Source: Nitrospirota bacterium
Lineage (GTDB): Bacteria; Nitrospirota; Nitrospiria; Nitrospirales; Nitrospiraceae
DNA length: 64,000 bases
Direction: 5' to 3'
NCBI GenBank assembly: GCA_040757595.1
Contig: JBFLWP010000001.1
Coordinates: 124,001 to 188,000 of the forward strand
In this document: piece by piece, positions 1 through 64,000 of the stretch
Numbering within the stretch: the first letter of the stretch is position 1
Layout of the letters: the number at the start of each line of letters is the position of its first letter
The notes under the pieces: model-generated
Told to the model about the DNA's origin: nothing
Seen by the model: the letters and a program-made list of their open reading frames with translations, nothing else
Databases searched by the model: none
Made by a program: the position numbers and the translations under genes

Positions 1-1805
1 TGCGGGTCCTTGAACTTCTCGTCGAGCGGCTCGTCGTTCATCCGTTTGCGGTGCGCGGCGATGTCGAGGCCGAGTTGGTTCATCTGCTCGATCTCGTTCT
101 GGGCTGGCGAGACGATCAGCGTCATGTCGGTGGTCGTGAGCACGCCGAGCCGCCGCCGGAGTTCCCGCACCCGGTCGGGGTCGGGTTGGACCTTGTAGCA
201 GGCGAGCCGTTCCAAGTCCTGCTCCACCCGTTCGCGCTCGGCCTGCCAGTGCTTCCGCACCTTGTCGTACATGCGGAGCGCCGTCGCCTTGTCGATGGAG
301 ACGACCATCGCTTTGCCTTGGAAACCGCGCCCGAGGAAGTGCTGCACGATGTCCCTGGCGACTTTCTCCAGCCGGTCGTCGCGGGTCAGGAGATGGTATG
401 ACCGGCCCAGCTCGCGCTCCAGCCGTCTTTCCTGCTCCTCGTCCAGTTGGGCTGCCTCGATGAGCGCGTAGATGTCGTCGTTGAGCTTGGGGTTCTTCAG
501 CTTCAGCTCGGGCGTGCGATTCTCGTAGAACAGCGGCACGGTCGCGCCGTCCTCGACCGACTGCTGGAAGTCGTAGATCGAAACGTAGTCGCCGAACACC
601 TCGCGGGTGCGCTCCTCGCCTGCGATGAGCGGCGTGCCGGTGAAGGCGAGGAAGAGCGCGCGCGGCAGCGCGGCGCGCATGTTGAGCGCGAGATGGTCGT
701 ACTGGGTGCGATGGGCCTCGTCGGTCAGAACGATCACGTCGGGCCGGTCGCAGAGGCGCTCGGCGGTCTGGAACTTGTGGATGAGCGTGAAGACGTACCG
801 GTGGTTCTCGCCGAGCAACTGGCGCAGGTGCACGCCGCTCTGCGCGTGGCAGACCCGGCTTTCCGCCTCGCTCACCGCGCCGCAGGCCTTGAACGTCTTC
901 GCGATCTGGTCGTCCAGTTCGGCGCGGTCGGTCACCACCACGAAGGTCCAGTTCCCCGGCACCTTGCGCAGAACCTTTTGCGCGAAGAACACCATGGCCA
1001 GGCTCTTGCCCGAGCCTTGCGTCTGCCAGAACACCCCGCCGCGCCCGTGCCCCTGCTGCCGCGCGGCCAACGTGGCGGCGAGGGCGTTGTTCACGCCGAG
1101 GACCTGGTGGTTCTGCGCGAGCACCTTGACCAGCCCAGCCTTGTGCTCGGAGAAGAGAGTGAAGTTTTCCGTCAGGTCCAGCAGACGCGGCGGGGTGCAA
1201 GTGCCGCGGAGCATCACCTCCAGCGACACGCGGCGGGGCTCGTCCTCGCGCTCGACGCGCTTCCACTCGAAGAACCGTTCCCAATCCGCCGTGAGCGAGC
1301 CCACGCGGCTCTCCGTGCCGTTCGAGGCGATGAGCAACGCGTTGTACCAGAAGAGCGGCGGGATGTCCGTCTTGTAGCAGGTGAGGTTGTCGTCGAACGC
1401 CTGTTGGGCCGGCACGCCGGGCTTCTTCAATTCCACGACCACCAGCGGCAGGCCGTTGACGAACCCGACAAGGTCGGGTCGCCGCGTGTAGAGCGACCTG
1501 GTGACGCTGAGCTGGCTGACGAGGAGGAAGTCGTTCGCCGTGGGATGGTCCCACTCCACCACTCGCACGCGCTCCGTCTTCTGCCCGCCGCGCGCCCGAT
1601 CCGGTACGGAGACTGTGACGCCTTCCTTCAGCCGCGCACAGACCTCCCGGTTGGCCGCCGCGAGGCTCATGGCCGAGCGGTCCCGCGTCAATTCTTCCAC
1701 CGCTGCGGCAATCGCCTCAGGCGGCAGGGCGGGATTCAGCCGCTCCAGCGCCGCGCGTAGCCGGGGAACCAGCACCACTTCGCCTTTCGTCTCCCGCCCC
1801 CGGAG
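1..1805 (-). CDS. hsdR: Type I restriction subunit HsdR, partial; N-terminus replaced by fusion to HsdS
   Basis: The reading frame is open to the left window edge, so the C-terminal part is missing. It encodes the motor/nuclease subunit of a type I restriction enzyme. Visible on the minus strand are a PD-(D/E)XK nuclease site (RPDLVGFVNG then VVELKK, near 1380-1500), Walker A (TQGSGKS near 1000), the DEAH box (LTDEAHRT near 700) and the family motif VSPAQNEIEQMN near 100. The first family-like residues are EVVLVPRLRAALERLNP, so roughly the first 40-50 residues of a normal HsdR are absent. Instead the frame runs uninterrupted from the HsdS-like part upstream (1806-2471). There is no stop between the two and no ATG at the junction. 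Seen: the fused frame. Inferred: a deletion at a hairpin repeat joined the genes, and the enzyme is probably inactive. Confidence 0.85.
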
Positions 1806-1882
1806 CACTCCCTCTCCCACTGGGAGAGGGTGGCGCGTAGCGCCGGGGGAGGGTTCATTTCCGGTTGGAAACCGGAAATGAA
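1804..1882. repeat. Three-hairpin repeat at the hsdS-hsdR junction
   Basis: It contains three adjacent palindromes: CCCTCTCCC/GGGAGAGGG (1810-1830, 9-bp arms, 3-nt loop), GGCGC/GCGCC (1832-1844), and TTCATTTCCGGTT/AACCGGAAATGAA (1854-1882, 13-bp perfect arms). It lies inside a continuous reading frame, exactly where HsdS homology stops and HsdR homology starts. The CCCTC...GAGGG core recurs at 2543-2576 and 47909-47954, so this is a dispersed family. Confidence 0.75.
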
Positions 1883-2471
1883 TGAACCACTCGCGGTAGA
1901 GGGATCGGGCCATCTCCTCCAGAATCTTGATCCGCCGAAGGTTATTCTCGATCAAGTCATCGTAGGCGGACAGGATGCCCGCGATTCGGCGTTGGATGGG
2001 TGGTGGGGGAACACGGACTGTCACTTCTGCAATTCGCGACGGCGCAGTATGTCGAATCTTTACACCGCTGGCGGAGGCGCGAATCTGCTGCCGAACTGGC
2101 TTGTAGTTGAATAGATGGTAGAGAAAGCACTTGTCCGTCTTCGACTCGTCGCGGATCTGCACAAGACCAAGCCGCTGGTTGTGGAGGTATAGCCCGCTGC
2201 GCGGAATGATGGCGCTGCTGGCAAGAAGTCCTTCCGCTTGCTCGGTCATCGCAACGATGAGGTCTCCCTCGTTCAGCACGTAGTCGGAAGGAATCGGACC
2301 GGTATACCACTTCTCTTTGTCGCCTTTATTCTTAAAGCCGCCTTCATCGAAGAAGTTTCCAGGCGTAAGGACAATGTGCGAGCCTGATTCGGTAAAGTAT
2401 TCGCCCTGAAAGGCATAGCCATGCTTGATTTCAAGCAGGTCACCGAGTTTGCAGGCTAGCCAGTCAGCCAC
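1806..2471 (-). CDS. hsdS: Half-length HsdS specificity subunit, fused in frame to HsdR
   Basis: This is the DNA-recognition subunit of a type I restriction-modification system, here about 220 codons with one target-recognition domain instead of the usual two. The start is GTG at 2471, behind a GGAGAC-like ribosome site. The C-terminal part ends in the family signature IAGILSAYDDLIENNLRRI followed by MARSLYREWF, which in complete HsdS proteins links the two recognition domains. After that the frame enters repeat-derived sequence (1804-1882) and then HsdR, so the second recognition domain is lost. It lies downstream of hsdM and the yhcG-like gene, all on the minus strand. Some half-size HsdS proteins work as dimers, but the fusion makes normal function unlikely. 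Confidence 0.75.
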
Positions 2472-2542
2472 CCTCACGTCTCCAAAATCTCCGCCACGTT
2501 GCGGGCGACGGTTTGTTCATGCTGCGCACCCTCATGCGCAGT

Positions 2543-2576
2543 GCCCTCACCCCGGCCCTCTTCCAGAGGGAGAAGG
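2543..2576. repeat. Dispersed CCCTCACCCC...GAGGGAGAAGG hairpin repeat
   Basis: This imperfect palindrome lies between the end of the yhcG-like gene and the GTG start of hsdS. It is related to the element at the hsdS-hsdR junction and to the in-frame copy in the methylase gene at 47909-47954. All three copies sit in or beside restriction or defence genes. Confidence 0.6.
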
Positions 2577-2594
2577 CGCGGAGACGGTTGGCGA

Positions 2595-3551
2595 TCACGC
2601 ACCGGGAGACTCCAGTTTCGCGACGACGCTCTTGAGTTGCTGCACAGCGGGAAGCGCTGCCTTCAGGTCCGGTGGAAGTAGGCGGTATTCGGCGACACCC
2701 ATCGGGCTTTTCATGTCGCGCAGGGTGTATTCGACCACGGTCTTGCTCTTCCCCTTGCAGAGGATGAGGCCGATCGTCGCGGCGTCGCGCTCGGTTTTCA
2801 CCAAATTGTCCACTGCAGCTTGGTAGAAGCTCATCTTGCCGGCGAACTCGGGCTGGAAATCCACGACCTTCAGGTCAATGACGACGTAGCAATGGAGCCG
2901 CGTGTGGTGGAAGAGCAGGTCGAGGAAGCACTCTTCGCCGTCCACGTCCAGCCGCACCTGGTTGCCGACAAAAGCAAAGCCGGCGCCGAGCTCGAGCAGG
3001 AAGTCCCGGAGGCGGGCGATCAGGGCGCTCTCCAGGGCGCGTTCGTCAGCCGATTCGTCCAGCGGCGCGGGGCGGAACACGTAGGGGTCTTTGAGCAGTT
3101 CGCGGGCGAGATCGGACTCGGGAGGCGGCAACGTGAGGGCGAAGTTTGTGGGGGCTGCGCCCTGCCGCACGTGCAGACGGGTTTCGATTTGGTGGATGAG
3201 CACGCTGCGGGCCCAGCCGTGCCGCCGGGTGCTTCGGATGTAGAAGGCCCGCGCGTCCGCCCCCTTCACGCGGTCGAGAAGCGCGCAGTTGTGGCCCCAC
3301 GGGATTTGTGCAGCAAGCTGTTGCACGTTTGCGCGGTCCGGCCATGCAGCGGCGAACGCCCGCATGTATTTGAGGTTGCGAACGGAGTAGCCGCGCAACT
3401 TGGGAAAGGCCCGGCCAAGGTCGGCCGCCAGGCGGTCGATGATCTTGGCACCCCAGCCTTGCCGACGCTGATTTCGGAGGATGTCCTGTCCGATGTTCCA
3501 GTAATGGAGGACCAACTCCGCGTTCGCTGCCAGGGCGGACTTGATCTGCAC
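2595..3551 (-). CDS. YhcG/DUF1016-family PD-(D/E)XK nuclease, N-terminus interrupted by a stop codon
   Basis: The 318-residue product matches the DUF1016/YhcG family: an N-terminal helical domain (ALAANAELVLHYWNIGQDIL region), then a PD-(D/E)XK-like domain with FLDLLFHH and YVVIDLKVVDF supplying the acidic and lysine residues. Family members accompany type I restriction genes and are thought to process DNA. The likely original start is ATG at 3650, overlapping the hsdM stop as ATGA. That frame meets a TAG at 3609-3611 (codon 14) and then continues with family-like sequence (YGHFLAGIKERIRT). The shown start at 3551 is GTG downstream of this stop. So the gene is either a recent nonsense mutant or is re-initiated at a weak site. 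Confidence 0.75.
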   Translation of the reverse strand: MQIKSALAANAELVLHYWNIGQDILRNQRRQGWGAKIIDRLAADLGRAFPKLRGYSVRNLKYMRAFAAAWPDRANVQQLAAQIPWGHNCALLDRVKGADARAFYIRSTRRHGWARSVLIHQIETRLHVRQGAAPTNFALTLPPPESDLARELLKDPYVFRPAPLDESADERALESALIARLRDFLLELGAGFAFVGNQVRLDVDGEECFLDLLFHHTRLHCYVVIDLKVVDFQPEFAGKMSFYQAAVDNLVKTERDAATIGLILCKGKSKTVVEYTLRDMKSPMGVAEYRLLPPDLKAALPAVQQLKSVVAKLESPGA

Positions 3552-3646
3552 GGTGCGGATGCGCTCTTTGATGCCGGCAAGAAAGTGCCCGTAGGTTTGT
3601 GCAACGGGCTACCGCACAACTTGCGCGCGAGGCTTGCGGGACGTTT

Positions 3647-4507
3647 TCATGTTTCCAGGATCTCGGCCACGTTCTTTGCAATAGTCCCTTCCAACTCACG
3701 GGCCTTGGCGTTGAGTGCCTCCAATTCCTCGTTCAGTTCCTCCAGCTTCTCCTTGAAGTCCTCGTCGCTCACTTCCTCGCCGGGAGCGACGCCGACGTAG
3801 CGGCCGGGGTTGAGACTCCAACCTTGCGCAGCGATTTCCTTGATTGAAGCGGCCCTGCAGAGGCCGGGCACGTCGGCGAACTTGAGCTTCTTGCCGAAGA
3901 CTTCCCTCAGTTTGGCCTCGGCTTCCTTCCCGCCGAGGGTAAAGTCGGGCGCTTCGCCCCGGTAGAGGCGGACGACGTTCGCCAGGAAGCCGATCTGCGC
4001 CTCGGTCCAGTCGCGGTGGGCCCGGTCTATCTGCCGGTAGATGTGCCGGGCGTCGAGAAAAAGCACGTGGTCGGCGCGCGGGCTTTTCTTCTTCCCGCGG
4101 TCCAGGAACCAGAGGGTACAGGGCAACGTGACCGTGTAAAACAGGTTCGGCCCGACGGCGACCATCGCATCCACGGCTTGGGCTTCGACGAGCCGGCGGC
4201 GGAGCTCAAGCTCGGAAGCGCGGGCATCGGAGGCGGAGTTGGCCATGACGAAGCCGGCCCGGCCTTGCGCATTCAGCGCGGCATAGAAAAGCTGAATCCA
4301 GAGGTAGTTCGCGTTGTCCGTGCGCGGGAGGCCGAAGGGATAGCGGCGACCGGGGCCGACCTCGGCGGAGAGACGTTCCTTGTCCACGGCGTTGACGTTG
4401 AACGGCGGATTGGCGAGGACGAAGTCGAACCGGCCTGGGCTGTTGTGGAGGTCGTCGTAATAGGTAATGGCCTCTTTGATGCTCCCTTCGAGGCCGTGCA
4501 TGGCCAA
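3647..4507 (-). pseudogene. hsdM: HsdM type I DNA methyltransferase, 5'-truncated
   Basis: The 286-codon remnant contains the catalytic motif IV NPPF ([12 protein letters not shown], about residues 28-40) and the C-terminal coiled-coil tail of a type I adenine methylase. Full HsdM is around 500 residues. The N-terminal helical domain and the SAM-binding motif I (usually DPACGTGG) are missing. The family frame begins at TTG 4507 and an in-frame TAA lies five codons upstream, so the break is near 4508-4525. It overlaps the downstream yhcG-like start as ATGA, showing the original operon hsdM-yhcG-hsdS-hsdR. Without motif I it cannot bind SAM, so the system should be unable to protect its own sites. 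Confidence 0.8.
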
Positions 4508-4768
4508 CGTTGTTCGGGGTTACCTGAGCAATGGCCCCAGTTTCCTACCTCTATTCTCCCAAGAAATCAACGGGGAACCACGTACGGAGGGCGGCCGGGA
4601 ACGAAGGGCGTATGGCAGATGGCTCGCGGCTCATGGCTTGCCAGAATGCGGCGGGCGGGGTGGACTCCCCGGATCAGGACGTCGGGGTAGAGGTCGAGAG
4701 GTCGGCGCCGTTCACCCAGGCCACCTCTCTTGCTTTTCCAGCTCGGAGGGGGCAAAATATGCCGGAAA
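4508..4768. other. Non-coding gap upstream of truncated hsdM
   Basis: I see no supported gene here. The missing 5' half of hsdM is not present. Around 4605-4640 the sequence repeats short words such as GTATGGCAGATGGC and GCTCATGGCTTGCC, the same style of drifting intergenic repeat seen at 52275-52305. Confidence 0.5.
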
Positions 4769-4783
4769 GTCTGACAGTCAGAC
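4769..4783. promoter_or_regulatory. Palindromic operator candidate upstream of vapB
   Basis: GTCTGAC-A-GTCAGAC is a perfect 7-bp inverted repeat with a one-base centre, ending 27 nt before the antitoxin ATG. A second small palindrome (GGCA...TGCC, 4751-4763) lies beside it. VapB-type antitoxins autoregulate by binding such sites. The role is inferred. Confidence 0.5.
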
Positions 4784-4810
4784 ATTCAGGCGATTTGGGG
4801 AGAATCGTTC

Positions 4811-5116
4811 ATGGCGTCCGAGACCAGCAAGGTCGGCAAGCGCGGAACCGTGGTCATCCCCGCGTCACTTCGCCGCCGCTACGGCATCAAAGAAGGTTCC
4901 CTTGTGATCGCCGAGGAACGGGCCGAGGGGGTGCTGATCCGCCCCGCCGCGGCTCTGCCCGTCGAAATCTACAGCCCGGAGCGACGGGCCGAGTTTCTCC
5001 TGTCGAACGCGGTGGATGCGGAAGACTATGCACGGGCGAGAAAGGAAGTCCAAAAACTCGGGCTCGATCCGGATAGCATCCCCCATTACAAGCCGCGTAA
5101 GCCGACGAAGGCCTGA
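4811..5116 (+). CDS. vapB: AbrB/VapB-type antitoxin
   Basis: The 101-residue protein has an N-terminal swapped-hairpin AbrB DNA-binding fold (VGKRGTVVIPASLRRRYGI, then GSLVIAEE) and a C-terminal tail (residues about 50-101) that would bind and neutralise the toxin. It lies 3 nt before a PIN-domain gene, the standard antitoxin-toxin order. The ATG follows GGGGAG at suitable spacing. A palindrome at 4769-4783 is a likely operator for autoregulation. The pair sits between the broken type I restriction genes and tRNA-Arg, typical of accessory DNA beside a tRNA. Confidence 0.85.
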   Translation: MASETSKVGKRGTVVIPASLRRRYGIKEGSLVIAEERAEGVLIRPAAALPVEIYSPERRAEFLLSNAVDAEDYARARKEVQKLGLDPDSIPHYKPRKPTKA

Positions 5117-5119
5117 TCC

Positions 5120-5530
5120 GTGGACCGGGTCTTCTTGGACGCCAACGTCCTCTTCTCGGCGGCCTATCGTCCCGACACGAAGCTCCGGCAACTGTTCAAG
5201 TTGCGCAAGGTGAGGTTGCTCAGCTCCTCCTACTCGGTGGAGGAAGCGCGCCGGAACCTCGCGACCACGGAGCAGCGAAAGGATCTGGAGGAGTTGTGCG
5301 CGTCCCTGGAAATCATCACGACGGCTTCTCTTGACCTACCTCCATCTCTCGTTCTCGATCTCCCGGCATCAGACCGGCCGATCCTATCGGCCGCCATCAG
5401 TGCCCATGCGACCCATCTCCTGACTGGCGATGTCACGGATTTCGGCCCTTATTTCGGCCAAACGCTGGAAGGAGTTTTGATCCTGCCACCGGCTCTCTAC
5501 CTTCAAGGTCATCGCGGGGGAAAGAGTTAA
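5120..5530 (+). CDS. vapC: PIN-domain toxin, VapC-like
   Basis: The 136-residue PIN-domain protein has acidic residues in order: VFLDANVLFSAA (first Asp near residue 6), the EEARRN helix (about residue 41), SDRPILSAAI (Asp near 90) and HLLTGDVTDF (Asp near 102-105). PIN toxins are Mg-dependent RNases, usually cutting tRNA or rRNA. The start is GTG at 5120, three bases after the antitoxin stop, so translation is probably coupled. The arrangement and lengths fit an intact type II toxin-antitoxin module; the exact RNA target cannot be told. Confidence 0.8.
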   Translation: MDRVFLDANVLFSAAYRPDTKLRQLFKLRKVRLLSSSYSVEEARRNLATTEQRKDLEELCASLEIITTASLDLPPSLVLDLPASDRPILSAAISAHATHLLTGDVTDFGPYFGQTLEGVLILPPALYLQGHRGGKS

Positions 5531-5718
5531 GGCGCCCGATTCATCCTGATCGGCACAGATAGAACCTCCGCAGGGTATCGTGGCGGGCTAGGAGCTTGCT
5601 TTCCGCTCTTGCCGTCGGATGCGCTGCATGATACTCTTCGGGCACGGTCGTGACCCGGTTGGGCGCAGGTCGGGCAGCCCGACGGCGCATCCGCCCATAA
5701 CTCGTTGAGCAACCTCAC

Positions 5719-5795
5719 GCCCCCGTAGCTCAGTTGGATAGAGCAGCGGTTTCCTAAACCGCGTGTCGCACGTTCAATTCGTGTCGGGGGCACCA
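5719..5795 (+). tRNA. tRNA-Arg (anticodon CCU)
   Basis: The 74-nt cloverleaf is followed by an encoded CCA. The acceptor GCCCCCG pairs with CGGGGGC, the D-arm holds AGCTCAGTTGGATAGAGC, the anticodon loop reads TTCCTAA, and the T-loop is TTCAATT. It flanks the accessory block on its left. The next about 110 nt form a structured element also found after tRNA-Pro. Confidence 0.95.
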
Positions 5796-5907
5796 TACCA
5801 ACCTTCGGTTGAGCCGCGCCCTTCGATCAAATGGGCGCGGAGAGGTCCCTTCCCGTAGGGATCGCGCTTAGCGTGTACCGACGCGCTACTCTTGACCTGC
5901 GCGATGG
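5796..5907 (+). ncRNA. Structured tRNA-trailer element, copy 1 (after tRNA-Arg)
   Basis: Directly after the CCA of tRNA-Arg comes TACC, a small hairpin (AACC-TTC-GGTT), then an 8-bp perfect stem CCGCGCCC/GGGCGCGG (5814-5821, 5833-5840) around the loop TTCGATCAAAT. GGAGAGGT, GTACCGAC (5875-5882) and a stem CCGACGCGC/GCGCGATGG (5878-5907, two mismatches) follow. The same order of blocks, with a different but pairing stem sequence, follows tRNA-Pro on the minus strand (24434-24542). Conserved loop plus covarying stem argues for an RNA function, such as a stable trailer, a processed small RNA or a terminator variant. No family is recognised. Confidence 0.55.
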
Positions 5908-5941
5908 AGAACTCCTCCAGTGTTCTACGATTCCCCTCGCC

Positions 5942-5981
5942 TGGACCGCCGGCTTCGATCAAATGCTGACGCAGAGGACCG
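5942..5981 (+). repeat. Partial third copy of the trailer element
   Basis: The loop TTCGATCAAAT recurs at 5954-5964 with flanking CGCCGGC/GCTGACG (one mismatch and one G-T pair over 7) and GAGGACC after the stem, matching GAGGTCC in copy 1. No tRNA precedes it and it runs into the 3' end of the minus-strand pal gene. Confidence 0.45.
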
Positions 5982-6626
5982 TTACCGCATCGCGAAGTGC
6001 GCCCGGCGGTTCTTCTGCCAGCACTCGCTCGTCGGCTCGGCGCAGAAGGGGTGGTCCTTGCCGTAGCTGACGATCCGGATCTGCGCCCCGAGCAGGCCGA
6101 GGTCCTCCAGATACCGTTTGACCGATTGGGCCCGCCGCTCCCCCAGGACCTGATTGTAGGCCTGGCTTCCCCGTTCGTCGCAGTGCCCGGTGATCAACAG
6201 CGTCCAACCCTCCCTCTCCTTGAGCATGCGGGCGTTGGCTTCCAGCACCGCCCGGGCCTCCTTCCTGATCGAGCTCCGGTCGTAGTCGAAGAACACGTCC
6301 CCCAAGGCGCTATTCTCAGAACCCTCCATGGTCCCCCTCGCGGCCGCGGAGGCGGGCGACTCCCCATCCGATCCGCTCGCCCCAGCAGGAGCCACCGGCA
6401 GCACCTCGGCCGGATCGGTCACGCGGACTTCCTGCAGCCGGCCGGGGCCGCTCAATGCCAGGTCCTCCAGCACGGACTCCTGCATGCCTCTTCCACCATC
6501 GCCGGCCTTGGCCAGCATCGCCTGCCCCTCAACCGACACCGAAATCTGCTTGCCCGTGCAGCCGATCACGAGGCTGAGCAGCCCCATCGAGACCAGCACG
6601 ATATGCGCACGCACCGTGGTTGACAT
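5982..6626 (-). CDS. pal: Pal-like OmpA-family outer-membrane lipoprotein
   Basis: The 214-residue protein has an N-terminal lipoprotein signal (LLSLVIGC lipobox; Cys near residue 23), a low-complexity Ala/Ser/Pro linker, and a C-terminal OmpA domain (DVFFDYDRSSIRKEARAVL, TGHCDERGSQAYNQVLGERR, RRAHFAMR). It should anchor the outer membrane to peptidoglycan as part of the Tol-Pal complex. The start at ATG 6626 is chosen because GGGAGG lies at good spacing and the signal peptide follows at once. No tol genes lie nearby, so it may be one of several OmpA-type lipoproteins. The adjacent 6627-6886 stretch holds no convincing gene. Confidence 0.85.
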   Translation of the reverse strand: MSTTVRAHIVLVSMGLLSLVIGCTGKQISVSVEGQAMLAKAGDGGRGMQESVLEDLALSGPGRLQEVRVTDPAEVLPVAPAGASGSDGESPASAAARGTMEGSENSALGDVFFDYDRSSIRKEARAVLEANARMLKEREGWTLLITGHCDERGSQAYNQVLGERRAQSVKRYLEDLGLLGAQIRIVSYGKDHPFCAEPTSECWQKNRRAHFAMR

Positions 6627-6886
6627 GGCAACACCCTCCCTGGTTGAAGACGGTCCCGGCCGAGCGGCCGATGCCCCGGCCGGACGCATCCGAGCCTATC
6701 CGCACTTCTCTTCGGCCAATCGCTTGAAAATCTGCAGCAGGCGATCCGCGTCGCCCTGCAGGCTGAATCGCTCGGCGAGCCGATCGGCCGGAACCGGCAG
6801 CAACCGGCATGAGCGGGGATGAATGGTGTTGCTTTTCCCAGGCGTTTGGCGTACTCCTCGCACCAGTTCCCCAGGGTCGAGGGCCC

Positions 6887-8113
6887 ATGCGATCCACCAA
6901 GTATCTGCTCATCGGGGGTGGGTTGGCCTCCAGCCAGGCGGCCAAGGAGCTCCGGCAACGGGACCCGGACGGCACGATCACGCTGGTCGGCGAGGAGCCG
7001 CACGTCCCCTACGACCGCCCGCCGCTCTCGAAGGAATTCCTGCGCGGGGAGAAGCAGAAACAGGAGCTGTTCTACGACCCCGAGCCTTACTTCCGGGACC
7101 AGCGCATCGAGCTCCAGCTCGGCACCCGCGTTCAGCGGCTTGACGCTTCGGGAAAGACGGCGATCCTGGCCAGCGGGGACACGATCGCTTTTGAGAAGGC
7201 CCTCCTCGCCACCGGGGGCCGGCCGGTTCACCTGACCGTCCCCGGCCACGACCTGCCCGGCCTCTATTACCTGCGGACTCTGGACGACGCTGCGGCGATC
7301 GCGGGCGAGGCTGGCCCTGGCCGGAAGGCCGTCATCGTCGGGGGCGGGTTCATCGGGATGGAGATCGCCTCATCCCTGACCCAGAAGGGCGTGCAGGCGA
7401 CGGTCATCGAGACCCTGCCCCACATCTGGGCCCGTTTCACCGACGCGACGCTGGCCGGATTCTTCCAGGGCTACTGCCAGGCCAAGGGCGTGACCTTCCG
7501 CACGGGCGAGGCGGTCGCCGAGGTCCGCGGGACCGGCCGCGCCTCCGCGGTCGTGACCCGATCGGGAGCCGTCCTGCCCTGCGACCTGGTTTGCGTCGGG
7601 GTCGGGATCGTTCCGAACGTCGAGCTGGCTCAGGCAGCCGGGCTCGAGGTCGGCAACGGCGTCCTCGTGAACGAGTTCCTGCAGACCTCGAACCCTGACA
7701 TTTACGCGGCGGGGGACGTGGCGAACTATCCGGACCCCTATTTCGGCAAGCGGCGGCGCGTGGAGCACTGGGGCCACGCCGAGTACTGCGGGCAACTGGC
7801 GGGACGGAACATGGCGGGCGACCGAGCCGCGTACGACCTGCTCACCTACGTCTGGTCGGACATCTTCGATCTCCACCTGGAGTTCGCCGGAGACGAAAGC
7901 GAACACGACCGGGTCCTGCTGCGGGGCCGGATGGAGGACCGGGCCTTCATGGTCCTCTACCTGAAGGACCGCGCGCTCCGCGCCTACTTCGCGATCAACA
8001 CCGGCGCCAAGGACTTCCTCCACTTGCAGCGCCTCATCCGGCAGAAGAAAGACCTGGCGGGCCGGGAGGCGCAGCTCCAGGACCCGACGGTTCCGATCAA
8101 GAGTCTCCTCTGA
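6887..8113 (+). CDS. FAD/NAD-dependent oxidoreductase, ferredoxin/rubredoxin reductase type
   Basis: The 408-residue flavoprotein of the pyridine nucleotide-disulphide oxidoreductase superfamily has a FAD-binding Rossmann motif at the N-terminus (LLIGGGLASSQAA, residues about 7-20), a substrate-side motif PYDRPPLSKEFL (about 45), an NAD(P)-binding GGGFIGMEIA (about 152) and the second FAD motif IYAAGDVANY (about 280). It lacks a CxxC redox disulphide, which fits the rhodocoxin/putidaredoxin reductase-like class that passes electrons to a small Fe-S protein. The start ATG 6887 has only a weak ribosome site. The partner is unknown; the ferredoxins at 26319 and 27087 are not linked. Confidence 0.85.
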   Translation: MRSTKYLLIGGGLASSQAAKELRQRDPDGTITLVGEEPHVPYDRPPLSKEFLRGEKQKQELFYDPEPYFRDQRIELQLGTRVQRLDASGKTAILASGDTIAFEKALLATGGRPVHLTVPGHDLPGLYYLRTLDDAAAIAGEAGPGRKAVIVGGGFIGMEIASSLTQKGVQATVIETLPHIWARFTDATLAGFFQGYCQAKGVTFRTGEAVAEVRGTGRASAVVTRSGAVLPCDLVCVGVGIVPNVELAQAAGLEVGNGVLVNEFLQTSNPDIYAAGDVANYPDPYFGKRRRVEHWGHAEYCGQLAGRNMAGDRAAYDLLTYVWSDIFDLHLEFAGDESEHDRVLLRGRMEDRAFMVLYLKDRALRAYFAINTGAKDFLHLQRLIRQKKDLAGREAQLQDPTVPIKSLL

Positions 8114-8130
8114 CCTCCTCGCCGACCGGA

Positions 8131-8159
8131 AGCCGGCCGCGGCAATTGTGCGGCCGGCT
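8131..8159. terminator. GC-rich terminator-like hairpin
   Basis: AGCCGGCCGC (8131-8140) and GCGGCCGGCT (8150-8159) form a perfect 10-bp stem with a 9-nt loop, 17 nt after the oxidoreductase stop and between two convergent reading frames. There is no T-tract, so it may be an imperfect or bidirectional terminator. Confidence 0.5.
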
Positions 8160-8173
8160 CCGATCCCGGCTCG

Positions 8174-8305
8174 TCACTTCATCTTCAGGTGAGCCTTCAG
8201 GATGCCGGAGTTCTGGATGTCCGGATTGTTCTTGCCGAGCTCGTGCGCCTTCTTGAAATGCTCGGCGGCCTTCTTAACGTCCCTCTCCGTTTCTCTTCCC
8301 GCCAC
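8174..8305 (-). pseudogene. C-terminal TPR-protein remnant
   Basis: The last 35 codons read like the end of a tetratricopeptide protein (DVKKAAEHFKKAHELGKNNP, then stop). Upstream the frame turns into low-complexity Arg/Gly sequence with no start codon other than a GTG near 8305 and no more TPR units. I read this as the 3' remnant of a deleted TPR gene, tail-to-tail with the oxidoreductase. Confidence 0.4.
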
Positions 8306-8490
8306 CCGTCTCCCCTTCCTACCCCCTCTCTACGGAGCGGCCGGTTGGATGTCGAGGTCCGGTCCGCCCCCGGCTCACGGGCAAACCGACGAGACGCCTC
8401 GTTGCGTTTGCCGGTTTGGTGTGTTAGGGTCGCCGCACTGTTGCTGCTGCCGTCGTACCCCAATTTTTCCCGACGAACGGAGAACGTTGC

Positions 8491-9033
8491 ATGACACACC
8501 ACCGACGCAGAATGGCTTCCCTGACCGTCCTCATGCTCCTCCTGTCCGGCCCGCTGGTCGCGGCGCCGCTCGCACGGGCGGAAAGCACCCTGGCCGTCGC
8601 CGACGGGCTGAAGGTCACGATCGAGTACACGCTGACCCTGCCGGACAAGACCGTGGCCGACTCCAACGTGGGACAGGCCCCCTTCTCCTACATCCAGGGC
8701 GCCAAGCAGATCGTCCCCGGCCTGGAAAAGGGCCTGGCCGGCTTGAAGGCCGGCCAGCAGAAGCGGGTGGAGGTTCCCGCCGAGCAGGGCTACGGGGCTT
8801 ACGACGAGAAGCGAAAGATCAAGGTGCCCCGGAACAAGATTCCGCCCGACGTCAAGGTCGGCTCCATGCTGCAGGATCAGACCGGCCGGCCGGTCACGGT
8901 CCTGGAGCTCTCAACCGACTCGGCCACGCTGGATCTCAACCACCCGCTGGCGGGCAAGGCCCTGACCTTCGACGTGAAGATCCTGAACGTGGAGAAAGCC
9001 CAGCAGCCTTCCCCGGGCAGCAAGAAGCCTTGA
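8491..9033 (+). CDS. FKBP-type peptidyl-prolyl isomerase, SlyD-like, exported
   Basis: The 180-residue protein has a cleavable signal peptide (LTVLMLLLSGPLVAAPLARA, residues about 10-30) and one FKBP domain. FKBP marks are the opening strand KVTIEYTLTL, FSYIQGAKQIVPGLEKGL, and a C-terminal HPLAGKALTFDVKIL, with an inserted insert-in-flap segment as in SlyD. It should catalyse proline isomerisation and chaperone folding in the periplasm. It lacks the His-rich metal-binding tail of E. coli SlyD. Convergent with the cupin gene, 9 nt apart. Confidence 0.9.
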   Translation: MTHHRRRMASLTVLMLLLSGPLVAAPLARAESTLAVADGLKVTIEYTLTLPDKTVADSNVGQAPFSYIQGAKQIVPGLEKGLAGLKAGQQKRVEVPAEQGYGAYDEKRKIKVPRNKIPPDVKVGSMLQDQTGRPVTVLELSTDSATLDLNHPLAGKALTFDVKILNVEKAQQPSPGSKKP

Positions 9034-9042
9034 CCGGTCGAG

Positions 9043-9552
9043 TCACGGAGCCTGGGTGAGCGTCAGGATGAGGTCCCGGAACCGGGGATAGGCCTCCAGC
9101 AGCTCGCCCCTCCGTCCTCCCTCGTAGTCGGCAAACTCGAACCCGGGCGCCATGGTCGTGCCGAGCAACGCGAACCGTCCGCCCGGGACCAGTCGTGAGC
9201 CTTGCCAGACGCCCTGCCGCACCACGGCTTGCACCTGCATACCGCCCACGAGATCCTGGCCCAGGGTCAGCACCTGCCCGCTCCCGTCCGGCTGGAGGAG
9301 GAGCAGCTCCACCGGGTCGCCCAGATAGAAATGGTAGACCTCGTCGCTCTTGAGCCGATGCAGCCGCGAGCAGGTGTCCGACGTCAGCAGATAGTAGATG
9401 CCGGTCCCGAGCGACCTGGCGCCTCCATACCGGCCCGGCAGGGCCTCCCGGGAGACGACCTCCCACGACCGGTAGGTTTCGGCGAAATACCCTCCCTCTC
9501 CGGGAAGGGGCTTGAGCCCCAGCAGGGCCATCAACCGCTCGACCTGGATCAT
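9043..9552 (-). CDS. DUF985-family cupin
   Basis: The 169-residue single-domain cupin matches the DUF985 family: GGYFAETYRS near residue 18, TGIYYLLTSDTCSRLHRLKSDE with metal-ligand histidine, and VYHFYLGDPVELLLL. Its natural substrate is unknown; relatives bind small sugar-like ligands. ATG 9552 is taken as the start because GAGGAG is well spaced and homologous sequence begins there; longer forms add only low-complexity residues. 9553-9752 is a divergent intergenic region with a promoter candidate for the next gene. Confidence 0.8.
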   Translation of the reverse strand: MIQVERLMALLGLKPLPGEGGYFAETYRSWEVVSREALPGRYGGARSLGTGIYYLLTSDTCSRLHRLKSDEVYHFYLGDPVELLLLQPDGSGQVLTLGQDLVGGMQVQAVVRQGVWQGSRLVPGGRFALLGTTMAPGFEFADYEGGRRGELLEAYPRFRDLILTLTQAP

Positions 9553-9699
9553 GACGGTCTCCTCACGTTGGCTCGAAACCCACCGGCGGATCCGCCCGCG
9601 TTCACCCGCCGCCGGCGCTCCTGCTTCGTCACTAGTGGACCGACGAGACAATGTCAAGGCCGCCTGGAGCCTCCCGCACCTGGGCCCGTCCCGCGACCC

Positions 9700-9728
9700 T
9701 TGACTCGTCCGGCGATCTTCTGTAGCCT
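9700..9728 (+). promoter_or_regulatory. Sigma-70-like promoter candidate for the DUF4124 gene
   Basis: TTGACT (9700-9705), a 17-nt spacer and TAGCCT (9723-9728), 25 nt before the start codon. The -35 match is good, the -10 weak. Confidence 0.4.
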
Positions 9729-9752
9729 ACGCTATCCCAAAAGAGGGGTCAC

Positions 9753-10529
9753 ATGCCGTTCTCCCTTCGGGGAACACCCCGATCCGTGGCCGCGCGGCTC
9801 CCGGTCCTGAGCTGTCTGCTCCTCGCTCCCCTCCTTTCTTCACCCGTCTTCTCAGCCGACGTCGTCTACAAATACGTGGACGACGACGGAGTCGTCGGCT
9901 TTGCGTCGGACCGGCAGCAGATCCCGGAGAAATACCAGAACCGCGTCCAGGCCCTGGACGCCCAGACCCTCGAGCCGGTGCAGCACGTCCCGCCACCCGC
10001 TCCCGGCGCCCAGCCGGGAACCGGGTCCGCCCAGCCCTCCCAGGAGGCCCAGCAAGCGCCGGCCTTTTACGATCCCTGGCTCCAGCGCCTGTCCGGAGCC
10101 ACGATCACGCTTCCTTCCCGGTATCAGTTGGGCGTCGGCCTGACCACGGTCCTCCTGATCGTCATGATCGTCCTCGTGATGCGGGTCAGCTCCAACCCGC
10201 TCGTGAAGGTGCTCGGCAAGCTCGGCATCCTGCTCCTGGCCGGCGGAGCCATCTACGCCATCTACTTCTCGGGCCTCAACGAGCGTATCTCCGAGGTGAC
10301 CCACGAGCCGACGCGCCAGACCGTGAGCGGCAAGGAGATCGTGAGCGAGGTGAAGGGAAAGGCGGCGGAGGTGACCCAGACCCTGGGCAAGTCCATCGAG
10401 CCGGTCAAGGGCGTCATCGAGAGAACCAAGGCGGCCACCATCGGTGAGGCGACGCAGGCCGTTCAGCAGGCCAACCAGGCCAACCAGCAACTGGACAAGA
10501 ACCTGCGTGACATCGAAGCTTCCCGGTGA
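9753..10529 (+). CDS. DUF4124-containing membrane protein with helical tail
   Basis: The 258-residue protein has a signal peptide (about 15-34), then a DUF4124 segment (DVVYKYVDDDGVVGFASDR, where a Y-x-W/V-x-D-x-x-G pattern is typical), a Pro/Gln-rich linker, two membrane helices (LTTVLLIVMIVLVM and LGILLLAGGAIYAIYF, about 132-172) and a long Ala/Gln/Lys-rich amphipathic coil to the end. DUF4124 domains sit in the periplasm; function is not known. The tail resembles apolipoprotein-like coils that lie on membranes. It has its own promoter candidate at 9700-9728. Confidence 0.65.
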   Translation: MPFSLRGTPRSVAARLPVLSCLLLAPLLSSPVFSADVVYKYVDDDGVVGFASDRQQIPEKYQNRVQALDAQTLEPVQHVPPPAPGAQPGTGSAQPSQEAQQAPAFYDPWLQRLSGATITLPSRYQLGVGLTTVLLIVMIVLVMRVSSNPLVKVLGKLGILLLAGGAIYAIYFSGLNERISEVTHEPTRQTVSGKEIVSEVKGKAAEVTQTLGKSIEPVKGVIERTKAATIGEATQAVQQANQANQQLDKNLRDIEASR

Positions 10530-10613
10530 CGCAGCGCCGCTGAAGCCCCTCTCCCGGCCCTCCCTTCCGTCATGGACGAATCCACCCGTTCGCGGGCATT
10601 CCCGGAACGATCG

Positions 10614-10622
10614 TGCTAAAAT
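10614..10622 (+). promoter_or_regulatory. Extended -10 promoter candidate
   Basis: TG-C-TAAAAT forms an extended -10 element 38 nt upstream of the ATG at 10660. No clear -35. Confidence 0.35.
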
Positions 10623-10659
10623 TTCCGGCACGCCTGGCGCGCAACAGCCGGAGCCGAAG

Positions 10660-11625
10660 ATGGCCAGAAGCAGGGGATCCGACCACCTCCCGCCGAGCTC
10701 GAGATCGTTCTCGTCCGTAGCCGAGGTCAATCAGCACATCGAGCAGTTGCACGGACGGATTGCGCAGGTGGAAGAGCTGCGCAAGGACGGGCTGCCGTTC
10801 CGCGAGGCCCTCAAGGTCGCCGCCGAATCCCAGATCCGTGAGACGATCCGCCAGATATTCGGCGAGCGGTCGCCGGAATTCCGGGCGCATCAGCACTTGC
10901 GCATTCGATCCACGGCCGACGACGACCTCGCCGATACGATCGAGACGTTGGGGGAGCTGATCGCCGTCCTCGAGGAAAAGAAGAACCTTCTGGCGGCCGG
11001 CGACAGCCAGCCGGTCCGCCCGGCCCAGCAGAGCGCCAGGCACCCAACGCCCCAGCCCGCGGCGCCGGCCGCCCCCGCCTCCCCGCCGCCGCAGCCGCAA
11101 CCGGATCGAGGCCCGGGCGACGCGTCAGCGGAAACCCGGCAGGCGCCGGCGGACGTCAAGGTCCCGGCGGGCGGCGCGCTGGAACGGATCCATCGGCTCG
11201 GGTTGCGCTTTCACGCCGTCGCCAGACAACTGCGCCAGCGGTACGACGGCCGTCCCACCCTCGACGTGGACGACGTGCACGACGTCCAGGACCTGCTGCG
11301 GACCCTGCTCCGCCTGGAGTTCGAGGAGAGCGCGCTGGAAGAATGGGCGCCCGACGGCGAAGATGCCGGCCGGAAGGACTTCCTCGTCCCTCAGGAAGGG
11401 CTGGCCGTCACCGTCAGAAAGACCAAACAGGGGCTCACGGCCAAGGCCCTGTCCGAGCAACTGCTCCTCGATTTCCAGCGATACGCCGTCCGCCAGGGCT
11501 TCAAGACCCTCTTTTGCTTCGTCTACGATCCGGAGGGCCGCATCGGAAACCCCGCCAGGCTCGAAGCGGACCTGCGGCGGGAACGAGACGGGAAACGGCT
11601 CGACGTGTTGATCGCCCCCAAGTGA
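10660..11625 (+). CDS. Coiled-coil protein with PD-(D/E)XK nuclease-like C-terminus, probably inactive
   Basis: The 321-residue protein has an N-terminal helical region (NQHIEQLHGRIAQVEELRKDG), a Pro/Ala/Gln-rich linker (about 115-170), a helical middle (DVDDVHDVQDLLRTLLRLEF) and a C-terminal DpnII/MboI-like restriction-endonuclease fold: RKDFLVPQEGLAVTVRKTKQG, then KTLFCFVYDPEGRIGNP. In related proteins this strand reads VIEVKKT, giving the E-x-K catalytic pair. Here it reads VTVRKT, so Glu and Lys are replaced by Thr and Arg. I infer loss of cutting, leaving DNA binding or scaffolding. The start at ATG 10660 fits the promoter candidate at 10614. Confidence 0.6.
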   Translation: MARSRGSDHLPPSSRSFSSVAEVNQHIEQLHGRIAQVEELRKDGLPFREALKVAAESQIRETIRQIFGERSPEFRAHQHLRIRSTADDDLADTIETLGELIAVLEEKKNLLAAGDSQPVRPAQQSARHPTPQPAAPAAPASPPPQPQPDRGPGDASAETRQAPADVKVPAGGALERIHRLGLRFHAVARQLRQRYDGRPTLDVDDVHDVQDLLRTLLRLEFEESALEEWAPDGEDAGRKDFLVPQEGLAVTVRKTKQGLTAKALSEQLLLDFQRYAVRQGFKTLFCFVYDPEGRIGNPARLEADLRRERDGKRLDVLIAPK

Positions 11626-11673
11626 GGCGGAAGGGGCCTAGGGTGTTTCCCTTGGGCAGGCCGCCGAAACCTG

Positions 11674-11702
11674 TTGACTTACCCCGAAGTATTCGCTACC
11701 TT
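11674..11702 (+). promoter_or_regulatory. Sigma-70-like promoter candidate for the AsnC/Lrp gene
   Basis: TTGACT (11674-11679), a 17-nt spacer and TACCTT (11697-11702), 58 nt before the ATG at 11761. Confidence 0.45.
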
Positions 11703-11760
11703 CCTGACCGACCGAACCGCCAGAGGCCGGCGAGCGGAACGCGGAGGATGGAGCGTCGAG

Positions 11761-12003
11761 ATGCCTGAACGCGCCTACGTCTTGATCAACGTGATGCCGG
11801 GGCAGACGATGAACGTGGTCAAGGCCCTGTCGGAGATCAAAGAGATCAAGAGCATCGACTGTTGCTGGGGCAAGCCGGACATCTTCACCCTGGTCGAAGT
11901 GTCCGACCAGGACACGCTGTCAGCCCTCGTCCTGTCGAAGATTCACGCGATCGAGGGCGTGGCGCAGACCGACACCCACCTGGTCTACCAATTGAAACGC
12001 TAG
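11761..12003 (+). CDS. Stand-alone Lrp/AsnC ligand-binding (RAM) domain protein
   Basis: At 80 residues it is only the effector-binding RAM domain of Lrp/AsnC regulators (AYVLINVMPGQTMNVVKALSEI; IDCCWGKPDIFTLVEVSDQD), with no helix-turn-helix. Such stand-alone RAM proteins form ring oligomers that bind amino acids or other small effectors. ATG 11761 follows a GGAGGA site. The next gene, a lipoprotein, starts 11 nt after the stop, so the two may be cotranscribed. The ligand is unknown. Confidence 0.85.
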   Translation: MPERAYVLINVMPGQTMNVVKALSEIKEIKSIDCCWGKPDIFTLVEVSDQDTLSALVLSKIHAIEGVAQTDTHLVYQLKR

Positions 12004-12014
12004 GAGGCTCGGCC

Positions 12015-12473
12015 ATGCGGACCGCGAAACTCGACCTCGGGTGGATGTCCGCCCTCGCCGGACTTTCCCTCGCGCTCGGCTGCGCGTCCGCCTCCCCCAC
12101 GGCGCCGGATCTGGCGGAGGCCCTGCTGCCCGTGCCGGAGAGCCAGGTGCGGACCGCGCTCGTCGAGGTGTTGCGGGAGGGGGGCTACGACATCGACCGC
12201 GACGAGGCTGCGAAGACCGCCGTACGCACCGGGTACCGGCAAGAGACCGACAGTCCGTGGGACTGGCTGCTGCGCTTTCGTTTCGGGGTGACGCGCACCC
12301 GGGTGGAAGCGACGATCGCCTCCGCCGACGAGCACACCACCCAACTGACGATCCGGGTCGCCCACGAGGGGAAGGGCAGCCTGTTCAAGCTTTGGGGCCC
12401 CTACGAGACGCCCCTCCCCCAGAGCGCCGCGAATCAGATACGGCTGGTCAAGAACGCCCTCGGCTTGCTCTAG
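12015..12473 (+). CDS. Small outer-membrane lipoprotein, unknown function
   Basis: The 152-residue protein has a lipoprotein signal (LAGLSLALGC, Cys near residue 23) followed by a compact domain that reads like a BamC/NlpB-type half (QVRTALVEVLREGGYDIDRDE; VTRTRVEATIASADEHTTQL). I do not recognise a named family. It follows the RAM protein by 11 nt with AGGAGG in front of ATG 12015. Convergent with the sigma-54 regulator. Confidence 0.6.
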   Translation: MRTAKLDLGWMSALAGLSLALGCASASPTAPDLAEALLPVPESQVRTALVEVLREGGYDIDRDEAAKTAVRTGYRQETDSPWDWLLRFRFGVTRTRVEATIASADEHTTQLTIRVAHEGKGSLFKLWGPYETPLPQSAANQIRLVKNALGLL

Positions 12474-12505
12474 AAGAGGCACGAGGCGAGAGGCGCGTTT
12501 CGGTT

Positions 12506-13903
12506 TCACCGCCCCTCGCCCTCATCGTCGAGCTCCAGCCCGAACCGTTCCGCCATCCGGTAGAGGGTCCGCCGGTCAATGCCGAGGAGCTTTGCGGCAC
12601 GGGCCTTGTTGCCGCCCGTCTCGCGCAGCGCCTTCAACAGATGCCGCTTCTCCATCTCGTCGAGGGTCGCGAGCGGCTCGCCGGCTCCCTGCCCGGCCGC
12701 CTCGCTCCACGGCTCGGCGCCCGCGCGGCGGACGGCTTCGGGCAGGTCGTCGGGCATGATGAGCGGCCCGTGGCTGAGCGAGACCGCCCGCTCGATCACG
12801 TTCTCCAGCTCCCGCACGTTCCCCGGCCAGCGGTACCGCTGCAGGAGCGCGAGCGTCTCGGGGACGAACCCCATGATCGGCGCCGAGCCGGCGGAAAACT
12901 TCTGCAGAAAATGGTGGGCCAGCATCGGCACGTCCTCGCGGCGCTCCCGGAGGGGAGGAAGCACGATCCGCACGACGTTGAGCCGGTAGAAGAGGTCCTC
13001 GCGGAACCGCCCCTCCTTGACCAGGGCCTCCAGGTTGCGGTGCGTGGCCGCGATGATCCGCACGTCCACCTTCGACGCGCCGGTCCCGCCCACGCGCCGG
13101 ACCTCCTGATCCTGGATCACCCGCAGCAGCTTGACCTGAACCGAGGACCCGACGTCCCCGATCTCGTCCAGGAACAGGGTCCCGCCGTCGGCGGTCTCGA
13201 ACAGGCCGGGCTTCGCGCCGACCGCGCCCGTGAACGCGCCCTTCTCGTGCCCGAACAGCTCCGATTCCAGGAGCGTCTCCGGCAGGGCGGCGCAGTTGAC
13301 GGGCACGAACGCCCGGTCCCGCCTGGGGCTGTTCGCATGGATCGCGTGGGCGATCAGCTCCTTGCCGGTTCCGCTCTCGCCTTCGAGCAGGACCGTGCTC
13401 TTCCCGCCCGCCACCCGGGCCACCAGCTTGTAGACTTCCAGCATCGGCGGGCTGCTGCCGACCAGTTGGGACCGGCCCTCCCGCTCGCGCAGCTCCTCCC
13501 GAAACCGGGTGTTCTCGCGCACCAGGCGGTTGTGCTCCAGAGCCCGGCGCACGACGAGCTTGATCTCTTCCTTCTTGAACGGCTTGGCCAGGTAGTCGTA
13601 GGCCCCCTGCTTGATCGCTTCGATGGCCCCTTCCATGGACCCGAACGCGGTCAGGAGCACGGTGCTGGTCTCGGGGCTGAACTGCTTGAACTCCCGCAGG
13701 ACCGTCATCCCGTCCACGGCCCCCATGCGCATGTCGGTCAGGACGAGGTCGAACTTCGTCTCGCGACCGCGGCGGATCGCTTCGTGCCCGTCGGCCACCG
13801 ACTCGACGCCGTAGCCTTCCTTCCGCAGGGCCTCCACGAGGAGGTCGCGCGCGACGGCGTCGTCGTCCACCACGAGGATCTTGGCGTCAGGCTCTTGCAT
13901 CAC
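12506..13903 (-). CDS. Sigma-54-dependent response regulator, NtrC/AtoC type
   Basis: The 465-residue protein has a receiver ([15 protein letters not shown]; phospho-acceptor Asp in LVLTDMRMG, about residue 57), an AAA+ sigma-54 interaction domain (Walker A GESGTGKE about 173; GAFTGA loop about 226; Walker [11 protein letters not shown]) and a Fis-type HTH at the end ([21 protein letters not shown]). It activates promoters transcribed by RpoN. Its start overlaps the end of the upstream histidine kinase by 17 nt, so the two form a cognate pair, coupled in turn to malQ. The targets may therefore concern alpha-glucan use or storage; that is inference. Confidence 0.95.
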
Positions 13904-15071
13904 CGTACGTCGCCCCGACGCCCGTTTCGGCTTCCACGTAGCTCGGCAGCCCGATCACGACCGTCGTCCCCTTCCCGACCGTGCTCTCGATCGAGAGCGA
14001 TCCGCCGTGCGCGTGCACGATCTGGCGGCTCAGGAACAGCCCCAGGCCGGTCCCGTCGCCGAGAGCCTTGGTCGTGAAGAACGGCTCGAAGGCCCGGGCC
14101 AGGTGCTCGGCCGGCATCCCGCATCCCGTGTCCCGCACGGTCAGGGTCACCATCGTCCCGATCGGCGTCTCACCGGCCTGCCCCCGCGCCTGCGCCTCCT
14201 CGGGCGTCACGGGCCGGCTCCCCAGCGCGATCACGACCTCGCCCCCCGCCTCCGTGGCCGCCAGCGCGTTGGCCACGAGGTTGACCAGCACCTGCTGCAA
14301 CTGCTCCGCGTCCCCCCAGATGGGCGGCAAGTCCCGGCCGCCCTCCGCCCGGAGCGCGACGCCCTTGCTCGCGAACGAGGGGCCCATCAGCGACATGACC
14401 GGCTGGACCAGGCATTCGACCGGCAGCCGGGCGGGGTTGGGCCTTCGCTGCCTGGTGGAGGTGAGCAGTTCCTCGATGATCCGGACGACCCGGTTGATCT
14501 GGGAGTCGATGATCTCGATCCGCTTGCGCATGTCCTCGGTGGCGGCAGGCTCCTCGGCCAGCGCCTGCACGTGCCAGGCGATGGAATGGAGCGGCGTCCC
14601 CACCTCGTGGGCCACCGACGCCACCAGTTGACCGACCGCGGCCAGGCGCTCGGAGCGTCCGAGGGCGTCCTTGATCTCGGCGAGCTGCTGGTTGGCCCGC
14701 AGCAAATTCTCGGTCTGGCGGGCCAGCTCGGCGCGGGCCGCCTCTTCCCGGGCCTTCCGCTCTTCGCGCGTCATCGCGAAATAGGCGACCCCGATCAGGA
14801 CGCCCGCCACCACCGACCGGTTGATGGCCGCGGACACGAACCGTCCCGGCTTGGTCGGCCTCAGCAGCCCCACGTAGGTCGCCAGGATGCAGAGGGCGAC
14901 GGTCAGGTACATGAGCCGCCGGTTCCTGGCCGTCGCGATCAGGAGAATCGGGAGCACGAACCCGTAGGCCCCGACGACGTTGGCCGGCGCGACCGTCTCG
15001 ACGACCACGATCAGCACGAAGAGACCGGCCGAGACGCCGAGCACGAGCGGATTCTTCGCCGACGCCGTCAT
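13887..15071 (-). CDS. Membrane sensor histidine kinase
   Basis: The 394-residue kinase has four predicted membrane helices in the first about 110 residues and no large periplasmic domain. A short coiled coil follows, then HisKA (SVAHEVGTPLHSIAWH, catalytic His near 166) and the HATPase domain (N-box LVNLVANALAAT, DTGCGMP, FEPFFTTK, GTGLGLFLS). It phosphorylates the NtrC-type regulator whose gene overlaps it downstream. ATG 15071 overlaps the malQ stop as ATGA, so the kinase is translated with the glucanotransferase. Confidence 0.92.
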   Translation of the reverse strand: MTASAKNPLVLGVSAGLFVLIVVVETVAPANVVGAYGFVLPILLIATARNRRLMYLTVALCILATYVGLLRPTKPGRFVSAAINRSVVAGVLIGVAYFAMTREERKAREEAARAELARQTENLLRANQQLAEIKDALGRSERLAAVGQLVASVAHEVGTPLHSIAWHVQALAEEPAATEDMRKRIEIIDSQINRVVRIIEELLTSTRQRRPNPARLPVECLVQPVMSLMGPSFASKGVALRAEGGRDLPPIWGDAEQLQQVLVNLVANALAATEAGGEVVIALGSRPVTPEEAQARGQAGETPIGTMVTLTVRDTGCGMPAEHLARAFEPFFTTKALGDGTGLGLFLSRQIVHAHGGSLSIESTVGKGTTVVIGLPSYVEAETGVGATYGDARA

Positions 15072-17332
15072 CCTCGCGCCTTCAGGGAGCGGGTCGTCCA
15101 CAGGGCCCCGGCCAGCAGCGGAAGCCGGGCGTCCTGTTTCAGCCCCTCCAGCGATTCGGACACCTTCCGGGACCAGTTCGGGTGGCTCTCGACGGTGCCG
15201 GGCAGGTTGGCCTGGTCCACCTCCCCCACGATGTCCTCGAGCGTCGCCAGCACGATCGCCGCCGGAGACCGAGCCAGGAACAGGTGCACGGCCCGGCAGA
15301 GGCCCGGCGTCACGAGCGGACCGGGCTCCGTCTCCTCCGGCAGGTCCTCGGGCAACAGGCCCTCTTCCTTCAGCGCCGCCAGCAACCGGACCTTGTCCTT
15401 TTGCCGCTCGTCCAGGGCCCGCTTCACGGCCGCCTGGTCCTGGCCGCTTCTGAGGGCGGACCGGATTTCGATGTCCCGACCGGCCCAGAAGCCGGCCAGA
15501 GTGGGCAGGTCGTGCGTGGTCACCACGGCCACCGCCTGCTGCGGATAGCTGTTCGGCCTCTTCCAGCTTCCATCGTCCCAGCGCTCGAAGTAGAGGACCC
15601 GATAGGACAGGACCCGGGAGGCGGCCAGCCGCTCCTTGATCCAGTCCGGCACGGTGCCCAGGTCCTCCCCGACGATGACGGCCTGCTGGCGCACGCTCTC
15701 CAGGGCCAGGATGCCGAGCAGATCCTCGTGGGGATAGTGGACGTAGGCGCCGGCCGAGGCGGGGAAGCCCCGCGGAATCCAGAACAGCCGGAAGAGCCCC
15801 ATGACGTGGTCCAGGCGGAGGGCGCCGCCGAAGGCCAGGTTCCGGCGGAGCAGTCCGACGAACAGCGCATACCCGCTGGCGCGCAACCGGTGAGGGTCCA
15901 TCGGCGGCAGTCCCCAGTTCTGTCCGTCCGGCGCAAAGGCGTCGGGCGGACAGCCGCTGTCCGCCCCCAAGGCGAAGGCTCCCTGGGAAGCCCAGGCGTC
16001 GCTGCCGGAGCGGTCGCTCCCCAGTGCCAGGTCGTGGTAGAGCCCGATCGGCATCCCCAGCCGCCGCCCCAGCTCCGCCACCGTCCGGAGCTGCTCCGCG
16101 GCCACCCACTGGAGATACTGGTAGAACCGGACGCGCGACGCCTGGGCGGTCCGGAACGACGCGACCGCTAGCGAGCTTGGGTCGCGGAAGGCTTCCGGCC
16201 ATTCCTGCCAGCCGCAGACCCGGGGATCCTGCCGCCGAAGCTCTTCCGCGAGGGCCTGGAACAGGGAAAACCGCTCGAGCGGCTCGCCCTGCTCCCGCAC
16301 GAACCGCTCGAAGGCCTGCCCCCGCTCGCCGGCCGGAGCCCAGCGTCCATCCGATTCCTCCCGGAGGTGCTGCTCCCGGAACGTCGCGTAGGCGGCTTCG
16401 AGCACGGTCATCTTGGCTCGATGCGCCCGGTCATAATCCACCATCTCGCCCTTGCGCAACAGGTCCAGCTCGGCCCGAAACGTCGGATCGGCCAGGATGG
16501 CCTGGGCCTGCGCCGACTCCCGCACCTCGGGCACCTCCTCCACCGCGAGGTAGAGCGGGTTGAGGAACAGCCGGCTGTCGGGCGAATAGGGACTGATGTA
16601 GTAGGGGCTCTCGTTCTTCAGCACGTGGAGGGGATTCAGGCCGATGACTCCGGCCCCCAGATCCTGCGCCGCCCACCCCACGAGATCGGAGAGGTCGCGG
16701 AAATCCCCCACGCCCCAGTTCGCGGCCGAACGGAGGGCGTACAGTTGCAGAGCCAGCCCCCAAGTCCGGCCGCCATGGGACAGCCGCGCCGGCAGATAGC
16801 ACTGGCTCGGGACCAGGATCAGCCGCAGGCGTCCCTCCACGGCGCCGGCCGCCGTCAGGCCGCGGGCCCGCAGGTCGTAGTAGCCCATCGGCAACTCCGT
16901 CGGCACCGGCAGCTCGAACCGGGCGTGACGGCGGCCGGCGATGTCTTTGATCTCGACCGGCGCGAGGTCGGGCCCCGCTTCTCCCTCGTGCCGCAGGCTG
17001 CCCTCCTCGTCCCGGACCTCCCAGCGGACTCGCACCGTCCGGTCTTCGGCCGCCTCCACCGGCAGGCGGAAGGACCAGCTTCCTGGCGAGGCGCCGATCC
17101 GCCGCACCAGCACGGGATCGCAGGGCTGCCGCCACGGAGCCTCGGACCAGGCCGCCAGCTCCCGCTGCACGGCGTCTCTCGTCTCCACCCGCAGACCCAT
17201 CGCGGTCAGGATCGCCCGCTTGGTCTCGTCCGCGACCACGTGCCGCCGGCCCCAGACGTCGTAATAGTCCGGAGCAACCCCGTAATGCTGTGCCAGCTCG
17301 TCCAGCAACGACTGTTCGCTCCGATCACTCAT
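15068..17332 (-). CDS. malQ: 4-alpha-glucanotransferase (amylomaltase)
   Basis: The 754-residue GH77 enzyme moves alpha-1,4-glucan segments between maltodextrins. It has an N-terminal beta-sandwich extension (about 80-175), then the GH77 barrel: LQLYALRSAANWGVGDFRDL, NPLHVLKNESPYYISPYSP, FGGALRLDHVMGLFRLFWIP (nucleophile Asp in RLDHVMG), IVGEDLGTVPDWIK (acid/base Glu) and VVTTHDLPTLAGFW. ATG 17332 is preferred over upstream TTG. The downstream kinase and regulator overlap it, an unusual link between glucan metabolism and a two-component system. It points to glycogen or maltodextrin turnover. Confidence 0.93.
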   Translation of the reverse strand: MSDRSEQSLLDELAQHYGVAPDYYDVWGRRHVVADETKRAILTAMGLRVETRDAVQRELAAWSEAPWRQPCDPVLVRRIGASPGSWSFRLPVEAAEDRTVRVRWEVRDEEGSLRHEGEAGPDLAPVEIKDIAGRRHARFELPVPTELPMGYYDLRARGLTAAGAVEGRLRLILVPSQCYLPARLSHGGRTWGLALQLYALRSAANWGVGDFRDLSDLVGWAAQDLGAGVIGLNPLHVLKNESPYYISPYSPDSRLFLNPLYLAVEEVPEVRESAQAQAILADPTFRAELDLLRKGEMVDYDRAHRAKMTVLEAAYATFREQHLREESDGRWAPAGERGQAFERFVREQGEPLERFSLFQALAEELRRQDPRVCGWQEWPEAFRDPSSLAVASFRTAQASRVRFYQYLQWVAAEQLRTVAELGRRLGMPIGLYHDLALGSDRSGSDAWASQGAFALGADSGCPPDAFAPDGQNWGLPPMDPHRLRASGYALFVGLLRRNLAFGGALRLDHVMGLFRLFWIPRGFPASAGAYVHYPHEDLLGILALESVRQQAVIVGEDLGTVPDWIKERLAASRVLSYRVLYFERWDDGSWKRPNSYPQQAVAVVTTHDLPTLAGFWAGRDIEIRSALRSGQDQAAVKRALDERQKDKVRLLAALKEEGLLPEDLPEETEPGPLVTPGLCRAVHLFLARSPAAIVLATLEDIVGEVDQANLPGTVESHPNWSRKVSESLEGLKQDARLPLLAGALWTTRSLKARG

Positions 17333-17420
17333 CAAGCGGGAGTCTAGGAACAAGCCCGGAGCAAGTCAAGGCAACGGCCTTCTTCATGGTCCTTCCCGGC
17401 CCGTTCGAGTACAATGCGCC

Positions 17421-17774
17421 ATGCTGGAAATCTCGCTGGTGCTGGCCTCGCTGCTGGCCGTGGGGCTGGCCGGGCTGCTCGCAACGCTGCTGACCCCGCA
17501 GCTCATGACCGAGCTGGGACTCTGGGCGCTGGCGCTGGGCCTGCTCACCGGGGTGCCGACCGGCCTATGGTACCACGTCGTCCTGTACCGATCGCTGGCC
17601 AGGAAGATGCCGCTGCCGGCCCGCTGGTGGATGGCGCCGGTTGACTTGCATCCCCGGCTGACGAGCGAGGAGATCGCCCGGGTCAAGCCCTGGTTCGCAG
17701 CGGGCGGCCTCGGCTTCATCCTGTCGCTGGCCGGAGGGTTGGCTGCCATGGCGGGCCTCCTGCTGGCAAGCTGA
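17421..17774 (+). CDS. Small membrane protein, unknown
   Basis: The 117-residue protein has three hydrophobic segments: EISLVLASLLAVGLAGLLAT (about 3-23), LGLWALALGLLTGVPTGLWY (about 32-52) and GGLGFILSLAGGLAAMAGLL (about 94-114). The second loop is basic (RSLARKMPLPARW). No family recognised. It starts 88 nt from the divergent malQ start and is followed after 21 nt by a DUF72 gene on the same strand. Confidence 0.65.
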   Translation: MLEISLVLASLLAVGLAGLLATLLTPQLMTELGLWALALGLLTGVPTGLWYHVVLYRSLARKMPLPARWWMAPVDLHPRLTSEEIARVKPWFAAGGLGFILSLAGGLAAMAGLLLAS

Positions 17775-17795
17775 CCGTCTCACGACCATCGGCCC

Positions 17796-18749
17796 GTGAC
17801 TCGACTTCCGTTCGTTCCAGACCAGCCGGCGACCGAGCCGCCGGCCTGCCTACGGTTCGGGACCAGCTCCTGGGCCTACGAAGGGTGGAAGGGCCTGGTC
17901 TATCGGAAGCCCTATTCCAAAAGCCGTTTTGCCCAGGACTGCCTCGCCGAATATGCCGCCTACGAATACCAGGGCCGCCGCCTCTTCAGGACCGTCGGGC
18001 TGGACCATTCCTTCTACCGTCCCCCGACGCACGACCAACTGGCTCACTACGCCGCCCAGGTGCCGAGCGACTTCCACGTCTGCCCGAAGGTGTGGGAGGA
18101 GATCACCATCCCCGCCTACGCCAACCTGCCCCGCTACGGGCCGAAGGCCGGGATGAACAACCCCCGCTTCCTGGACGCGGCGGTCTGCGAAGAACTGGTT
18201 CTGGCCCCGACGCTCCAGTCCCTCGGGGACAGGACCGGCCCCTTCATCTTCGAGTTTCAGCGGTTCGGCTTGGAGCCGGACCGATTCCTTGCGGCCCTGG
18301 ACCGGTTCTTTGCCCGCCTGCCGGCCGGGCCTCTGTATGCGGTGGAAGTGCGTCACCCAGCGGTCCTGGGCGCCCGCTACCACGACCTGCTCAAGGCCCA
18401 CGGCGTCGCCCACGTCTACAACCATTGGACCTCCATGCCCCCGCTGGCCGCCCAGCACGCGGCCATGGGCAAGCGCTTTCCCGGCCGGTCGGTGGTGGTC
18501 CGGCTGCTCACGCCGTTGGGCCTGTCCCACGCCGACGCCGTGCGGCGATACAGGCCCTACGACCGGCTGGTGCAGCCGGTTCCGCGGATGCGGGCGGACA
18601 CGCTCGCCTTGATCCGGCAAGCCCTGGCCGAACGCCTCCCCGCCTACCTGTTGGTCAACAACCGCGCCGAGGGCAACGCTCCGCTCACGATCCAGGCCCT
18701 GCTCGACGCCCTGGGCCAGCCCGCCGATCGCGAAGCCCCCGAGGTTTGA
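17796..18749 (+). CDS. DUF72 (YecE-like) TIM-barrel protein
   Basis: The 317-residue protein matches DUF72/YecE: the opening GTSSWAYEGWKGLVY, the helix FRTVGLDHSFYRPPT, FHVCPKVWEEITIP, and LLVNNRAEGNAPLTIQAL near the end. The fold is a TIM barrel; no reaction is established for the family. The start is GTG 17796. The stop lies inside the -35 box of the next gene's promoter candidate (18746-18774). Confidence 0.88.
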   Translation: MTRLPFVPDQPATEPPACLRFGTSSWAYEGWKGLVYRKPYSKSRFAQDCLAEYAAYEYQGRRLFRTVGLDHSFYRPPTHDQLAHYAAQVPSDFHVCPKVWEEITIPAYANLPRYGPKAGMNNPRFLDAAVCEELVLAPTLQSLGDRTGPFIFEFQRFGLEPDRFLAALDRFFARLPAGPLYAVEVRHPAVLGARYHDLLKAHGVAHVYNHWTSMPPLAAQHAAMGKRFPGRSVVVRLLTPLGLSHADAVRRYRPYDRLVQPVPRMRADTLALIRQALAERLPAYLLVNNRAEGNAPLTIQALLDALGQPADREAPEV

Positions 18750-18774
18750 CACCCCGATCGGCGACGGATAACAT
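18746..18774 (+). promoter_or_regulatory. Strong sigma-70-like promoter
   Basis: TTGACA (18746-18751), a 17-nt spacer and TAACAT (18769-18774), 32 nt before the lipoprotein ATG at 18807. The -35 is a perfect consensus. Confidence 0.65.
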
Positions 18775-18806
18775 GAGGTTATCTTCCTCCGGCCCGAGAC
18801 ACCGCC

Positions 18807-19481
18807 ATGTCCCACCTCAGGAGAAGACGTCCACGATTCGACCGGTTGCTCGCCGCCGGCGCGAGCGCCCTGCTGGTCATGACCGGCGGGTGCTTCGTGG
18901 GCATGTTTTTCCCGACTTCGATCGACACGGAGTTCGCCAACCCGACGCCGCTGCGCGGGCCGGTGGCCGACGTTCGCACGGTCGCGGTCGTCCTCCCGTC
19001 AACCCTCGAGTCGGTGCTCGGCACCCCCGACTCCAGCAGAGGGAAGCTGGACATGGTGGGGGTTGACCTTGCCGAGCGGCTCCAGGACAGCGGGCGGTTC
19101 TCCGTGGTTCCGCCGGACCGGTATCGGACGGCCCTCGCCGCCGGCACCCAGTCCTCGGCCTATCGGGTCGGGGCCTCGATGACGGAAGCCGATCGGTTGA
19201 GCGCGATTCTGAAGGCGGCCCGCACGGTCAACGCCGACGGCGTGATCCTGCTGCAGGGCCAGTGGGAGATGGTCCAGTCGATCGGCAGCGTGTCGTTCGG
19301 AAGGCCCGAATACAGGCGGCAAATGAGCCTGACGTTGATCGGCACGAAATCCGGCGAGACGCTCTGGTCCCAGGAAGCCACCGCCGTCATCCACGAGGGG
19401 ATCGCGATGCCGCAGGAGCCGGACGTCCGGGGAGCCCTCGTTTCGAGCCTGGCGAAGCATTTCCTGAAAACGACGAAGTAG
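18807..19481 (+). CDS. Lipoprotein, CsgG/LpoB-like fold possible
   Basis: The 224-residue protein has a lipobox (LLVMTGGC, Cys near residue 32) and a domain with ADVRTVAVVLPSTLESV, DLAERLQDSGRFSVVPPDRY and VNADGVILLQGQWEMVQ. This alternation resembles the secretion/stabilising lipoproteins of the CsgG/DUF799/LpoB group, in which an outer-membrane lipoprotein gathers conserved helices and strands; exact family uncertain. It has its own promoter and is followed 39 nt later by an LPP20/FlgT-like gene, which supports an envelope role. Confidence 0.65.
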   Translation: MSHLRRRRPRFDRLLAAGASALLVMTGGCFVGMFFPTSIDTEFANPTPLRGPVADVRTVAVVLPSTLESVLGTPDSSRGKLDMVGVDLAERLQDSGRFSVVPPDRYRTALAAGTQSSAYRVGASMTEADRLSAILKAARTVNADGVILLQGQWEMVQSIGSVSFGRPEYRRQMSLTLIGTKSGETLWSQEATAVIHEGIAMPQEPDVRGALVSSLAKHFLKTTK

Positions 19482-19520
19482 GGTCGGCGGCAAGGCCGTC
19501 CCGCCCGGAGGTCGGACGAC

Positions 19521-20255
19521 ATGTTGCAACGTTCCACGGGCACCTGGGTTAGACAGGCCATCCTCTGCGCTTGCCTGTTGGCCCTTTCCCCCGCTTCGCC
19601 CGCCCTGTGCGAGGACGATCGCGTGGAGATCGTGGGCGTGTACCGCTACACGTACCACGACCCGACCAGCCCGGCCGAGGCCAAGAACATCGCCTATTCC
19701 GAAGCCGTCCGGCTGGCCGTCGAGTCCTCCAGGGTCTTCATCGAGGCCACCTCCTCGGTGATCGATCCGGAGCTGCTCGGCCGGGTGCGCCAGGTGGTCG
19801 CCTCCGGCTACCTCAAGGACCTGCAGCTCGTGGAGCAGTCCGAGAAGGGCCGCACGGTCTACGCGAAGGTCCGGGCCTTCCTCAATCCCCAGGAGGTCAG
19901 GGCCGTGATCCAGCGGGAGATCAACCTGGGTTCGAGCAAGGACCTGCCTGGGCTGGACCAGAACCGGGCGTTGAAGATCCTGAGCGTCCGGGAGGAAGAG
20001 GACGGGACGGTGGCGGTGGTCTTCCAGGCCTTGAAGCGCCTGGACTGGCTGAACACGGCCTACGACGGCAGCTTGCGGGAGAGCGCCGACGTCATGATCG
20101 ACTTCTACGACGAGAAGGGGGTGCCCATCGGCAGCGACCGGTACCCGGCGCGCAAAGCGTCCTTCACCGAGGTGATGAATCCCGGGCAGATCGGGGTGCA
20201 CAAGTTTCCCAAGCCGGCGAACGCCAAGTCCTTCCGGGCCTGGCTCGTCAAGTGA
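19521..20255 (+). CDS. Secreted LPP20/FlgT-N-like protein
   Basis: The 244-residue protein has a signal peptide (AILCACLLALSPASPALC, about 13-30) and an LPP20/FlgT N-terminal-like domain: VGVYRYTYHDPTSPAEAKNI, SEAVRLAVESSRVFIEATSS, VVASGYLKDLQLVEQSEKG. Families with this fold sit at the outer membrane near CsgG-type or flagellar partners. No flagellar gene lies here, so I pair it with the lipoprotein upstream. The C-terminal half (about 150-244) is a beta-rich extension of unknown role. Confidence 0.65.
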   Translation: MLQRSTGTWVRQAILCACLLALSPASPALCEDDRVEIVGVYRYTYHDPTSPAEAKNIAYSEAVRLAVESSRVFIEATSSVIDPELLGRVRQVVASGYLKDLQLVEQSEKGRTVYAKVRAFLNPQEVRAVIQREINLGSSKDLPGLDQNRALKILSVREEEDGTVAVVFQALKRLDWLNTAYDGSLRESADVMIDFYDEKGVPIGSDRYPARKASFTEVMNPGQIGVHKFPKPANAKSFRAWLVK

Positions 20256-20300
20256 CCGGGGCGGGAGCTTGGCCCAGGGGCATCCCCCTCTCCGCCACCG

Positions 20301-21146
20301 CTATTTTTCCACGCCGATCGGCGGCAGGTTGATCCCGACCTTCTCCATCCCCATGATGATGGTCAGGTTCGAGGTCGGGGCGTGGCTCACGATCTCCTTC
20401 TGGACCTCGATCCGCCGCAGGTCCACGAACTCCGGCGCCGTCAGACCGAGGCTCTCCCGGTAGGCCCGGTCCGCGATCCCCCGCTGCCGCTCGGCCTTCT
20501 CCCTGGCCTCCTCCGCCTTCTGGAACTCCACCATCGTGATGCGCCGCTGCTCCTGGATGATGGTCTGGGCCGTCTGCTCGAGGACCCCCTTGGGCGGCAG
20601 GATGCTGCCGACCACGACCCGGTTCAGCCGCACGGGAATGTTCTGCTTCTCGATGATGCGCGTCCGGACCTCCCGCTCGATGGCGTCCTGGAGCATGGCC
20701 CGCGTCGCCGGCTTGGTGGTGAGCTCGAAGAGCTGGTACTTCTGGACCTCCTCGCGCACGACCGTGCGGAAGGCCTCCTTCACGTTGTTGACGTACCAGC
20801 TCGGACCGAACCGGGAAATCAGCTCCGGAGACCGCCCCTCGATCACGTTGGCAATCAAGAACGCGTCGAACGACACGGGCGCGTTCTCCGCCGAGATGAT
20901 GTCGAAATGCTCCGAGTACTGAATCGGGCGGATGTCCACGTCGATGATCTCGGTCGTGAAGGCCACGAACACGCGCCCCGTCGAGACCGGGACCGGATCG
21001 ACTCCCCCGTGCCCGAAGAACATGGGCTTCATCACCTGCACGCCCTCGTGGCCAGCGTCGATCGCCGGCATGACGCAGCCCGACATCGTCAGCAACAGAC
21101 AGACCGTGCCCCAGATGCTCGCGTGTCTTTTCTCTGAGCCAGTCAT
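20301..21146 (-). CDS. SPFH/prohibitin-type lipoprotein
   Basis: The 281-residue protein has a lipobox (CLLLTMSGC, Cys about 24) and then an SPFH/band-7 domain: GHEGVQVMKPMFFGHGG, EIIDVDIRPIQYSEHFDI, VSFDAFLIANVIE. A charged coiled coil follows (EEAREKAERQRGIADRAYRE, about 220-240). SPFH proteins form membrane rings that steady proteins or lipid zones. The lipidated form, with no membrane helix, is less common. ATG 21146 has a strong GGGAGGG ribosome site. Convergent with the FlgT-like gene. Confidence 0.85.
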   Translation of the reverse strand: MTGSEKRHASIWGTVCLLLTMSGCVMPAIDAGHEGVQVMKPMFFGHGGVDPVPVSTGRVFVAFTTEIIDVDIRPIQYSEHFDIISAENAPVSFDAFLIANVIEGRSPELISRFGPSWYVNNVKEAFRTVVREEVQKYQLFELTTKPATRAMLQDAIEREVRTRIIEKQNIPVRLNRVVVGSILPPKGVLEQTAQTIIQEQRRITMVEFQKAEEAREKAERQRGIADRAYRESLGLTAPEFVDLRRIEVQKEIVSHAPTSNLTIIMGMEKVGINLPPIGVEK

Positions 21147-21310
21147 AACACCCTCCCTCTCCGTTCGCGCCATGTGCGGGCGAGGCCGGTCGAAACGACG
21201 CGGCGAACGAACCGGCGCGCTCGGGTCAGCTTATGAAGAAGGAACGAAGGAAGTCAAATCGGGGACAATCGGCGTGCGTGACCATGGACTCGGCCGGACT
21301 CCAGGGCCGG

Positions 21311-21697
21311 TCACATGATCCCGGCCTGGCGCTGCAGCCAGCGGACGTACTTGATGATCTGATCCACGTCGTCCGGCGTGGCCCCCTCCACCTTCGGCAT
21401 GTCGCCGAAATTCCAGTGGTGGGCGCGGACCCCGTTGGCCGCGGCCCGGTGGAAGGCCGGGTCTCCGTGGTGATTCGGCTCGTAGATCTTGTGGACCAGC
21501 GGGGGACCCTGTTTCGTTCCGACGCCCCGCTCGCCGTGGCAGCGGGCGCAGAACGTGTTGAACTTGGCCTCGCCCGTCCGGACTTCCTTGGGCACCGCCG
21601 CCGGGCCGGCGCCCGCGAGCAAGCCGAGGAGCAGCAACCCGCCCAGCCCCCAGCCGAGCAGCCCCGCGTTCGCCGACCGTCGCTTCCGCATGACCAT
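21311..21697 (-). CDS. Mono-haem cytochrome c
   Basis: The 128-residue exported protein has a hydrophobic signal/anchor (LLGWGLGGLLLLGLLAGAG, about 14-32), one haem-binding motif CARCH (about 51-55) with the preceding FNTF, and the distal methionine in GDMPKVEG (about 100). It is a class I electron carrier in the periplasm. It is the last gene of queC, small membrane protein, cytochrome c; its ATG overlaps the upstream stop by one base (TGATG). Its electron partner is unknown, and the pairing with queC looks like shared transcription only. Confidence 0.88.
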   Translation of the reverse strand: MVMRKRRSANAGLLGWGLGGLLLLGLLAGAGPAAVPKEVRTGEAKFNTFCARCHGERGVGTKQGPPLVHKIYEPNHHGDPAFHRAAANGVRAHHWNFGDMPKVEGATPDDVDQIIKYVRWLQRQAGIM

Positions 21698-21873
21698 CAC
21701 CGGGGCTGGCTCCCGCCGCGCTTGTCCGGCCGGTCCTGCGCGCCGAACTCCTCGCGCAGCATCCGCTTCGTCCGCCCGGCCGTGAAATACCGGTACAGGC
21801 GGGCCGAGATCGGCACCAGCGCGATCAGCGCGATCGTCAGGTACATGAAGAATTCTTCGGGCGACACGCTCAC
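21697..21873 (-). CDS. 58-residue single-pass membrane protein
   Basis: This short gene is supported by its position and coupling. It starts at GTG 21873 (or GTG 21867) and encodes FFMYLTIALIALVPISARLY (about 8-27, one membrane helix) followed by a basic tail (TAGRTKRMLREEFG). It stops at 21697 in a one-base overlap with the cytochrome c start. Its size and neighbours suggest a small accessory subunit of a membrane electron-transfer chain; no family recognised. Confidence 0.6.
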   Translation of the reverse strand: MSVSPEEFFMYLTIALIALVPISARLYRYFTAGRTKRMLREEFGAQDRPDKRGGSQPR

Positions 21874-21882
21874 GCTCTCCGC

Positions 21883-22566
21883 TCAGGGCGCGGCGTAGGC
21901 GACGGGGTCCACCGCGCCCGCGGCCCTGAACCCTTCCCGCCGGATGCGGCAACTGTCGCAACGGCCGCAGGCGGTCCCGTCTGGGGCCGGATCGTAGCAG
22001 CTATGGGTCAAGTGGAACGGGACGTTGAGCGCCAGGCCCGTTCGGATGATCTCCGCCTTGGTCATGGACAGGAGCGGCGCCCGAATCTCGATGCGCTGGC
22101 CCTCGACCCCGGCCTTCGTCCCCAACCGCGCGACCTCCTCGAAGGCGCGGAGATAGTCGGGACGGCAATCGGGATATCCGGAATAGTCGAGGACGTTCGC
22201 CCCGAAATAGACCCGCGACGCGCCGAGCGACTCCGCATAGGCCAACGCCAGGGCCAGAAAAATCGTGTTGCGGGCCGGGACGTAGGTGACGGGGATGGCC
22301 TGCCGGCGCTCCGCGTCCGACCGGTCTTTCGGCACCGCCAGGTCCCCGGTGAGCGCGGAGCCCCCGATCGGCCGGAGGTCAACCTCCAGCACCAGATGCC
22401 CGGCGGCCCCGAGAGCCTCGCCCACCGCGCGGGCGCGGCCGACCTCGACGGAATGGCGCTGACCGTAGGAGATCGTCAGGAGATAGAGCTGGCAGCCGTC
22501 CTGCCTGGCGAGAGCCGCCGTGACCGTGGAGTCGAGCCCGCCGCTGGACAGCACCACGGCCTTCAT
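21883..22566 (-). CDS. queC: 7-cyano-7-deazaguanine synthase QueC
   Basis: The 227-residue enzyme makes preQ0 from CDG in queuosine synthesis. The ATP-pyrophosphatase P-loop SSGGLDST is at the N-terminus (about 7-14). Other marks are ISYGQRHSVE, VPARNTIFLALALAYAE, GANVLDYSGYPDCRP and the zinc site CYDPAPDGTACGRCDSC (four Cys, about 192-208). Length is normal. No other queuosine gene is present here. It ends 9 nt before the small membrane gene and starts 23 nt after the DksA-like gene, so all four may be cotranscribed. Confidence 0.95.
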   Translation of the reverse strand: MKAVVLSSGGLDSTVTAALARQDGCQLYLLTISYGQRHSVEVGRARAVGEALGAAGHLVLEVDLRPIGGSALTGDLAVPKDRSDAERRQAIPVTYVPARNTIFLALALAYAESLGASRVYFGANVLDYSGYPDCRPDYLRAFEEVARLGTKAGVEGQRIEIRAPLLSMTKAEIIRTGLALNVPFHLTHSCYDPAPDGTACGRCDSCRIRREGFRAAGAVDPVAYAAP

Positions 22567-22588
22567 GGAACAACGATGAGCGACGAAG

Positions 22589-23158
22589 CTATTCCCGCTC
22601 TTCCTCTTTTTCGATCTTCTCGATCAGCTCCGCCTTGGACTGGCAATTCACGCACAGCTTGGCGAAGGGGACCGCGGCCAGCCGCTTCTCGCTGATCTCG
22701 ACCCCGCACTCGGCGCAGAGGCCGTAGGTGCCCTCCGCCAGCCTGGTCAGGGCCTCGTCGATCATCTGCCGCTTGCGGTTCTGCATCTCCAGGAGCGAGA
22801 TGCCGAGCTCCCGCTCGAGATCCATCATCGCCTGGTCCCCCACGTCCATCGCCGCTTCCAGCCGGCGCTGCTGGTCCTCGGTCAGCGAATGGCCCAACGA
22901 GTCGCCGATCTCCCGCAGGACCTCCTCGCGCTTCTGCATCAGCATCCGGTGCAGCGTCTCGCGGCGCTGGTCCGCCTGCTTGGATCTCGCTCCAGCCTTG
23001 TCCTTCGGCGTTCCGTCCGTTCGCAGTCCACGGGACCCGTTGGACCGCACGGACGGGGAGGATTTCTTGCCGTCCGGGCTCGGGCTTTTGACACGAGCCC
23101 GGTCCGCGGCCTTCTGGCTCGATTTCGCCTTCTTGGTGCTCTTGACCTTGCCGGGCAT
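22589..23158 (-). CDS. DksA/TraR-type zinc-finger protein
   Basis: The 189-residue protein has a Lys/Ser-rich N-terminal tail (about 1-60), a long coiled coil (QRRETLHRMLMQKREEVLRE to EMQNRKRQMIDEAL, about 65-145), then the C4 zinc finger CAECG...CVNC (about 150-175). DksA-family proteins insert their coil into the RNA polymerase secondary channel and change promoter output with ppGpp. The extra basic tail is unusual. A promoter candidate lies at 23205-23233 on the minus strand. Confidence 0.88.
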   Translation of the reverse strand: MPGKVKSTKKAKSSQKAADRARVKSPSPDGKKSSPSVRSNGSRGLRTDGTPKDKAGARSKQADQRRETLHRMLMQKREEVLREIGDSLGHSLTEDQQRRLEAAMDVGDQAMMDLERELGISLLEMQNRKRQMIDEALTRLAEGTYGLCAECGVEISEKRLAAVPFAKLCVNCQSKAELIEKIEKEEERE

Positions 23159-23204
23159 CCGCGCGAACCCCCTTGTGTGGGACGCAATCCCTAAAAAGGT
23201 CGCT

Positions 23205-23233
23205 ATTCTTATCACGGCAACCTGGCTTTGACA
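23205..23233 (-). promoter_or_regulatory. Sigma-70-like promoter for the DksA-like gene
   Basis: On the minus strand TTGTCA (23233-23228), a 17-nt spacer and TAAGAA (23210-23205), about 46 nt before the ATG. Confidence 0.5.
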
Positions 23234-23316
23234 AGTCCCCGCGCAAGAGCGGAAGCGCGGCGCGCGGCAGCCGCGGCGAGACCGGCGGAACGATCGGCGG
23301 ATGGTGGGAGAAACCG

Positions 23317-23832
23317 TCAGGAATAGGTGATCATGGAATGCACCGGACAACCGTTGAGCTTGTCGCGCCCCTTGAGCCCCAGCAGCTCGACCAGCACCAC
23401 CAAGCCCACGATCTCGCCGCCGAGCTGACGGATCAGGTTCACGGCGGCGGCGGCGGTGCCCCCCGTGGCCAGCAGGTCGTCCACGATCAGCACCCGCTCG
23501 CCCATCTCAATCGCGTCGCGATGGATCGCCAGCGAATTGGAGCCGTACTCCAGGTTGTATTTCACCTCGAAGGTGTCGGCGGGCAGCTTGCCGGGTTTCC
23601 TGATCGGCACGAACCCCGCTCCGATGTGGTAGGCGAGCGGGCTCCCGAGAATGAACCCGCGCGACTCGATCCCGACGATCTTCGTGACGCCCTGTTGACG
23701 GTACCGGGCGGTGAGCTCGTCCTGGATCGCCCGGAACGCCCGCGCGTCTTTGAGCAGGGTGGTGATGTCGTAGAAGAGAATGCCCGGCTTGGGGAAGTCC
23801 GGAACCTGACGGATCAGCGACTTGTAATCCAT
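23317..23832 (-). CDS. apt: Adenine phosphoribosyltransferase
   Basis: The 171-residue cytosolic salvage enzyme makes AMP from adenine and PRPP. Visible marks are VPDFPKPGILFYDITTLL, GIESRGFILGSPLAYHIGAG, the flexible-loop region IRKPGKLPADT and the PRPP motif VLIVDDLLATGGTAAAA (about 120-136). Length is normal. ATG 23832 is chosen since the family N-terminus (LIRQVPDFP) follows at once. The acylphosphatase gene lies 73 nt upstream on the same strand. Confidence 0.95.
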   Translation of the reverse strand: MDYKSLIRQVPDFPKPGILFYDITTLLKDARAFRAIQDELTARYRQQGVTKIVGIESRGFILGSPLAYHIGAGFVPIRKPGKLPADTFEVKYNLEYGSNSLAIHRDAIEMGERVLIVDDLLATGGTAAAAVNLIRQLGGEIVGLVVLVELLGLKGRDKLNGCPVHSMITYS

Positions 23833-23905
23833 GGTCGTCAACCTTTCTGCTTCCGGCGAGCCCGGCCGTCGGTCGTGACGCCGCCGGCGGCCGGCGCGCT
23901 CCCGG

Positions 23906-24196
23906 TCAATACCAGATCGTGAACCCGACGTGACGGCCGGTCGGCGGCTCCCACTGGACGGCGACATCCCTGACCCGGGAGGCCGGCGGACCGGCGCGGA
24001 GCGACTCGACGAACGCTTCCACGACGGACCGCTCTCCCTCCACCTGCACCTCGACCCGCCCGTCGTCCAGATTCCGCACGCCTCCCGCCAAACCCAGCAA
24101 CGAGGCCTGGGCCCGGGCAAAGGCGCGGTAGCCGACTCCCTGCACGCACCCGCTGACCCAGACGCAAGCCCTGATCCGCGAACCGGAATCGGTCAT
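23906..24196 (-). CDS. acyP: Acylphosphatase
   Basis: The 96-residue ferredoxin-like fold enzyme hydrolyses acyl phosphates. The catalytic residues are visible: Arg in GCVQGVGYRAFA (phosphate loop, about 16-27) and Asn in LAGGVRNLDDGRVEV (about 40). ATG 24196 is the best start. Confidence 0.93.
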   Translation of the reverse strand: MTDSGSRIRACVWVSGCVQGVGYRAFARAQASLLGLAGGVRNLDDGRVEVQVEGERSVVEAFVESLRAGPPASRVRDVAVQWEPPTGRHVGFTIWY

Positions 24197-24433
24197 GGTT
24201 GAAGGACCGTGAAGCGGTGCATGGCAGGGATGTGTCACTGAAGTTGACTCAACCGCGGCCAGGAAGACTCAGGGATCAACGGAAACACTGGCGGTGTTGT
24301 TCCGGCGGAAGACCTTTCGCACTCTCTTGCAGAACCCCAGAAGCCGCTGAGGTCTTCTACTCCCGCGCCAAGAATGATTGGATGGCGCTCGACTATGCTT
24401 AATCGGAGAAAGATCTACGCCAAGGGCCCTTAT

Positions 24434-24542
24434 CCGACCGCCAAGAACTATTTTCTACGGCGGTCGGTACTAGCAAGCTTACTGAGGCAAACCACCTCTC
24501 CGCCCGCATCTGATCGAAGCGGGCGGCTTAGCAAGCTCGGTA
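24434..24542 (-). ncRNA. Structured tRNA-trailer element, copy 2 (after tRNA-Pro)
   Basis: Reading away from the tRNA on the minus strand: TACC, a small hairpin GCTTGCTAAGC, the 8-bp perfect stem CCGCCCGC/GCGGGCGG (24526-24519, 24507-24500) around the loop TTCGATCAGAT, then GGAGAGGT, GTACCGAC (24470-24463) and a 9-bp perfect stem CCGACCGCC/GGCGGTCGG (24467-24459, 24442-24434). Block order, spacing, loop and the short words match the element after tRNA-Arg at 5796-5907, while stem bases differ and still pair. 24197-24433 holds no supported gene. Confidence 0.55.
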
Positions 24543-24619
<77 letters not shown>

Positions 24620-24642
24620 ATCCTCACACGACCACCGCCCGG

Positions 24643-25746
24643 TCAGACGAGCGGCTCATACGCCATCCCATGCGCCTCGGCCACGGCCTGGCACGTGACC
24701 CGCCCGCCGGCCACGTTGACTCCCCGCGCGAGCCCCGGATCGGAGCGGATCGCGCGCTCGACCCCGGCCGAAGCAATGCGGACTATAAAGGGTAGCGTCG
24801 CGTTGGTCAAGGCCAAAGTGGCGGTCCGCGGAACGATGCCCGGGATGTTCGGCACGCAGTAGTGCAGGACTCCGTCGACCTTGTAGACCGGGTCCGAGTG
24901 GCTCGTCGGCTTGGTGGTCTCGCAACAGCCCCCCTGATCCACCGACACGTCCACGATCACCGACCCGGGTGTCATCCGGGACACGACCGAGCGGGGCACC
25001 AGCTTGGGCGCCCTGGCGCCGCGCACCAACACCGCACCGATCACCAGGTCGGCATCCGCCACGGCACGGTCGATCCACGGCTGGTTCGCGGCGAGGGTGG
25101 AGATCCGCCCCTGATACTGGTCGTCCAGCGCGCGCAGCCGCTCCAGGTCCAGGTTGACCACGGTCACCTGGGCGCCCATCCCGACCGCGATCCTCGTCGC
25201 CGCGCTGCCGACCACTCCAGCCCCCAGGATCACCACGTTGGCCGGCGCCACGCCCGGCACGCCGCCGAGGAGGATGCCCGCGCCTCCCGCCAAGCGCTCC
25301 AGATAGTGGGCGCCGATCTGCACGGCCATGCGGCCGGCGATCTCGCTCATGGGCTTGAGGATCGGAAGCCCCCCGTCCTGGCTCTCCGTGGTCTCATAGG
25401 CGATGGCGGTCACGCCCGAGTCGGCCAGCGACCGCGTGAGCTCGGCCGAGGCCGCCAGGTGGAGATACGTGAAGAGGATCTGCCCGCGTCGGAACAGGCC
25501 GTACTCGGACGGCAGCGGCTCCTTCACCTTGATGATCATCTCGGCTTCCTGGAACAGGTCGGCCCTGGACCGGGCCAGGTGGGCGCCCGCCTTGCGATAG
25601 TGCTCGTCCGCGAACCCGCTTCCCTCCCCGGCCGCCGTCTCGACCCACACCGTGTGGCCGGCCGCGCAGAGCGTGGCCGCGCCTTCCGGGGTGAGGCTCA
25701 CCCGATACTCGTGGTCCTTGATCTCTTTCGGCACTCCGATGATCAT
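24643..25746 (-). CDS. ald: Alanine dehydrogenase
   Basis: The 367-residue enzyme interconverts L-alanine and pyruvate plus ammonia with NAD. It has the N-terminal [30 protein letters not shown], the NAD-binding [20 protein letters not shown] (about 170-190), and [20 protein letters not shown] with the conserved His and Asp. Length matches the family. A TATAAT on the minus strand (25796-25791) lies about 45 nt before the ATG. It ends 24 nt before the tRNA-Pro gene. Confidence 0.95.
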
Positions 25747-25884
25747 GCGGCCTCCTTGTCTCCCGACCGATGCGCACCCCTGTCTCCGTCATTATATCCC
25801 GATCCCGGCCCTCCTTGCGCTGGACAGGCCGTCCGGTCCTGGTGTAAGATCGCGCCCGATTCGCCGAGCGGGAGGAAGAGGATC

Positions 25885-26304
25885 GTGACAGACACCGGTG
25901 CGAGCTTGTCGGCCGGCCGTTGCGACGCCTGCGGGACGGACCGGAGCCCGCTGATGAAGCTGTCGCTCGGCAAGGACTTCTTCGGCCGCGCCTACGACCG
26001 GCTCTCCCCCTCCTCGGATGTCAGTCCCAAGTGGTACTGCGACACCTGCTCGATGCACAAGAACCTGCAGCGCGACTTCCGCGACATTCGGACGGAGCTC
26101 GACAAGCTCCACGCGGGGCAGGCCTCGGAGCTGGCGAAGGCCGAGCAACTGCAACGGGCGCAGCTCCGGCTCCGGGAGATCGCCTCGATCTTGGCCGGCC
26201 TGGAGGGACGGGGGTCGGCGCCGCACCTCCTCGATCCGGCCGAGGTCGGCACCCTGCTCAATCGCATCCAGGCCCAGGCGGGCGCCTCGTCCGTCGCCGG
26301 GTAA
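25885..26304 (+). CDS. Zinc-ribbon/coiled-coil small protein, unknown
   Basis: The 139-residue protein has two CxxC pairs (CDACGTD about 12 and YCDTCSMH about 52) forming a likely zinc ribbon, then a helical region with heptad-like charge (RTELDKLHAGQASELAKAEQ, LRLREIASILAGLEG). The start is GTG 25885 with GGGAGGAAGAGG in front. It is followed after 14 nt by a ferredoxin gene, then two more small genes, all on one strand with short gaps. Function unknown; it may be a regulator or adaptor of the redox pair. Confidence 0.6.
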   Translation: MTDTGASLSAGRCDACGTDRSPLMKLSLGKDFFGRAYDRLSPSSDVSPKWYCDTCSMHKNLQRDFRDIRTELDKLHAGQASELAKAEQLQRAQLRLREIASILAGLEGRGSAPHLLDPAEVGTLLNRIQAQAGASSVAG

Positions 26305-26318
26305 CAGAAGCCCGACCG

Positions 26319-26654
26319 GTGTCCACCTTCACGCACCACATTTTCGTCTGCCTCAACCAACGGCCCAAGGGGGACCCTCGCGGGTGCTGCGCGGACCAGG
26401 GATCCGAGCGTCTGCACGCCCACTTCAAGAAGGAAGTGGAGCGGCTCGGGCTCAAGGGCACCGTGCGCGCCAACAAGGCCGGGTGTCTGGACCATTGCGA
26501 ATACGGACCCAGCGTGGTTATCTATCCCGAAGGGGTCTGGTACTGGGTCGGCTCGGAAGCGGATGTCACGGAGATCATGGAGCGCCACGTGGTCAAAGGC
26601 GAGATCGTCGAGCGCCTGCTGATGCCGGGTCACCAGCCTCCCCGAAAAGCCTGA
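26319..26654 (+). CDS. Thioredoxin-like [2Fe-2S] ferredoxin
   Basis: The 111-residue protein of the thioredoxin-fold [2Fe-2S] type has FVCLNQRPKGDPRGCCADQG and KAGCLDHCEYGPSVVIYPEG, giving the four cluster cysteines in the C-x(10-12)-C...C-x3-C pattern. Such ferredoxins serve respiratory or assimilatory electron transfer. The start is GTG 26319. It lies in a run of four compact genes (25885-27365) that ends in a 4Fe-4S protein. Confidence 0.88.
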   Translation: MSTFTHHIFVCLNQRPKGDPRGCCADQGSERLHAHFKKEVERLGLKGTVRANKAGCLDHCEYGPSVVIYPEGVWYWVGSEADVTEIMERHVVKGEIVERLLMPGHQPPRKA

Positions 26655-26659
26655 CAACC

Positions 26660-27073
26660 ATGCCGGTCGAGGAAAAGTGGAAGGCCAACCAGGAGAAGGT
26701 GGCCTTCATGAAGCGGTTTCCCGGGCTGGCGACCTCCTGGGAAGAGGTGCGGGGCAAGGCCGTGACGGCCGTCGCCGGCCTGCCGTCCCGGACCGGAGCC
26801 GCCGTGCTGGTCTTTTCCGACGGCTCGTTCGCCGTCGCGGCGCCGCTCGCGCCGGAACCTTGGGAGCTGACGGAAGCCTTGGCGGCCGCCCGCCCGTTCC
26901 TGGAGGCCACCCACTCGGCCGCCTTCGCGGAGTACGACCGGCTCGTCCGGCAAGACCGGGAAGCCCTGCGGCTCGCGCGCCTGGAGAAAATCATGGGCGC
27001 GATCCAGAACAATCTGGAACGGATTCCGGAACTGAAAGAGCGGCTGCGGCAGCTCGTGAACGAGTGGAAGTGA
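26660..27073 (+). CDS. Conserved small protein, unknown
   Basis: The 137-residue protein is Ala/Arg-rich with no membrane segment. The N-terminal half (EKWKANQEKVAFMKRFPGLA, TSWEEVRGKAVTAVAGLP, VLVFSDGSFAVAAPL) reads like a short alpha/beta domain, and the end (IQNNLERIPELKERLRQLV) is a helix. No family recognised. It starts 6 nt after the ferredoxin stop and is followed 14 nt later by a 4Fe-4S protein. Confidence 0.6.
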   Translation: MPVEEKWKANQEKVAFMKRFPGLATSWEEVRGKAVTAVAGLPSRTGAAVLVFSDGSFAVAAPLAPEPWELTEALAAARPFLEATHSAAFAEYDRLVRQDREALRLARLEKIMGAIQNNLERIPELKERLRQLVNEWK

Positions 27074-27086
27074 GGAGACCGCGGCC

Positions 27087-27365
27087 GTGAACATGCTCGA
27101 GCTCTTTTCCAAAGCCTTGTTCGAGGGAGTGTCCCCCATGATGGTTGTCAGAGATCACCTGGTCCGCCATCCCGACCGCTGCACCCACCAGGCCGTCTGC
27201 ATCCCGGTCTGCCCGACCGGCGCCTGGCTCTCGACCCCGCCGTTCAAGTTCGACTCCTCCCGTTGTCTGGAGAGCTGCCGGCTCTGCCTGGATGCCTGCC
27301 CGTCCCAGGCGATCTACGCGGTCTTCCGAAAAGGCGAGAAGGTACTGGCGCCGCAGAAGAAGTAG
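27087..27365 (+). CDS. 4Fe-4S dicluster ferredoxin-like protein
   Basis: The 92-residue protein has two cysteine clusters: CTHQAVCIPVCPTG (about 32-45) and CLESCRLCLDACPSQ (about 60-74), each of the C-x2/5-C-x2/3-C-x3-CP kind that binds [4Fe-4S]. An amphipathic N-terminal helix (MLELFSKALFEGVSP) may bind membrane or partner. It closes the four-gene set that begins at 25885. The partner enzyme is not visible; the next bases hold truncated accessory DNA. Confidence 0.8.
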   Translation: MNMLELFSKALFEGVSPMMVVRDHLVRHPDRCTHQAVCIPVCPTGAWLSTPPFKFDSSRCLESCRLCLDACPSQAIYAVFRKGEKVLAPQKK

Positions 27366-27394
27366 GGGCAGCCTAGCTAACAGCCCGGAGCCAC

Positions 27395-27620
27395 TCATGG
27401 TGACGAGGTCGCGGTAGGAGAAGAGGCGCATATCATTGCGCAAGCTGGCTCCGGTCCGTGAGGCGTCGTCCAACCCGAGATAGACCTCGACTCTTGCGTT
27501 AACATCATCCTTCTTTGCCCCACGCACCACAGGATTGTCGATGCCCAGCCTGATGTCTGCTCGGAGACAGTTCTTCAGGCAATGAAGCATCAACACGAAA
27601 CTGTAGTACGCGAGCGGCAA
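27395..27620 (-). pseudogene. 5' fragment of an unidentified gene
   Basis: A minus-strand frame starting at ATG 27620 reads like real protein for about 75 residues (YYSFVLMLHCLKNCLRADI; RNDMRLFSYRDLVTMSGSG) and then runs into antisense of the ferredoxin gene. It is a start without an end. I do not recognise the family. Confidence 0.35.
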
Positions 27621-28082
27621 CGGTCATTGGTCCAGCTTACCGTCGCGGGCGCCCGGACCTACGATGGCGTCTGTGGAGGACTCCCCCCTTGCTCAAACAC
27701 CATAGCACCATTTGTCGAACACTCCTTCGTACTCGGCGAATTTCCCGCTCCCCATCATCTTCGCCTCCTCCCTTCAGCATCCCTCGCCACGAATGACAAT
27801 CTTGCGACGACGGTTCAACGGCTGAAATCCCTGCCGCAAGAGGAACCCTCACACATTGAGGAAACTCTGTACCGGATTCGGAATACCGGCTTACTGAACC
27901 CAGACGCTGCCATCACAGCGATCGAAGACCTTCGCGGCCAATGGTGGTTCGACGGATGCAATGCGGAGGCCGCTCGGCCGATTTGCCGCGAGTTGCGCCT
28001 CGTCAAACAAATCGCCAACCAAGCCGCCTACCCCACGCTTGAAGCTGCCGTGCGTAGCCAGGCAAGGAAGCCTTTTGTTTGA
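27582..28082 (+). CDS. Doubtful reading frame in accessory DNA
   Basis: The 166-codon frame has a poorly protein-like N-terminal half but a plausible second half (EEPSHIEETLYRIRNTGLLN, DAAITAIEDLRGQWWFDGCN). No family and no clear ribosome site. The region 27366-28150 is otherwise debris between the ferredoxin and hicBA: base use is less GC-rich and word use differs from the neighbours, fitting acquired DNA. Confidence 0.25.
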   Translation: MKHQHETVVRERQRSLVQLTVAGARTYDGVCGGLPPCSNTIAPFVEHSFVLGEFPAPHHLRLLPSASLATNDNLATTVQRLKSLPQEEPSHIEETLYRIRNTGLLNPDAAITAIEDLRGQWWFDGCNAEAARPICRELRLVKQIANQAAYPTLEAAVRSQARKPFV

Positions 28083-28160
28083 GCCTGTTGAGATTTGTCG
28101 CTAGGCAGGTCACAAGATCATGCTAGCCGAGACGGGAAAAAGGTGAGGCGGGCGCTTTGG

Positions 28161-28189
28161 TTGCCCGGAGCGAACAAGTGGCCTACAAT
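28161..28189 (+). promoter_or_regulatory. Sigma-70-like promoter of hicBA
   Basis: TTGCCC (28161-28166), a 17-nt spacer and TACAAT (28184-28189), 26 nt before the ATG at 28216. Confidence 0.55.
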
Positions 28190-28215
28190 GCTGCCTGTCA
28201 CCCAGAGGAGCGTAC

Positions 28216-28557
28216 ATGGCGATCACCAAGGCCAAACACCGCCGCGTAAGAGAGCCGAAGATCCTGTTGTCTGAGCATCGGCTGACCATTCTGCTTGCCA
28301 AGGACAATGGCTCCTATTGCGCGAAGTGCCCGGAGCTGGACCTCGTCACGCAGCTTCCGACGGCTGACGAGGCACTCGAAGACCTCATCGAGGCGATCAA
28401 GGACTACGCGAGAGAATATCTCCGAGACCGCAAGCTGTACGCCACGAGCCCGAACCGGTCTCATCACCTCCCCTACGTCGAAGCCGTTGCGGCCTGCAAG
28501 ACCGACTGGGATCTTCGCACGCTGATCGAGATCAAGCATGGCTTCGTTCACGCATGA
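28216..28557 (+). CDS. hicB: HicB-like antitoxin
   Basis: The 113-residue protein has a HicB core: LTILLAKDNGSYCAKCPELD, then TADEALEDLIEAIKDYAREY (about 25-72). The C-terminal part (SHHLPYVEAVAACKTDW) is an extra helix. HicB binds and blocks the HicA mRNA interferase and usually represses its own promoter. It overlaps the toxin gene by 20 nt. The order antitoxin-toxin is the reverse of classic hicAB, as in many variants. Confidence 0.75.
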   Translation: MAITKAKHRRVREPKILLSEHRLTILLAKDNGSYCAKCPELDLVTQLPTADEALEDLIEAIKDYAREYLRDRKLYATSPNRSHHLPYVEAVAACKTDWDLRTLIEIKHGFVHA

Positions 28558-28768
28558 CGACTTCCGCACGGCCCTGAAACAAGCGGGATTCGAAAAGCTC
28601 CGATCCGAGAAACACGAGACCTGGCGGAAAACCCTGCCGAGCGGCTCTATCCTGCGTGTCCGGATCAGCCACCAGCACAAACGCGACATCCCCAAGTGGC
28701 TGTTTCACGAAATGCTCAGACAGGCCGGTTTGACCGTAGACGAATTTAAGGCTTTACTGAGAGACTAG
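28538..28768 (+). CDS. hicA: HicA-like mRNA interferase toxin
   Basis: The 76-residue protein has a double-stranded RNA-binding-like fold: FRTALKQAGFEKLRSEKHET, then ISHQHKRDIPKWLFHEMLRQAGL. Classic HicA has a Gly-Ser-His catalytic site in GGSHDIY. Here the position reads SEKHETWRK, keeping the His. It probably cuts mRNA when HicB is lost. Start chosen at ATG 28538, in overlap with hicB. Confidence 0.75.
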   Translation: MASFTHDDFRTALKQAGFEKLRSEKHETWRKTLPSGSILRVRISHQHKRDIPKWLFHEMLRQAGLTVDEFKALLRD

Positions 28769-28874
28769 GAAAGACGGACGAGCAGAGATCAACACGCTCC
28801 CAATGCTTCAGCGGCCGTCTTGGTGGTACGTCGAGCGGAAGCGGAGCGACCGAGAACAAGGTTGGAAGGCGTTT

Positions 28875-29930
28875 TCAGCAGCCGACTTGCTTCCGCAGTG
28901 AGCCCCAGTAGGCCGTCCCCGCGTAGCCGCACCCTCCGGTCAGCACGGTCACCGCCATGATCCGATAGACCTGCCCCTTCGAGATCTTCAGGTTGGCCGA
29001 CGGGTCCAGCCAGGCTGAGGAGCCGGTCAGGAGCCGGAGCGTCGCCCCGGCGAAGAGGATCGGCCACATGCAGGCCAGCCGCAGCCGCAGTTCCCGTCGG
29101 GGAATGGCCATCGTATAGAGCCAGCCCTGGTCGAGGTGCTCCAGCGCGATCCGAACCAGCCGGCTCAGCACCGGACGGATCGCCGGAAGATTCTCCTGGT
29201 TCAGCAGGTCCCTCGGCTCGAGCCCCGCCTCCCTGACGAGCGTAGCCGGGACGTAGCATCGGCCACGCCGCAGGTCGCGCGGCAGGTCTTTGAGGATGTT
29301 CGTGAGCTGGAGCCCCTTGCCGAACCGGACCCCGATCGCCGCCATCCTGGCTCGGTCCCACCGGGCCAGCGACGGACGGTGGGCGCACATCATCTCGGTC
29401 CAGAACTCCCCCACGCAGCCGGCCACGTAATAGGTGTAGCGATCCAGATCGGCCATGGCCGGGAGCGCCGTCAAGTCCTGCACGGAATCGCCTGGAAACG
29501 AGGTCAGGTCCATCTCCATCCCGTTCGGCAGCGTCCCCATCAGGGTTCTGATCCGCTCCCGGTCGCCTGGATCGAGCCCCTGGTACAAACGGAAGCAGGC
29601 ATCGAGCTGCTCCAGGAGGGCGCGCTCGCCCGAGTCGGTCTGGCGTGGCGCGACGGCCGCCTGAATCACCCGGACCTCCTCCGGATCCACCCGGTCGCCG
29701 GCAAACAGGCCGCGGAACCGTTTCAGGAACAGGAGCCGGTCGGCTTTGGCGATCAGGTCCGTGTCGGCGATCGTGTCGGCGGCCCTTGCGAACAGGTAGG
29801 CCAGCCCGACCTGATCGCGCACCGACCGGGGCAGCACGTGCAGGGTCAGGTAGAAGGACCGCGACACCCGGCGCAGCACGTCGCCCAGCAACATCTGCTT
29901 GGCGGAGACGGTCTGGGCGGCGGTTGCCAC
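28875..29930 (-). CDS. Squalene/phytoene synthase family protein
   Basis: The 351-residue trans-isoprenyl diphosphate synthase joins two prenyl diphosphates head to head. It has the substrate-binding motif RAADTIADTD (about 50, the DxxxD form), SRSFYLTLHVLP, YTYYVAGCVGEFWTEMM, and the second Asp motif LQLTNILKDLPRDLRRGRCY (about 208-228). A C-terminal membrane helix (VYRIMAVTVLTGGCGYAGTAYW) resembles the anchored squalene synthases. The start GTG 29930 overlaps the cupredoxin stop by one base. The product may be squalene for hopanoids; carotenoid precursor is the alternative. Confidence 0.88.
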   Translation of the reverse strand: MATAAQTVSAKQMLLGDVLRRVSRSFYLTLHVLPRSVRDQVGLAYLFARAADTIADTDLIAKADRLLFLKRFRGLFAGDRVDPEEVRVIQAAVAPRQTDSGERALLEQLDACFRLYQGLDPGDRERIRTLMGTLPNGMEMDLTSFPGDSVQDLTALPAMADLDRYTYYVAGCVGEFWTEMMCAHRPSLARWDRARMAAIGVRFGKGLQLTNILKDLPRDLRRGRCYVPATLVREAGLEPRDLLNQENLPAIRPVLSRLVRIALEHLDQGWLYTMAIPRRELRLRLACMWPILFAGATLRLLTGSSAWLDPSANLKISKGQVYRIMAVTVLTGGCGYAGTAYWGSLRKQVGC

Positions 29931-30376
29931 TAGCGGACTTCCAGGCGCCCTTCCATGCCCTTCTCACGGTGAGTGGAAGCGAAGGGGATGGGTGGCTTCT
30001 TGTCGCAGTAGAAGGTATAGGTCCCGGGCTTGGTGGGCGTGAAGCGGACCTTCTCCGTGTTGCCGGCGCCGACGTCCTGGCTTACTTCCAGGCCGGCCTC
30101 CGGCTCCTTCAGCAGGAAGTTGTGCGGCACGATGATCGTCACGCTGGTCAGCGTCAGCTCGACCGGCTTCCCGGCCTGGACGATGAGGTGGCTGGGCGTA
30201 TAGGAATAGCTGTCGAGCGTGATGGTCCCCCGCTGGACCCCGTCCGAGCCGACCGTCAATTCGACCGGCCCCTGCTCGGCGCCGGCGGCGAGGCGACCGA
30301 GCCCGGCGAGCAGCACCGCGGCGGTCCAGAAGACGACGGCCAGCCGCCGAGACGGATTGAGCGGCTTCGCGATCAC
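29930..30376 (-). CDS. Exported plastocyanin-like cupredoxin
   Basis: The exported protein of about 148 residues has a signal peptide (LAVVFWTAAVLLAGLGRLAAGA) and a cupredoxin domain whose type 1 copper ligands are visible in order: His in IIVPHNFLL, Cys in TYTFYCDKK, His in FASTHREKGM and the Met that follows. It should be a periplasmic electron carrier or copper protein. Start uncertain: GTG 30376 is preferred because the signal peptide follows; TTG 30412 is the next option. It overlaps the squalene synthase-like gene, an odd pair. Confidence 0.8.
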   Translation of the reverse strand: MIAKPLNPSRRLAVVFWTAAVLLAGLGRLAAGAEQGPVELTVGSDGVQRGTITLDSYSYTPSHLIVQAGKPVELTLTSVTIIVPHNFLLKEPEAGLEVSQDVGAGNTEKVRFTPTKPGTYTFYCDKKPPIPFASTHREKGMEGRLEVR

Positions 30377-30504
30377 GGCTCGTTTTCTAGCAGATACCCC
30401 TGCACAGGTCAACCCGAGCCCGGCCGTCGCCCCGACCTCTTGACGAAACCGCCGGCGAACTTATCTGGATAAGCGACCCCGTACAGGCGCCAGCCTGATT
30501 GTTG

Positions 30505-30510
30505 TATAAT
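30505..30510 (+). promoter_or_regulatory. Consensus -10 (TATAAT) upstream of htpX
   Basis: TATAAT lies 69 nt before the htpX ATG; the -35 is poor. The gap 30377-30579 is divergent. Confidence 0.45.
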
Positions 30511-30579
30511 ACGAGCGTTCGTTGACCGGCGGCCCGGCCATCGGGCCGCCACGAATGACATGAAGAGGGAGGAGTCTCC

Positions 30580-31464
30580 ATGAAGTGGTTGAAGGGCATC
30601 GGGTTGCTGTTGATCGCGAACGTGCTGATCTTCGTGACCCTGTCCATCTCGTTCCATGTGATCGTCAATTTCATCCTGCCGGCCTTCGGGATCGACGTTC
30701 GTGGGGCCGTCAACCAGGAGGACCTGGTCTGGGCCCTGGTGATCGGGTTCGGGGGCGCGTTCATCAGCCTGGCCTTCTCCAAGCAGATGGCCCGGTCCAT
30801 GCTGGACTGCTACCGGATCGAGCAGCCCCGCACGCACGCGGAGCAGGTGATCTACGGCACGGTGCAGGAGATCGCCCAGCGGCTCCGGATCCAGATGCCG
30901 GAAGTGTGGGTCTACGAAGGCGGGGACCCGAACGCCTTCGCCACCGGCCCGACCAAAAACAACGCGATGGTGGCGGTCTCGACCGGCCTCCTGAACAACC
31001 TGCGCGAGCAGGAAGTGAAGGCGGTGCTGGCCCACGAGATGGGACACGTTTTCAACGGCGACATGTTCGCGACGACCGTGCTGGCCGGCCTGATGAACAC
31101 GTTCGTCTACTTCATCAGCCGCTGGGTGTACCGGAACCTCGCCGAGCGGAACGAGGCCCTGGCCTTCGGCGTGTACATCCTGCTGCAGACGGTCCTGTCG
31201 TTCCTGGCCATGATCCCGATCAGCTGGTTCTCGCGGCGGCGGGAGTTCGCGGCCGACGCCTTTTCCGCGAAAGTCTATGGGCGGGACGCCATGATCTCGG
31301 CGCTCCAGGCCATCGACCGCTGGATCAACCGGGCGCAGGCCGAGTACACGACCCAGGACGCGCTGGCGACGATGAAGATCTCCGGAAAGTCCACCGGCTT
31401 CCTGCACCTCTTCGCCACGCACCCGCCGATCGAGGCGCGGATCGCCGCCCTGCGGAGACTCTGA
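30580..31464 (+). CDS. htpX: Membrane metalloprotease HtpX
   Basis: The 294-residue M48 protease has the zinc motif HEMGH (about 150-154, in VLAHEMGHVFNGDM), the third ligand in RREFAADAFSA (about 222), and four hydrophobic segments (LLLIANVLIFVTLSI; LVWALVIGFGGAFI; TTVLAGLMNTFVYFI; VYILLQTVLSFLAMI). It degrades damaged inner-membrane proteins in quality control. A GGGAGGAG ribosome site precedes ATG. It is followed 5 nt later by a glutathione peroxidase gene, suggesting an envelope-stress operon. Confidence 0.95.
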   Translation: MKWLKGIGLLLIANVLIFVTLSISFHVIVNFILPAFGIDVRGAVNQEDLVWALVIGFGGAFISLAFSKQMARSMLDCYRIEQPRTHAEQVIYGTVQEIAQRLRIQMPEVWVYEGGDPNAFATGPTKNNAMVAVSTGLLNNLREQEVKAVLAHEMGHVFNGDMFATTVLAGLMNTFVYFISRWVYRNLAERNEALAFGVYILLQTVLSFLAMIPISWFSRRREFAADAFSAKVYGRDAMISALQAIDRWINRAQAEYTTQDALATMKISGKSTGFLHLFATHPPIEARIAALRRL

Positions 31465-31469
31465 CCGCC

Positions 31470-32102
31470 ATGACGCCGGTGTCGAGGTTCACGAGGGCCG
31501 GCGCGGCCGCGCTGGCCCTCGGCCTTCTCTGGGGATGCAACCCCGGCTATTCGCTGGCCGGAGAGCCGCCCGGTCCGGCGGCGGCCGACAAAGGAGGGGC
31601 GCGGTTGATGGCTGCACAGACCGGAAGCGTCTACGACTTCGCGTTGAACGACATTGACGGGAAGCCAGTCCCCCTGGGCCAGTTTCGCGGAAAGGTCCTC
31701 CTGCTCGTGAACACGGCCAGCTTCTGCGGAAACACGCCGCAGTACGCGGACCTTCAGAGCATGTACGAGCGGTATCGCGAGAGGGGGCTCGAGATCCTGG
31801 CTTTCCCCGCCAACAACTTCGGCCGGCAGGAGCCCGGCACCAACGAGGAGATCAAGAGCTTCTGTTACACCAGGTACAGCCTGACCTTTCCCCTCTTCAG
31901 CAAGATCAGCGTCGCGGGCGTGGACAAGCATCCCCTCTACCGGTACCTGACCGAGCAGAGTCCGTTTCCCGGCGAAGTGGAATGGAACTTCCAGAAATAT
32001 CTGGTTGATCGCTCGGGCAGGATCGTGGCCCGCTACGCCCCTCGCACCAAGCCACTCTCGGCGGAGATCGTCCAGGACGTCGAGCGGGAGCTGGGAAAGT
32101 AG
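31470..32102 (+). CDS. Glutathione peroxidase, lipoprotein form
   Basis: The 210-residue protein has a lipobox (LALGLLWGC, Cys about 23) and a glutathione-peroxidase domain: YDFALNDIDGKPVPL, the active-site Cys in VNTASFCGNTPQY (about 86), FPANNFGRQEPGTNEEI with Gln, and VEWNFQKYLVDRSG with Trp and Asn. It uses Cys, not Sec. It should reduce lipid or organic peroxides at the outer envelope, possibly with thioredoxin. Only 5 nt from htpX, so probably cotranscribed. Confidence 0.9.
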   Translation: MTPVSRFTRAGAAALALGLLWGCNPGYSLAGEPPGPAAADKGGARLMAAQTGSVYDFALNDIDGKPVPLGQFRGKVLLLVNTASFCGNTPQYADLQSMYERYRERGLEILAFPANNFGRQEPGTNEEIKSFCYTRYSLTFPLFSKISVAGVDKHPLYRYLTEQSPFPGEVEWNFQKYLVDRSGRIVARYAPRTKPLSAEIVQDVERELGK

Positions 32103-32181
32103 TAGCGGCGAGGGGCGAGGGGTTCCATCTCTGCTCTACTCTGCTCGGACTTCTCTTCCCCGAGCCTCTTGCCTCGCGCCT
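32103..32181. repeat. Drifting short-word intergenic repeat
   Basis: After the peroxidase stop come runs of related words (GCGAGGGGCGAGGGG; CCTCTTGCCTCGCGCCTC). Similar phrase-like sequence lies at 12478-12500, 32478-32512, 54442-54475 and 57372-57404, with different words each time. Confidence 0.5.
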
Positions 32182-32454
32182 CTAGCCTTTCTTGATGAAG
32201 CTGATGTGGTCCCGATACTGCTGGACAGCAGCCGCCAGCGACTTGCCGCCCAGGGGAATGTTGGCCTCCAGCGTCGCCTCGACCTCGGGATCGTCGATCA
32301 CGACCTCGTAGCGATCCTGCACGTTGGTCAGGATCAGTCCCTTGGTCACGTCGCGCGGCAGGAAGATCTCCTTCCAGACTTCCTTTTCGACCAGGCACAC
32401 GTCCTTGAACCGTTCATAGAGGAGCGCCAGCTTCTCCGGGTCCGTCACCTTCAT
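32182..32454 (-). CDS. Small conserved protein, unknown
   Basis: The 90-residue soluble protein contains KVTDPEKLALLYERFKDVCL and DDPEVEATLEANIPLGGKSL, with a Lys-rich end. No signal peptide or metal motif. ATG 32454 with GGGGCGG in front. No family recognised. Confidence 0.6.
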   Translation of the reverse strand: MKVTDPEKLALLYERFKDVCLVEKEVWKEIFLPRDVTKGLILTNVQDRYEVVIDDPEVEATLEANIPLGGKSLAAAVQQYRDHISFIKKG

Positions 32455-32477
32455 CCGCCCCAACTCCCGTGCCTGGG

Positions 32478-32512
32478 CTTTCCTTTCACGTCTTGCGTCT
32501 CGCGTCTCACGT
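32478..32512. repeat. Drifting short-word repeat (CGTCTYRCGTCTY)
   Basis: CACGTCTTGCGTCTCGCGTCTCACGTCTT forms about four 7-8-nt units between two minus-strand genes. I see no gene or terminator in it. Confidence 0.6.
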
Positions 32513-32514
32513 CT

Positions 32515-32784
32515 TTATTCATGGTCATGTCCGCAGGAGCCCTCCCCGGTCGGCATGCTGGAGGGAGCCGGAATGCCGGTGACGTTCAGCGGGGTCGGAT
32601 CGGGCGACGACGCCCCCACCGCCCCGGACCGGGCCGCAAACGAGGACAGGACCCGTCGGATCGGCGCCCCGCAATCCCGGCACCGGGCCAGGGGCGGCTC
32701 TTGCACCCGTTGGAGATATTCCCGCTGGCGGGAGCAGGGCGGCTGGCGGTCGCATCGGTCGGCGACATATTCGTAGATCGGCAT
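32515..32784 (-). CDS. FmdB-type zinc-ribbon protein
   Basis: The 89-residue protein opens MPIYEYVADRCDRQ, typical of FmdB, followed by the second zinc pair CRDCGAPIRRVLS (about 35-47). The first pair is C-x4-C rather than the usual CxxC (RCDRQPPC). The C-terminal part is Ser/Pro-rich and ends GSCGHDHE, a further metal-binding tail. FmdB proteins are regulators or chaperones of unknown detail. Confidence 0.8.
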   Translation of the reverse strand: MPIYEYVADRCDRQPPCSRQREYLQRVQEPPLARCRDCGAPIRRVLSSFAARSGAVGASSPDPTPLNVTGIPAPSSMPTGEGSCGHDHE

Positions 32785-32850
32785 CGTGATCGGCTCCCCG
32801 CTCGGCTTTCCCAGATTAAATGGACAGGAGGATCGCTGCTCCCGGCGGGC

Positions 32851-33510
32851 CTACTTGGACACGGCAGCCCCGGACGAGCCGGGCTGGTCGGCGATCGTAA
32901 ACCGCATGGTCCCGACCTGGTTCACGGCGTGGAAGGGCTGTTGTCCCAGCGGCGTGACGAAGAGCTTGACCAGATAGGCGCCCTTCGGCCAATTCCCGCT
33001 GGCCGGCTTCTTCAGCTCCAGGTACCCGTACCGTTCGTGGCCCGGCACCTCCAACGTATCCCGTCCCAGGGGTTGCTCGGAGAGGTTCCCCTTCTCGTCT
33101 TCCAGAAACCACTGGGCGCTGAACTGCGCCGGGTCCTCCAGGGGCGCCACTTCGAAGACGATGTACACGGCCGGCGCGTCCGGCGAAAACGTCGTGGTGC
33201 CGGGCTCGATCGGCTTGAGCCGCGGGTCCTGGGTGTACCAACCTTTCCGACCGAAGGAGTCCCACTCCACTTCGTAGCCCTTGGCCATCTGGATCCATAC
33301 GAAGATGGACTGGGGCACGCCGCGCTTCTGCAGATCGAAGGAGGGGCTCTTGGTCGGATCGATCTCCGTCGCCTCCTGCTCCTTGGGTACGAGGAGATCC
33401 CGGGCCTCACTCGTCCCCGGATGGAGGAGGGCGCCTCCCCACACGAGCAGCCAGGCGCCCAGCAAGCCGAGCCACCCTCGCCAGTTCTCCCTGTCGGTCC
33501 GTCGGGCCAT
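32851..33510 (-). CDS. Exported protein, unknown, beta-rich
   Basis: The 219-residue protein has a signal peptide (LGLLGAWLLVWGGALLHPGT, about 13-32) and a domain containing SIFVWIQMAKGYEVEWDSFG, PAVYIVFEVAPLEDPAQFSA and NWPKGAYLVKLFVTPLG. The pattern fits an Ig-like or Hsp-type beta fold that handles surface stress, but I do not recognise a family. ATG 33510 is chosen for the GGGAAGGG site. Confidence 0.6.
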   Translation of the reverse strand: MARRTDRENWRGWLGLLGAWLLVWGGALLHPGTSEARDLLVPKEQEATEIDPTKSPSFDLQKRGVPQSIFVWIQMAKGYEVEWDSFGRKGWYTQDPRLKPIEPGTTTFSPDAPAVYIVFEVAPLEDPAQFSAQWFLEDEKGNLSEQPLGRDTLEVPGHERYGYLELKKPASGNWPKGAYLVKLFVTPLGQQPFHAVNQVGTMRFTIADQPGSSGAAVSK

Positions 33511-33645
33511 TGGCATCCCTTCCCGCTCTGACCCTATCGGAACCTGAACCGTCCCCTCGGAATCTAGCCTACTGCAAAGGAAGCGGAAATGGCAACAGGG
33601 CACGGTTCCGTCCGCCGCTCCGAAAACCGGGAGAGAGATCCCATC

Positions 33646-33654
33646 TGTTATAAT
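33646..33654 (+). promoter_or_regulatory. Extended -10 promoter touching a GTG start
   Basis: TG-T-TATAAT (33646-33654) ends 6 nt before the GTG at 33661. Transcription would start about 7 nt downstream, on or beside the start codon, so the MFS mRNA may be leaderless. Confidence 0.5.
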
Positions 33655-33660
33655 GCGCCC

Positions 33661-35031
33661 GTGACGGAGCAGAGGAACGATCAACCGGACTCAGCCGAGC
33701 GCAGCCGCCGCTATGGTATTCGCGAAGGGTGCCTGCAGGCCGTGCAGCAGGGAGGCGGGGAAAACTACCTCTCCGCCTTTGCGCTTCTGCTCCACGCCTC
33801 ACCGTTTCAGATCGGGCTCCTGTCCGCCCTCCCCCAACTGGTCGGCACCTGGGCACAGCTCCTGTCCGTCAAGGCCCTGCACCGGCTCCAGCACCGAAAG
33901 CCCATCATCCTGACCGGCGCCGTCGGTCAAGCCGCCCTCTGGGTCCCGCTCCTAACCTTGCCTCTGTTGTTCCCCGCGCAGGGCCCCTGGCTCCTGATCG
34001 GCTGCGCCGCCGCGTACGTCGCCATGGGGCACTTCGCGATCCCCGCCTGGAACAGTCTGATCGCCTCGTTGGTCGAGCCGGGGAACCGGGGGGCTTATTT
34101 TGCCCGACGGGCCAGGGTCATGGCCGTGGCCAGCTTCACGGCCCTCTGCTGGGCCGGGCTAGTGCTCCAGTCTGGCAAGACCTGGGAATCGCCCTGGGTG
34201 GGGTTCGCGATCCTGTTCCTGGCCGCCGCCGTCATCCGCTCCGCGTCGATTCCCTACCTCGCCGGCATCGCGGAGAGCGCCGTGCCTGTTGCGCACGAGG
34301 CCGAATTCCGTCTGCTGGAATTCCTCCGGCACGAGCACAGCGCGAACTTCAAGAACTTCCTGCTGTTTTCCTGCCTCATGCACGTCAGCGTGCTGATCGC
34401 CGGCCCGTTTTTCGTGATCTACATGCTGCGGGACCTGCACTTCAGCTACCTGGAGTACACGGGATGGCTGGCGGCGGGGCTGCTGGGGCAGGTCGTCACC
34501 CTCAAGCCCTGGGGACGGATCAGCGACCGGTACGGCAACAAAAAGGTCCTGGTGGCAACCGGACTGCTGGTGCCGTTCCTCCCGATGCTCTATCTGGCCG
34601 GCACGAGCTTGTCCTTCGTCGCCACGCTCAATTTTTTCGGCGGGGTCATCTGGGCAGGATTGTCTCTGGGCTTGCAGAACTACGTCTTCGACGCGGTCCG
34701 GCCGGAGGACCGGGCCAAGGGCGTGGCGGTCTGGAACACGGTCAACGCCCTGGGCTGGTTCGCCGGCGCGATGCTCGGAAGCTGGCTGGCCGGCCTGGTC
34801 CCGGCGACGATCGCCCTACCCGGGCTGACGCTCCAGTTCGTATCCAACCTTCCGATCGTCTTCTTCGTCTCGGGGCTCCTGCGGCTGCTCGTGTCCCTCA
34901 GCCTGCTCCGGTCGTTCCACGAGCCTCGGCCCGTCGAGCCGATTTCACACCGGGAGCTGGTGGCGGAGCTCCCTCTCATCAAGCCCTTGACCGAGGCCAT
35001 CGGAGGCCTGGCCGCCAGACAGGAACCGTAA
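33661..35031 (+). CDS. MFS transporter
   Basis: The 456-residue major facilitator protein has about twelve hydrophobic segments. It opens YGIREGCLQAVQQGGGENYL, and the motif GRISDRYGNKKVLVATGLLV (about 300-320) lies between the sixth and eighth helices. Substrate unknown; this sub-group of MFS has the conserved internal NYVFDAVRPEDRAKG. The start GTG 33661 is taken because the -10 element lies directly upstream and the domain begins soon after; a longer start at 33589 would cross that promoter. Confidence 0.85.
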   Translation: MTEQRNDQPDSAERSRRYGIREGCLQAVQQGGGENYLSAFALLLHASPFQIGLLSALPQLVGTWAQLLSVKALHRLQHRKPIILTGAVGQAALWVPLLTLPLLFPAQGPWLLIGCAAAYVAMGHFAIPAWNSLIASLVEPGNRGAYFARRARVMAVASFTALCWAGLVLQSGKTWESPWVGFAILFLAAAVIRSASIPYLAGIAESAVPVAHEAEFRLLEFLRHEHSANFKNFLLFSCLMHVSVLIAGPFFVIYMLRDLHFSYLEYTGWLAAGLLGQVVTLKPWGRISDRYGNKKVLVATGLLVPFLPMLYLAGTSLSFVATLNFFGGVIWAGLSLGLQNYVFDAVRPEDRAKGVAVWNTVNALGWFAGAMLGSWLAGLVPATIALPGLTLQFVSNLPIVFFVSGLLRLLVSLSLLRSFHEPRPVEPISHRELVAELPLIKPLTEAIGGLAARQEP

Positions 35032-35045
35032 AGGCCGCATCCGCC

Positions 35046-35276
35046 CTACCGATCAGTTCCTTGTCCCTGAGGACCGGTCCCTTGCTGCCGCTCCTCCTGC
35101 TTCACCTTGTCGAAGAAACGGTCGGAGTCGCTCCGGATCTGCTGTTGGGGAGGCGGCTTCTGAGAATCCTGCGCGCACCCGGCCGCGGCCAAGAAGCCCA
35201 ACATCGAGAGGGCCAGCACGCCGGTCCAAAGCATGGCTTCTCTTGAGATACTCTGGCTCTTCCTTATTCTGTCCAT
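35046..35276 (-). CDS. Small lipoprotein
   Basis: The 76-residue protein has a lipobox (SMLGFLAAAGC, Cys about 34) and a Gln/Pro-rich mature part (PPPQQQIRSDSDRFFDKVKQ). Function unknown. The start ATG 35276 gives the shortest signal peptide with basic N-terminus (MDRIRKSQ). Convergent with the transporter, 14 nt apart. Confidence 0.6.
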   Translation of the reverse strand: MDRIRKSQSISREAMLWTGVLALSMLGFLAAAGCAQDSQKPPPQQQIRSDSDRFFDKVKQEERQQGTGPQGQGTDR

Positions 35277-35445
35277 CTTTTGCCTCCGGGATTTACCTGA
35301 CGCCGTCTCAACTTTTTCTGGAATGGCCGCCCATGCCACAATGGAAATAGTCGTTGACTTCTCCCCCTCACCCCTGTAGCGTGTGCCGGATTCTCAGCCG
35401 CGGTCCAGTATTCCCGATCTCTCTTCATCCTTGTGGAGTAAGCGC

Positions 35446-35964
35446 ATGCCCGACCTGTGCAAGCCCGTCGCAGGGTTCGTCTCAGCCGTCATCTTCCTGC
35501 TGGCCGCAGCGAACGGCATGGCGGCCGATTCGTCCGGCCCGGAAGAAGTGCTCCGGACGCTGGTGAAGGCGAACGTCGAGAAGGACCTGGCCACCCTGTC
35601 CCGGCTGATGGCCCACGACGAGGACAGCATCAGCTACACCATCGAAGGGCGCAAGTACGTGGGCTGGCCCGACTTCGCGCGCGACATGCAGACCGAGTTC
35701 GAGTCGGCCACGCGCATCGAGATCCGCGTCACCCAGCTCAAGGTCTGGACCAGGGCCGAGACCGCCTGGTTCGCCATGGAGATGGATTATATCCGATATG
35801 TCGGGGACGGCAAGGACCAGGCGCGGATGGTCTTGCCGCTGCGCGAGACGGGCGTGCTCGAACGCCGCGACGGCCGGTGGATTCTGGTCAACTTCCACGA
35901 GTCCTTCGGAGGCGAGATCGCGCTCGGACCTGGCGCGAGCCCGGCCTTCCCGCCTCTCCAATAA
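35446..35964 (+). CDS. Exported SnoaL/DUF4440-like protein
   Basis: The 172-residue protein has a signal peptide (VSAVIFLLAAANGMAA, about 12-27), then an NTF2-like domain of the DUF4440/SnoaL type: EEVLRTLVKANVEKDLATLS, EGRKYVGWPDFARDMQTEFE, AWFAMEMDYIRYV, ERRDGRWILVNFHES. Members bind small ligands; reaction unknown. It is followed after one base by a TPR gene. Confidence 0.75.
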   Translation: MPDLCKPVAGFVSAVIFLLAAANGMAADSSGPEEVLRTLVKANVEKDLATLSRLMAHDEDSISYTIEGRKYVGWPDFARDMQTEFESATRIEIRVTQLKVWTRAETAWFAMEMDYIRYVGDGKDQARMVLPLRETGVLERRDGRWILVNFHESFGGEIALGPGASPAFPPLQ

Positions 35965-35965
35965 C

Positions 35966-36760
35966 ATGGACGATGGTCACGCGACCGTGAACGCCTCGCT
36001 CGCTCAACCGCGCGCCAATTTTTGGTGGATCCCGACGCTGGCGGTCCTCTTTCTGGCTGGGATCGGCGCGTTGCCGGCCGCCTCCGAGCCATCCGCACCG
36101 CCCCCCGATTATCCCCAGTCGCTCGAACGGGATCTCAAAGCCACCCGCGAGGCCCTCCAGCAGAATCCGTCGGACCCGCAACTCCTGATCAAACTGGCGG
36201 CCATTTACCTGGATCTGGGGGAAGACCTCTACACGGAAAAGGAGCAGAAGCTGGCCGCCTTCGAAGAGGGCGCCAGGCAGGCCAAGCAGGCATTGGAGTT
36301 GCACGAAGCCAATGCCGAGGCCCATTACTTCTACGCCGCCAATCTGGGAAGCGCAGCCGAGGTCAAGGGCCTGGCCGCCTCCCTGCTGGCGCTGGATGAG
36401 ATCAAGAAGCACGCGCGGCGCGCCCTCGAATTGCAAAAGGACCACGTGCCGGCCCTGCACATGGCCGGCATGATGCTCGAAGAGCTGCCACAGTTCATGG
36501 GCGGGAACAAAGCCGTCGCGCTGGAGTACCTCAAGCGGGCGGTCGCGCTGGAGCCGAACTACTCGCACGCCCGGCTCGACTTGGCCAAGATGTACCTGCA
36601 GCGGCGCGACCCAGAAGCGGCCAGAAAGGAGCTGGTGGCCGTCGTCAACATGGAGCGTCCCAGCGATCCGTACCCCTGGGCCCGCCGGTACCGGCCCGAG
36701 GCGGAGCGTCTCCTGAACTCCCTCAATCATCAGCAGCCGACGGAATCGGGCACAAAGTAG
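35966..36760 (+). CDS. TPR protein with N-terminal membrane helix
   Basis: The 264-residue protein has a membrane/signal segment (WIPTLAVLFLAGIGALPAA, about 21-39), then TPR units: PSDPQLLIKLAAIYLDLGED, ALELHEANAEAHYFYAANLG, ALELQKDHVPALHMAGMMLE, AVALEPNYSHARLDLAKMYL. The layout resembles TatT-like periplasmic TPR adaptors. The start ATG 35966 follows the upstream stop by one base, so translation is coupled to the NTF2-like gene. Confidence 0.75.
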   Translation: MDDGHATVNASLAQPRANFWWIPTLAVLFLAGIGALPAASEPSAPPPDYPQSLERDLKATREALQQNPSDPQLLIKLAAIYLDLGEDLYTEKEQKLAAFEEGARQAKQALELHEANAEAHYFYAANLGSAAEVKGLAASLLALDEIKKHARRALELQKDHVPALHMAGMMLEELPQFMGGNKAVALEYLKRAVALEPNYSHARLDLAKMYLQRRDPEAARKELVAVVNMERPSDPYPWARRYRPEAERLLNSLNHQQPTESGTK

Positions 36761-36805
36761 GCCCGCGGACTCAGCGAGCATTGCATGCGACTGAAGGAGA
36801 CACAC

Positions 36806-37810
36806 ATGAACGGGTTCGTCACAACTTTCGCCCTGGCCCTCTGGCTGGCCCTGACCGGAACGGCTCAGGCGGACAGCGGGCACCACCACGAGGGGCATCA
36901 GCCGGCGCAAGAAGCGCAGACCAAGGTCACCCTCGAAGAGAACCGCCTGACCCTCACGTTCGGGCCTGTGGACCTGCCGACGGGGCACGACGGCGAACTC
37001 GCCGCCAGCATTCCCAAACACATCTTCCAACTGCCGGAAGACCGGATGCTGGTTTCGTACAAGTCGGCGATCTTCGCCAAAGACGGCAAGCCGCTTCCCA
37101 AGCAGTATCTGCACCACATCCTGCTCATCAACCTGGACCGGCAAGGAGTCTCGTGCAAGGGAGAGCCGCTGTTCTTCGGCGGCGCCGGCATGGAAATGAA
37201 CGAGAGCCGGTTCCCCGAGGGGTACGGGGTCAGGCTCGGCAAGAGCGAGAAGATCATGGCGATCGTCGCGTTTTACCATGGCGCGCCTCCGACCAAGGAC
37301 GTGATCGCCACCTTCACGATGGAGTTCGCCCCGAAGGGCACACCGATGCAGGAAATGGACGTGTATCAGGTCGGCGTCAACGTCGTCTGCTACAGCAAGT
37401 TCGACCAGCGGCGAAAGGACGAGAGCGACGAAGGCATCGAGATTCAACCGGGTCTGCAGGTGGACCGGGCCCCGCTCAAGTTCCTCATGGACGGTTGCGT
37501 GAAATTCGTCTATCCGCACGGGCACGACCAGCTGCTCCTGATCGCCCTGGAAGACAAGACGACCAGGCAGACCCTGCTCAGGACCGTTCCGGACGTCGAA
37601 CAGGACGGAGCGCTCCGATCGTTCCTCCCGCACCAGATCTACCGGGACTCGAAGGGCTTCGAGGTCAACACCCGCGACGACTACGAAATGGTCATGGTGT
37701 ATCACCGTCCCCTGCAAAGCACCATCCTGAACCACGGCATGGGCAACTACCTGCTCTACATGACCCCGGGCAGGTGTCCCGACACCACAACCTCCGCCAT
37801 GAAGCATTAG
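36806..37810 (+). CDS. Exported protein, copper monooxygenase/Nod19-like fold possible
   Basis: The 334-residue protein has a signal peptide (FALALWLALTGTAQA, about 8-22) and a His-rich start of the mature chain (GHHHEGHQ). The body includes KQYLHHILLINLDRQG, KGEPLFFGGAGMEMNESRFP and YPHGHDQLLLIALEDK. The order of His pairs resembles the stress-up-regulated Nod19 and peptidylglycine-monooxygenase-like folds, which bind copper; this is a weak match from memory. ATG 36806 has GAAGGAGA in front. Near TPR and NTF2-like exported proteins; possibly a periplasmic metal protein. Confidence 0.5.
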   Translation: MNGFVTTFALALWLALTGTAQADSGHHHEGHQPAQEAQTKVTLEENRLTLTFGPVDLPTGHDGELAASIPKHIFQLPEDRMLVSYKSAIFAKDGKPLPKQYLHHILLINLDRQGVSCKGEPLFFGGAGMEMNESRFPEGYGVRLGKSEKIMAIVAFYHGAPPTKDVIATFTMEFAPKGTPMQEMDVYQVGVNVVCYSKFDQRRKDESDEGIEIQPGLQVDRAPLKFLMDGCVKFVYPHGHDQLLLIALEDKTTRQTLLRTVPDVEQDGALRSFLPHQIYRDSKGFEVNTRDDYEMVMVYHRPLQSTILNHGMGNYLLYMTPGRCPDTTTSAMKH

Positions 37811-37897
37811 GCCCTTCGCTTCGCTCGGCCTTGCTTCCTCGCGCCCCCGTCTCTATCATGGGGGCGCGGGTCCTCACGCCCCGCTGCGGAGGTCGCC

Positions 37898-38344
37898 ATG
37901 TCCCTGCCCGACCGGCTGTCCCAGGACCTCAAAGAGGCCATGAAGGCCAAGGACCGGCTCCGGATGGACGTCATCCGCATGGTCAAGGCGGCGTTGATGA
38001 ACAAGGAGCTGGAGCTGAGGAAGCCCCTGGACGACGCCGAGATGGCCCGCGTTCTGGCCTCCCTGGTGAAGCAGCGCAAGGAGGCGGTCGAGCAGTATCA
38101 GAAGGGGAAGCGGGAGGATCTGGCCGCCAAGGAGCAGAAGGAGATCGCGATCATCGAGGGCTACCTGCCCAAGGCTCTGTCGCAGGAGGAGCTCCTCGCC
38201 GTCATCGAGACCGTGATCCGGGAGACCGGCGCCAGCTCGCCCAAGGACATGGGACCGGTCATGAAAACCGTCATGGCTCGCCTGGCCGGCCAACCGGTGG
38301 ACGGCAAACAGGTCAGCGAGCTGGTGCGCGCCAAGCTCCGGTGA
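37898..38344 (+). CDS. yqeY: GatB/YqeY-domain protein
   Basis: The 148-residue protein of the YqeY family opens LPDRLSQDLKEAMKAKDRLR, with MVKAALMNKELELRKPLDD, AAKEQKEIAIIEGYLPKALS and MGPVMKTVMARLAGQPVDGK. It shares the GatB tail fold that contacts tRNA in the amidotransferase; function alone is unclear. Normal length. Confidence 0.92.
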   Translation: MSLPDRLSQDLKEAMKAKDRLRMDVIRMVKAALMNKELELRKPLDDAEMARVLASLVKQRKEAVEQYQKGKREDLAAKEQKEIAIIEGYLPKALSQEELLAVIETVIRETGASSPKDMGPVMKTVMARLAGQPVDGKQVSELVRAKLR

Positions 38345-38408
38345 CCGCCCGCGCTTCCTCGTCCGCCCGTCCCGTTCCCTCCCCGCACCGGGCCATCCGG
38401 GAGATCGC

Positions 38409-38990
38409 GTGAAACGAGTCTGCGTCTTTTGCGGGTCCAGTGCCGGACTCCGGCCCGTCTACCAGGAGGCGGCCAAGCAGGTGGGGGCGGCCCTCTGCCG
38501 GCAGGGGCTCGGGCTGGTCTACGGGGGCGGGGGCATCGGCCTCATGAGGGTCTTGGCCGATACGGTCCTGGCCGGCGGCGGCGAGGTGATCGGGGTCATT
38601 CCCAAGGGGCTCACGGCGAAGGAGGCGGCGCACCCGGGCCTCACCGACCTGCGCCTGGTCGGCTCGATGCACGAGCGGAAGGCCCTGATGGCGGACCTGG
38701 CCGACGCCTTCATCGCGCTCCCGGGCGGCTACGGGACGCTGGAAGAGTTCTGCGAGGTGCTGACCTGGGCCCAGCTCGGCATCCACCACAAGCCCTGCGG
38801 GCTCCTGAACGTGGAGGGCTATTACGACCCGCTGCTCGCGCTCTTCGATCGGCTGGTGCGCGAGGGATTCCTCAACGCCGTCAACCGGTCGCTCGTGGTG
38901 GAAGCCAGGGAGCCGGACGCCCTCCTCGCCGCGCTGGCCCGCTACCGGTCGCCGGTGAAGGATCGGTGGATCGAGCAGGCGGAAGCGTAG
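38409..38990 (+). CDS. LOG family protein (nucleotide 5'-monophosphate phosphoribohydrolase)
   Basis: The 193-residue Rossmann protein matches the LOG/TIGR00730 family: VCVFCGSSAGLRPVYQEAAK, GLVYGGGGIGLMRVLADTVL and the signature LPGGYGTLEEFCEVLTWAQL (about 102-121). It removes ribose phosphate from N6-modified or plain purine nucleotides. The start is GTG 38409. Normal length, conserved catalytic Arg-Lys (HERKALM) and PGGxGTxxE. Confidence 0.92.
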   Translation: MKRVCVFCGSSAGLRPVYQEAAKQVGAALCRQGLGLVYGGGGIGLMRVLADTVLAGGGEVIGVIPKGLTAKEAAHPGLTDLRLVGSMHERKALMADLADAFIALPGGYGTLEEFCEVLTWAQLGIHHKPCGLLNVEGYYDPLLALFDRLVREGFLNAVNRSLVVEAREPDALLAALARYRSPVKDRWIEQAEA

Positions 38991-38994
38991 CAGG

Positions 38995-39285
38995 TCACGA
39001 GGAGCTGAGCGAGTCGCGCACGAGCCGGACCAGCGCCTCCAGGCTGAACGGCTTTCTCAGAAACGGACTGCCGCCGCGGAGCGCCTCCTCGCTGCTCCTG
39101 GCCCGGAGGACCTTATAGCCCGCATCCCGGAGGCAGACTTCGCACACGGCCAGGGTCGCCGGATCATCGTCAACGAGCAGGATCGTCCGGGCTTCTCCCT
39201 GATCCTGCCCCTCTTGCGGAATCCCGGAAGACCGGAGCGGCTGGTCGGCGAAGGGCACGTCCTGCTTGTGGACCGGCATGCTCAT
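38995..39285 (-). pseudogene. CheY-like receiver with internal deletion
   Basis: The 96-residue frame has the receiver start (TILLVDDDPATLAVCEVCLR, acidic pair present) and the receiver end (GGSPFLRKPFSLEALVRLVR with the Lys), but the section between ARSSEEALR and GGSPFLRKPF is missing. That removes about 60 residues with the phospho-acceptor Asp and the Thr/Ser switch. It cannot work as a normal phosphorylated receiver. The deletion is in frame. It overlaps the upstream bactofilin-like frame as ATGA. Confidence 0.6.
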
Positions 39286-39578
39286 GGCGAACCTCCCACC
39301 AACTGAACCTCAGGCTGTCTGTCTTCCACAGGCCCGACCTCCACCCCTGACCCGTTCCCCTGTTCCCGCCCCGTTCCCGGCTCCTGCCTCGGCACCCTGC
39401 CCATGTCGCTGCGCCCCTGAAAGCAGGCCCCTTCCTCGATGGCCAAACAGGGGGTGTGCACCTCCCCGACCAGGACGCCGGGCTTGACCAGACGGATTGT
39501 TTCCGTGACCGTGACGGTCAGGTCCATGCCGTCGCTCAGCAACGTCATGCTCTCCTCATCCTTGGCTCTGCCGATCAT
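39282..39578 (-). CDS. Short bactofilin-like protein
   Basis: The about 98-residue frame has a centre that reads like a bactofilin beta-helix turn (TETIRLVKPGVLVGEVHTPC, AIEEGACFQGRSDMG), then a low-complexity Gly/Glu tail. Only one or two turns exist instead of six or more. The ATG at 39578 is a guess (GGGAGGG upstream). It is coupled to the truncated receiver and may be non-functional. Confidence 0.35.
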   Translation of the reverse strand: MIGRAKDEESMTLLSDGMDLTVTVTETIRLVKPGVLVGEVHTPCLAIEEGACFQGRSDMGRVPRQEPGTGREQGNGSGVEVGPVEDRQPEVQLVGGSP

Positions 39579-39851
39579 CACCACCGCTCGCCCTCCCTTC
39601 GAGTGCGCTCGCGGTCCCCCCCGGATTGCATCCTCAATCAGAGTGACAGAGCGAGCAAAGCGGAGACCACGACCGGCCACCTTGAAAGAGCAGCACGATT
39701 TCAACCGGATAGAGGGATTCTCCTGGCCTCCGGAAGACATGGTTGGAGGCAGTGTCCTACACCCTGTCGTGCCCCAATCATCTAACTCCTTGATAAGCGT
39801 GGCTCTCCGCCTGGATGGAATTCCCTACAAGAGCGTGGCTTGGAAGGCACA

Positions 39852-39884
39852 GGGTGGAGCCGATGGAACTCGAACCCGTCCAGG
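39852..39884 (-). other. tRNA/tmRNA 3'-end-like fragment at the island's left edge
   Basis: On the minus strand a T-arm-like sequence (GGGTTCGAGT) is followed by CGGCTCC, a discriminator-like A and CCC in place of CCA. CGGCTCCACCA is a common tmRNA end. The T-stem has a mismatch and no 5' half is present, so this is a scrap, not a gene. It lies about 190 nt before the defence operon. tRNA and tmRNA 3' ends are common attachment sites. The rest of 39741-40073 shows only a promoter. Confidence 0.4.
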
Positions 39885-39996
39885 CCTAAGCGCAAGCGGA
39901 TTCCGCATGTGCCCCTTGGTGAGCCAGCCCCACAAAATAGCGAGTCACGACAAGGCTCCAGTTCCGCCGCTATTTCCCCCCTGCGCTCCTGCGCGC

Positions 39997-40025
39997 TTGC
40001 CAGGAATCGCTATGTAGCATAACAT
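39997..40025 (+). promoter_or_regulatory. Sigma-70-like promoter of the defence operon
   Basis: TTGCCA (39997-40002), a 17-nt spacer and TAACAT (40020-40025), 49 nt before the HTH start. GTCAC...GTGAC, a spaced inverted repeat, lies downstream in the leader and could be an operator for the HTH protein. Confidence 0.55.
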
Positions 40026-40073
40026 GGTGCCCGCGACTACACGCTCGGTCACGGTGAGCCTCGGAGTGACAGC

Positions 40074-40301
40074 ATGAAAAACAATGATATCCCCGCGCTC
40101 GTCAAGGAGCTCCGCGAGCGGCTCCACCTGACTCAGGAGCAATTCGCCCACAAGGTGGGTGTCACCTACAGCACCGTGAACCACTGGGAGAACGGCAAGC
40201 GCGTGCCCTTGCCTTTCCTCGTAAAGCGGCTCTGGGAGTTGAAGGAAGAACTGGACGCAGAGAACAAGAAGCCCAGCAAGAGGCGACGGCCCCATGAGTG
40301 A
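40074..40301 (+). CDS. Xre-family HTH regulator of the defence operon
   Basis: The 75-residue protein is a single Cro/C1-type helix-turn-helix: LVKELRERLHLTQEQFAHKV, then TYSTVNHWENGKRVPLPFLV, with a basic tail (KKPSKRRRPHE). It probably represses the operon through the leader repeat near 40050. Its end overlaps the helicase start by 8 nt, so the first two genes are coupled. It follows the promoter at 39997. Confidence 0.88.
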   Translation: MKNNDIPALVKELRERLHLTQEQFAHKVGVTYSTVNHWENGKRVPLPFLVKRLWELKEELDAENKKPSKRRRPHE

Positions 40302-43300
40302 GAAGCAACCTCTGTGGGAAGGCCAGATTCTGACCGGCTCGCTGTTCAACGAGCCGATGCGAGTGGAAACGGTCCGGCCCAACGGACCAGATACCTGGCT
40401 TGCCGGCTTGGTCGGCACGCAGTCAGAGCGGTTCCGCAAAGTCACCCTCACGAGTCGCGATCTCGAGGCTCTCACTATCCTGGACGCGCGGCACACCTAC
40501 GATGGCGACGGGCGCCTTCTTCGGATCGGGCTGCAGGCCTACTCCCTCGGCATCGCCTACGAGTTCGCCCCCTACTTCGGCCTGTCCATTTCCCGCGTGG
40601 ACCCGCTGCCCCATCAGCTCGAGGCGATCTACGACTACCTTCTCAAGCTGGCGCGGGTTCGGTTCCTCCTGGCGGACGACGCTGGCGCCGGAAAGACAAT
40701 CATGGCGGGGCTCCTCATCCGCGAGCTGGAACTCCGTGGTCTTGCCGAGCGCATCCTGATCGTCTGCCCCGCCAACCTCTCCTTCCAGTGGCAACGTGAG
40801 CTGAAGGAGAAGTTCGACGAGAAGTTCCTCGTCCTGAAGGGCGACGACATCCGCGATCAGTTCGGCGTCAATCAGTGGTTAGAGCAGAAAAGGATCATCA
40901 CATCGCTCGACCTCGCCAAGCGGCAGGAGATTCTGCCGGGGCTGCGGCAGGTCCAGTGGGACCTCGTCATCGTGGATGAGGCTCACCGCATGTCGGCGGC
41001 CGACGAGACCCACAAGAGCATGCGCTACAAGCTGGGCGAGCTGCTGAGGGACACGGCCGACCACATGCTCTTACTGACGGCCACGCCGCACAAGGGCGAT
41101 CCTCTGAACTTCAGCCTGTTCCTCCAGCTCCTGGACGCGGACGCCTACGCGGACGTCCGGTCCATCAGGGAGGCCATGGACCGCCGGCGCGCGCCCTTCT
41201 ACCTGCGCCGCACCAAGGAGGCGATGGTCTACTTCCCGGATCGCCGGACCGACGGAACGTGGGCGGCCGAGAAGATCTTCACGAAGCGAATCCCGCACAC
41301 CGTGGAGTTCCAGATCGACGGAGCGGAGTTCGACCTGTACCGCGAGATCACCCGCTTCGTGAAGCAGCAGAGCACTAAGGCGGCGGCGCAGGGCGATGAC
41401 CCGAGGGCTCGTGCCGTGGGCTTCTTGATGTCCCTGTACCAGCGGCGGCTGGCTTCAAGCACCTACGCGATGCGCCACTCGCTCGAGAACCGGGCCAAGC
41501 GTCTGGAAGACGGCTTGAAGCGCGCCCAGGACCTCGCGCGATCGGCCCCGCTTGACCTTCCCGACCCGGATGAGCTGGAGGAAATGGAGGAGAGCGAACG
41601 CGAGCGCCTCGAGGAGAGGCTGGAGGCCATCACGCTCGCGGGCAATGCCCAGCAGATCCACGAGGAGATTCAGGAGCTCAAGGCGCTGGCCGGCCAGGCC
41701 CAGACGGTCGAGGACTCCGGCGCGGAAGCTAAGCTCTCAAAGCTGAAGGAACTGCTCCAGCAGGAGGGTTTCTTCGACCACCCGGAGAAGCGGCTGCTCG
41801 TCTTCACGGAGTTCAAGGACACGCTCGACTACCTGGTGGAGCGGCTGAAGTCGTGGGGCTTCCGGGTCGGGTGCATCCACGGCGGGATGAAGCCGGGCTC
41901 GCGCGACGAGCGCGGGACCCGTCTCCACGCGGAGCAGCAGTTCCGCGAAGGGGACATCCAGGTCCTCGTCGCAACGGAGGCGGCCGGCGAAGGGATCAAC
42001 CTCCAGGTCTGTAACATCCTCTTCAACTACGACATCCCGTGGAACCCGAACCGCCTCGAGCAACGCATGGGCCGCATCCACCGGTACGGCCAGCGCAAGG
42101 ACTGCCTGATCTTCAACTTCGTGGCCACGAACACCATCGAGGGTCGGGTGCTTCAGCGGCTGCTGGAGAAACTCCAGGAGATCCGCGACGCCCTCGACGA
42201 CGACGCGGTCTTCAACGTGGTCGGCGAGGTTCTCCCGGCGGCACACGTGGAGCGGGTGCTGCGCGACTACTATGCCGGGCGCCTCGGCGACGCCGACCTC
42301 GAGGAACGGCTCTTGCGGAACGTGGACGAGCGCCAGTTCCGCGCGATCTGCCAGAACGCCCTTGAGGGGCTGGCCTCGAAGAAACTCAACCTGGAGATGC
42401 TCATTGAGCGCCGGGCGCGGGCCCAGGAGCGGCGCGTTGTGCCCGAGACCATCGCGCGATTCATCCGGGAGGCTGCCGAGTTCGTCCCGCTTGCCCTCAA
42501 GACCTTTCCGCGGCTTCCGCACACGTTCGAGCCCGGAAGGACTCCGCCGGCGCTGCGCCGCTACGAGAGCGACCCGAGTTGGAAGTTACCGGAGCTGGCG
42601 GCCAAGTACCCCCGCTGTTCGACGGACCGGGAGACGGCCGAGACGAACAACCTGGAGTGGGTCACGCCCGGCCATCCTCTCTTCGAGGCGATCCGGCGGC
42701 ACACCTACGCGCAGGCGCTCGACGTCTTCGGCAAGGGGGCGACCTTCTACTCCCTCCAGCATGATGCGCCCGCGCGAATCGACTTCTACCGGGCCCGTGT
42801 TGTGGACGGCCTGGGCCAGGTGATCCACGAGCGACTCTTCGCCGTCGAGGTCTCGGACGACGGGAAGCCGACCCTCCGCGAGCCGAACCTCCTTGGGAAT
42901 TTCACACCGGCGGACGCGCTGGACACGCGCCCCGCGGTCGCCACGGTTCCCGAGGCGACGGCCTGGCTCAACGAGCAGGCGCTTACCCCGTTTCTAGAAG
43001 AGACCCGTAAGGACCGCCTGGCCGAGGTCGAGCGGATCGCCCAGCACGTAGAACTGTCGCTCACCGAACTCCTCCAGCGGGCGGACGATGAGATTGGGAA
43101 GGCGCAGGAAGCCGTCAATCGTGGCGAGCAGGGCGCGGAAGGCCGGCTCGCCCAGGCTGAGGCCCGGCATGCCGAGTTGCTCCAGCGCCGGGAACGGCGG
43201 CGGAGGGAACTCGATCAGCAGCGCGCGCTGTCCCTTCAGGCTGTGGAACGGATGGCGAGCGTCCTGGTTCTGCCCCATCCCGAACGCGAGACGCCCGAAG

Positions 43301-43737
43301 TCCGGCGGTTGCAGCCCAACCCGGAGACCGAGGCCGCAGCCATGCGGGTCGTCATGGAGTACGAGCGCTCCCAAGGTCGGCAGGTCTACGACGTCCACGA
43401 GAAGAACCTCGGGTACGACGTCACCAGCCTGGACATCAACTCGGGTCAGCTCCGCCTCATCGAGGTGAAGGGCCTGGCCGATGCGACGGGCACCATCCTC
43501 CTCACCCCGAACGAACGTCGCGTGGCCGAGGACCGGCGCGACTGCTACTGGCTCTATGTCGTCACCAACTGCGGCACCAAGCCCCAGCTTCAGGAACCGA
43601 TCAAGGACCCCGCCCGCTTCGAGTGGCACGAGGTCACGAAGGTGGCCCACTACTACCTGTCGGTGGATGCGATGACCAGGCCGATGCAGGTACGCGAAGA
43701 ATCCCCGCCGTACGGGGATCGGGAGGATGGCAAATGA
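40294..43737 (+). CDS. SNF2-type helicase with C-terminal DUF3883 domain (DISARM DrmD-like)
   Basis: The 1147-residue protein has an N-terminal region (1-100), then helicase domain 1: LADDAGAGKTIMAGLL (Walker A, about 128), IVDEAHRMSAAD (DEAH, about 228), LLLTATPHKGDP. A charged coiled insert lies about 390-480. Domain 2 has LLVFTEFKDTLDYLVERL, VLVATEAAGEGINLQVCN and QRMGRIHRYGQ (arginine finger). Another coiled coil (about 940-1000) precedes a DUF3883 domain (YDVHEKNLGYDVTSLDINSG, LRLIEVKG, about 1030-1065) with the D...E-x-K pattern of PD-(D/E)XK nucleases. It is a double-stranded DNA translocase, similar to DrmD of DISARM. Its stop overlaps the next gene as ATGA. Confidence 0.9.
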   Translation: MSEKQPLWEGQILTGSLFNEPMRVETVRPNGPDTWLAGLVGTQSERFRKVTLTSRDLEALTILDARHTYDGDGRLLRIGLQAYSLGIAYEFAPYFGLSISRVDPLPHQLEAIYDYLLKLARVRFLLADDAGAGKTIMAGLLIRELELRGLAERILIVCPANLSFQWQRELKEKFDEKFLVLKGDDIRDQFGVNQWLEQKRIITSLDLAKRQEILPGLRQVQWDLVIVDEAHRMSAADETHKSMRYKLGELLRDTADHMLLLTATPHKGDPLNFSLFLQLLDADAYADVRSIREAMDRRRAPFYLRRTKEAMVYFPDRRTDGTWAAEKIFTKRIPHTVEFQIDGAEFDLYREITRFVKQQSTKAAAQGDDPRARAVGFLMSLYQRRLASSTYAMRHSLENRAKRLEDGLKRAQDLARSAPLDLPDPDELEEMEESERERLEERLEAITLAGNAQQIHEEIQELKALAGQAQTVEDSGAEAKLSKLKELLQQEGFFDHPEKRLLVFTEFKDTLDYLVERLKSWGFRVGCIHGGMKPGSRDERGTRLHAEQQFREGDIQVLVATEAAGEGINLQVCNILFNYDIPWNPNRLEQRMGRIHRYGQRKDCLIFNFVATNTIEGRVLQRLLEKLQEIRDALDDDAVFNVVGEVLPAAHVERVLRDYYAGRLGDADLEERLLRNVDERQFRAICQNALEGLASKKLNLEMLIERRARAQERRVVPETIARFIREAAEFVPLALKTFPRLPHTFEPGRTPPALRRYESDPSWKLPELAAKYPRCSTDRETAETNNLEWVTPGHPLFEAIRRHTYAQALDVFGKGATFYSLQHDAPARIDFYRARVVDGLGQVIHERLFAVEVSDDGKPTLREPNLLGNFTPADALDTRPAVATVPEATAWLNEQALTPFLEETRKDRLAEVERIAQHVELSLTELLQRADDEIGKAQEAVNRGEQGAEGRLAQAEARHAELLQRRERRRRELDQQRALSLQAVERMASVLVLPHPERETPEVRRLQPNPETEAAAMRVVMEYERSQGRQVYDVHEKNLGYDVTSLDINSGQLRLIEVKGLADATGTILLTPNERRVAEDRRDCYWLYVVTNCGTKPQLQEPIKDPARFEWHEVTKVAHYYLSVDAMTRPMQVREESPPYGDREDGK

Positions 43738-44717
43738 GCGAGCGAACGCGCCTCCTCAAGTCCATCGCGGAGACCATCACGGACTACCGAGCTGGTGAGA
43801 TTGACGCGCCGACGCCGGAGCACGTGGAGAAGTGGATTGAACAGTTCGACGAACAAGTCCAAGAGCCGATGCTGGCCGAACTGGACCACGTCTTGGAGCG
43901 CACCTACATCCCCAAGGCTACGGTGGAAAAGTTCCTGTCACACCTGGTGAAGAACAAGGACCTGGCTGGCGGCGATCCTTGTTCCTTTTGGAAGAACGTG
44001 GAGTTCCTCGACATCCAGGGAGGCGGCAACAGCCAGCGCGAGATGCTGGAGATGTTCAGCTCGATCCTCCAAGACAAATGCGGCCTGAGGATCGACGACT
44101 GCGGTGAGGACCCTGACGCCTACCTATACCTCGACGATGGAATCTTCACGGGCAACCGCGTCAGAAACGACCTCATCCCTTGGATTCAATCGGATGCGCC
44201 TGGGGAGGCCACCGTTCACGTCGTGACCATCGCTCAGCACTGCGGCGGCCAGTACTACGCAAGAACCGGGATTGAGAAGGCCGCCGAGGAAGCAAGGAAG
44301 AAGGTCGACGTCCATTGGTGGCGATGCGTCGAGATCGAAGATCGCAAGGCCTACGTCAATTCCTCTGACGTCCTCCGCCCCACGGCGGTGCCGGACCACG
44401 ACCTAACCCGGGAGTACGTGGCCAGATTGAACTACGCCCCGGTCCTCAGGAAGCCAGGGAATGTCGGCAACAACAAGTTCTTCTCGTCGGAGGGAGGTCG
44501 CCACCTGCTCGAACAGGAGTTCCTGAAGGCAGGCACGACAATCCGATCCATGTGTCCCTACTTGAAGGTGTACCAGAGACCGCTTGGGAACATGGTGTTG
44601 GAAACGCTGGGCTTCGGGTCGCTACTGGTGACCTTCCGCAACTGCCCGAACAACTGCCCGCTGGCGTTCTGGGCCGGGGACCCCTGGTATCCGTTGTTCC
44701 CCAGGAAGACGAACTGA
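43734..44717 (+). CDS. Phosphoribosyltransferase-like protein (PRTase-CE type)
   Basis: The 327-residue protein has a helical N-terminus (LLKSIAETITDYRAGEIDAP) and a core with the PRPP-motif-like YLYLDDGIFTGNRVRNDLIP (about 136-155), where acid-acid-x-x-x-T-G-x is the phosphoribosyltransferase signature. It follows VEFLDIQGGGNSQREMLEMF and precedes VHVVTIAQHCGGQYY. The C-terminal part has LRKPGNVGNNKFFSSEGGRH and ends FRNCPNNCPLAFWAGDPWYP. Related PRTase domains were proposed in nucleotide-based conflict systems. Both ends overlap neighbours as ATGA, so it is a full member of the operon, next to a NADAR domain. Confidence 0.7.
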   Translation: MSERTRLLKSIAETITDYRAGEIDAPTPEHVEKWIEQFDEQVQEPMLAELDHVLERTYIPKATVEKFLSHLVKNKDLAGGDPCSFWKNVEFLDIQGGGNSQREMLEMFSSILQDKCGLRIDDCGEDPDAYLYLDDGIFTGNRVRNDLIPWIQSDAPGEATVHVVTIAQHCGGQYYARTGIEKAAEEARKKVDVHWWRCVEIEDRKAYVNSSDVLRPTAVPDHDLTREYVARLNYAPVLRKPGNVGNNKFFSSEGGRHLLEQEFLKAGTTIRSMCPYLKVYQRPLGNMVLETLGFGSLLVTFRNCPNNCPLAFWAGDPWYPLFPRKTN

Positions 44718-47700
44718 TGAGCCGAGCCGCTGAACTACGAACGTATGACCGAAAAGACGCGGTGGTCTTTCGGAAGACCAACGAGCGGTTCGGTGGTCTC
44801 TCGAACATGGCGTCCGGCTTTCCGCTTGAGGTGAACGGAGTTCGGATTCTGACGTCCGAGGCGCTGTACCAGGCATGCCGGTTTCCACACAAGCCCGAGG
44901 TCCAGCGGCTGATCATTCAGCAGACGAGTCCCATGACCGCCAAGATGAGGAGCAAGCCCCACCGCAAGGACACGAGGTCTGACTGGGAGAAGGTCCGCGT
45001 GAACATCATGCGGTGGTGCCTTCGGGCCAAGCTCGCCCAGAACTGGCAGAAGTTCGGCGAGCTGCTCCTGGCTACGGGCGACCGACAGATTGTCGAAGAG
45101 TCTCGGAAGGACGATTTCTGGGGCGCGAAGGGAACCGACGAGGCGACTCTTGTCGGGATAAACGTCCTTGGCCGGCTCCTAATGGAGCTGCGGGAGGAAC
45201 TACGGAGCCCGGATCGTGAGCGGCTGCGGCGCGTCGAACCACTCGCCATTCCGCAGTTCCTTCTCTTCGGAAAGCCAATCGGTGTCGTGGAGGTGTGTGC
45301 GCGCGAACGTGCCGGCGCGGAACTGTTCGGCGAGCCGGTGCCTGTTGGTGGTGGAGACAAGGCAACGACTCCGCTCACGAGCGGCTATCACAAGCAAAAG
45401 CCTGAAGCCGCACTGAACGAAGAGGGAGCGGCGTCAGGGATCAGCGAGGAAATCAGGAGCAATGGAGTGATCCCGAAAGAATGCAAACGCCTGGCAGAGG
45501 TGGACTTCCCGATTGCCGCGGTGTCGAAGCACTCGGCTCGCGAGAAGTCGATCCGGCACGGGCACCCGAGCACATTGCACCTGTGGTGGGCGCGGCGGCC
45601 GCTGGCCGCCTGCCGAGGAATGCTGCTCGGGCTTCTTTGGCCGGACCCTTGCGATCGGCGTTGCCCAGAGGGCTTCAAGCTGAAGGCCCGGGAACTGCTG
45701 CCCAGCGTTCAGGGCAGGGTCGGCCCCACGGATGAGGATCTGCGCAAGGCGCTGCTGAAGTTCATCGCTGACTTCGCCAACTGGGACCTCTCGGCAAACC
45801 GGAACTACCTCGACATCAGCCGACGGCTCGTAAAGGCCGCTCATGGCGACGAGCCGCCGCTCATCGTGGACCCGTTTGCGGGCGGTGGGTCTATCCCGCT
45901 CGAGGCACTGCGGTTGGGCTGCGAAGCCTTCGGCAGCGATCTCAATCCCGTCGCATGCCTGATCCTCAAGGTGATGCTGGAGGACATTCCGCGGCACGGG
46001 CTAGAACTCGCGCAGGAGCTGCGCCGCGTGGGCGCCGAGATCAAACGCGAGGCAGAGAAAGAGCTGGCCGACCTCTACCCCATGGACCCCGACGGTGCTG
46101 GGCCGATCACCTATCTCTGGGCGCGGACGGTGCGCTGCGAGTCGCCGAATTGCGGCGCGGAGATCCCGCTCATGCGCTCGTTTTGGCTTGCGAAGAAGGC
46201 GAACCGCAAGCGTGCCCTGCGGTACAGGATTCACCACAGAGGCACAGAGAAGAAACACGAGGAGTCTCGGTGCCCTCTGTGTCTCCGTGGTGAGTATCCT
46301 CACGTGGCGTTCGAGGTCTTCGAGCCGAAGGCGGAGAGCGAGGTGCCCGCCGGCACCGTCACGCGCGCGAAAGCGAAGTGCCTGTGCTGTGGAGCGGTGC
46401 TGCCGCCGGAGCGAGTGCGCGCGCAGCTCGCCGCGCAGCGCGGCGGGGCGGACGTCACCTTCGATGAGCAGGGCCGGCGCACCGGCGGGGCGCGGCTGCT
46501 TGCCGTGGTGACGCTCAAGCCCGGCGAGACGGGCCGGCATTATCGGCTTCCGACCGAGCGCGATTACGAGGCGGTGCGCAAGGCGCAGGCGCGCGTGGCG
46601 AAGCTGCTCGCCGACTGGGAGCGCGGAGGCAAGCAGGGTCTCTGCCCGGTGCCGGATGAGCCGCTGCCGCCAATCGGCACGCTGGGCTTCAGAGTCCAGC
46701 GCTACGGCATGCTCCAGTGGGGCGACCTGTTCACGGCGCGGCAGAAGGTGGCGCTCGTGACGTTGGTGGGACAGGCTTCCAGACTGTCAGAAAAAACCGA
46801 CAATGCGGTGCGGGAAGCAATGGCTCTCGTCGTCAATCGGTGCGCGGACAGGCTCAGCACGGTCTGCCGTTGGGACAATCCGTGGGAGAAAGTTGCTAAC
46901 ACGTTTTCTCGCCAAGCATTACCCTTCGTCTGGGACTTCTGCGAAGGCCATCCATACGCCGGCGAAGGGACCGGGTTGGAAGGCGCGCTCGACTGGGTGG
47001 CGAAGGTTGCCGAAGCCTGGCCTCGCTCGAATAGCGGTCAGTTGCAACCCGCCGATGCCACCGAGCATCCACTCCCCGACGAGACCGCCCACGTCTGGTT
47101 CACCGACCCGCCGTACTATGACGCGGTGCCCTACGCGGATCTCTCGGACTTCTTCCTGGTGTGGCTGAAGCGCGCGCTGCCGGGCCATCAACTGCTGCGC
47201 GATCCGTTCGATCCCAAGAATTCACTCACGCCGAAAAGCCGCGAAGCCGTCCAGAACGAGCGCTCGGAAACCAAGGATGGCCGTCCCAAGGACAAGACCT
47301 TCTACGAGGAAGCGATGGCGAAAGCCTTCGCCGAGGGCCGGCGCGTGCTGCGCGAGGAAGGCGTGGGTGCTGTCGTCTTCGCCCACAAGACCACGGAGGG
47401 CTGGGAGGCACTGCTCTCCGGCATGATCCGCGGTGGCTGGACCATTACTGGCTCGTGGCCCATCGCCACGGAAATGGGATCGCGCCTCCGTGCCCAGGAC
47501 TCCGCCGCTCTCGCCACCAGCGTCCATCTTATCTGCCGTCCCCGTCCCGACGATGCCCCCATCGGCGACTGGGCCAGCGTGCTGCGAGAACTGCCCGCGC
47601 GCGTGGCCGACTGGATGGAGCAGCTGCAGCACGAGGGCGTGCGCGGCGCGGACCTCGTCTTTGCCTGCATCGGACCTGCCCTGGAGATCTTCAGCCGGTA

Positions 47701-48553
47701 CAGCCGGGTCGAGACTGCCGATGGCCGAGAGGTCAAGCTGGCCGAGTACCTGGAGAAGGTGTGGGAGGTCGTCGGGCGTTCCGCCTTGGAGCAAGTACTC
47801 GGCACAGCCGAGGCCAAGGCTCGGAACGGCGCCGCAGGGGCCGTCGAGGAAGACGCGCGCTTGACGGCGTTGTTCCTCTGGACGCTTCAAAGCACGAACG
47901 GTGGAGAACCCTCACCCCAACCCTCACCCCATCCCTCTCCCAGGGGGAGAGGGGACGAAGAGGAGGAGGTTTCTGCCGCCGATGACGATGAGGACGAAGA
48001 GGAAACGGCGTCGGCCAAGGCGAAGGGCTATACCCTCGTGTTTGACGTGGTACGCCGATTCGCCCAGCCCTTGGGCATCAACCTCCCCAAGTGGGAAGGC
48101 CGGATCATCGAGACGAAAAAGGGGGTGGTCCGCCTTTTCCCAGTCGCGGAGCGTACCCGAATCCTCTTCGGAAAGGATGGCGCCGAGGTCGTCGCCCAGC
48201 GGCTGGAGAAGGCTCCTGCCGCGGACATCCACCAGCTGATGCTCTTCACGGAGAACGACGAAGAAGCAGGGGTGAAAGGCAAGGGGCGTGGTCGCGGGCG
48301 TAGGAAGGCCGGCGCGGACGTACCTGACGAGGCCTTGGAGACCAGCCGCGAAGCGACGACGCTCGACCGCGTCCACATGGCGATGCTTCTTCAGGCCGGC
48401 GGTCGAGCGAACGCCCTGCGAGCTCTCCTGAAGGCAGAACAGGAGCGCGGGCCAGAATTCCTCCGGCTCGCCAACGCGCTCTCCGCCCTGTACCCGAAAG
48501 GCAGCGAGGAGAAACGCCTGCTCGATGCGATGCTCCTGGCAGTCCCGAGATGA
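44717..48553 (+). CDS. NADAR domain fused to DUF1156 zinc-ribbon DNA methyltransferase
   Basis: The 1278-residue fusion has a NADAR (YbiA-like) domain at residues about 10-165 ([56 protein letters not shown]). A linker follows, then from about 251 an adenine methylase of the DUF1156/COG1743 type: [20 protein letters not shown], motif [16 protein letters not shown] (about 383), zinc pairs CESPNC (about 473) and CLCC (about 553), and catalytic [19 protein letters not shown] (about 794). A C-terminal helical extension follows. NADAR proteins remove ADP-ribose from guanine. Start ATG 44717 overlaps the PRTase stop. An internal GTG at 45467 with AGGAG could make the methylase alone. Three repeat elements lie in frame inside it. 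Confidence 0.88.
45455..45469 (+). promoter_or_regulatory. Internal ribosome-binding site and GTG start for a stand-alone methylase
   Basis: AGGAG (45455-45459), seven bases and GTG (45467-45469) in frame with the fusion (codon 251). The protein from here begins [16 protein letters not shown] and matches where free DUF1156 methylases normally start, before [14 protein letters not shown]. Confidence 0.5.
46231..46293. mobile_element. 63-bp inverted-repeat element inside the methylase gene
   Basis: TCACCACAGAGGCACAGAG (46231-46249) and CTCTGTGTCTCCGTGGTGA (46275-46293) are inverted repeats matching at 17 of 19 positions, with a 25-nt centre. Length 63 keeps the frame and adds about 21 residues (from [12 protein letters not shown]) between the two zinc pairs. 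The arm matches the inverted repeats around the GxxExxY gene at 48559-48990, so it looks like a miniature copy of that cassette. Confidence 0.7.
46768..46790. repeat. GGGACAGGCTTCCAG-type repeat scrap, in frame
   Basis: GACAG...CTGTC forms a short palindrome (46770-46788) encoding GQASRLS inside the methylase. This peptide is a familiar product of a dispersed repeat in several environmental bacteria (memory). It sits where relatives lack residues. Confidence 0.5.
47909..47954. repeat. CCCTCACCCC...GGGGAGAGGGGA repeat, in frame
   Basis: The arms CCCTCTCCC and GGGGAGAGGG pair; the segment encodes [15 protein letters not shown] before a Glu/Asp-rich linker in the methylase C-terminal region. 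Same family as 1804-1830 and 2543-2576. Confidence 0.6.
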
Positions 48554-48558
48554 GGATA

Positions 48559-48990
48559 CACCACAGAGACACAGAGGACACAGAGATGGAACTGAACAAG
48601 AGAACAGAGCAAATCATAGGAGCGGCCATTGAAGTTCACAAGTCGCTGGGTCCTGGCCTGTTGGAATCCGCCTACGAGGAATGTTTGTGTTACGAGATGA
48701 CTCTTCGCAAGGTTCGTTACGAGCGACAAAGGCCCCTCGCGGTCGAATATAAGGGAATCAAGCTTGACTGCGGCTATCGTCTCGACTTGTTGGTCGAGAA
48801 CGCGGTGGTGGTCGAAATTAAGGCTATCGAATCCATTGAACCGATTCACGAAGCCCAGTTGCTCACATATCTGAAGCTCGGCGGTTGGAAGCTTGGGTTG
48901 CTCATCAACTTCAACGTGCCCGTTCTGAAGGATGGCATCCGCAGGAGAATTCTATGATTTCTTCTCCGTGTTCTCAGTGTCTCTGTGGTG
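48559..48990. mobile_element. Inverted-repeat cassette carrying a GxxExxY gene
   Basis: CACCACAGAGACACAGAG... (48559-48585) and its inverted partner (48964-48990) match at 24 of 27 bases. They bracket one gene and separate the methylase from the ATPase by 453 nt in an operon where every other junction overlaps. The miniature at 46231-46293 has the same arms. I see no transposase; the mover would act in trans. No clear target-site duplication was found. Confidence 0.65.
48586..48957 (+). CDS. GxxExxY protein
   Basis: The 123-residue protein of the GxxExxY/PDDEXK_3 family has [20 protein letters not shown] with GxxExxY (GLLESAYEE), then [20 protein letters not shown], where D and E-x-K form a PD-(D/E)XK-like nuclease site, and [20 protein letters not shown]. 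Roles are unknown; nuclease activity is assumed. ATG 48586 is preferred since the family starts here; ATG 48550 overlaps the methylase stop as ATGA but would translate the repeat arm. Lies within the inverted-repeat cassette. Confidence 0.85.
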
Positions 48991-49006
48991 AACTGGAGGT
49001 GTTCTG

Positions 49007-51769
49007 ATGGAACCTTGGTACAGGGTGGCCACGCCGCGAAGGGAGGTCCGGGAGGGACGGTCCTTCAACCCGGACGAGTTCGCCATCGCCCTCGAACAGG
49101 TCGTGGCGAAGACAGCGCCCGAGGACTACCGGGACCCGAAGCAGTTCTTCTCGCGCACGTGCTTTACCAGGGCCCTGCGCGAGCACGCCGGCATGGTGCT
49201 CCGAAGGCTCTCGGGCAAGACGGACAACACCGCGCCCGTTCTGACCCTGATCACCCAGTTCGGCGGCGGCAAAACGCATACCCTGACGGCCCTCTACCAC
49301 CTCGGCACGAGCGGCGAGAAGGCGGCCGGCTACTCGGGGGTCTCCGACCTCTTGCGCGACGCCGGTCTCTCGTCGGTTCCCAGGGCGCGGGTGGGCATGT
49401 TCGTGGGGAATGCCTGGGACCCGCAGGACGGTCGGGAGACCCCTTGGATCGACATCGCCCGCCAGCTCGCGGGCGACAAGGGCGTCGAGGTGCTGGGGAC
49501 CGCCGCGAAGACGACACCTCCGGGGACGGAGTCCATCGCGCGCGTCTTCAAGGCGGCGGATGCTCCCGTCCTCCTCCTCTTCGACGAAGTCCTCAACTTC
49601 CTCAACCGGCATCGCGGCATGGCCGAGTCGTTCCACGCCTTCATCCAGAACCTGACGGTCGCCACGACGGGGACGACGCACGGCGCGGCCGTGATCAGCC
49701 TCCCGCGCAGCCAGGTCGAGATGACCGACTGGGACCTGCAGTGGCAGGACAAGATCACCAAGGTCGTCCGCCGCGTCGCCAAGGATCTCATCGCCAACGA
49801 CGAGACGGAGATCAGCGAGGTCGTCCGGCGGCGGCTCTTCGAGGACCTGGGAACCGAGCGCGTCAGGAAGAACGTGGCCAAAGCCTTCGCCGACTGGTGC
49901 TTCGAACGGCGAGCGCAGCTTCCGCCGGAGTGGACGGCCGTGGACACCGCGGCGACGGAGGCCAAGGCGAGGGAGTTCCTCCTGCGGCGCTTCGAGGCCT
50001 GCTACCCCTTCCATCCGGCCACGCTCTCGGTGTTCCAGCGCAAATGGCAGGCGCTTCCCCAATACCAGCAGACGCGCGGGACCCTGGCGATGCTGGCTCA
50101 GTGGATCGCCATCGCCTCCCAGGAGAGCTTCCGCAAGGCCCGCACGGAGCCCCTCATCACGCTCGGGTCGGCTCCGCTCTTCGATCCGGGCTTCCGCAGT
50201 GTCATCCTCGGCCAGCTCGGGGAATCCCGGCTGCTTGCGGCCATCGACGCGGACATCGCCGGCGAGCAGTCCCACGCGAAGGCGCTGGACGCCGACACGA
50301 AGGGCCCCCTCCGCGACATCCACCGCCGCGTCGGAACGGCGATCCTCTTCGAGTCGTCGGGCGGCCAGACGGACAAGGTCGCACACCTGCCGGAACTGCG
50401 CTTCGCCCTCGGCGAGCCGGAGGTGGACACGACCTCGGTGGACAACGCCGCCTTCGCGCTCGAGGACAAGTCCTACTTCATCCGCAAGGTGGGGTCGGAC
50501 GGGTTCAAGATCGGCCACCAGCCCACGATGAAGAAGGTGGTCAGCGACCGGCGGGCTTCTCTGGACGAGGAGACCGAGATCAAGCCGGCCATTCGCAAGC
50601 TCGTCGAGGACGAGTTCCGCCGGGGCGCCAGCATTCCCGTTGTGCCGTTCCCCCGCGACGGCGCGGAGGTGACGGACACGCCGAGGTTGACGCTCGTGAT
50701 GACCGAGCCGGAGGCCGAGTGGACGGGCGCCGGTTCGCTGAGGAGCCAGATCGCGGAATGGACCAAGCAGCGCGGCAAGTCCCCGCGCCTTTACCCGGGA
50801 TCGCTCGTGTGGTGCATCAAGAAGCCGGGCCGGGACCTGCGCGAGAAGGTGGAGCTGTGGCTCGCTTGGAAGCGGGTCGCCCGAGAAGTGGCCGACGGCA
50901 CGCTGGGAGGTGATTTCGACCGGACGGATCGCGCCGATCTCCAGTCGAAGGTTGCGGCCGCAGAGGATGCCGCCAAGGACGAGGTCTGGGGTGGCTATCG
51001 GTTTGCCGTAATCGCCGACCACCAGGAGGCGGACGGGCTCAAGACCATCGACCTCGGCGCCGGCCACTCCAGCAGCGGCGAGACCCTGTGCGGCAGAGTC
51101 ATCGCCGCACTCAAGTCGGCAGCCTTGCTCAACGAGTCCGTCGGCGCGGGCTACATCGACAGGAACTGGCCGCCTGCGCTGAAGGAGTCCGCCGCGTGGC
51201 CGCTCGCCAGCCTGCGGCAGAGTTTCCTGAACGGCTCGCTCACGAGGCTTCTCGATCCCGACACGACCCTGCGGGGCAAGATCGTCGAGTTCGTCGGGAG
51301 GGGCGATTTCGGCCTCGCCTCCGGCGAGAAGCCGGACGGAACCTACGAGCGGGTCTGGTTCCAGGAACCGGTCACCGCGGATGAGGTGGCCTTCGAGTCT
51401 GGGGTCTTCCTGCTGACGAAGGCCAAGGCGCAGACGCTCAAGGCCGGTGTTCCAGCGCCCACGCCGGGGCCGGAACCGCAATCAGCTTTCCCCGTGCCGG
51501 AATCCGGTTCCGAACCCCAGCCTTCCCCTGCTCCACTGCCGGGCGTCCAGACGAAGACCATCCGCCTCGTCGGCGCTGTGCCGCCCGAGCTGTGGAATCG
51601 CCTAGGGACGAAGGTCCTCCCCAAGCTCCGGTCAGGCTCCGACCTCAAGGTCGGCGTCGACTTCTCCGTGACCGTTAGGACAGACGTTGCCCTGAGTCTG
51701 ACCTCAGACCTCCGCCAGATTCTGGATGACCTGGGTCTCGCGGACAAGGTGCGGATCGACGAGAGTTAA
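49007..51769 (+). CDS. DUF499 AAA+ ATPase (COG1483)
   Basis: The 920-residue ATPase has Walker A LITQFGGGKTHTLTALYHLG (about 81-100), Walker B APVLLLFDEVLNFLNRHRGM (about 186), and later CYPFHPATLSVFQRKWQALP, the ATPase C-lid. A C-terminal winged helix-like region (about 500-770) precedes a Pro-rich linker (about 825-855) and a last domain (TIRLVGAVPPELWNRLGTKV). COG1483 and the COG1743 methylase are long-known neighbours in defence islands; with the helicase they form the helicase-methylase-ATPase kind. ATG 49007 has GGAGGT in front. It probably controls the system's DNA or nucleotide transaction. Confidence 0.92.
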   Translation: MEPWYRVATPRREVREGRSFNPDEFAIALEQVVAKTAPEDYRDPKQFFSRTCFTRALREHAGMVLRRLSGKTDNTAPVLTLITQFGGGKTHTLTALYHLGTSGEKAAGYSGVSDLLRDAGLSSVPRARVGMFVGNAWDPQDGRETPWIDIARQLAGDKGVEVLGTAAKTTPPGTESIARVFKAADAPVLLLFDEVLNFLNRHRGMAESFHAFIQNLTVATTGTTHGAAVISLPRSQVEMTDWDLQWQDKITKVVRRVAKDLIANDETEISEVVRRRLFEDLGTERVRKNVAKAFADWCFERRAQLPPEWTAVDTAATEAKAREFLLRRFEACYPFHPATLSVFQRKWQALPQYQQTRGTLAMLAQWIAIASQESFRKARTEPLITLGSAPLFDPGFRSVILGQLGESRLLAAIDADIAGEQSHAKALDADTKGPLRDIHRRVGTAILFESSGGQTDKVAHLPELRFALGEPEVDTTSVDNAAFALEDKSYFIRKVGSDGFKIGHQPTMKKVVSDRRASLDEETEIKPAIRKLVEDEFRRGASIPVVPFPRDGAEVTDTPRLTLVMTEPEAEWTGAGSLRSQIAEWTKQRGKSPRLYPGSLVWCIKKPGRDLREKVELWLAWKRVAREVADGTLGGDFDRTDRADLQSKVAAAEDAAKDEVWGGYRFAVIADHQEADGLKTIDLGAGHSSSGETLCGRVIAALKSAALLNESVGAGYIDRNWPPALKESAAWPLASLRQSFLNGSLTRLLDPDTTLRGKIVEFVGRGDFGLASGEKPDGTYERVWFQEPVTADEVAFESGVFLLTKAKAQTLKAGVPAPTPGPEPQSAFPVPESGSEPQPSPAPLPGVQTKTIRLVGAVPPELWNRLGTKVLPKLRSGSDLKVGVDFSVTVRTDVALSLTSDLRQILDDLGLADKVRIDES

Positions 51770-51834
51770 GCGAGGACTCGGAGAAGGTGCGGCAACCTTT
51801 TCCTTTGCCCAAGCTGTAGGGAGAGCAAGTCGCC

Positions 51835-51912
51835 ATGTCTGTTGCAGACGAGAAGATGCCCCGGGAGGTTACCTCCTTGGTGGAGCGGACTGCGACCTCA
51901 AGCGTCTTCTGA
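51835..51912 (+). pseudogene. 5' remnant of an Eco57I-like restriction-modification gene
   Basis: ATG with a GGGAGAG ribosome site, followed by SVADEKMPREVTSLVER, the opening of large Eco57I-type restriction/methylase proteins, then a frame change and TGA after 25 codons. The downstream frame has KRLLNEMRDALLSG for a while. The rest is missing. Confidence 0.4.
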
Positions 51913-52011
51913 ATGAAATGCGCGACGCGCTCCTATCGGGCGCTGCCGTACCCGGGCAAGCACTTCCTTTCGAAATCGAACGACGAGCGACGAATATCAA
52001 GCGGCGGGGTT

Positions 52012-52103
52012 TGGTGGAGGGCAGGGGATTTGAACCGCCCTCCGTCGCCGGTTCGGCCCTGAAGCCCTGCCTCACCGGCTCCTACATAAGGGGCCAGCCC
52101 CCT
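52012..52103 (-). pseudogene. Decayed selenocysteine-tRNA-like sequence
   Basis: On the minus strand: CCGGTGAGGC (52078-52069), identical to the D-arm of E. coli selC, then GGGCTTCA giving anticodon UCA (52062-52060), a GTTCAAAT T-loop and TGCCCTCC-A-CCA. The 3' half of the anticodon stem is missing and the 5' acceptor pairs poorly, so it is a relic. No selenoprotein gene is seen. selC is a classic island insertion site. Confidence 0.4.
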
Positions 52104-52181
52104 TGTACGATCCCCGCGAAGGGGGCTCACCCCCTTCGGAACCCCCCGTCGCGGGTTCGACTGGAGATCGCTATGGGAAAA

Positions 52182-52257
52182 TGGTGGAGGGCACGGGAGT
52201 CGAACCCGCGACCCCGACGTTGCGAACGTCGTGCTCTCCCAACTGAGCTAGCCCCCC
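52182..52257 (-). tRNA. tRNA-Ala (anticodon CGC)
   Basis: The 73-nt cloverleaf plus encoded CCA has acceptor GGGGGGC/GCCCTCC with one G-U pair, D-arm AGCTCAGTTGGGAGAGC, anticodon loop TTCGCAA and T-loop TTCGACT. A 15-bp inverted copy of its T-arm (GTCGCGGGTTCGACT) lies on the plus strand at 52148-52162. Confidence 0.95.
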
Positions 52258-52482
52258 ACCTGACTAAGAGAAGAGCCTATGGCCGATGGCTTATGGCAAT
52301 GGCGAAAAACCAACTGCCGAAAAAGAGCTTGCGCAGGCGCCTCACGGTTCGCCGCGGGAATCGCTCCGGCTGGATTGCCGGAGCCTCAAGGCCGCGGAGG
52401 AGACGGGGAGGAGGATCGGCGCCCGCGCAAGCTCAAAGCCGGCCGCATTATACACGACTCGCGCGCAGGACTCCACCGGAAG
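52258..52482. other. Gap between tRNA-Ala and the purN cluster
   Basis: No supported gene. It holds drifting words (ATGGCCGATGGCTTATGGC, 52280-52298). A minus-strand TATAAT (52452-52447) is too far from the tRNA for its own promoter. Confidence 0.4.
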
Positions 52483-52746
52483 TTAGTTCATCGCGTCAGC
52501 CAGCCCCCACTGGGCCAGCGCCCGCTCGTCGAGAATGCGAAGGAAGCGCGGCCGCAGCACCAGGTCGAACACGTCTTCCTTGCCGGGACAGAGCTTGAGG
52601 ATTTCCCCACGGGCATGCTCGATGACGGAGAGCGCCTCTTCGTGGCTCAGCGAGGCGTGCCCGAGCCAGTAGGCGGTCACGTCCGCGACTCGCCGCAGCC
52701 GCGCCATGCGCAGATGTTCTTCCAAGACTTCCAGTTGGTCCGGCAT
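52483..52746 (-). CDS. Small protein downstream of purN, unknown
   Basis: The 87-residue, helical, soluble protein has EVLEEHLRMARLRRVADVTA and SHEEALSVIEHARGEILKLC, then LVLRPRFLRILDERAL. No family recognised. It starts 4 nt after the purN stop, so it is in the same transcript; it may still be unrelated to purine synthesis. Confidence 0.7.
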   Translation of the reverse strand: MPDQLEVLEEHLRMARLRRVADVTAYWLGHASLSHEEALSVIEHARGEILKLCPGKEDVFDLVLRPRFLRILDERALAQWGLADAMN

Positions 52747-52750
52747 GGAA

Positions 52751-53413
52751 TCACATCGGATAGATCAAATGTCCCTTGCTCGAAGCCGACGCGCCGAAGA
52801 CGCGCACCCGCCGCCCCTCCACCTGCAGGCGGCCCTCGGCGAAGAGCTGAATCGCCTTCGGATAGATCCGATGCTCCTGCTCCAGGATGCGCGCGGCCAG
52901 GGTCTCGGCCGTGTCCCCCTCCACCACCGGCACCGCCGCCTGGATGATGATGGGGCCCTCGTCCACCCCCTCCGTCACGAAATGGACGGTACAGCCGGCC
53001 AGCTTCACTCCCCAATCCAGCGCCTTCTTCTGCACCTCCAGGCCGGGAAACGCCGGCAGCAGCGACGGGTGGATGTTCATGATCCGGTTCTCGTAAGCCT
53101 CGATCAAGACGGACGTGACGATCTTCATGTAACCGGCCAGGATCACCAGCTCGACCTCGTATTTTTTCAGCGCCTCCAGGATGGCCCGGTCGTAGGCCTC
53201 GCGGCTGTCCGGCCGGCCGCTGTAGGGCTTGGGGTCGAGAAACATCGCCTCCAGCCCGTGCCGGCGCGCCCGCTCCAGCGCCGCGGCGTCCTGCTTGTTG
53301 CTGAGCACCAGAACGATCCGTGCGTCGAGGCTCCCGGCCTCGATCGCCTCGATGATGGCCTGCAGGTTGGACCCCCGGCCAGAGGCCAGCACGGCCAGGC
53401 GCAGCTTAGACAT
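52751..53413 (-). CDS. purN: Phosphoribosylglycinamide formyltransferase
   Basis: The 220-residue formyl-THF enzyme makes FGAR from GAR in purine synthesis. It has [20 protein letters not shown] (phosphate loop), [32 protein letters not shown] with the catalytic His, and [19 protein letters not shown] with the catalytic Asp. It overlaps the purM end by 8 nt. Confidence 0.96.
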
Positions 53414-54440
53414 AGGCCACCCGCTTCTCTCCGCCGGCCCCGGCGGTGATCTCGCCGATCCGGAACCCGCGGTCGCCCAGCGCGGCGGCCCGCGCGAGCA
53501 GGGCCTCGGCCTGTTCCGGCGCCACGATCAGCACGAGCCCGATGCCCATGTTGAAGACCCGGTACAGCTCCTCGTCCTCGACGCGGCCGAGCTTCTTGAG
53601 CAGGGCGAAGATCGGCGGGACCGGCCAACTCCCCCGGCGCAGCGTCGCCACGCAGCCGGCCGGCAGGACCCGCGGAACGTTCTCGGTCAGGCCGCCTCCG
53701 GTGATGTGGGCGATCCCCTTGATCCGGAACTCCGCCGCCAACGCCAGGATCTGTTTCGCATAGATGCGGGTCGGCGTCAGCAGCACCTCGCCCAGGGGCC
53801 GGTCCAACTCGGACGGCCTGCTCTGGACCGTGAGCCCTCCGTCCTCCAGCAGGACGCGGCGCGCCAGCGAGTAGCCGTTGCTGTGCAGGCCGGTCGAGGC
53901 CAGGCCGACCACCGCGTCACCCGGCTTGATGTCCCGCCCGTCCACGATCCTCGGCCGGTCCACGACCCCCACGGCAAAGCCGGCCAGGTCGTACTCCCCT
54001 TCCGCGTAGAACGACGGCATCTCGGCCGTCTCGCCCCCGATCAGGGCGCAGCCGGCCTGCCGGCAGCCTTCCGTGATCCCCCGGACGATGGCTTCGGCCC
54101 TGCCCACGGCCAGCTTGCCGGTCGCCAGATAATCGAGGAAGAACAGGGGCTCGGCCCCGCAGACCGCCACGTCGTTCACGCACATGGCCACCAGATCGAT
54201 CCCGATCGTGTCGTGCCGGTCCATCAAGAAAGCGATCTTCAACTTGGTCCCGACCCCGTCGGTTCCGGAGACGAGCACCGGCTCCTTGTACCGGTCGGCC
54301 TGGAAGCGGAAGAGACCGCCGAAGCCGCCCAGGTCGGTCAGCACCTCGGGGCGGAAGGTCGAACGGACGAGGGGCGTGATCCGGCGGACGAATTCGTTGC
54401 CCGCGTCAATGTCCACCCCTGCCTGTCTGTAGGTCGTCAT
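53406..54440 (-). CDS. purM: Phosphoribosylformylglycinamidine cyclo-ligase
   Basis: The 344-residue AIR synthase has [40 protein letters not shown] with the ATP-grip motif, [40 protein letters not shown] and [15 protein letters not shown]. It closes the imidazole ring of AIR. Standard length. purM-purN order is common. Confidence 0.97.
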
Positions 54441-54441
54441 C

Positions 54442-54490
54442 TTGCTGAGTTTTGAGTTATGAAATTATGAGTGTTGAGTTGAAAGAACCG
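54442..54490. repeat. Drifting AT-richer repeat (TTTTGAGTTATGA...)
   Basis: GAGTTTTGAGTTATGAAATTATGAGTGTTGAGTTG repeats a 7-10-nt word upstream of purM. Base use is far more AT-rich than the genes. I see no gene. Same style as 57372-57404. Confidence 0.55.
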
Positions 54491-54560
54491 AAGGCTCAAC
54501 ACCAAAGACTCTCGACTCCCAGTCGGAGGAGTCGGATCATACCGGAGGCGTGCGGATCGG

Positions 54561-55850
54561 TCAACGAGTCAGTTCCACCAACGTTTCCAGATGGGCCGTC
54601 TGGGGGACCAGGTCGAACGCTTGGAGGCGGGCGATCCGGTAGCCGGAACCGCAGAGCTTGCCGAGGTCGCGGGCGAGGGTGGCGGGATCGCAGGAGAGGT
54701 ACAGAAGCCGTTCGGCCGCGATCCGCGTCAACCCCTGGAGGCAGTCCGGACTCAGACCGGTTCGCGGCGGGTCCACGAGGATCACGTCGTAGTCCCCTGG
54801 CTGCACGGTCTCCAACATCGCCTCGGCGCGAAGCGGCCGGAAGCGGGTCCGGCCGACGTGGTTGGCCTTGGCCGCATGCCGCGCGTCGGCCAGGGCAAAG
54901 GGATTGGCCTCCACGAGCGTGACCAGCGCGCCACGGCGCGCAATGGGCAACCCCAGCGTCCCGATGCCGGCATAGAGATCCAGAACCCGAAGGCCCGCCT
55001 CCGGTTCGATCCAATCCCCCGCCGTGCGCGACAGGGTCTCGTTCAAGGGCCAATTCGCTTGCGCGAACGACCGGTCGCTAATCCGGAAGATCAGCCCGTC
55101 CAGCCGATCGGCGAGCCAATCCTGCCCGTCCGTCCACCGCCTCCGGTCCCGGGCCAACACCACCTGCCCGACCACGTCGGGCAAGTCGCGGAACAGCCCG
55201 AAGAGCCGCTGCGCCTGATCCCGGCCGGCCGGGCCGGCCCGATGGATCAAGAGAACGGAGCCGAAGGCCACGGACCGCCTGATCTCCAACGACTCGATCC
55301 GCATGGGGAGCCGGCCCTGTCCGCCGAGCCGCTCCTCGACGGCCGCCGCCGTCTTGCGCACGGCCTCCGGCGCCAGCAGACAGCCGGATGCCGCGACCGG
55401 CTCGTTCGTCCCCTCCTTGTGAAACCCGAGTGCAAACCGCTGGTTTGGGCGGAAGACGACGAACCGGACCGTGCCGCGATAGCCGTACGGATCGGGCGAA
55501 GGCACGACCGGAGGGATCTCCCCGACCTCCAGCTTGCCCACGCGCGACAGGGTCTCCCGCAGGATGGCGGCCTTCTGGGCAAGTTGCGCCCCGTAGCCCA
55601 GGTGCTGCAACTGGCAGCCGCCGCAGGTCTCGTACACCGGGCAGGGAGGGCTCACCCGATCCGGCGAGGCTTCCAGCACCTCCCGGACCGCGGCCTCCTG
55701 GAACCCCTTGTGCCGGGCCCCGCCGACGACCGACACCCGCTCGCCGGGAATCGCGCCGCGGACGAACACCACCTGCCCGTCCACGTGGGCCAGCCCCCGC
55801 CCGCCCTGCACGAGCTTCTCAACGGTGACGATCTGTGATTGACCAGGCAT
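54561..55850 (-). CDS. rlmD: 23S rRNA (uracil-C5)-methyltransferase RlmD/RumA type
   Basis: The 429-residue SAM enzyme has a TRAM domain (VTVEKLVQGGRGLAHVDGQV), the [4Fe-4S] cysteines (CPVYETCGGCQLQHL), a SAM-binding VLDLYAGIGTLGLPIARRGA (about 291-310), VDPPRTGLSPDCL and the catalytic Cys in LLYLSCDPATLARDL. It methylates a 23S rRNA uridine; the exact site and RlmD versus RlmCD cannot be fixed from sequence. Start ATG 55850. Confidence 0.9.
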   Translation of the reverse strand: MPGQSQIVTVEKLVQGGRGLAHVDGQVVFVRGAIPGERVSVVGGARHKGFQEAAVREVLEASPDRVSPPCPVYETCGGCQLQHLGYGAQLAQKAAILRETLSRVGKLEVGEIPPVVPSPDPYGYRGTVRFVVFRPNQRFALGFHKEGTNEPVAASGCLLAPEAVRKTAAAVEERLGGQGRLPMRIESLEIRRSVAFGSVLLIHRAGPAGRDQAQRLFGLFRDLPDVVGQVVLARDRRRWTDGQDWLADRLDGLIFRISDRSFAQANWPLNETLSRTAGDWIEPEAGLRVLDLYAGIGTLGLPIARRGALVTLVEANPFALADARHAAKANHVGRTRFRPLRAEAMLETVQPGDYDVILVDPPRTGLSPDCLQGLTRIAAERLLYLSCDPATLARDLGKLCGSGYRIARLQAFDLVPQTAHLETLVELTR

Positions 55851-55976
55851 AGGCAGCTACCGACTCAACACCGCCTAACGGACCGTTAGCAGAGTCGCAC
55901 GGAGACCGTATTCCCGGTTCCCCGTGGGATAAGTGATGAGAAGAGAAGAAAATTGGAGACGATTTCCCGCAGCCTG

Positions 55977-57368
55977 TCAGCTTTCGGGGCGGAGTTCCAC
56001 CCCCAGCAGCTTGATCTTCCGGTGCAGGTGGCTCCGCTCGATCTTGAGGTCCTCGGCCGTCTTGGAGACGTTCCAGTTGTGCTCGCGGAGCTTGCGGGCG
56101 ATGTACTCGCGCTCGAAGGCGTTGCGGGCGTCGCGGAGGGAGCCGTAGGTCTTGGCGGCCACCGCGATCGAGGAGGCCTGCGCCGGGGCCTGGGCGCCCG
56201 GCTTGGACTCCAGGAACACCGAGACGTGCGAGGCGTCGATCACCGGGCCGGTCACCATGATCAGCAGCCGCTCGACCAGGTTGCGCAATTCGCGGATGTT
56301 GCCCGGCCAGTCGTACTGCTGCAGCACGTCCAGCGCGCCCTGCTCGATGTCCTTCACCTTCAGCCCCTGCTCCTCCGCGGCCACGCGGAGGAAGTGCTTC
56401 ACGAGCAGCGGAATGTCCTCCTTGCGCTCCCGCAGGGGCGGCACCTCGATCGGCAGCACGTTCAGCCGGTAATAGAGGTCCTCGCGGAAGGTCCCCTTCT
56501 CGATCTCCTTGGGGAGATCCTTGTTCGAAGCCGCGATCACCCGCACGTCCACCTTGATCAGCTTGCTGCCGCCGACGCGGGTGAACTGCTGTTCCTGCAG
56601 CACCCGCAGCACCTTGGCCTGCGTGCTCAGGCTCATGTCGCCGATCTCGTCCAGGAACAGCGTGCCGCCGTCGGCCAGCTCGAACTGCCCGCGCTTCTGG
56701 GTCGTCGCGCCCGTGAACGCCCCCCGTTCGTGGCCGAGCAGCTCGCTCTCGATCAGGGTCTCCGGGATGGCCGCGCAGTTGACCGCGACGAACGGCTTGC
56801 CGGCGCGGGGGCTTTGCAGGTGGATGGCCCGGGCCACCAGCTCCTTGCCGGTCCCGTTCTCGCCGGAGATCAGCACGCGCCCGTTCGTGGGGCCCGCCGT
56901 GGCGATGAGCTGCCGCATCCGCTGCATGACCGGCGAGGTGCCGACCAGCTCGTAGCGCCGCTCCACCTTGGTCCGCAGCTTGAGGTTCTCCTCCTCCAGC
57001 CGGCGCTGGTCCAGCGCGTGCCGGACCCGCAGGGTCACGTTCTCCAGCGAGAGCGGCTTCTCGATGAAGTCGTAGGCCCCCAGCTTGATCGCCTTGACGG
57101 CGGTCTCGATGGACCCGTGCCCCGACATCATCATGACCTGCAGCCTGGGAGACTGCTCCTTGGCCCGCTTGAGGACCTCCAGCCCGTCCATCTCGGGCAT
57201 CCAGATGTCCAGCAGGACGAGGTCCGGCGGCTCGGTCGCGACGAGCTTGAGGGCATCGGCCCCGCTCTTCGCCGTCGTCACCTGGTAGCCCTCGTCTTCC
57301 AGGATCTTGCTCAGGGAATTCAGGATCCCCGGCTCATCGTCCACGATCAGAATCGACTCCGCCATCAA
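55977..57368 (-). CDS. ntrX: NtrX-like sigma-54 response regulator
   Basis: The 463-residue protein has a receiver (ILIVDDEPGILNSLSKILED; Asp in LVLLDIWMPEMDG, about 54), a sigma-54 AAA+ domain (Walker [28 protein letters not shown]) and a C-terminal Fis HTH (NVSKTAEDLKIERSHLHRKI). It is the cognate regulator of the NtrY-like kinase upstream. NtrYX respond to nitrogen, redox or envelope cues in various groups. A 106-nt gap separates it from ntrY. Confidence 0.9.
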   Translation of the reverse strand: MMAESILIVDDEPGILNSLSKILEDEGYQVTTAKSGADALKLVATEPPDLVLLDIWMPEMDGLEVLKRAKEQSPRLQVMMMSGHGSIETAVKAIKLGAYDFIEKPLSLENVTLRVRHALDQRRLEEENLKLRTKVERRYELVGTSPVMQRMRQLIATAGPTNGRVLISGENGTGKELVARAIHLQSPRAGKPFVAVNCAAIPETLIESELLGHERGAFTGATTQKRGQFELADGGTLFLDEIGDMSLSTQAKVLRVLQEQQFTRVGGSKLIKVDVRVIAASNKDLPKEIEKGTFREDLYYRLNVLPIEVPPLRERKEDIPLLVKHFLRVAAEEQGLKVKDIEQGALDVLQQYDWPGNIRELRNLVERLLIMVTGPVIDASHVSVFLESKPGAQAPAQASSIAVAAKTYGSLRDARNAFEREYIARKLREHNWNVSKTAEDLKIERSHLHRKIKLLGVELRPES

Positions 57369-57371
57369 CCC

Positions 57372-57404
57372 CTCGTGATGTGTGACGCGTGATGCGTGAC
57401 AGGT
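57372..57404. repeat. Drifting repeat (GTGATGTGTGACGCGTGATGCG)
   Basis: The word GTGATGYGTGAC occurs about three times in the ntrY-ntrX gap, same style as elsewhere. Confidence 0.55.
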
Positions 57405-57474
57405 CTACCCTCGGAACCACAGCGTTTTCCCATGTATACCGATCACTCGCCACCCTTCACCTGTCACGATTTCT

Positions 57475-59748
57475 TCAGACAGGCAGCTCGAACGTGAAGA
57501 CCGCTCCCTTGGGCACGTTGTTGGCGGCCCGGATCTGGCCGTCGTGGTCGGTGACGATGCGTTGCACGATCGCCAGACCCAGCCCGGTGCCGGTCCGCTT
57601 CCGTGAAAAATACGGCACGAACAGCTTGTCCTGGTCGTCTTGGTTGATCCCCATCCCTTCGTCCGCCACGCTGACGACCGCCCGGCGCCGCTTCGTGTCG
57701 AACTGGGTCGTGACCCACAGGCGGCCCTTCTGGTTCATGGCCTGGATGGCGTTGTCGAACAGGTTGACGAACACGCGGTTCATCTGCTCCCGGTCCAGGT
57801 TCACCGGGGGCAGCGTCTCATCCAGCGACACCACGAACTCGATGTCGCGGTGGGCCCCGCTGTACAGCGTCACGACCTCGCGGATGACGTCGTGGAGCGA
57901 CTCCCGGGACATCTGGGGGGCCGGCATCCGCGCGAACTTGGAGAACTCGTCCACCATCCGCTTCAGGCCGGTGACCTCGTTGACGATGACCTCGGTGGAT
58001 TCGTCGAAGACCGACTCGAAATCCGCCGCCTTCTCCGCGAACTTCTTGCGCAGGCGCTGGGCCGAGAGTTGGATGGGCGTCAGCGGGTTCTTGATCTCGT
58101 GCGCGATGCGCTGCGCCACCTCCTTCCAGGCCGCCACCTTCTGGGCCTTGATCAGCTCGGTGAGGTCCTCGAACACGAACACGAGGCCGAGGTCCTTCCC
58201 CGCCTCGTCCTTCATGCGCGAGCAGTTGAGCCCGACCGTCAGGAACTTGCCCTTGATCTCCACGGGCCCTTCGAGCGACAGGCTGCCGCGCCCTTCGCCC
58301 AACATGCGGTCGTAGGCGTTCTGAAACAGGTCCAGGCCCAACTCCTTGAACACCTCGTTGACGGGGCGCCCGCGCACCTGGTCCCCCCACACGCCGACGA
58401 TCCGCTCGGCCGAGGGGTTGAAGGTGTTGATCACGCCGCCCCGGTCAATGGACAGGACCCCGGCGGCGATCGTGTCCACCACCGCCTGCGTGTAGGCCCG
58501 CCGGCGGTCCAGCTCGACGTTCGACTGCCGGAGCGAGACGTTGGCCTCCTCCAGCTTCGACTTGCTGGTCCGGAGGTCCTCGGTCATCCGGTTGAAGGAG
58601 TCCACAAGCGTGCCGATCTCGTCCGTGGCCTTGACCGCGATGCGCACGTTCAGGTTCCCCTTCGCAATCGTCTCGGTCGCCTCCGCCAGGCGTTGGATCG
58701 GCACGGTGATGCCGCGGGCCACGTAGAACCCGAACCAAGTCGCGCCGAAGAGGATCATGACCGTGATGATCGAGACGAACAGGTAGGCCCCGGCCTTGAT
58801 CGGGTTCCGCATGGCCTTCACTTCCCGGTACTGGGTGTACTGGCGCGAGATGCCCTCCATCTTCGTCAGCAGCGACTCCGGCACGTAGGCGTCCACGACG
58901 ACCACCCCGTCGGCTCCCCCCTCCCGCTCGCTCGAGGCGATCGGGACCGCCGCCCGGATCAAGCGTCCGGTCTGGGCTTCCTGCGCCGAAGTCAGCTCCT
59001 GGTTGCCGCGCAGCGCCTGCAGGACCAGTTGCCCGATCGGCAGGTCCAGCACGGGCGCCGGCACCTCCGGGTCCACCGCCCTGGCCAGGACCTCCATCTT
59101 GGCGGAATAGACCTCTACGCCGGCCAGGTTGTACTCCGCCCGCTTCCGGCCCATGGCCGACGCCAGCAGCTCCCGCTGCTCGGGGATGAGCAGGTCCTCG
59201 CGGAAGATCTCCCGGCTGATCGCTCTCGCACTGTTCATCGCGAGCGTCGCATGGCCCTCGTGGTGCATCCGGGCCACGTCGTAGGAATCTTTCAGGACCT
59301 GTTCGACCTGCTCGTTGAACCACACGTCCACGGCCTTGTTCACCAGCCCGCTGGCCACGAACGCGAGCAGCACGGTGGGAATCAGGGAGAACCCGATGAA
59401 GGCCGCCACCAGCTTGGCCCGGAATCCGGCGCCGACCAGCCGGTGCCGGCGCTCGAAGTACGCCTTGATCAGATTCCGGGAGAGGAGCAGGGTGAGGACG
59501 ACGAGCCCGATCAGGTCCAGATTGACCAGGAGCAGGACGAAGGCGTAGTTGGGGCTCGGCAGAATCGCTTGCGCGCCGCCGGGCACCGCGTACTGAGCCG
59601 TGTCCTGGGAATAGTAGACCGTCAGCGCCAGGCAGGGGATGAGCAGGAACAGGACGATCCAGACCGGACGCAGATGGTACCGGTGCCGCTCGGCCTCGGT
59701 GGCCGACTCCGCGCGCCGCTGCGTTTCGACCAACTTGGGATCGGGCAT
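57475..59748 (-). CDS. ntrY: NtrY-like membrane histidine kinase
   Basis: The 757-residue kinase has three N-terminal membrane helices (about 30-125), a periplasmic sensor (about 140-320), a fourth helix (YLFVSIITVMILFGATWFGF), HAMP (RLAEATETIAKGNLNVRI), PAS (AYTQAVVDTIAAGVLSID), HisKA (AQRIAHEIKNPLTPIQLSAQ) and HATPase (LFDNAIQAMNQ, DEGMGI, GTGLGL). Start ATG 59748 overlaps the MA peptidase stop as ATGA. Confidence 0.93.
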   Translation of the reverse strand: MPDPKLVETQRRAESATEAERHRYHLRPVWIVLFLLIPCLALTVYYSQDTAQYAVPGGAQAILPSPNYAFVLLLVNLDLIGLVVLTLLLSRNLIKAYFERRHRLVGAGFRAKLVAAFIGFSLIPTVLLAFVASGLVNKAVDVWFNEQVEQVLKDSYDVARMHHEGHATLAMNSARAISREIFREDLLIPEQRELLASAMGRKRAEYNLAGVEVYSAKMEVLARAVDPEVPAPVLDLPIGQLVLQALRGNQELTSAQEAQTGRLIRAAVPIASSEREGGADGVVVVDAYVPESLLTKMEGISRQYTQYREVKAMRNPIKAGAYLFVSIITVMILFGATWFGFYVARGITVPIQRLAEATETIAKGNLNVRIAVKATDEIGTLVDSFNRMTEDLRTSKSKLEEANVSLRQSNVELDRRRAYTQAVVDTIAAGVLSIDRGGVINTFNPSAERIVGVWGDQVRGRPVNEVFKELGLDLFQNAYDRMLGEGRGSLSLEGPVEIKGKFLTVGLNCSRMKDEAGKDLGLVFVFEDLTELIKAQKVAAWKEVAQRIAHEIKNPLTPIQLSAQRLRKKFAEKAADFESVFDESTEVIVNEVTGLKRMVDEFSKFARMPAPQMSRESLHDVIREVVTLYSGAHRDIEFVVSLDETLPPVNLDREQMNRVFVNLFDNAIQAMNQKGRLWVTTQFDTKRRRAVVSVADEGMGINQDDQDKLFVPYFSRKRTGTGLGLAIVQRIVTDHDGQIRAANNVPKGAVFTFELPV

Positions 59749-60974
59749 CACCCTCCCCGTTCTCCCGACTGCCCGTCCGTCCCGTGCGAGGACAGCCACC
59801 TCCGGTCGAAGTCACTGTACCGCTCTCCGAAGGTCATTTCAAATGCCCGAGAAAAATCCGGTTCGCCGGCGAGGGCGGCCAGCAGGTCCTTCACCCGTCC
59901 CATGCCGTAGCGCCGGATCAGCTCGGCCGTGGCGCCGTAGCTCTCCGCGTAGGCGACCCGCGCCGCGTCCGGCGCACGTTCGAGAAAGTTTCCGTGAAGC
60001 AGACGCAGCGGCTCCTTCGCGCCCTCGCCGGACGGCCGGCGCATCCCCCGCGAGGCTTCCCCGCCTTCGCAATGGAGGGCGAGGCCTTCGCTCAGCCAGG
60101 CCGGCGCGCGCCCCCGGCTCAGCCGGTGGACCGCGGCGTGGGCGTACTCGTGGCGGAGGGCCGCGCGGCCGAGCGACGAGGCCCGGCCGGCCTCGTCGGT
60201 CGAGAGGTGCAGGACGCCGTCGAACAGGGCTCCGGCCCAGCCGGGGCTGGCGGTCACGCTTCGGAACTCCCGCTTGGAATAGAGAATCACCGTCACCCGT
60301 TCCGCCGGATAGTAGGACAGGGTCCGTCCGACCGACCGATACACGTCCTCCAGACGGTCCCCGACGGCGGAAGCCACGGCCCGATACCTGGGCCCCGGAT
60401 ACTTGATCACGAAGTGCGCGCTGAAAAGCCGATCCAGCCTGGCGTCGTAGCGGGCCGCGCGCCGGACGGCCGGGAGCCGTTCCTGCACGGCCACGTCGTT
60501 GGGATCCTGATCGAAGGCGACCTCGTAATGGCGCAGGGCGGTCCGCGCCTCCCCGCGCCGCTCGTACACCGCGCCCAGAAGCGCGTGCGCCCTGCCGACC
60601 TGGGGATCGACCCGGAGGGCCCGCTCCAACGCCTCGCGGGCCGGCTCGTCCTGGAACAGCCGGAGCCGGCTCAGGCCGAGCCCCACGAGGGCGCCCGCCT
60701 CGTCGGGCAGCAGCAGGCTGGCCGCCGCGAAGGCTTCGGCCGCACGCCGATAGTCTCCCACCTCGACGAGCCCCCAGCCGGTGATGCCCCAACCCATCCC
60801 GACCTGGCGACGGTCCTCCGCCGACAACGTCCCGGGATTCTCGGCCCGGCCTTCAGCCGGCCCTGCCGGCGGCCAGGCCGCGAGGCCGAAGAGCAGAAGA
60901 GTGGCCGGAAGGCCGGCGACACCGATCGCACGACAGGCTGAATGGACCATCAGAGGATTGCGCCGGCTCGTCAT
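59748..60974 (-). CDS. Exported TPR protein with MA-type gluzincin domain
   Basis: The 408-residue protein has a signal peptide (GVAGLPATLLLFGLAAW), TPR units (ERALRVDPQVGRAHALLGAV, ALRHYEVAFDQDPNDVAVQE) and a peptidase-MA-like gluzincin domain: LRHEYAHAAVHRLSRGRAPA holds the HEYAH zinc site and WLSEGLALHCEGGE holds the glutamate ligand. Located before ntrYX and coupled to ntrY; perhaps it acts on the periplasmic side of that pathway. Start ATG 60974 is the best of two. Confidence 0.8.
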   Translation of the reverse strand: MTSRRNPLMVHSACRAIGVAGLPATLLLFGLAAWPPAGPAEGRAENPGTLSAEDRRQVGMGWGITGWGLVEVGDYRRAAEAFAAASLLLPDEAGALVGLGLSRLRLFQDEPAREALERALRVDPQVGRAHALLGAVYERRGEARTALRHYEVAFDQDPNDVAVQERLPAVRRAARYDARLDRLFSAHFVIKYPGPRYRAVASAVGDRLEDVYRSVGRTLSYYPAERVTVILYSKREFRSVTASPGWAGALFDGVLHLSTDEAGRASSLGRAALRHEYAHAAVHRLSRGRAPAWLSEGLALHCEGGEASRGMRRPSGEGAKEPLRLLHGNFLERAPDAARVAYAESYGATAELIRRYGMGRVKDLLAALAGEPDFSRAFEMTFGERYSDFDRRWLSSHGTDGQSGERGG

Positions 60975-61100
60975 GGCGGACCCGTCCCCCCCGGAGTCAG
61001 CGGACCGATGGGGCAACTGCGTGAGAGACGCGTGCAGGCAGGTCGAGGCGCGGAGAGGCGCAGCGGATCGGCTATCCTGGCTCAAGGCGAGGTCGAGCAC

Positions 61101-61535
61101 CTAGCGGACGCCGGACCCTGCGGACGGTGAGGCCAGACTCACGTACTTCATGCGCAGGGCGTACAGCATCTCCGCGAGCACCGCCTGTTCTTCGGAGGTC
61201 AAGTTTCCTTTGGTCTTGCCCTCCAGCACCGAGAGGATGTCGATGATTTCCTTGGCCTGGGTCAGGTTGACCGGCAAGCGCTCCTGCCGGGGATCCAACT
61301 GCTCCCCCATGAGCATCAGCGCCGAGGTGCCGAGCGAAAACACGAACGAGGAGAACGTGACCGGAGGGCCTGGCTCATGCTGGTGAGCGGCTTCTTGAGA
61401 GAAGGCCGAAGGATCGGGCTGGGCCTGCCGAGCGGAGTCGGCGGCGGACGTTTGCCCGGCCGACGGCGCCCCGCCCTCCTCGGAGCGGGAACGACGGTCG
61501 CGCACGACAAATCCTTCGCCTTCCTGCGCGCTCAT
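61101..61535 (-). CDS. DUF1844 protein
   Basis: The 144-residue protein has a disordered Gln/Ala N-terminal half, then the DUF1844 domain: TFSSFVFSLGTSALMLMGEQ, then LTQAKEIIDILSVLEGKTKG and LTSEEQAVLAEMLYALRMKY. Function unknown. It lies 126 nt upstream of the peptidase gene on the same strand. Confidence 0.88.
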   Translation of the reverse strand: MSAQEGEGFVVRDRRSRSEEGGAPSAGQTSAADSARQAQPDPSAFSQEAAHQHEPGPPVTFSSFVFSLGTSALMLMGEQLDPRQERLPVNLTQAKEIIDILSVLEGKTKGNLTSEEQAVLAEMLYALRMKYVSLASPSAGSGVR

Positions 61536-61610
61536 GCTCGCCCCCTTGATGGTGGCTCGTGGCGACGTACCCTAGCACATTCGCGCGGAACGGCGCAACC
61601 GCGCGGGCGA

Positions 61611-61638
61611 TTGATGCCGGCTGCAAAACGGGTATAAT
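61611..61638 (+). promoter_or_regulatory. Sigma-70-like promoter of mazG
   Basis: TTGATG (61611-61616), a 16-nt spacer and TATAAT (61633-61638), 60 nt before the mazG start. Confidence 0.6.
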
Positions 61639-61698
61639 GGCTCGCGGCGGACGGGGTCGTCCGTCGCTCGTTTCCCGGCGTTGAAGGAAGGATTGCGG

Positions 61699-62532
61699 AT
61701 GTCCGAACAGTTCGATCGTCTCGTCCAGCTCATGGCGCGGCTCCGCGCCCCGGACGGCTGTCCGTGGGACCGGAAGCAAACCCATGAATCCCTGAAGCCG
61801 TACCTGGTCGAGGAAGCCTACGAAGTGCTGGAAGCCATCGACCGGCAGGATTCCGCGCACCTTCGGGAAGAGCTCGGAGACCTTCTCCTGCAGATTCTCT
61901 TTCACGCTCAGATCGGCGCGGAGGCCGGCACCTTCACGATCCACGAAGTCGTGCGGCTCCTGGCCGACAAGCTCGTGCGCCGCCACCCCCACGTCTTCGG
62001 CGACGTCTCGGAGCCGGGCCAGCCGGCGAACGCGGAAGAGGTGCTGGGCCGCTGGGAGGAGATCAAACGGGAAGAGCGCAAGCGGGCCGGGCACCCCGCC
62101 TCCGACCGTCCGAGTTCCAGCCTGGACGGGGTGCCCAAGACCCTGCCCTCCCTGCTTCGCGCCTTCCAGATCCAGGCCCGCGCCGCCCGCGTGGGGTTCG
62201 ACTGGCCCCACACGAGCCAGGGGCGGGAACAGGTGTTCGGGAAGATCACGGAAGAGCTCGAGGAGCTTCGCGCCGAGCTGGACGAGCCGTCCTCGACCGC
62301 CCCCGATCCGCGGGTCGAAGCGGAATTCGGGGACGTGCTCTTCGCGCTGGTCAACCTGGCACGGATGCTGAAGGTCAACCCGGAAGAGGCGCTGCGGAAG
62401 GCCGTCAACCGGTTTGCCGAACGGTTCCGTTACATCGAGAGCCAGGCCGCCCGCTCGGGCCGCCCGCTGGACGAAATGACGCTGGCCGAAATGGACGTCC
62501 TCTGGGAAGAGGCGAAACAACGGCAAGGCTGA
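61699..62532 (+). CDS. mazG: Nucleoside triphosphate pyrophosphohydrolase MazG
   Basis: The 277-residue protein has two MazG domains: CPWDRKQTHESLKPYLVEEA with YEVLEAI...LREELGDLLLQILFHA (EExx...EELGD metal site) and, in the second half, KITEELEELRAELDE...EAEFGDVLFALVNLARM. It hydrolyses NTPs and dNTPs to monophosphates, keeping the pool clean and limiting ppGpp. ATG 61699 is chosen; an earlier ATG adds six residues. Own promoter at 61611. Confidence 0.96.
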   Translation: MSEQFDRLVQLMARLRAPDGCPWDRKQTHESLKPYLVEEAYEVLEAIDRQDSAHLREELGDLLLQILFHAQIGAEAGTFTIHEVVRLLADKLVRRHPHVFGDVSEPGQPANAEEVLGRWEEIKREERKRAGHPASDRPSSSLDGVPKTLPSLLRAFQIQARAARVGFDWPHTSQGREQVFGKITEELEELRAELDEPSSTAPDPRVEAEFGDVLFALVNLARMLKVNPEEALRKAVNRFAERFRYIESQAARSGRPLDEMTLAEMDVLWEEAKQRQG

Positions 62533-62557
62533 GGAATGAAGCACGGACGAGGGCGTC

Positions 62558-63193
62558 GTGGAATCTGAACGGAGGGAACCGACCGAGCAGGCCCCGTATC
62601 AAGAGGGCAAGCGGGCCGGCGCCCATCCGCTCGTCGTGATTTTCGGCGTCATCCTCGGCCTGTGGCTGCTGATCTCGGTCTTCATGCCGGACCCCAAGCA
62701 CAAGCCGGGGGCCGTCCCCGAGAGCGTGAAAGACGCCGGGCCCGACGAACCGGACGCGGCGCCGGTCATGTTCCAGGTGAAGGCCACGATCCTCGAAGTC
62801 AACGCGGTCAGCCTGACCGTGCCGCCGCAGGCCACGGACAGCCAGGTGATCGGCTTGCTCAAGCGGTTTCGCCAGGCCCGCCTGGCCAACACCCTCTCCA
62901 CGATGCTGCCGCCCACGACGCCCGGCCACAAGCTGGGCGAGCACGCCATCGCCGACATCTACGTCTTCTCGGACCCCAAGTACGCGGCGCCCGAGGCCCT
63001 GCGCGTCCTCGCCCGCGGCGCCCACGCTCCCGGCGAGCTCTACCCGCAGGCCATCCCCTTCGAGGTCGCCATGGAGCAGGTCCGCGGCCACTATCGGATC
63101 GATCTCAACGATCCCGGCAACCCGGACGTCGGCTCCCTGGGCTTTGCCGACGAGTCCGGCGTCCACTCCAAGCACTACCGCCGCATCTTCTGA
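62558..63193 (+). CDS. Single-pass membrane protein, unknown
   Basis: The 211-residue protein has one membrane helix (PLVVIFGVILGLWLLISVFM, about 24-43) and a domain with VMFQVKATILEVNAVSLTVP, IGLLKRFRQARLANTLSTML, HAIADIYVFSDPKYAAPEAL and SGVHSKHYRRIF at the end. Start GTG 62558, 25 nt after mazG. No family recognised; cotranscription with mazG is likely. Confidence 0.7.
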   Translation: MESERREPTEQAPYQEGKRAGAHPLVVIFGVILGLWLLISVFMPDPKHKPGAVPESVKDAGPDEPDAAPVMFQVKATILEVNAVSLTVPPQATDSQVIGLLKRFRQARLANTLSTMLPPTTPGHKLGEHAIADIYVFSDPKYAAPEALRVLARGAHAPGELYPQAIPFEVAMEQVRGHYRIDLNDPGNPDVGSLGFADESGVHSKHYRRIF

Positions 63194-63203
63194 CGCCCGG
63201 CTT

Positions 63204-63381
63204 TTATGCACAAGCTATGCGCAGGCCGCCGGAATCAATCCCGGAAACTACGTGCTCCTCCAGATATAGTGGGTCTTCCCGCCCCCCTCCACAATGACTA
63301 AAACTTGGGCAGACCGTCACAACTGCGTCCAGGCAAGAGAATCGCGCGCGATCCTGGCAGTTGCCCACAAGCTTGTCCACA
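63204..63381. other. Intergenic region with three DnaA-box-like sites
   Basis: TTATGCACA (63204-63212), TTGCCCACA (63361-63369) and TTGTCCACA (63373-63381) each differ by one or two bases from TTATCCACA. No dnaA, dnaN or AT-rich unwinding element is present, so I do not call an origin. The gap 63194-63513 has no gene. Confidence 0.3.
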
Positions 63382-63513
63382 GATTCTGTGGGTGACGTCC
63401 CATGCGAAGAACGAGCCTGAACGGGCACGTCGTGAAGGACCGCGCGCTGGCGTGCTAACGGTCCTGCCCGAGCGCGGAGCAGAGCGCCGAGGAGGGGCGC
63501 GGCGCGGGAGGGG

Positions 63514-63921
63514 TTAGAGACCGACTTTCTGACGCACCTCTTCCCGCAGCGCGGTCTTGGAATCGAGCATCCAGGCCTCCAGCTTCGGGAACAGGTGTTG
63601 GAGCGGACCGGTGAAGGGGCCGATCACGACGTCGAGCCGATCGGAAAACAGCCCTTCTTCGTTGGCGATCTGGACCTTGCGGTCGGCGATCAGCCGCGTG
63701 AGCAACTGGTTCACCCGCAACTGCTGCCCCGGACTCCCTCCGCCCACCCCCAGCACGCTCACCTTGAGATAGTCGAGCTCCTCGCCGATCGAGATCTTGA
63801 CCCGCAACGCCTGCGGGGTGGGCCAGGTCGGACGCTGGACCGAATAGTCGTAGGAGAAGGCCGGCTCACGGGGCTCCCGATAGGGCCCGCTGACGTTCAG
63901 AATCGTGAAGGGGGTGGCCAT
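63514..63921 (-). CDS. Conserved soluble protein, unknown
   Basis: The 135-residue protein has FTILNVSGPYREPREPAFSY, a beta-rich middle (RVKISIGEELDYLKVSVLGV) and DRKVQIANEEGLFSDRLDVV, ending in helix KTALREEVRQKVGL. No signal peptide. No family recognised. Confidence 0.65.
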   Translation of the reverse strand: MATPFTILNVSGPYREPREPAFSYDYSVQRPTWPTPQALRVKISIGEELDYLKVSVLGVGGGSPGQQLRVNQLLTRLIADRKVQIANEEGLFSDRLDVVIGPFTGPLQHLFPKLEAWMLDSKTALREEVRQKVGL

Positions 63922-64000
63922 GGGGAAGTTTTCAGTTCTCGGTGGTCAGCTCTCAGATCGGAAGCTGAACGCTGACGGCTACGTCTTCCGCTCGATTTGG

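Follow-up and report, generated by a model that had tools for sequence, protein, structure and literature searches.

A short hairpin element, about 70 nt long, is found behind the CCA of many tRNA genes and of the tmRNA gene, its position being exact to the base, and we consider it likely to be a small non-autonomous mobile REP-like DNA element of the Nitrospirales that targets tRNA and tmRNA 3' ends. The 3' ends of tRNA genes are classic landing sites of phages and islands that carry an integrase. For the element described here no linked enzyme was found.

The units in the window and their consensus

The window, that is, the whole stretch of 64,000 nt that was analysed, contains two well-preserved units, one on each strand. 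According to the earlier note, the same blocks follow the CCA of tRNA-Arg and of tRNA-Pro in the same order, and both sites agree with this description. Behind tRNA-Arg(CCT) the order is TACC, the hairpin CAACCTTCGGTTG, the stem CCGCGCCC/GGGCGCGG with the loop TTCGATCAAAT, AGAGGT, GTACCGAC and a second stem; behind tRNA-Pro(CGG) it is TACC, the hairpin AGCTTGCT, the stem CCGCCCGC/GCGGGCGG with the loop TTCGATCAGAT, AGAGGT, GTACCGAC and CCGACCGCC/GGCGGTCGG. The features are the following:

5719-5795, plus strand: tRNA-Arg(CCT) with encoded CCA (ARAGORN; Rfam RF00005)
5795-5863, plus strand: type A unit starting directly after the CC of tRNA-Arg(CCT) (covariance model, 77.7 bits; sequence)
5799-5811, plus strand: hairpin 1 of this unit, which opens with ATACC and has a degenerate tail (sequence)
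5814-5821 and 5833-5840, plus strand: arms of hairpin 2 of this unit, with the loop TTCGATCAAAT at 5822-5832 (sequence)
5863-5922, plus strand: second module (type B), with the hairpin CGCTTAGCG, TACC, the imperfect stem CCGACGCGC/GCGCGATGG and the tail GGAGAACTCCTCCAGTG (sequence)
5930-5995, plus strand: decayed type A copy with a partly broken stem CCGCCGGC/GCTGACGC (covariance model, 29 bits)
24543-24619, minus strand: tRNA-Pro(CGG) with encoded CCA (ARAGORN; Rfam RF00005)
24478-24543, minus strand: type A unit starting directly after the CC of tRNA-Pro(CGG) (covariance model, 67.1 bits; sequence)
24526-24519 and 24507-24500, minus strand: arms of hairpin 2 of this unit, with the loop TTCGATCAGAT at 24518-24508 and the tail GAGAGGTGGTTTGCCTCAGTAAG (sequence)
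24425-24480, minus strand: second module, with AAGCTTGCTAGTACC, a perfect 9-bp stem (24467-24459 with 24442-24434) and the tail GATAAGGGC (sequence; predicted fold)

Two details of the earlier description have to be amended. The final two bases of the 8-bp stem also belong to the block GGAGAGGT. The 9-bp stem pairs perfectly only at tRNA-Pro; at tRNA-Arg it carries an A.A mismatch and a G.U pair. The partial third copy is real: it scores 29 bits (E = 1.3e-5), the two good copies reach 77.7 and 67.1 bits, and the next best match of the covariance model in the window has 9.4 bits. The pattern TTCGATCARATG occurs five times in the 3.37 Mb genome, one of these occurrences being unrelated and situated within a gene, and the reversed control pattern does not occur. 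The type B module (GTACCGAC together with the 9-bp stem part) is of a related build, with a small hairpin, TACC, a stem and a GGAGAA..CTCCAGT-like tail, and it recurs behind tRNA-Lys (L003), tRNA-Leu(GAG) and tRNA-Phe of the relatives. A gradient of decay away from the tRNA, the nearest copy being the most intact, was considered and discarded: tRNA-Arg shows it, but at tRNA-Met of G004 the order is the opposite.

The consensus reads 5'-ATACC, hairpin 1 (about 5 bp), RCC, hairpin 2 (7-8 bp), GGAKA...CCTCCAGTR-3'. In type A, the loop of hairpin 2 is 11 nt long (TTCGATCANNN) and begins with TTCGATC. As the right end differs from copy to copy, the 3' boundary is fixed less firmly than the 5' boundary. 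The copies are best explained as a non-autonomous element of about 70-85 nt with two unequal hairpins.

The observation that the stem bases differ between copies and yet pair is strongly supported by two alignments. In alignment A2, 96% of the cells are paired, 8 of the 13 pairs vary on both sides, and the observed value was reached by no shuffle on any measure. In alignment A3, comprising the 33 copies that begin at a tRNA CCA, pairing in hairpin 2 amounts to 93%. The number of two-sided changes is 59, while shuffles gave 17 and slid controls no more than 26. The 33 copies have 22 different 5' arms, and the stems are mostly perfect over 7-8 bp. The separation in A3 is weaker on two of the five measures, the number of pairs with a two-sided change (175 of 500 shuffles as high) and the number of pair types (31 of 500). 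Such strong covariation, together with the conserved loop, would also fit a structured RNA within the pre-tRNA or tmRNA transcript, which would serve 3' maturation or stability or be processed to a small RNA, and would be selected at some tRNAs. However, an RNA function does not follow from covariation alone: template switching or the needs of transposition can likewise keep palindromes perfect.

Distribution and insertion sites

For genome searches we used a covariance model built from 21 copies, and further copies at tRNAs were found both in the genome of the window and in its relatives. The model yielded 14 matches in the own genome (G000), 59 in G018, 66 in G004, 73 in G019 and 81 in G011, and the element has multiple copies in many genera. 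Nearly all named records with a match are Nitrospira or Nitrospirae MAGs; the contig in a record labelled Aquabacterium olei was probably misassigned. A phylum-wide sample gave matches in the own family only, except for one contig of an incomplete genome from another family, and the genomes of the sister family of the same order (f2) carry 0-13 copies each. One stray contig aside, the element is limited to two families of Nitrospirales. Viral contigs that were searched contained no match.

No Rfam family besides tRNA was found at the gathering score, and a permissive Rfam scan of the tRNA-Arg site returned tRNA and an antisense tRNA artefact only; hence no known family matches the element. No description of it was found among the searchable open-licence papers either. 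The element is new to Rfam and to these papers, and it is REP-like rather than a new class of RNA. The earlier note had been prepared to give up its reading if the units had lacked further matches at tRNAs, lacked covariation or belonged to an Rfam family. Matches at other tRNAs were found, the covariation is present, and no Rfam family was hit.

In the own genome, 6 of the 14 matches have a tRNA CCA as their exact starting point and lie on the strand of that tRNA, whereas about 0.01-0.2 copies are expected there by chance, even among ACCA/TCCA sites. In three genomes together, 22 of 139 copies have their start at a tRNA CCA and share the strand of the tRNA, with the same offset in all but one, and in high-copy genomes the majority of copies lie away from tRNAs. 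When all trailers were read, partly by eye, a unit was present at the CCA of 7 out of 44 tRNAs in the own genome and 14 out of 43 in G018 (the automatic trailer pattern had overlooked tRNA-Pro-CGG). The occupied tRNAs carry A or T at position 73, so that the site reads ACCA or TCCA (21 of 63 occupied), and none of the 24 tRNAs with G73 or C73 is occupied (Fisher p = 5e-4). Some of the same tRNAs are occupied in different genera, Arg-CCT, Pro-CGG, Phe and Gly-CCC among them; at tRNAs shared by two genera, the type of the element is not the same.

The tmRNA has the acceptor/T-arm and the CCA in common with tRNA. Units are situated directly behind its CCA in G000, G002, G011, G022, G024 and G032, and are absent from this position in G010, G014, G028 and G037.

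The left edge is well defined, since the unit is preceded by C in 169 of the 179 sampled copies and starts with A in 169 of 179. Marking the insertion point by a caret, the junction is C^A: either CC^A in a tRNA or tmRNA, or CCTCC^A (anti-Shine-Dalgarno), or a point inside other hairpin repeats, including the element's own copies. In the tRNA case, the first base of the element restores the CCA. In the second case, the opposite strand carries a gene whose Shine-Dalgarno sequence is complementary to CCTCC. Of the 30 copies examined in f2, about 17 occupy a tRNA CCA, and CCTCC-like sites account for most of the remainder.

That the junction falls exactly at the CCA of so many different tRNAs, and of tmRNA, could also have its cause at the RNA level, if the RNA of the element were joined to the mature CCA end, copied to DNA and recombined back into the genome. 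In that case, all junctions should be mature RNA ends in the proper orientation. This does not hold for the copies opposite gene starts (CCTCC), in the loops of other repeats or antisense at the tRNA 5' boundary in f2, and we regard such joining as very unlikely.

Several observations concern particular classes of sites. The 23 sampled CTCC-class copies (e.g. L012, L039, L068, L021) lie directly upstream of the GGAGG of an opposite-strand gene, and are therefore part of its 5' untranslated region. In three f2 genomes (L349, L058, L363) the unit is antisense and exactly at the tRNA 5' boundary, with the flank ..GAGCTACACCGCC^AAACC; this is probably one old insertion common to three genera. In many copies (L116, L135, L152, L173 and others; 89 sampled copies in the class) the unit is held by a larger palindrome, GAGGAGGTAC^ATACC...GTACGTTGAGG, and the two appear to have multiplied as a composite. 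In L164, L185 and L199, the hairpin-2 loop of the unit is interrupted by another small palindrome (CCCGTCGAGAGCCTCTGGGTCGA or its complement), as though such loops attracted insertions.

Mobility, trailers and terminators

If the element is mobile, sites lacking it should be found in relatives, and copies should interrupt each other. At L021 in G025, the unit lies behind GCATAACGCCTCC, and the relatives G007 and G035 read GCATACAAGCCTCC^CTGGAT with the unit absent. In this comparison, the single cleanly read one, the insertion lies precisely after GCCTCC^ and no target duplication is evident, with an ambiguity of one base (C); in two other comparisons (L016/L018 with L237; L022 with L238) the divergence is too great to fix the edges. 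In G025 (L263), a second unit is situated inside the hairpin-2 loop of a first one, and the orthologous unit at the same gene in G007 (L016) is uninterrupted. Nested copies are also present in arrays behind tRNA-Leu and tRNA-Gly (L112, L169), and a tandem array of five units follows tRNA-Glu (L011). The spacer between tRNA-Pro(GGG) and surE is empty in G000 and contains two modules in both G018 and G004. Among the possibilities raised by the earlier note, a mobile element targeting tRNA ends is thus supported by the precise empty sites, the nesting, the tandem arrays and the many copies off tRNAs.

The same note had placed a conserved RNA trailer first. A trailer function would fit the exact position behind the CCA on the tRNA strand, the repeated occupation of several same tRNAs across genera and the predominance of tRNA sites in f2. 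However, if the unit were needed by a given tRNA, it should be consistently present at the orthologous genes. Most tRNAs have no unit, both the occupancy and the element type at one tRNA vary by genus (the 7 of 44 and 14 of 43 tRNAs given above come from two genera), most copies of high-copy genomes are off tRNAs, and the empty sites and nesting indicate insertion. Hence the conserved trailer is not supported as the primary explanation, and selection for such a role at some tRNAs seems to us distinctly unlikely.

A terminator-like structure had been suggested as well, and some copies do have G+C-rich hairpins with T-rich stretches behind them, GGTTTTTTGCC for example. In an intrinsic terminator, the stem should be directly followed by a T-run at the transcription end. 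Here the T-run is several bases off the stem and often interrupted. Moreover, at tRNA-Pro(GGG) the true intrinsic terminator, AAGCTGCCCC..GGCAGCTTTTTT or AAGCTGCC...GGCAGCTTTTTT (with TTTT in G004), is kept downstream in G000, G018 and G004, that is, with or without the element. Likewise, in G010 and G037, where the tmRNA lacks the unit, its CCA is followed immediately by a terminator-like hairpin and a T-run, and the tmRNA of G000 retains a similar hairpin downstream of its unit. It is extremely improbable, then, that the elements are the transcription terminators of tRNA genes. Since the terminator persists downstream, the unit at tRNA-Pro(GGG) is probably transcribed within the tRNA precursor.

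For a mobile element, repeated insertion at one point would build arrays between the tRNA and its real terminator. By implication, many tRNA precursors of Nitrospira would carry structured trailers that need to be removed. In annotation, these copies should be treated as mobile repeats, not as a new class of regulatory RNA.

Possible mechanism and relation to known repeats

Judging by the anatomy, a transposase supplied in trans may recognise the hairpins in folded, single-stranded DNA, much like the enzymes of the REP and IS200-IS605 systems. It would cut at C^A beside a hairpin, and a tRNA or tmRNA gene, with the acceptor/T-arm in front of CC^A, would present it with a comparable substrate. 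A more specific version, in which an undescribed trans-acting transposition system targets the acceptor/T-arm-CCA end of tRNA and tmRNA, with the TTCGATC of the type A loop imitating the T-loop and CCTCC^A imitating NCC^A, is speculative and in our view rather unlikely. Exact mimicry of the T-arm was rejected: the loop sequence fits, but the start of the loop is 22 nt from CC^A in a standard tRNA and 36 nt in the consensus, and other module types are without this loop. For an enzyme search, the hairpins, the C^A junction and the A73/T73 preference provide a defined substrate.

Genes of the Y1 type (RAYT; PF01797) had no match in G004 or G018, which contain about 60 copies each. Among 23 Y1 loci, one (L080) has a copy of the element in the fetched stretch, beside the composite repeat, and this association looks accidental. 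No transposase was recognised, as judged by eye, among the listed clusters of recurrent neighbouring ORFs, the loci being dominated by the composite repeat class, and no longer autonomous version with the same head was seen. With RAYT absent in these two genomes, the GTAG foot lacking and no linked gene recognised, RAYT was rejected as a partner. The mobilising enzyme may have been lost from G004 and G018, or may belong to another family.

Among the closest known systems are GTAG-tagged REP (REPtrons with TnpA-REP/RAYT), which are likewise short, high-copy, intergenic hairpin palindromes with a putative single-strand HUH transposase in trans (PMC3733652, PMC8266576). One TnpA-REP enzyme is reported to cut beside its REP, at CT and at CA (PMC8266576), and the C^A junction observed here is compatible with such cutting. 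In contrast to GTAG REP, the hairpins are preceded by ATACC and RCC and have no GTAG (GTRG) foot; the element has about 70-85 nt and two unequal hairpins, and forms direct rather than head-to-head arrays; it strongly prefers tRNA and tmRNA 3' ends; and a flanking Y1 gene is not a regular companion, as follows from the two high-copy genomes without RAYT and the single locus mentioned above.

CGTC-tagged REP are palindromes reported without a dedicated transposase, with stems of 8-9 bp and unpaired tails that fit CCA; they were described mainly in alpha-proteobacteria, and Nitrospira is not mentioned in the text (PMC3733652). They have a CGTC foot and loops of 4-5 nt (PMC3733652), whereas ATACC/RCC and an 11-nt loop are found here, so the element differs from them in both tag and loop. 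MITEs are likewise small, non-coding, multi-copy and mobile, but terminal inverted repeats were not found here, as the ATACC-hairpin head and the CCTCCAGTR tail are not reverse complements, and the single clean empty site shows no clear target duplication within its one-base ambiguity. Finally, one archaeon has a palindromic motif following roughly half of its tRNA genes; that motif, however, is 18 nt long, is situated at a distance from the tRNA end, was proposed as a maturation signal and is unrelated in sequence to the unit described here.

Two further kinds of sequence were observed behind tRNAs. The type C subtype has the head and tail of type A, a longer hairpin 2 and loops such as TCTTCATCG..TATCG, and it likewise directly follows the tRNA CCA (L004 and L280 at tRNA-Met and tRNA-Val(CAC) of the own genome; L267, L270, L276 and L278 in G018 and G004). 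Another conserved motif, CNCCGARCTTGYTTGGCGGGAGCGCG..GCGCGATCCGC, follows several serine tRNAs and occurs in more than one genus (L304 and L311 at tRNA-Ser TGA and CGA of the own genome; L326, L338 and L320 in G018), is also present behind tRNA-Val(CAC) of G018, and may be a third kind of trailer element.
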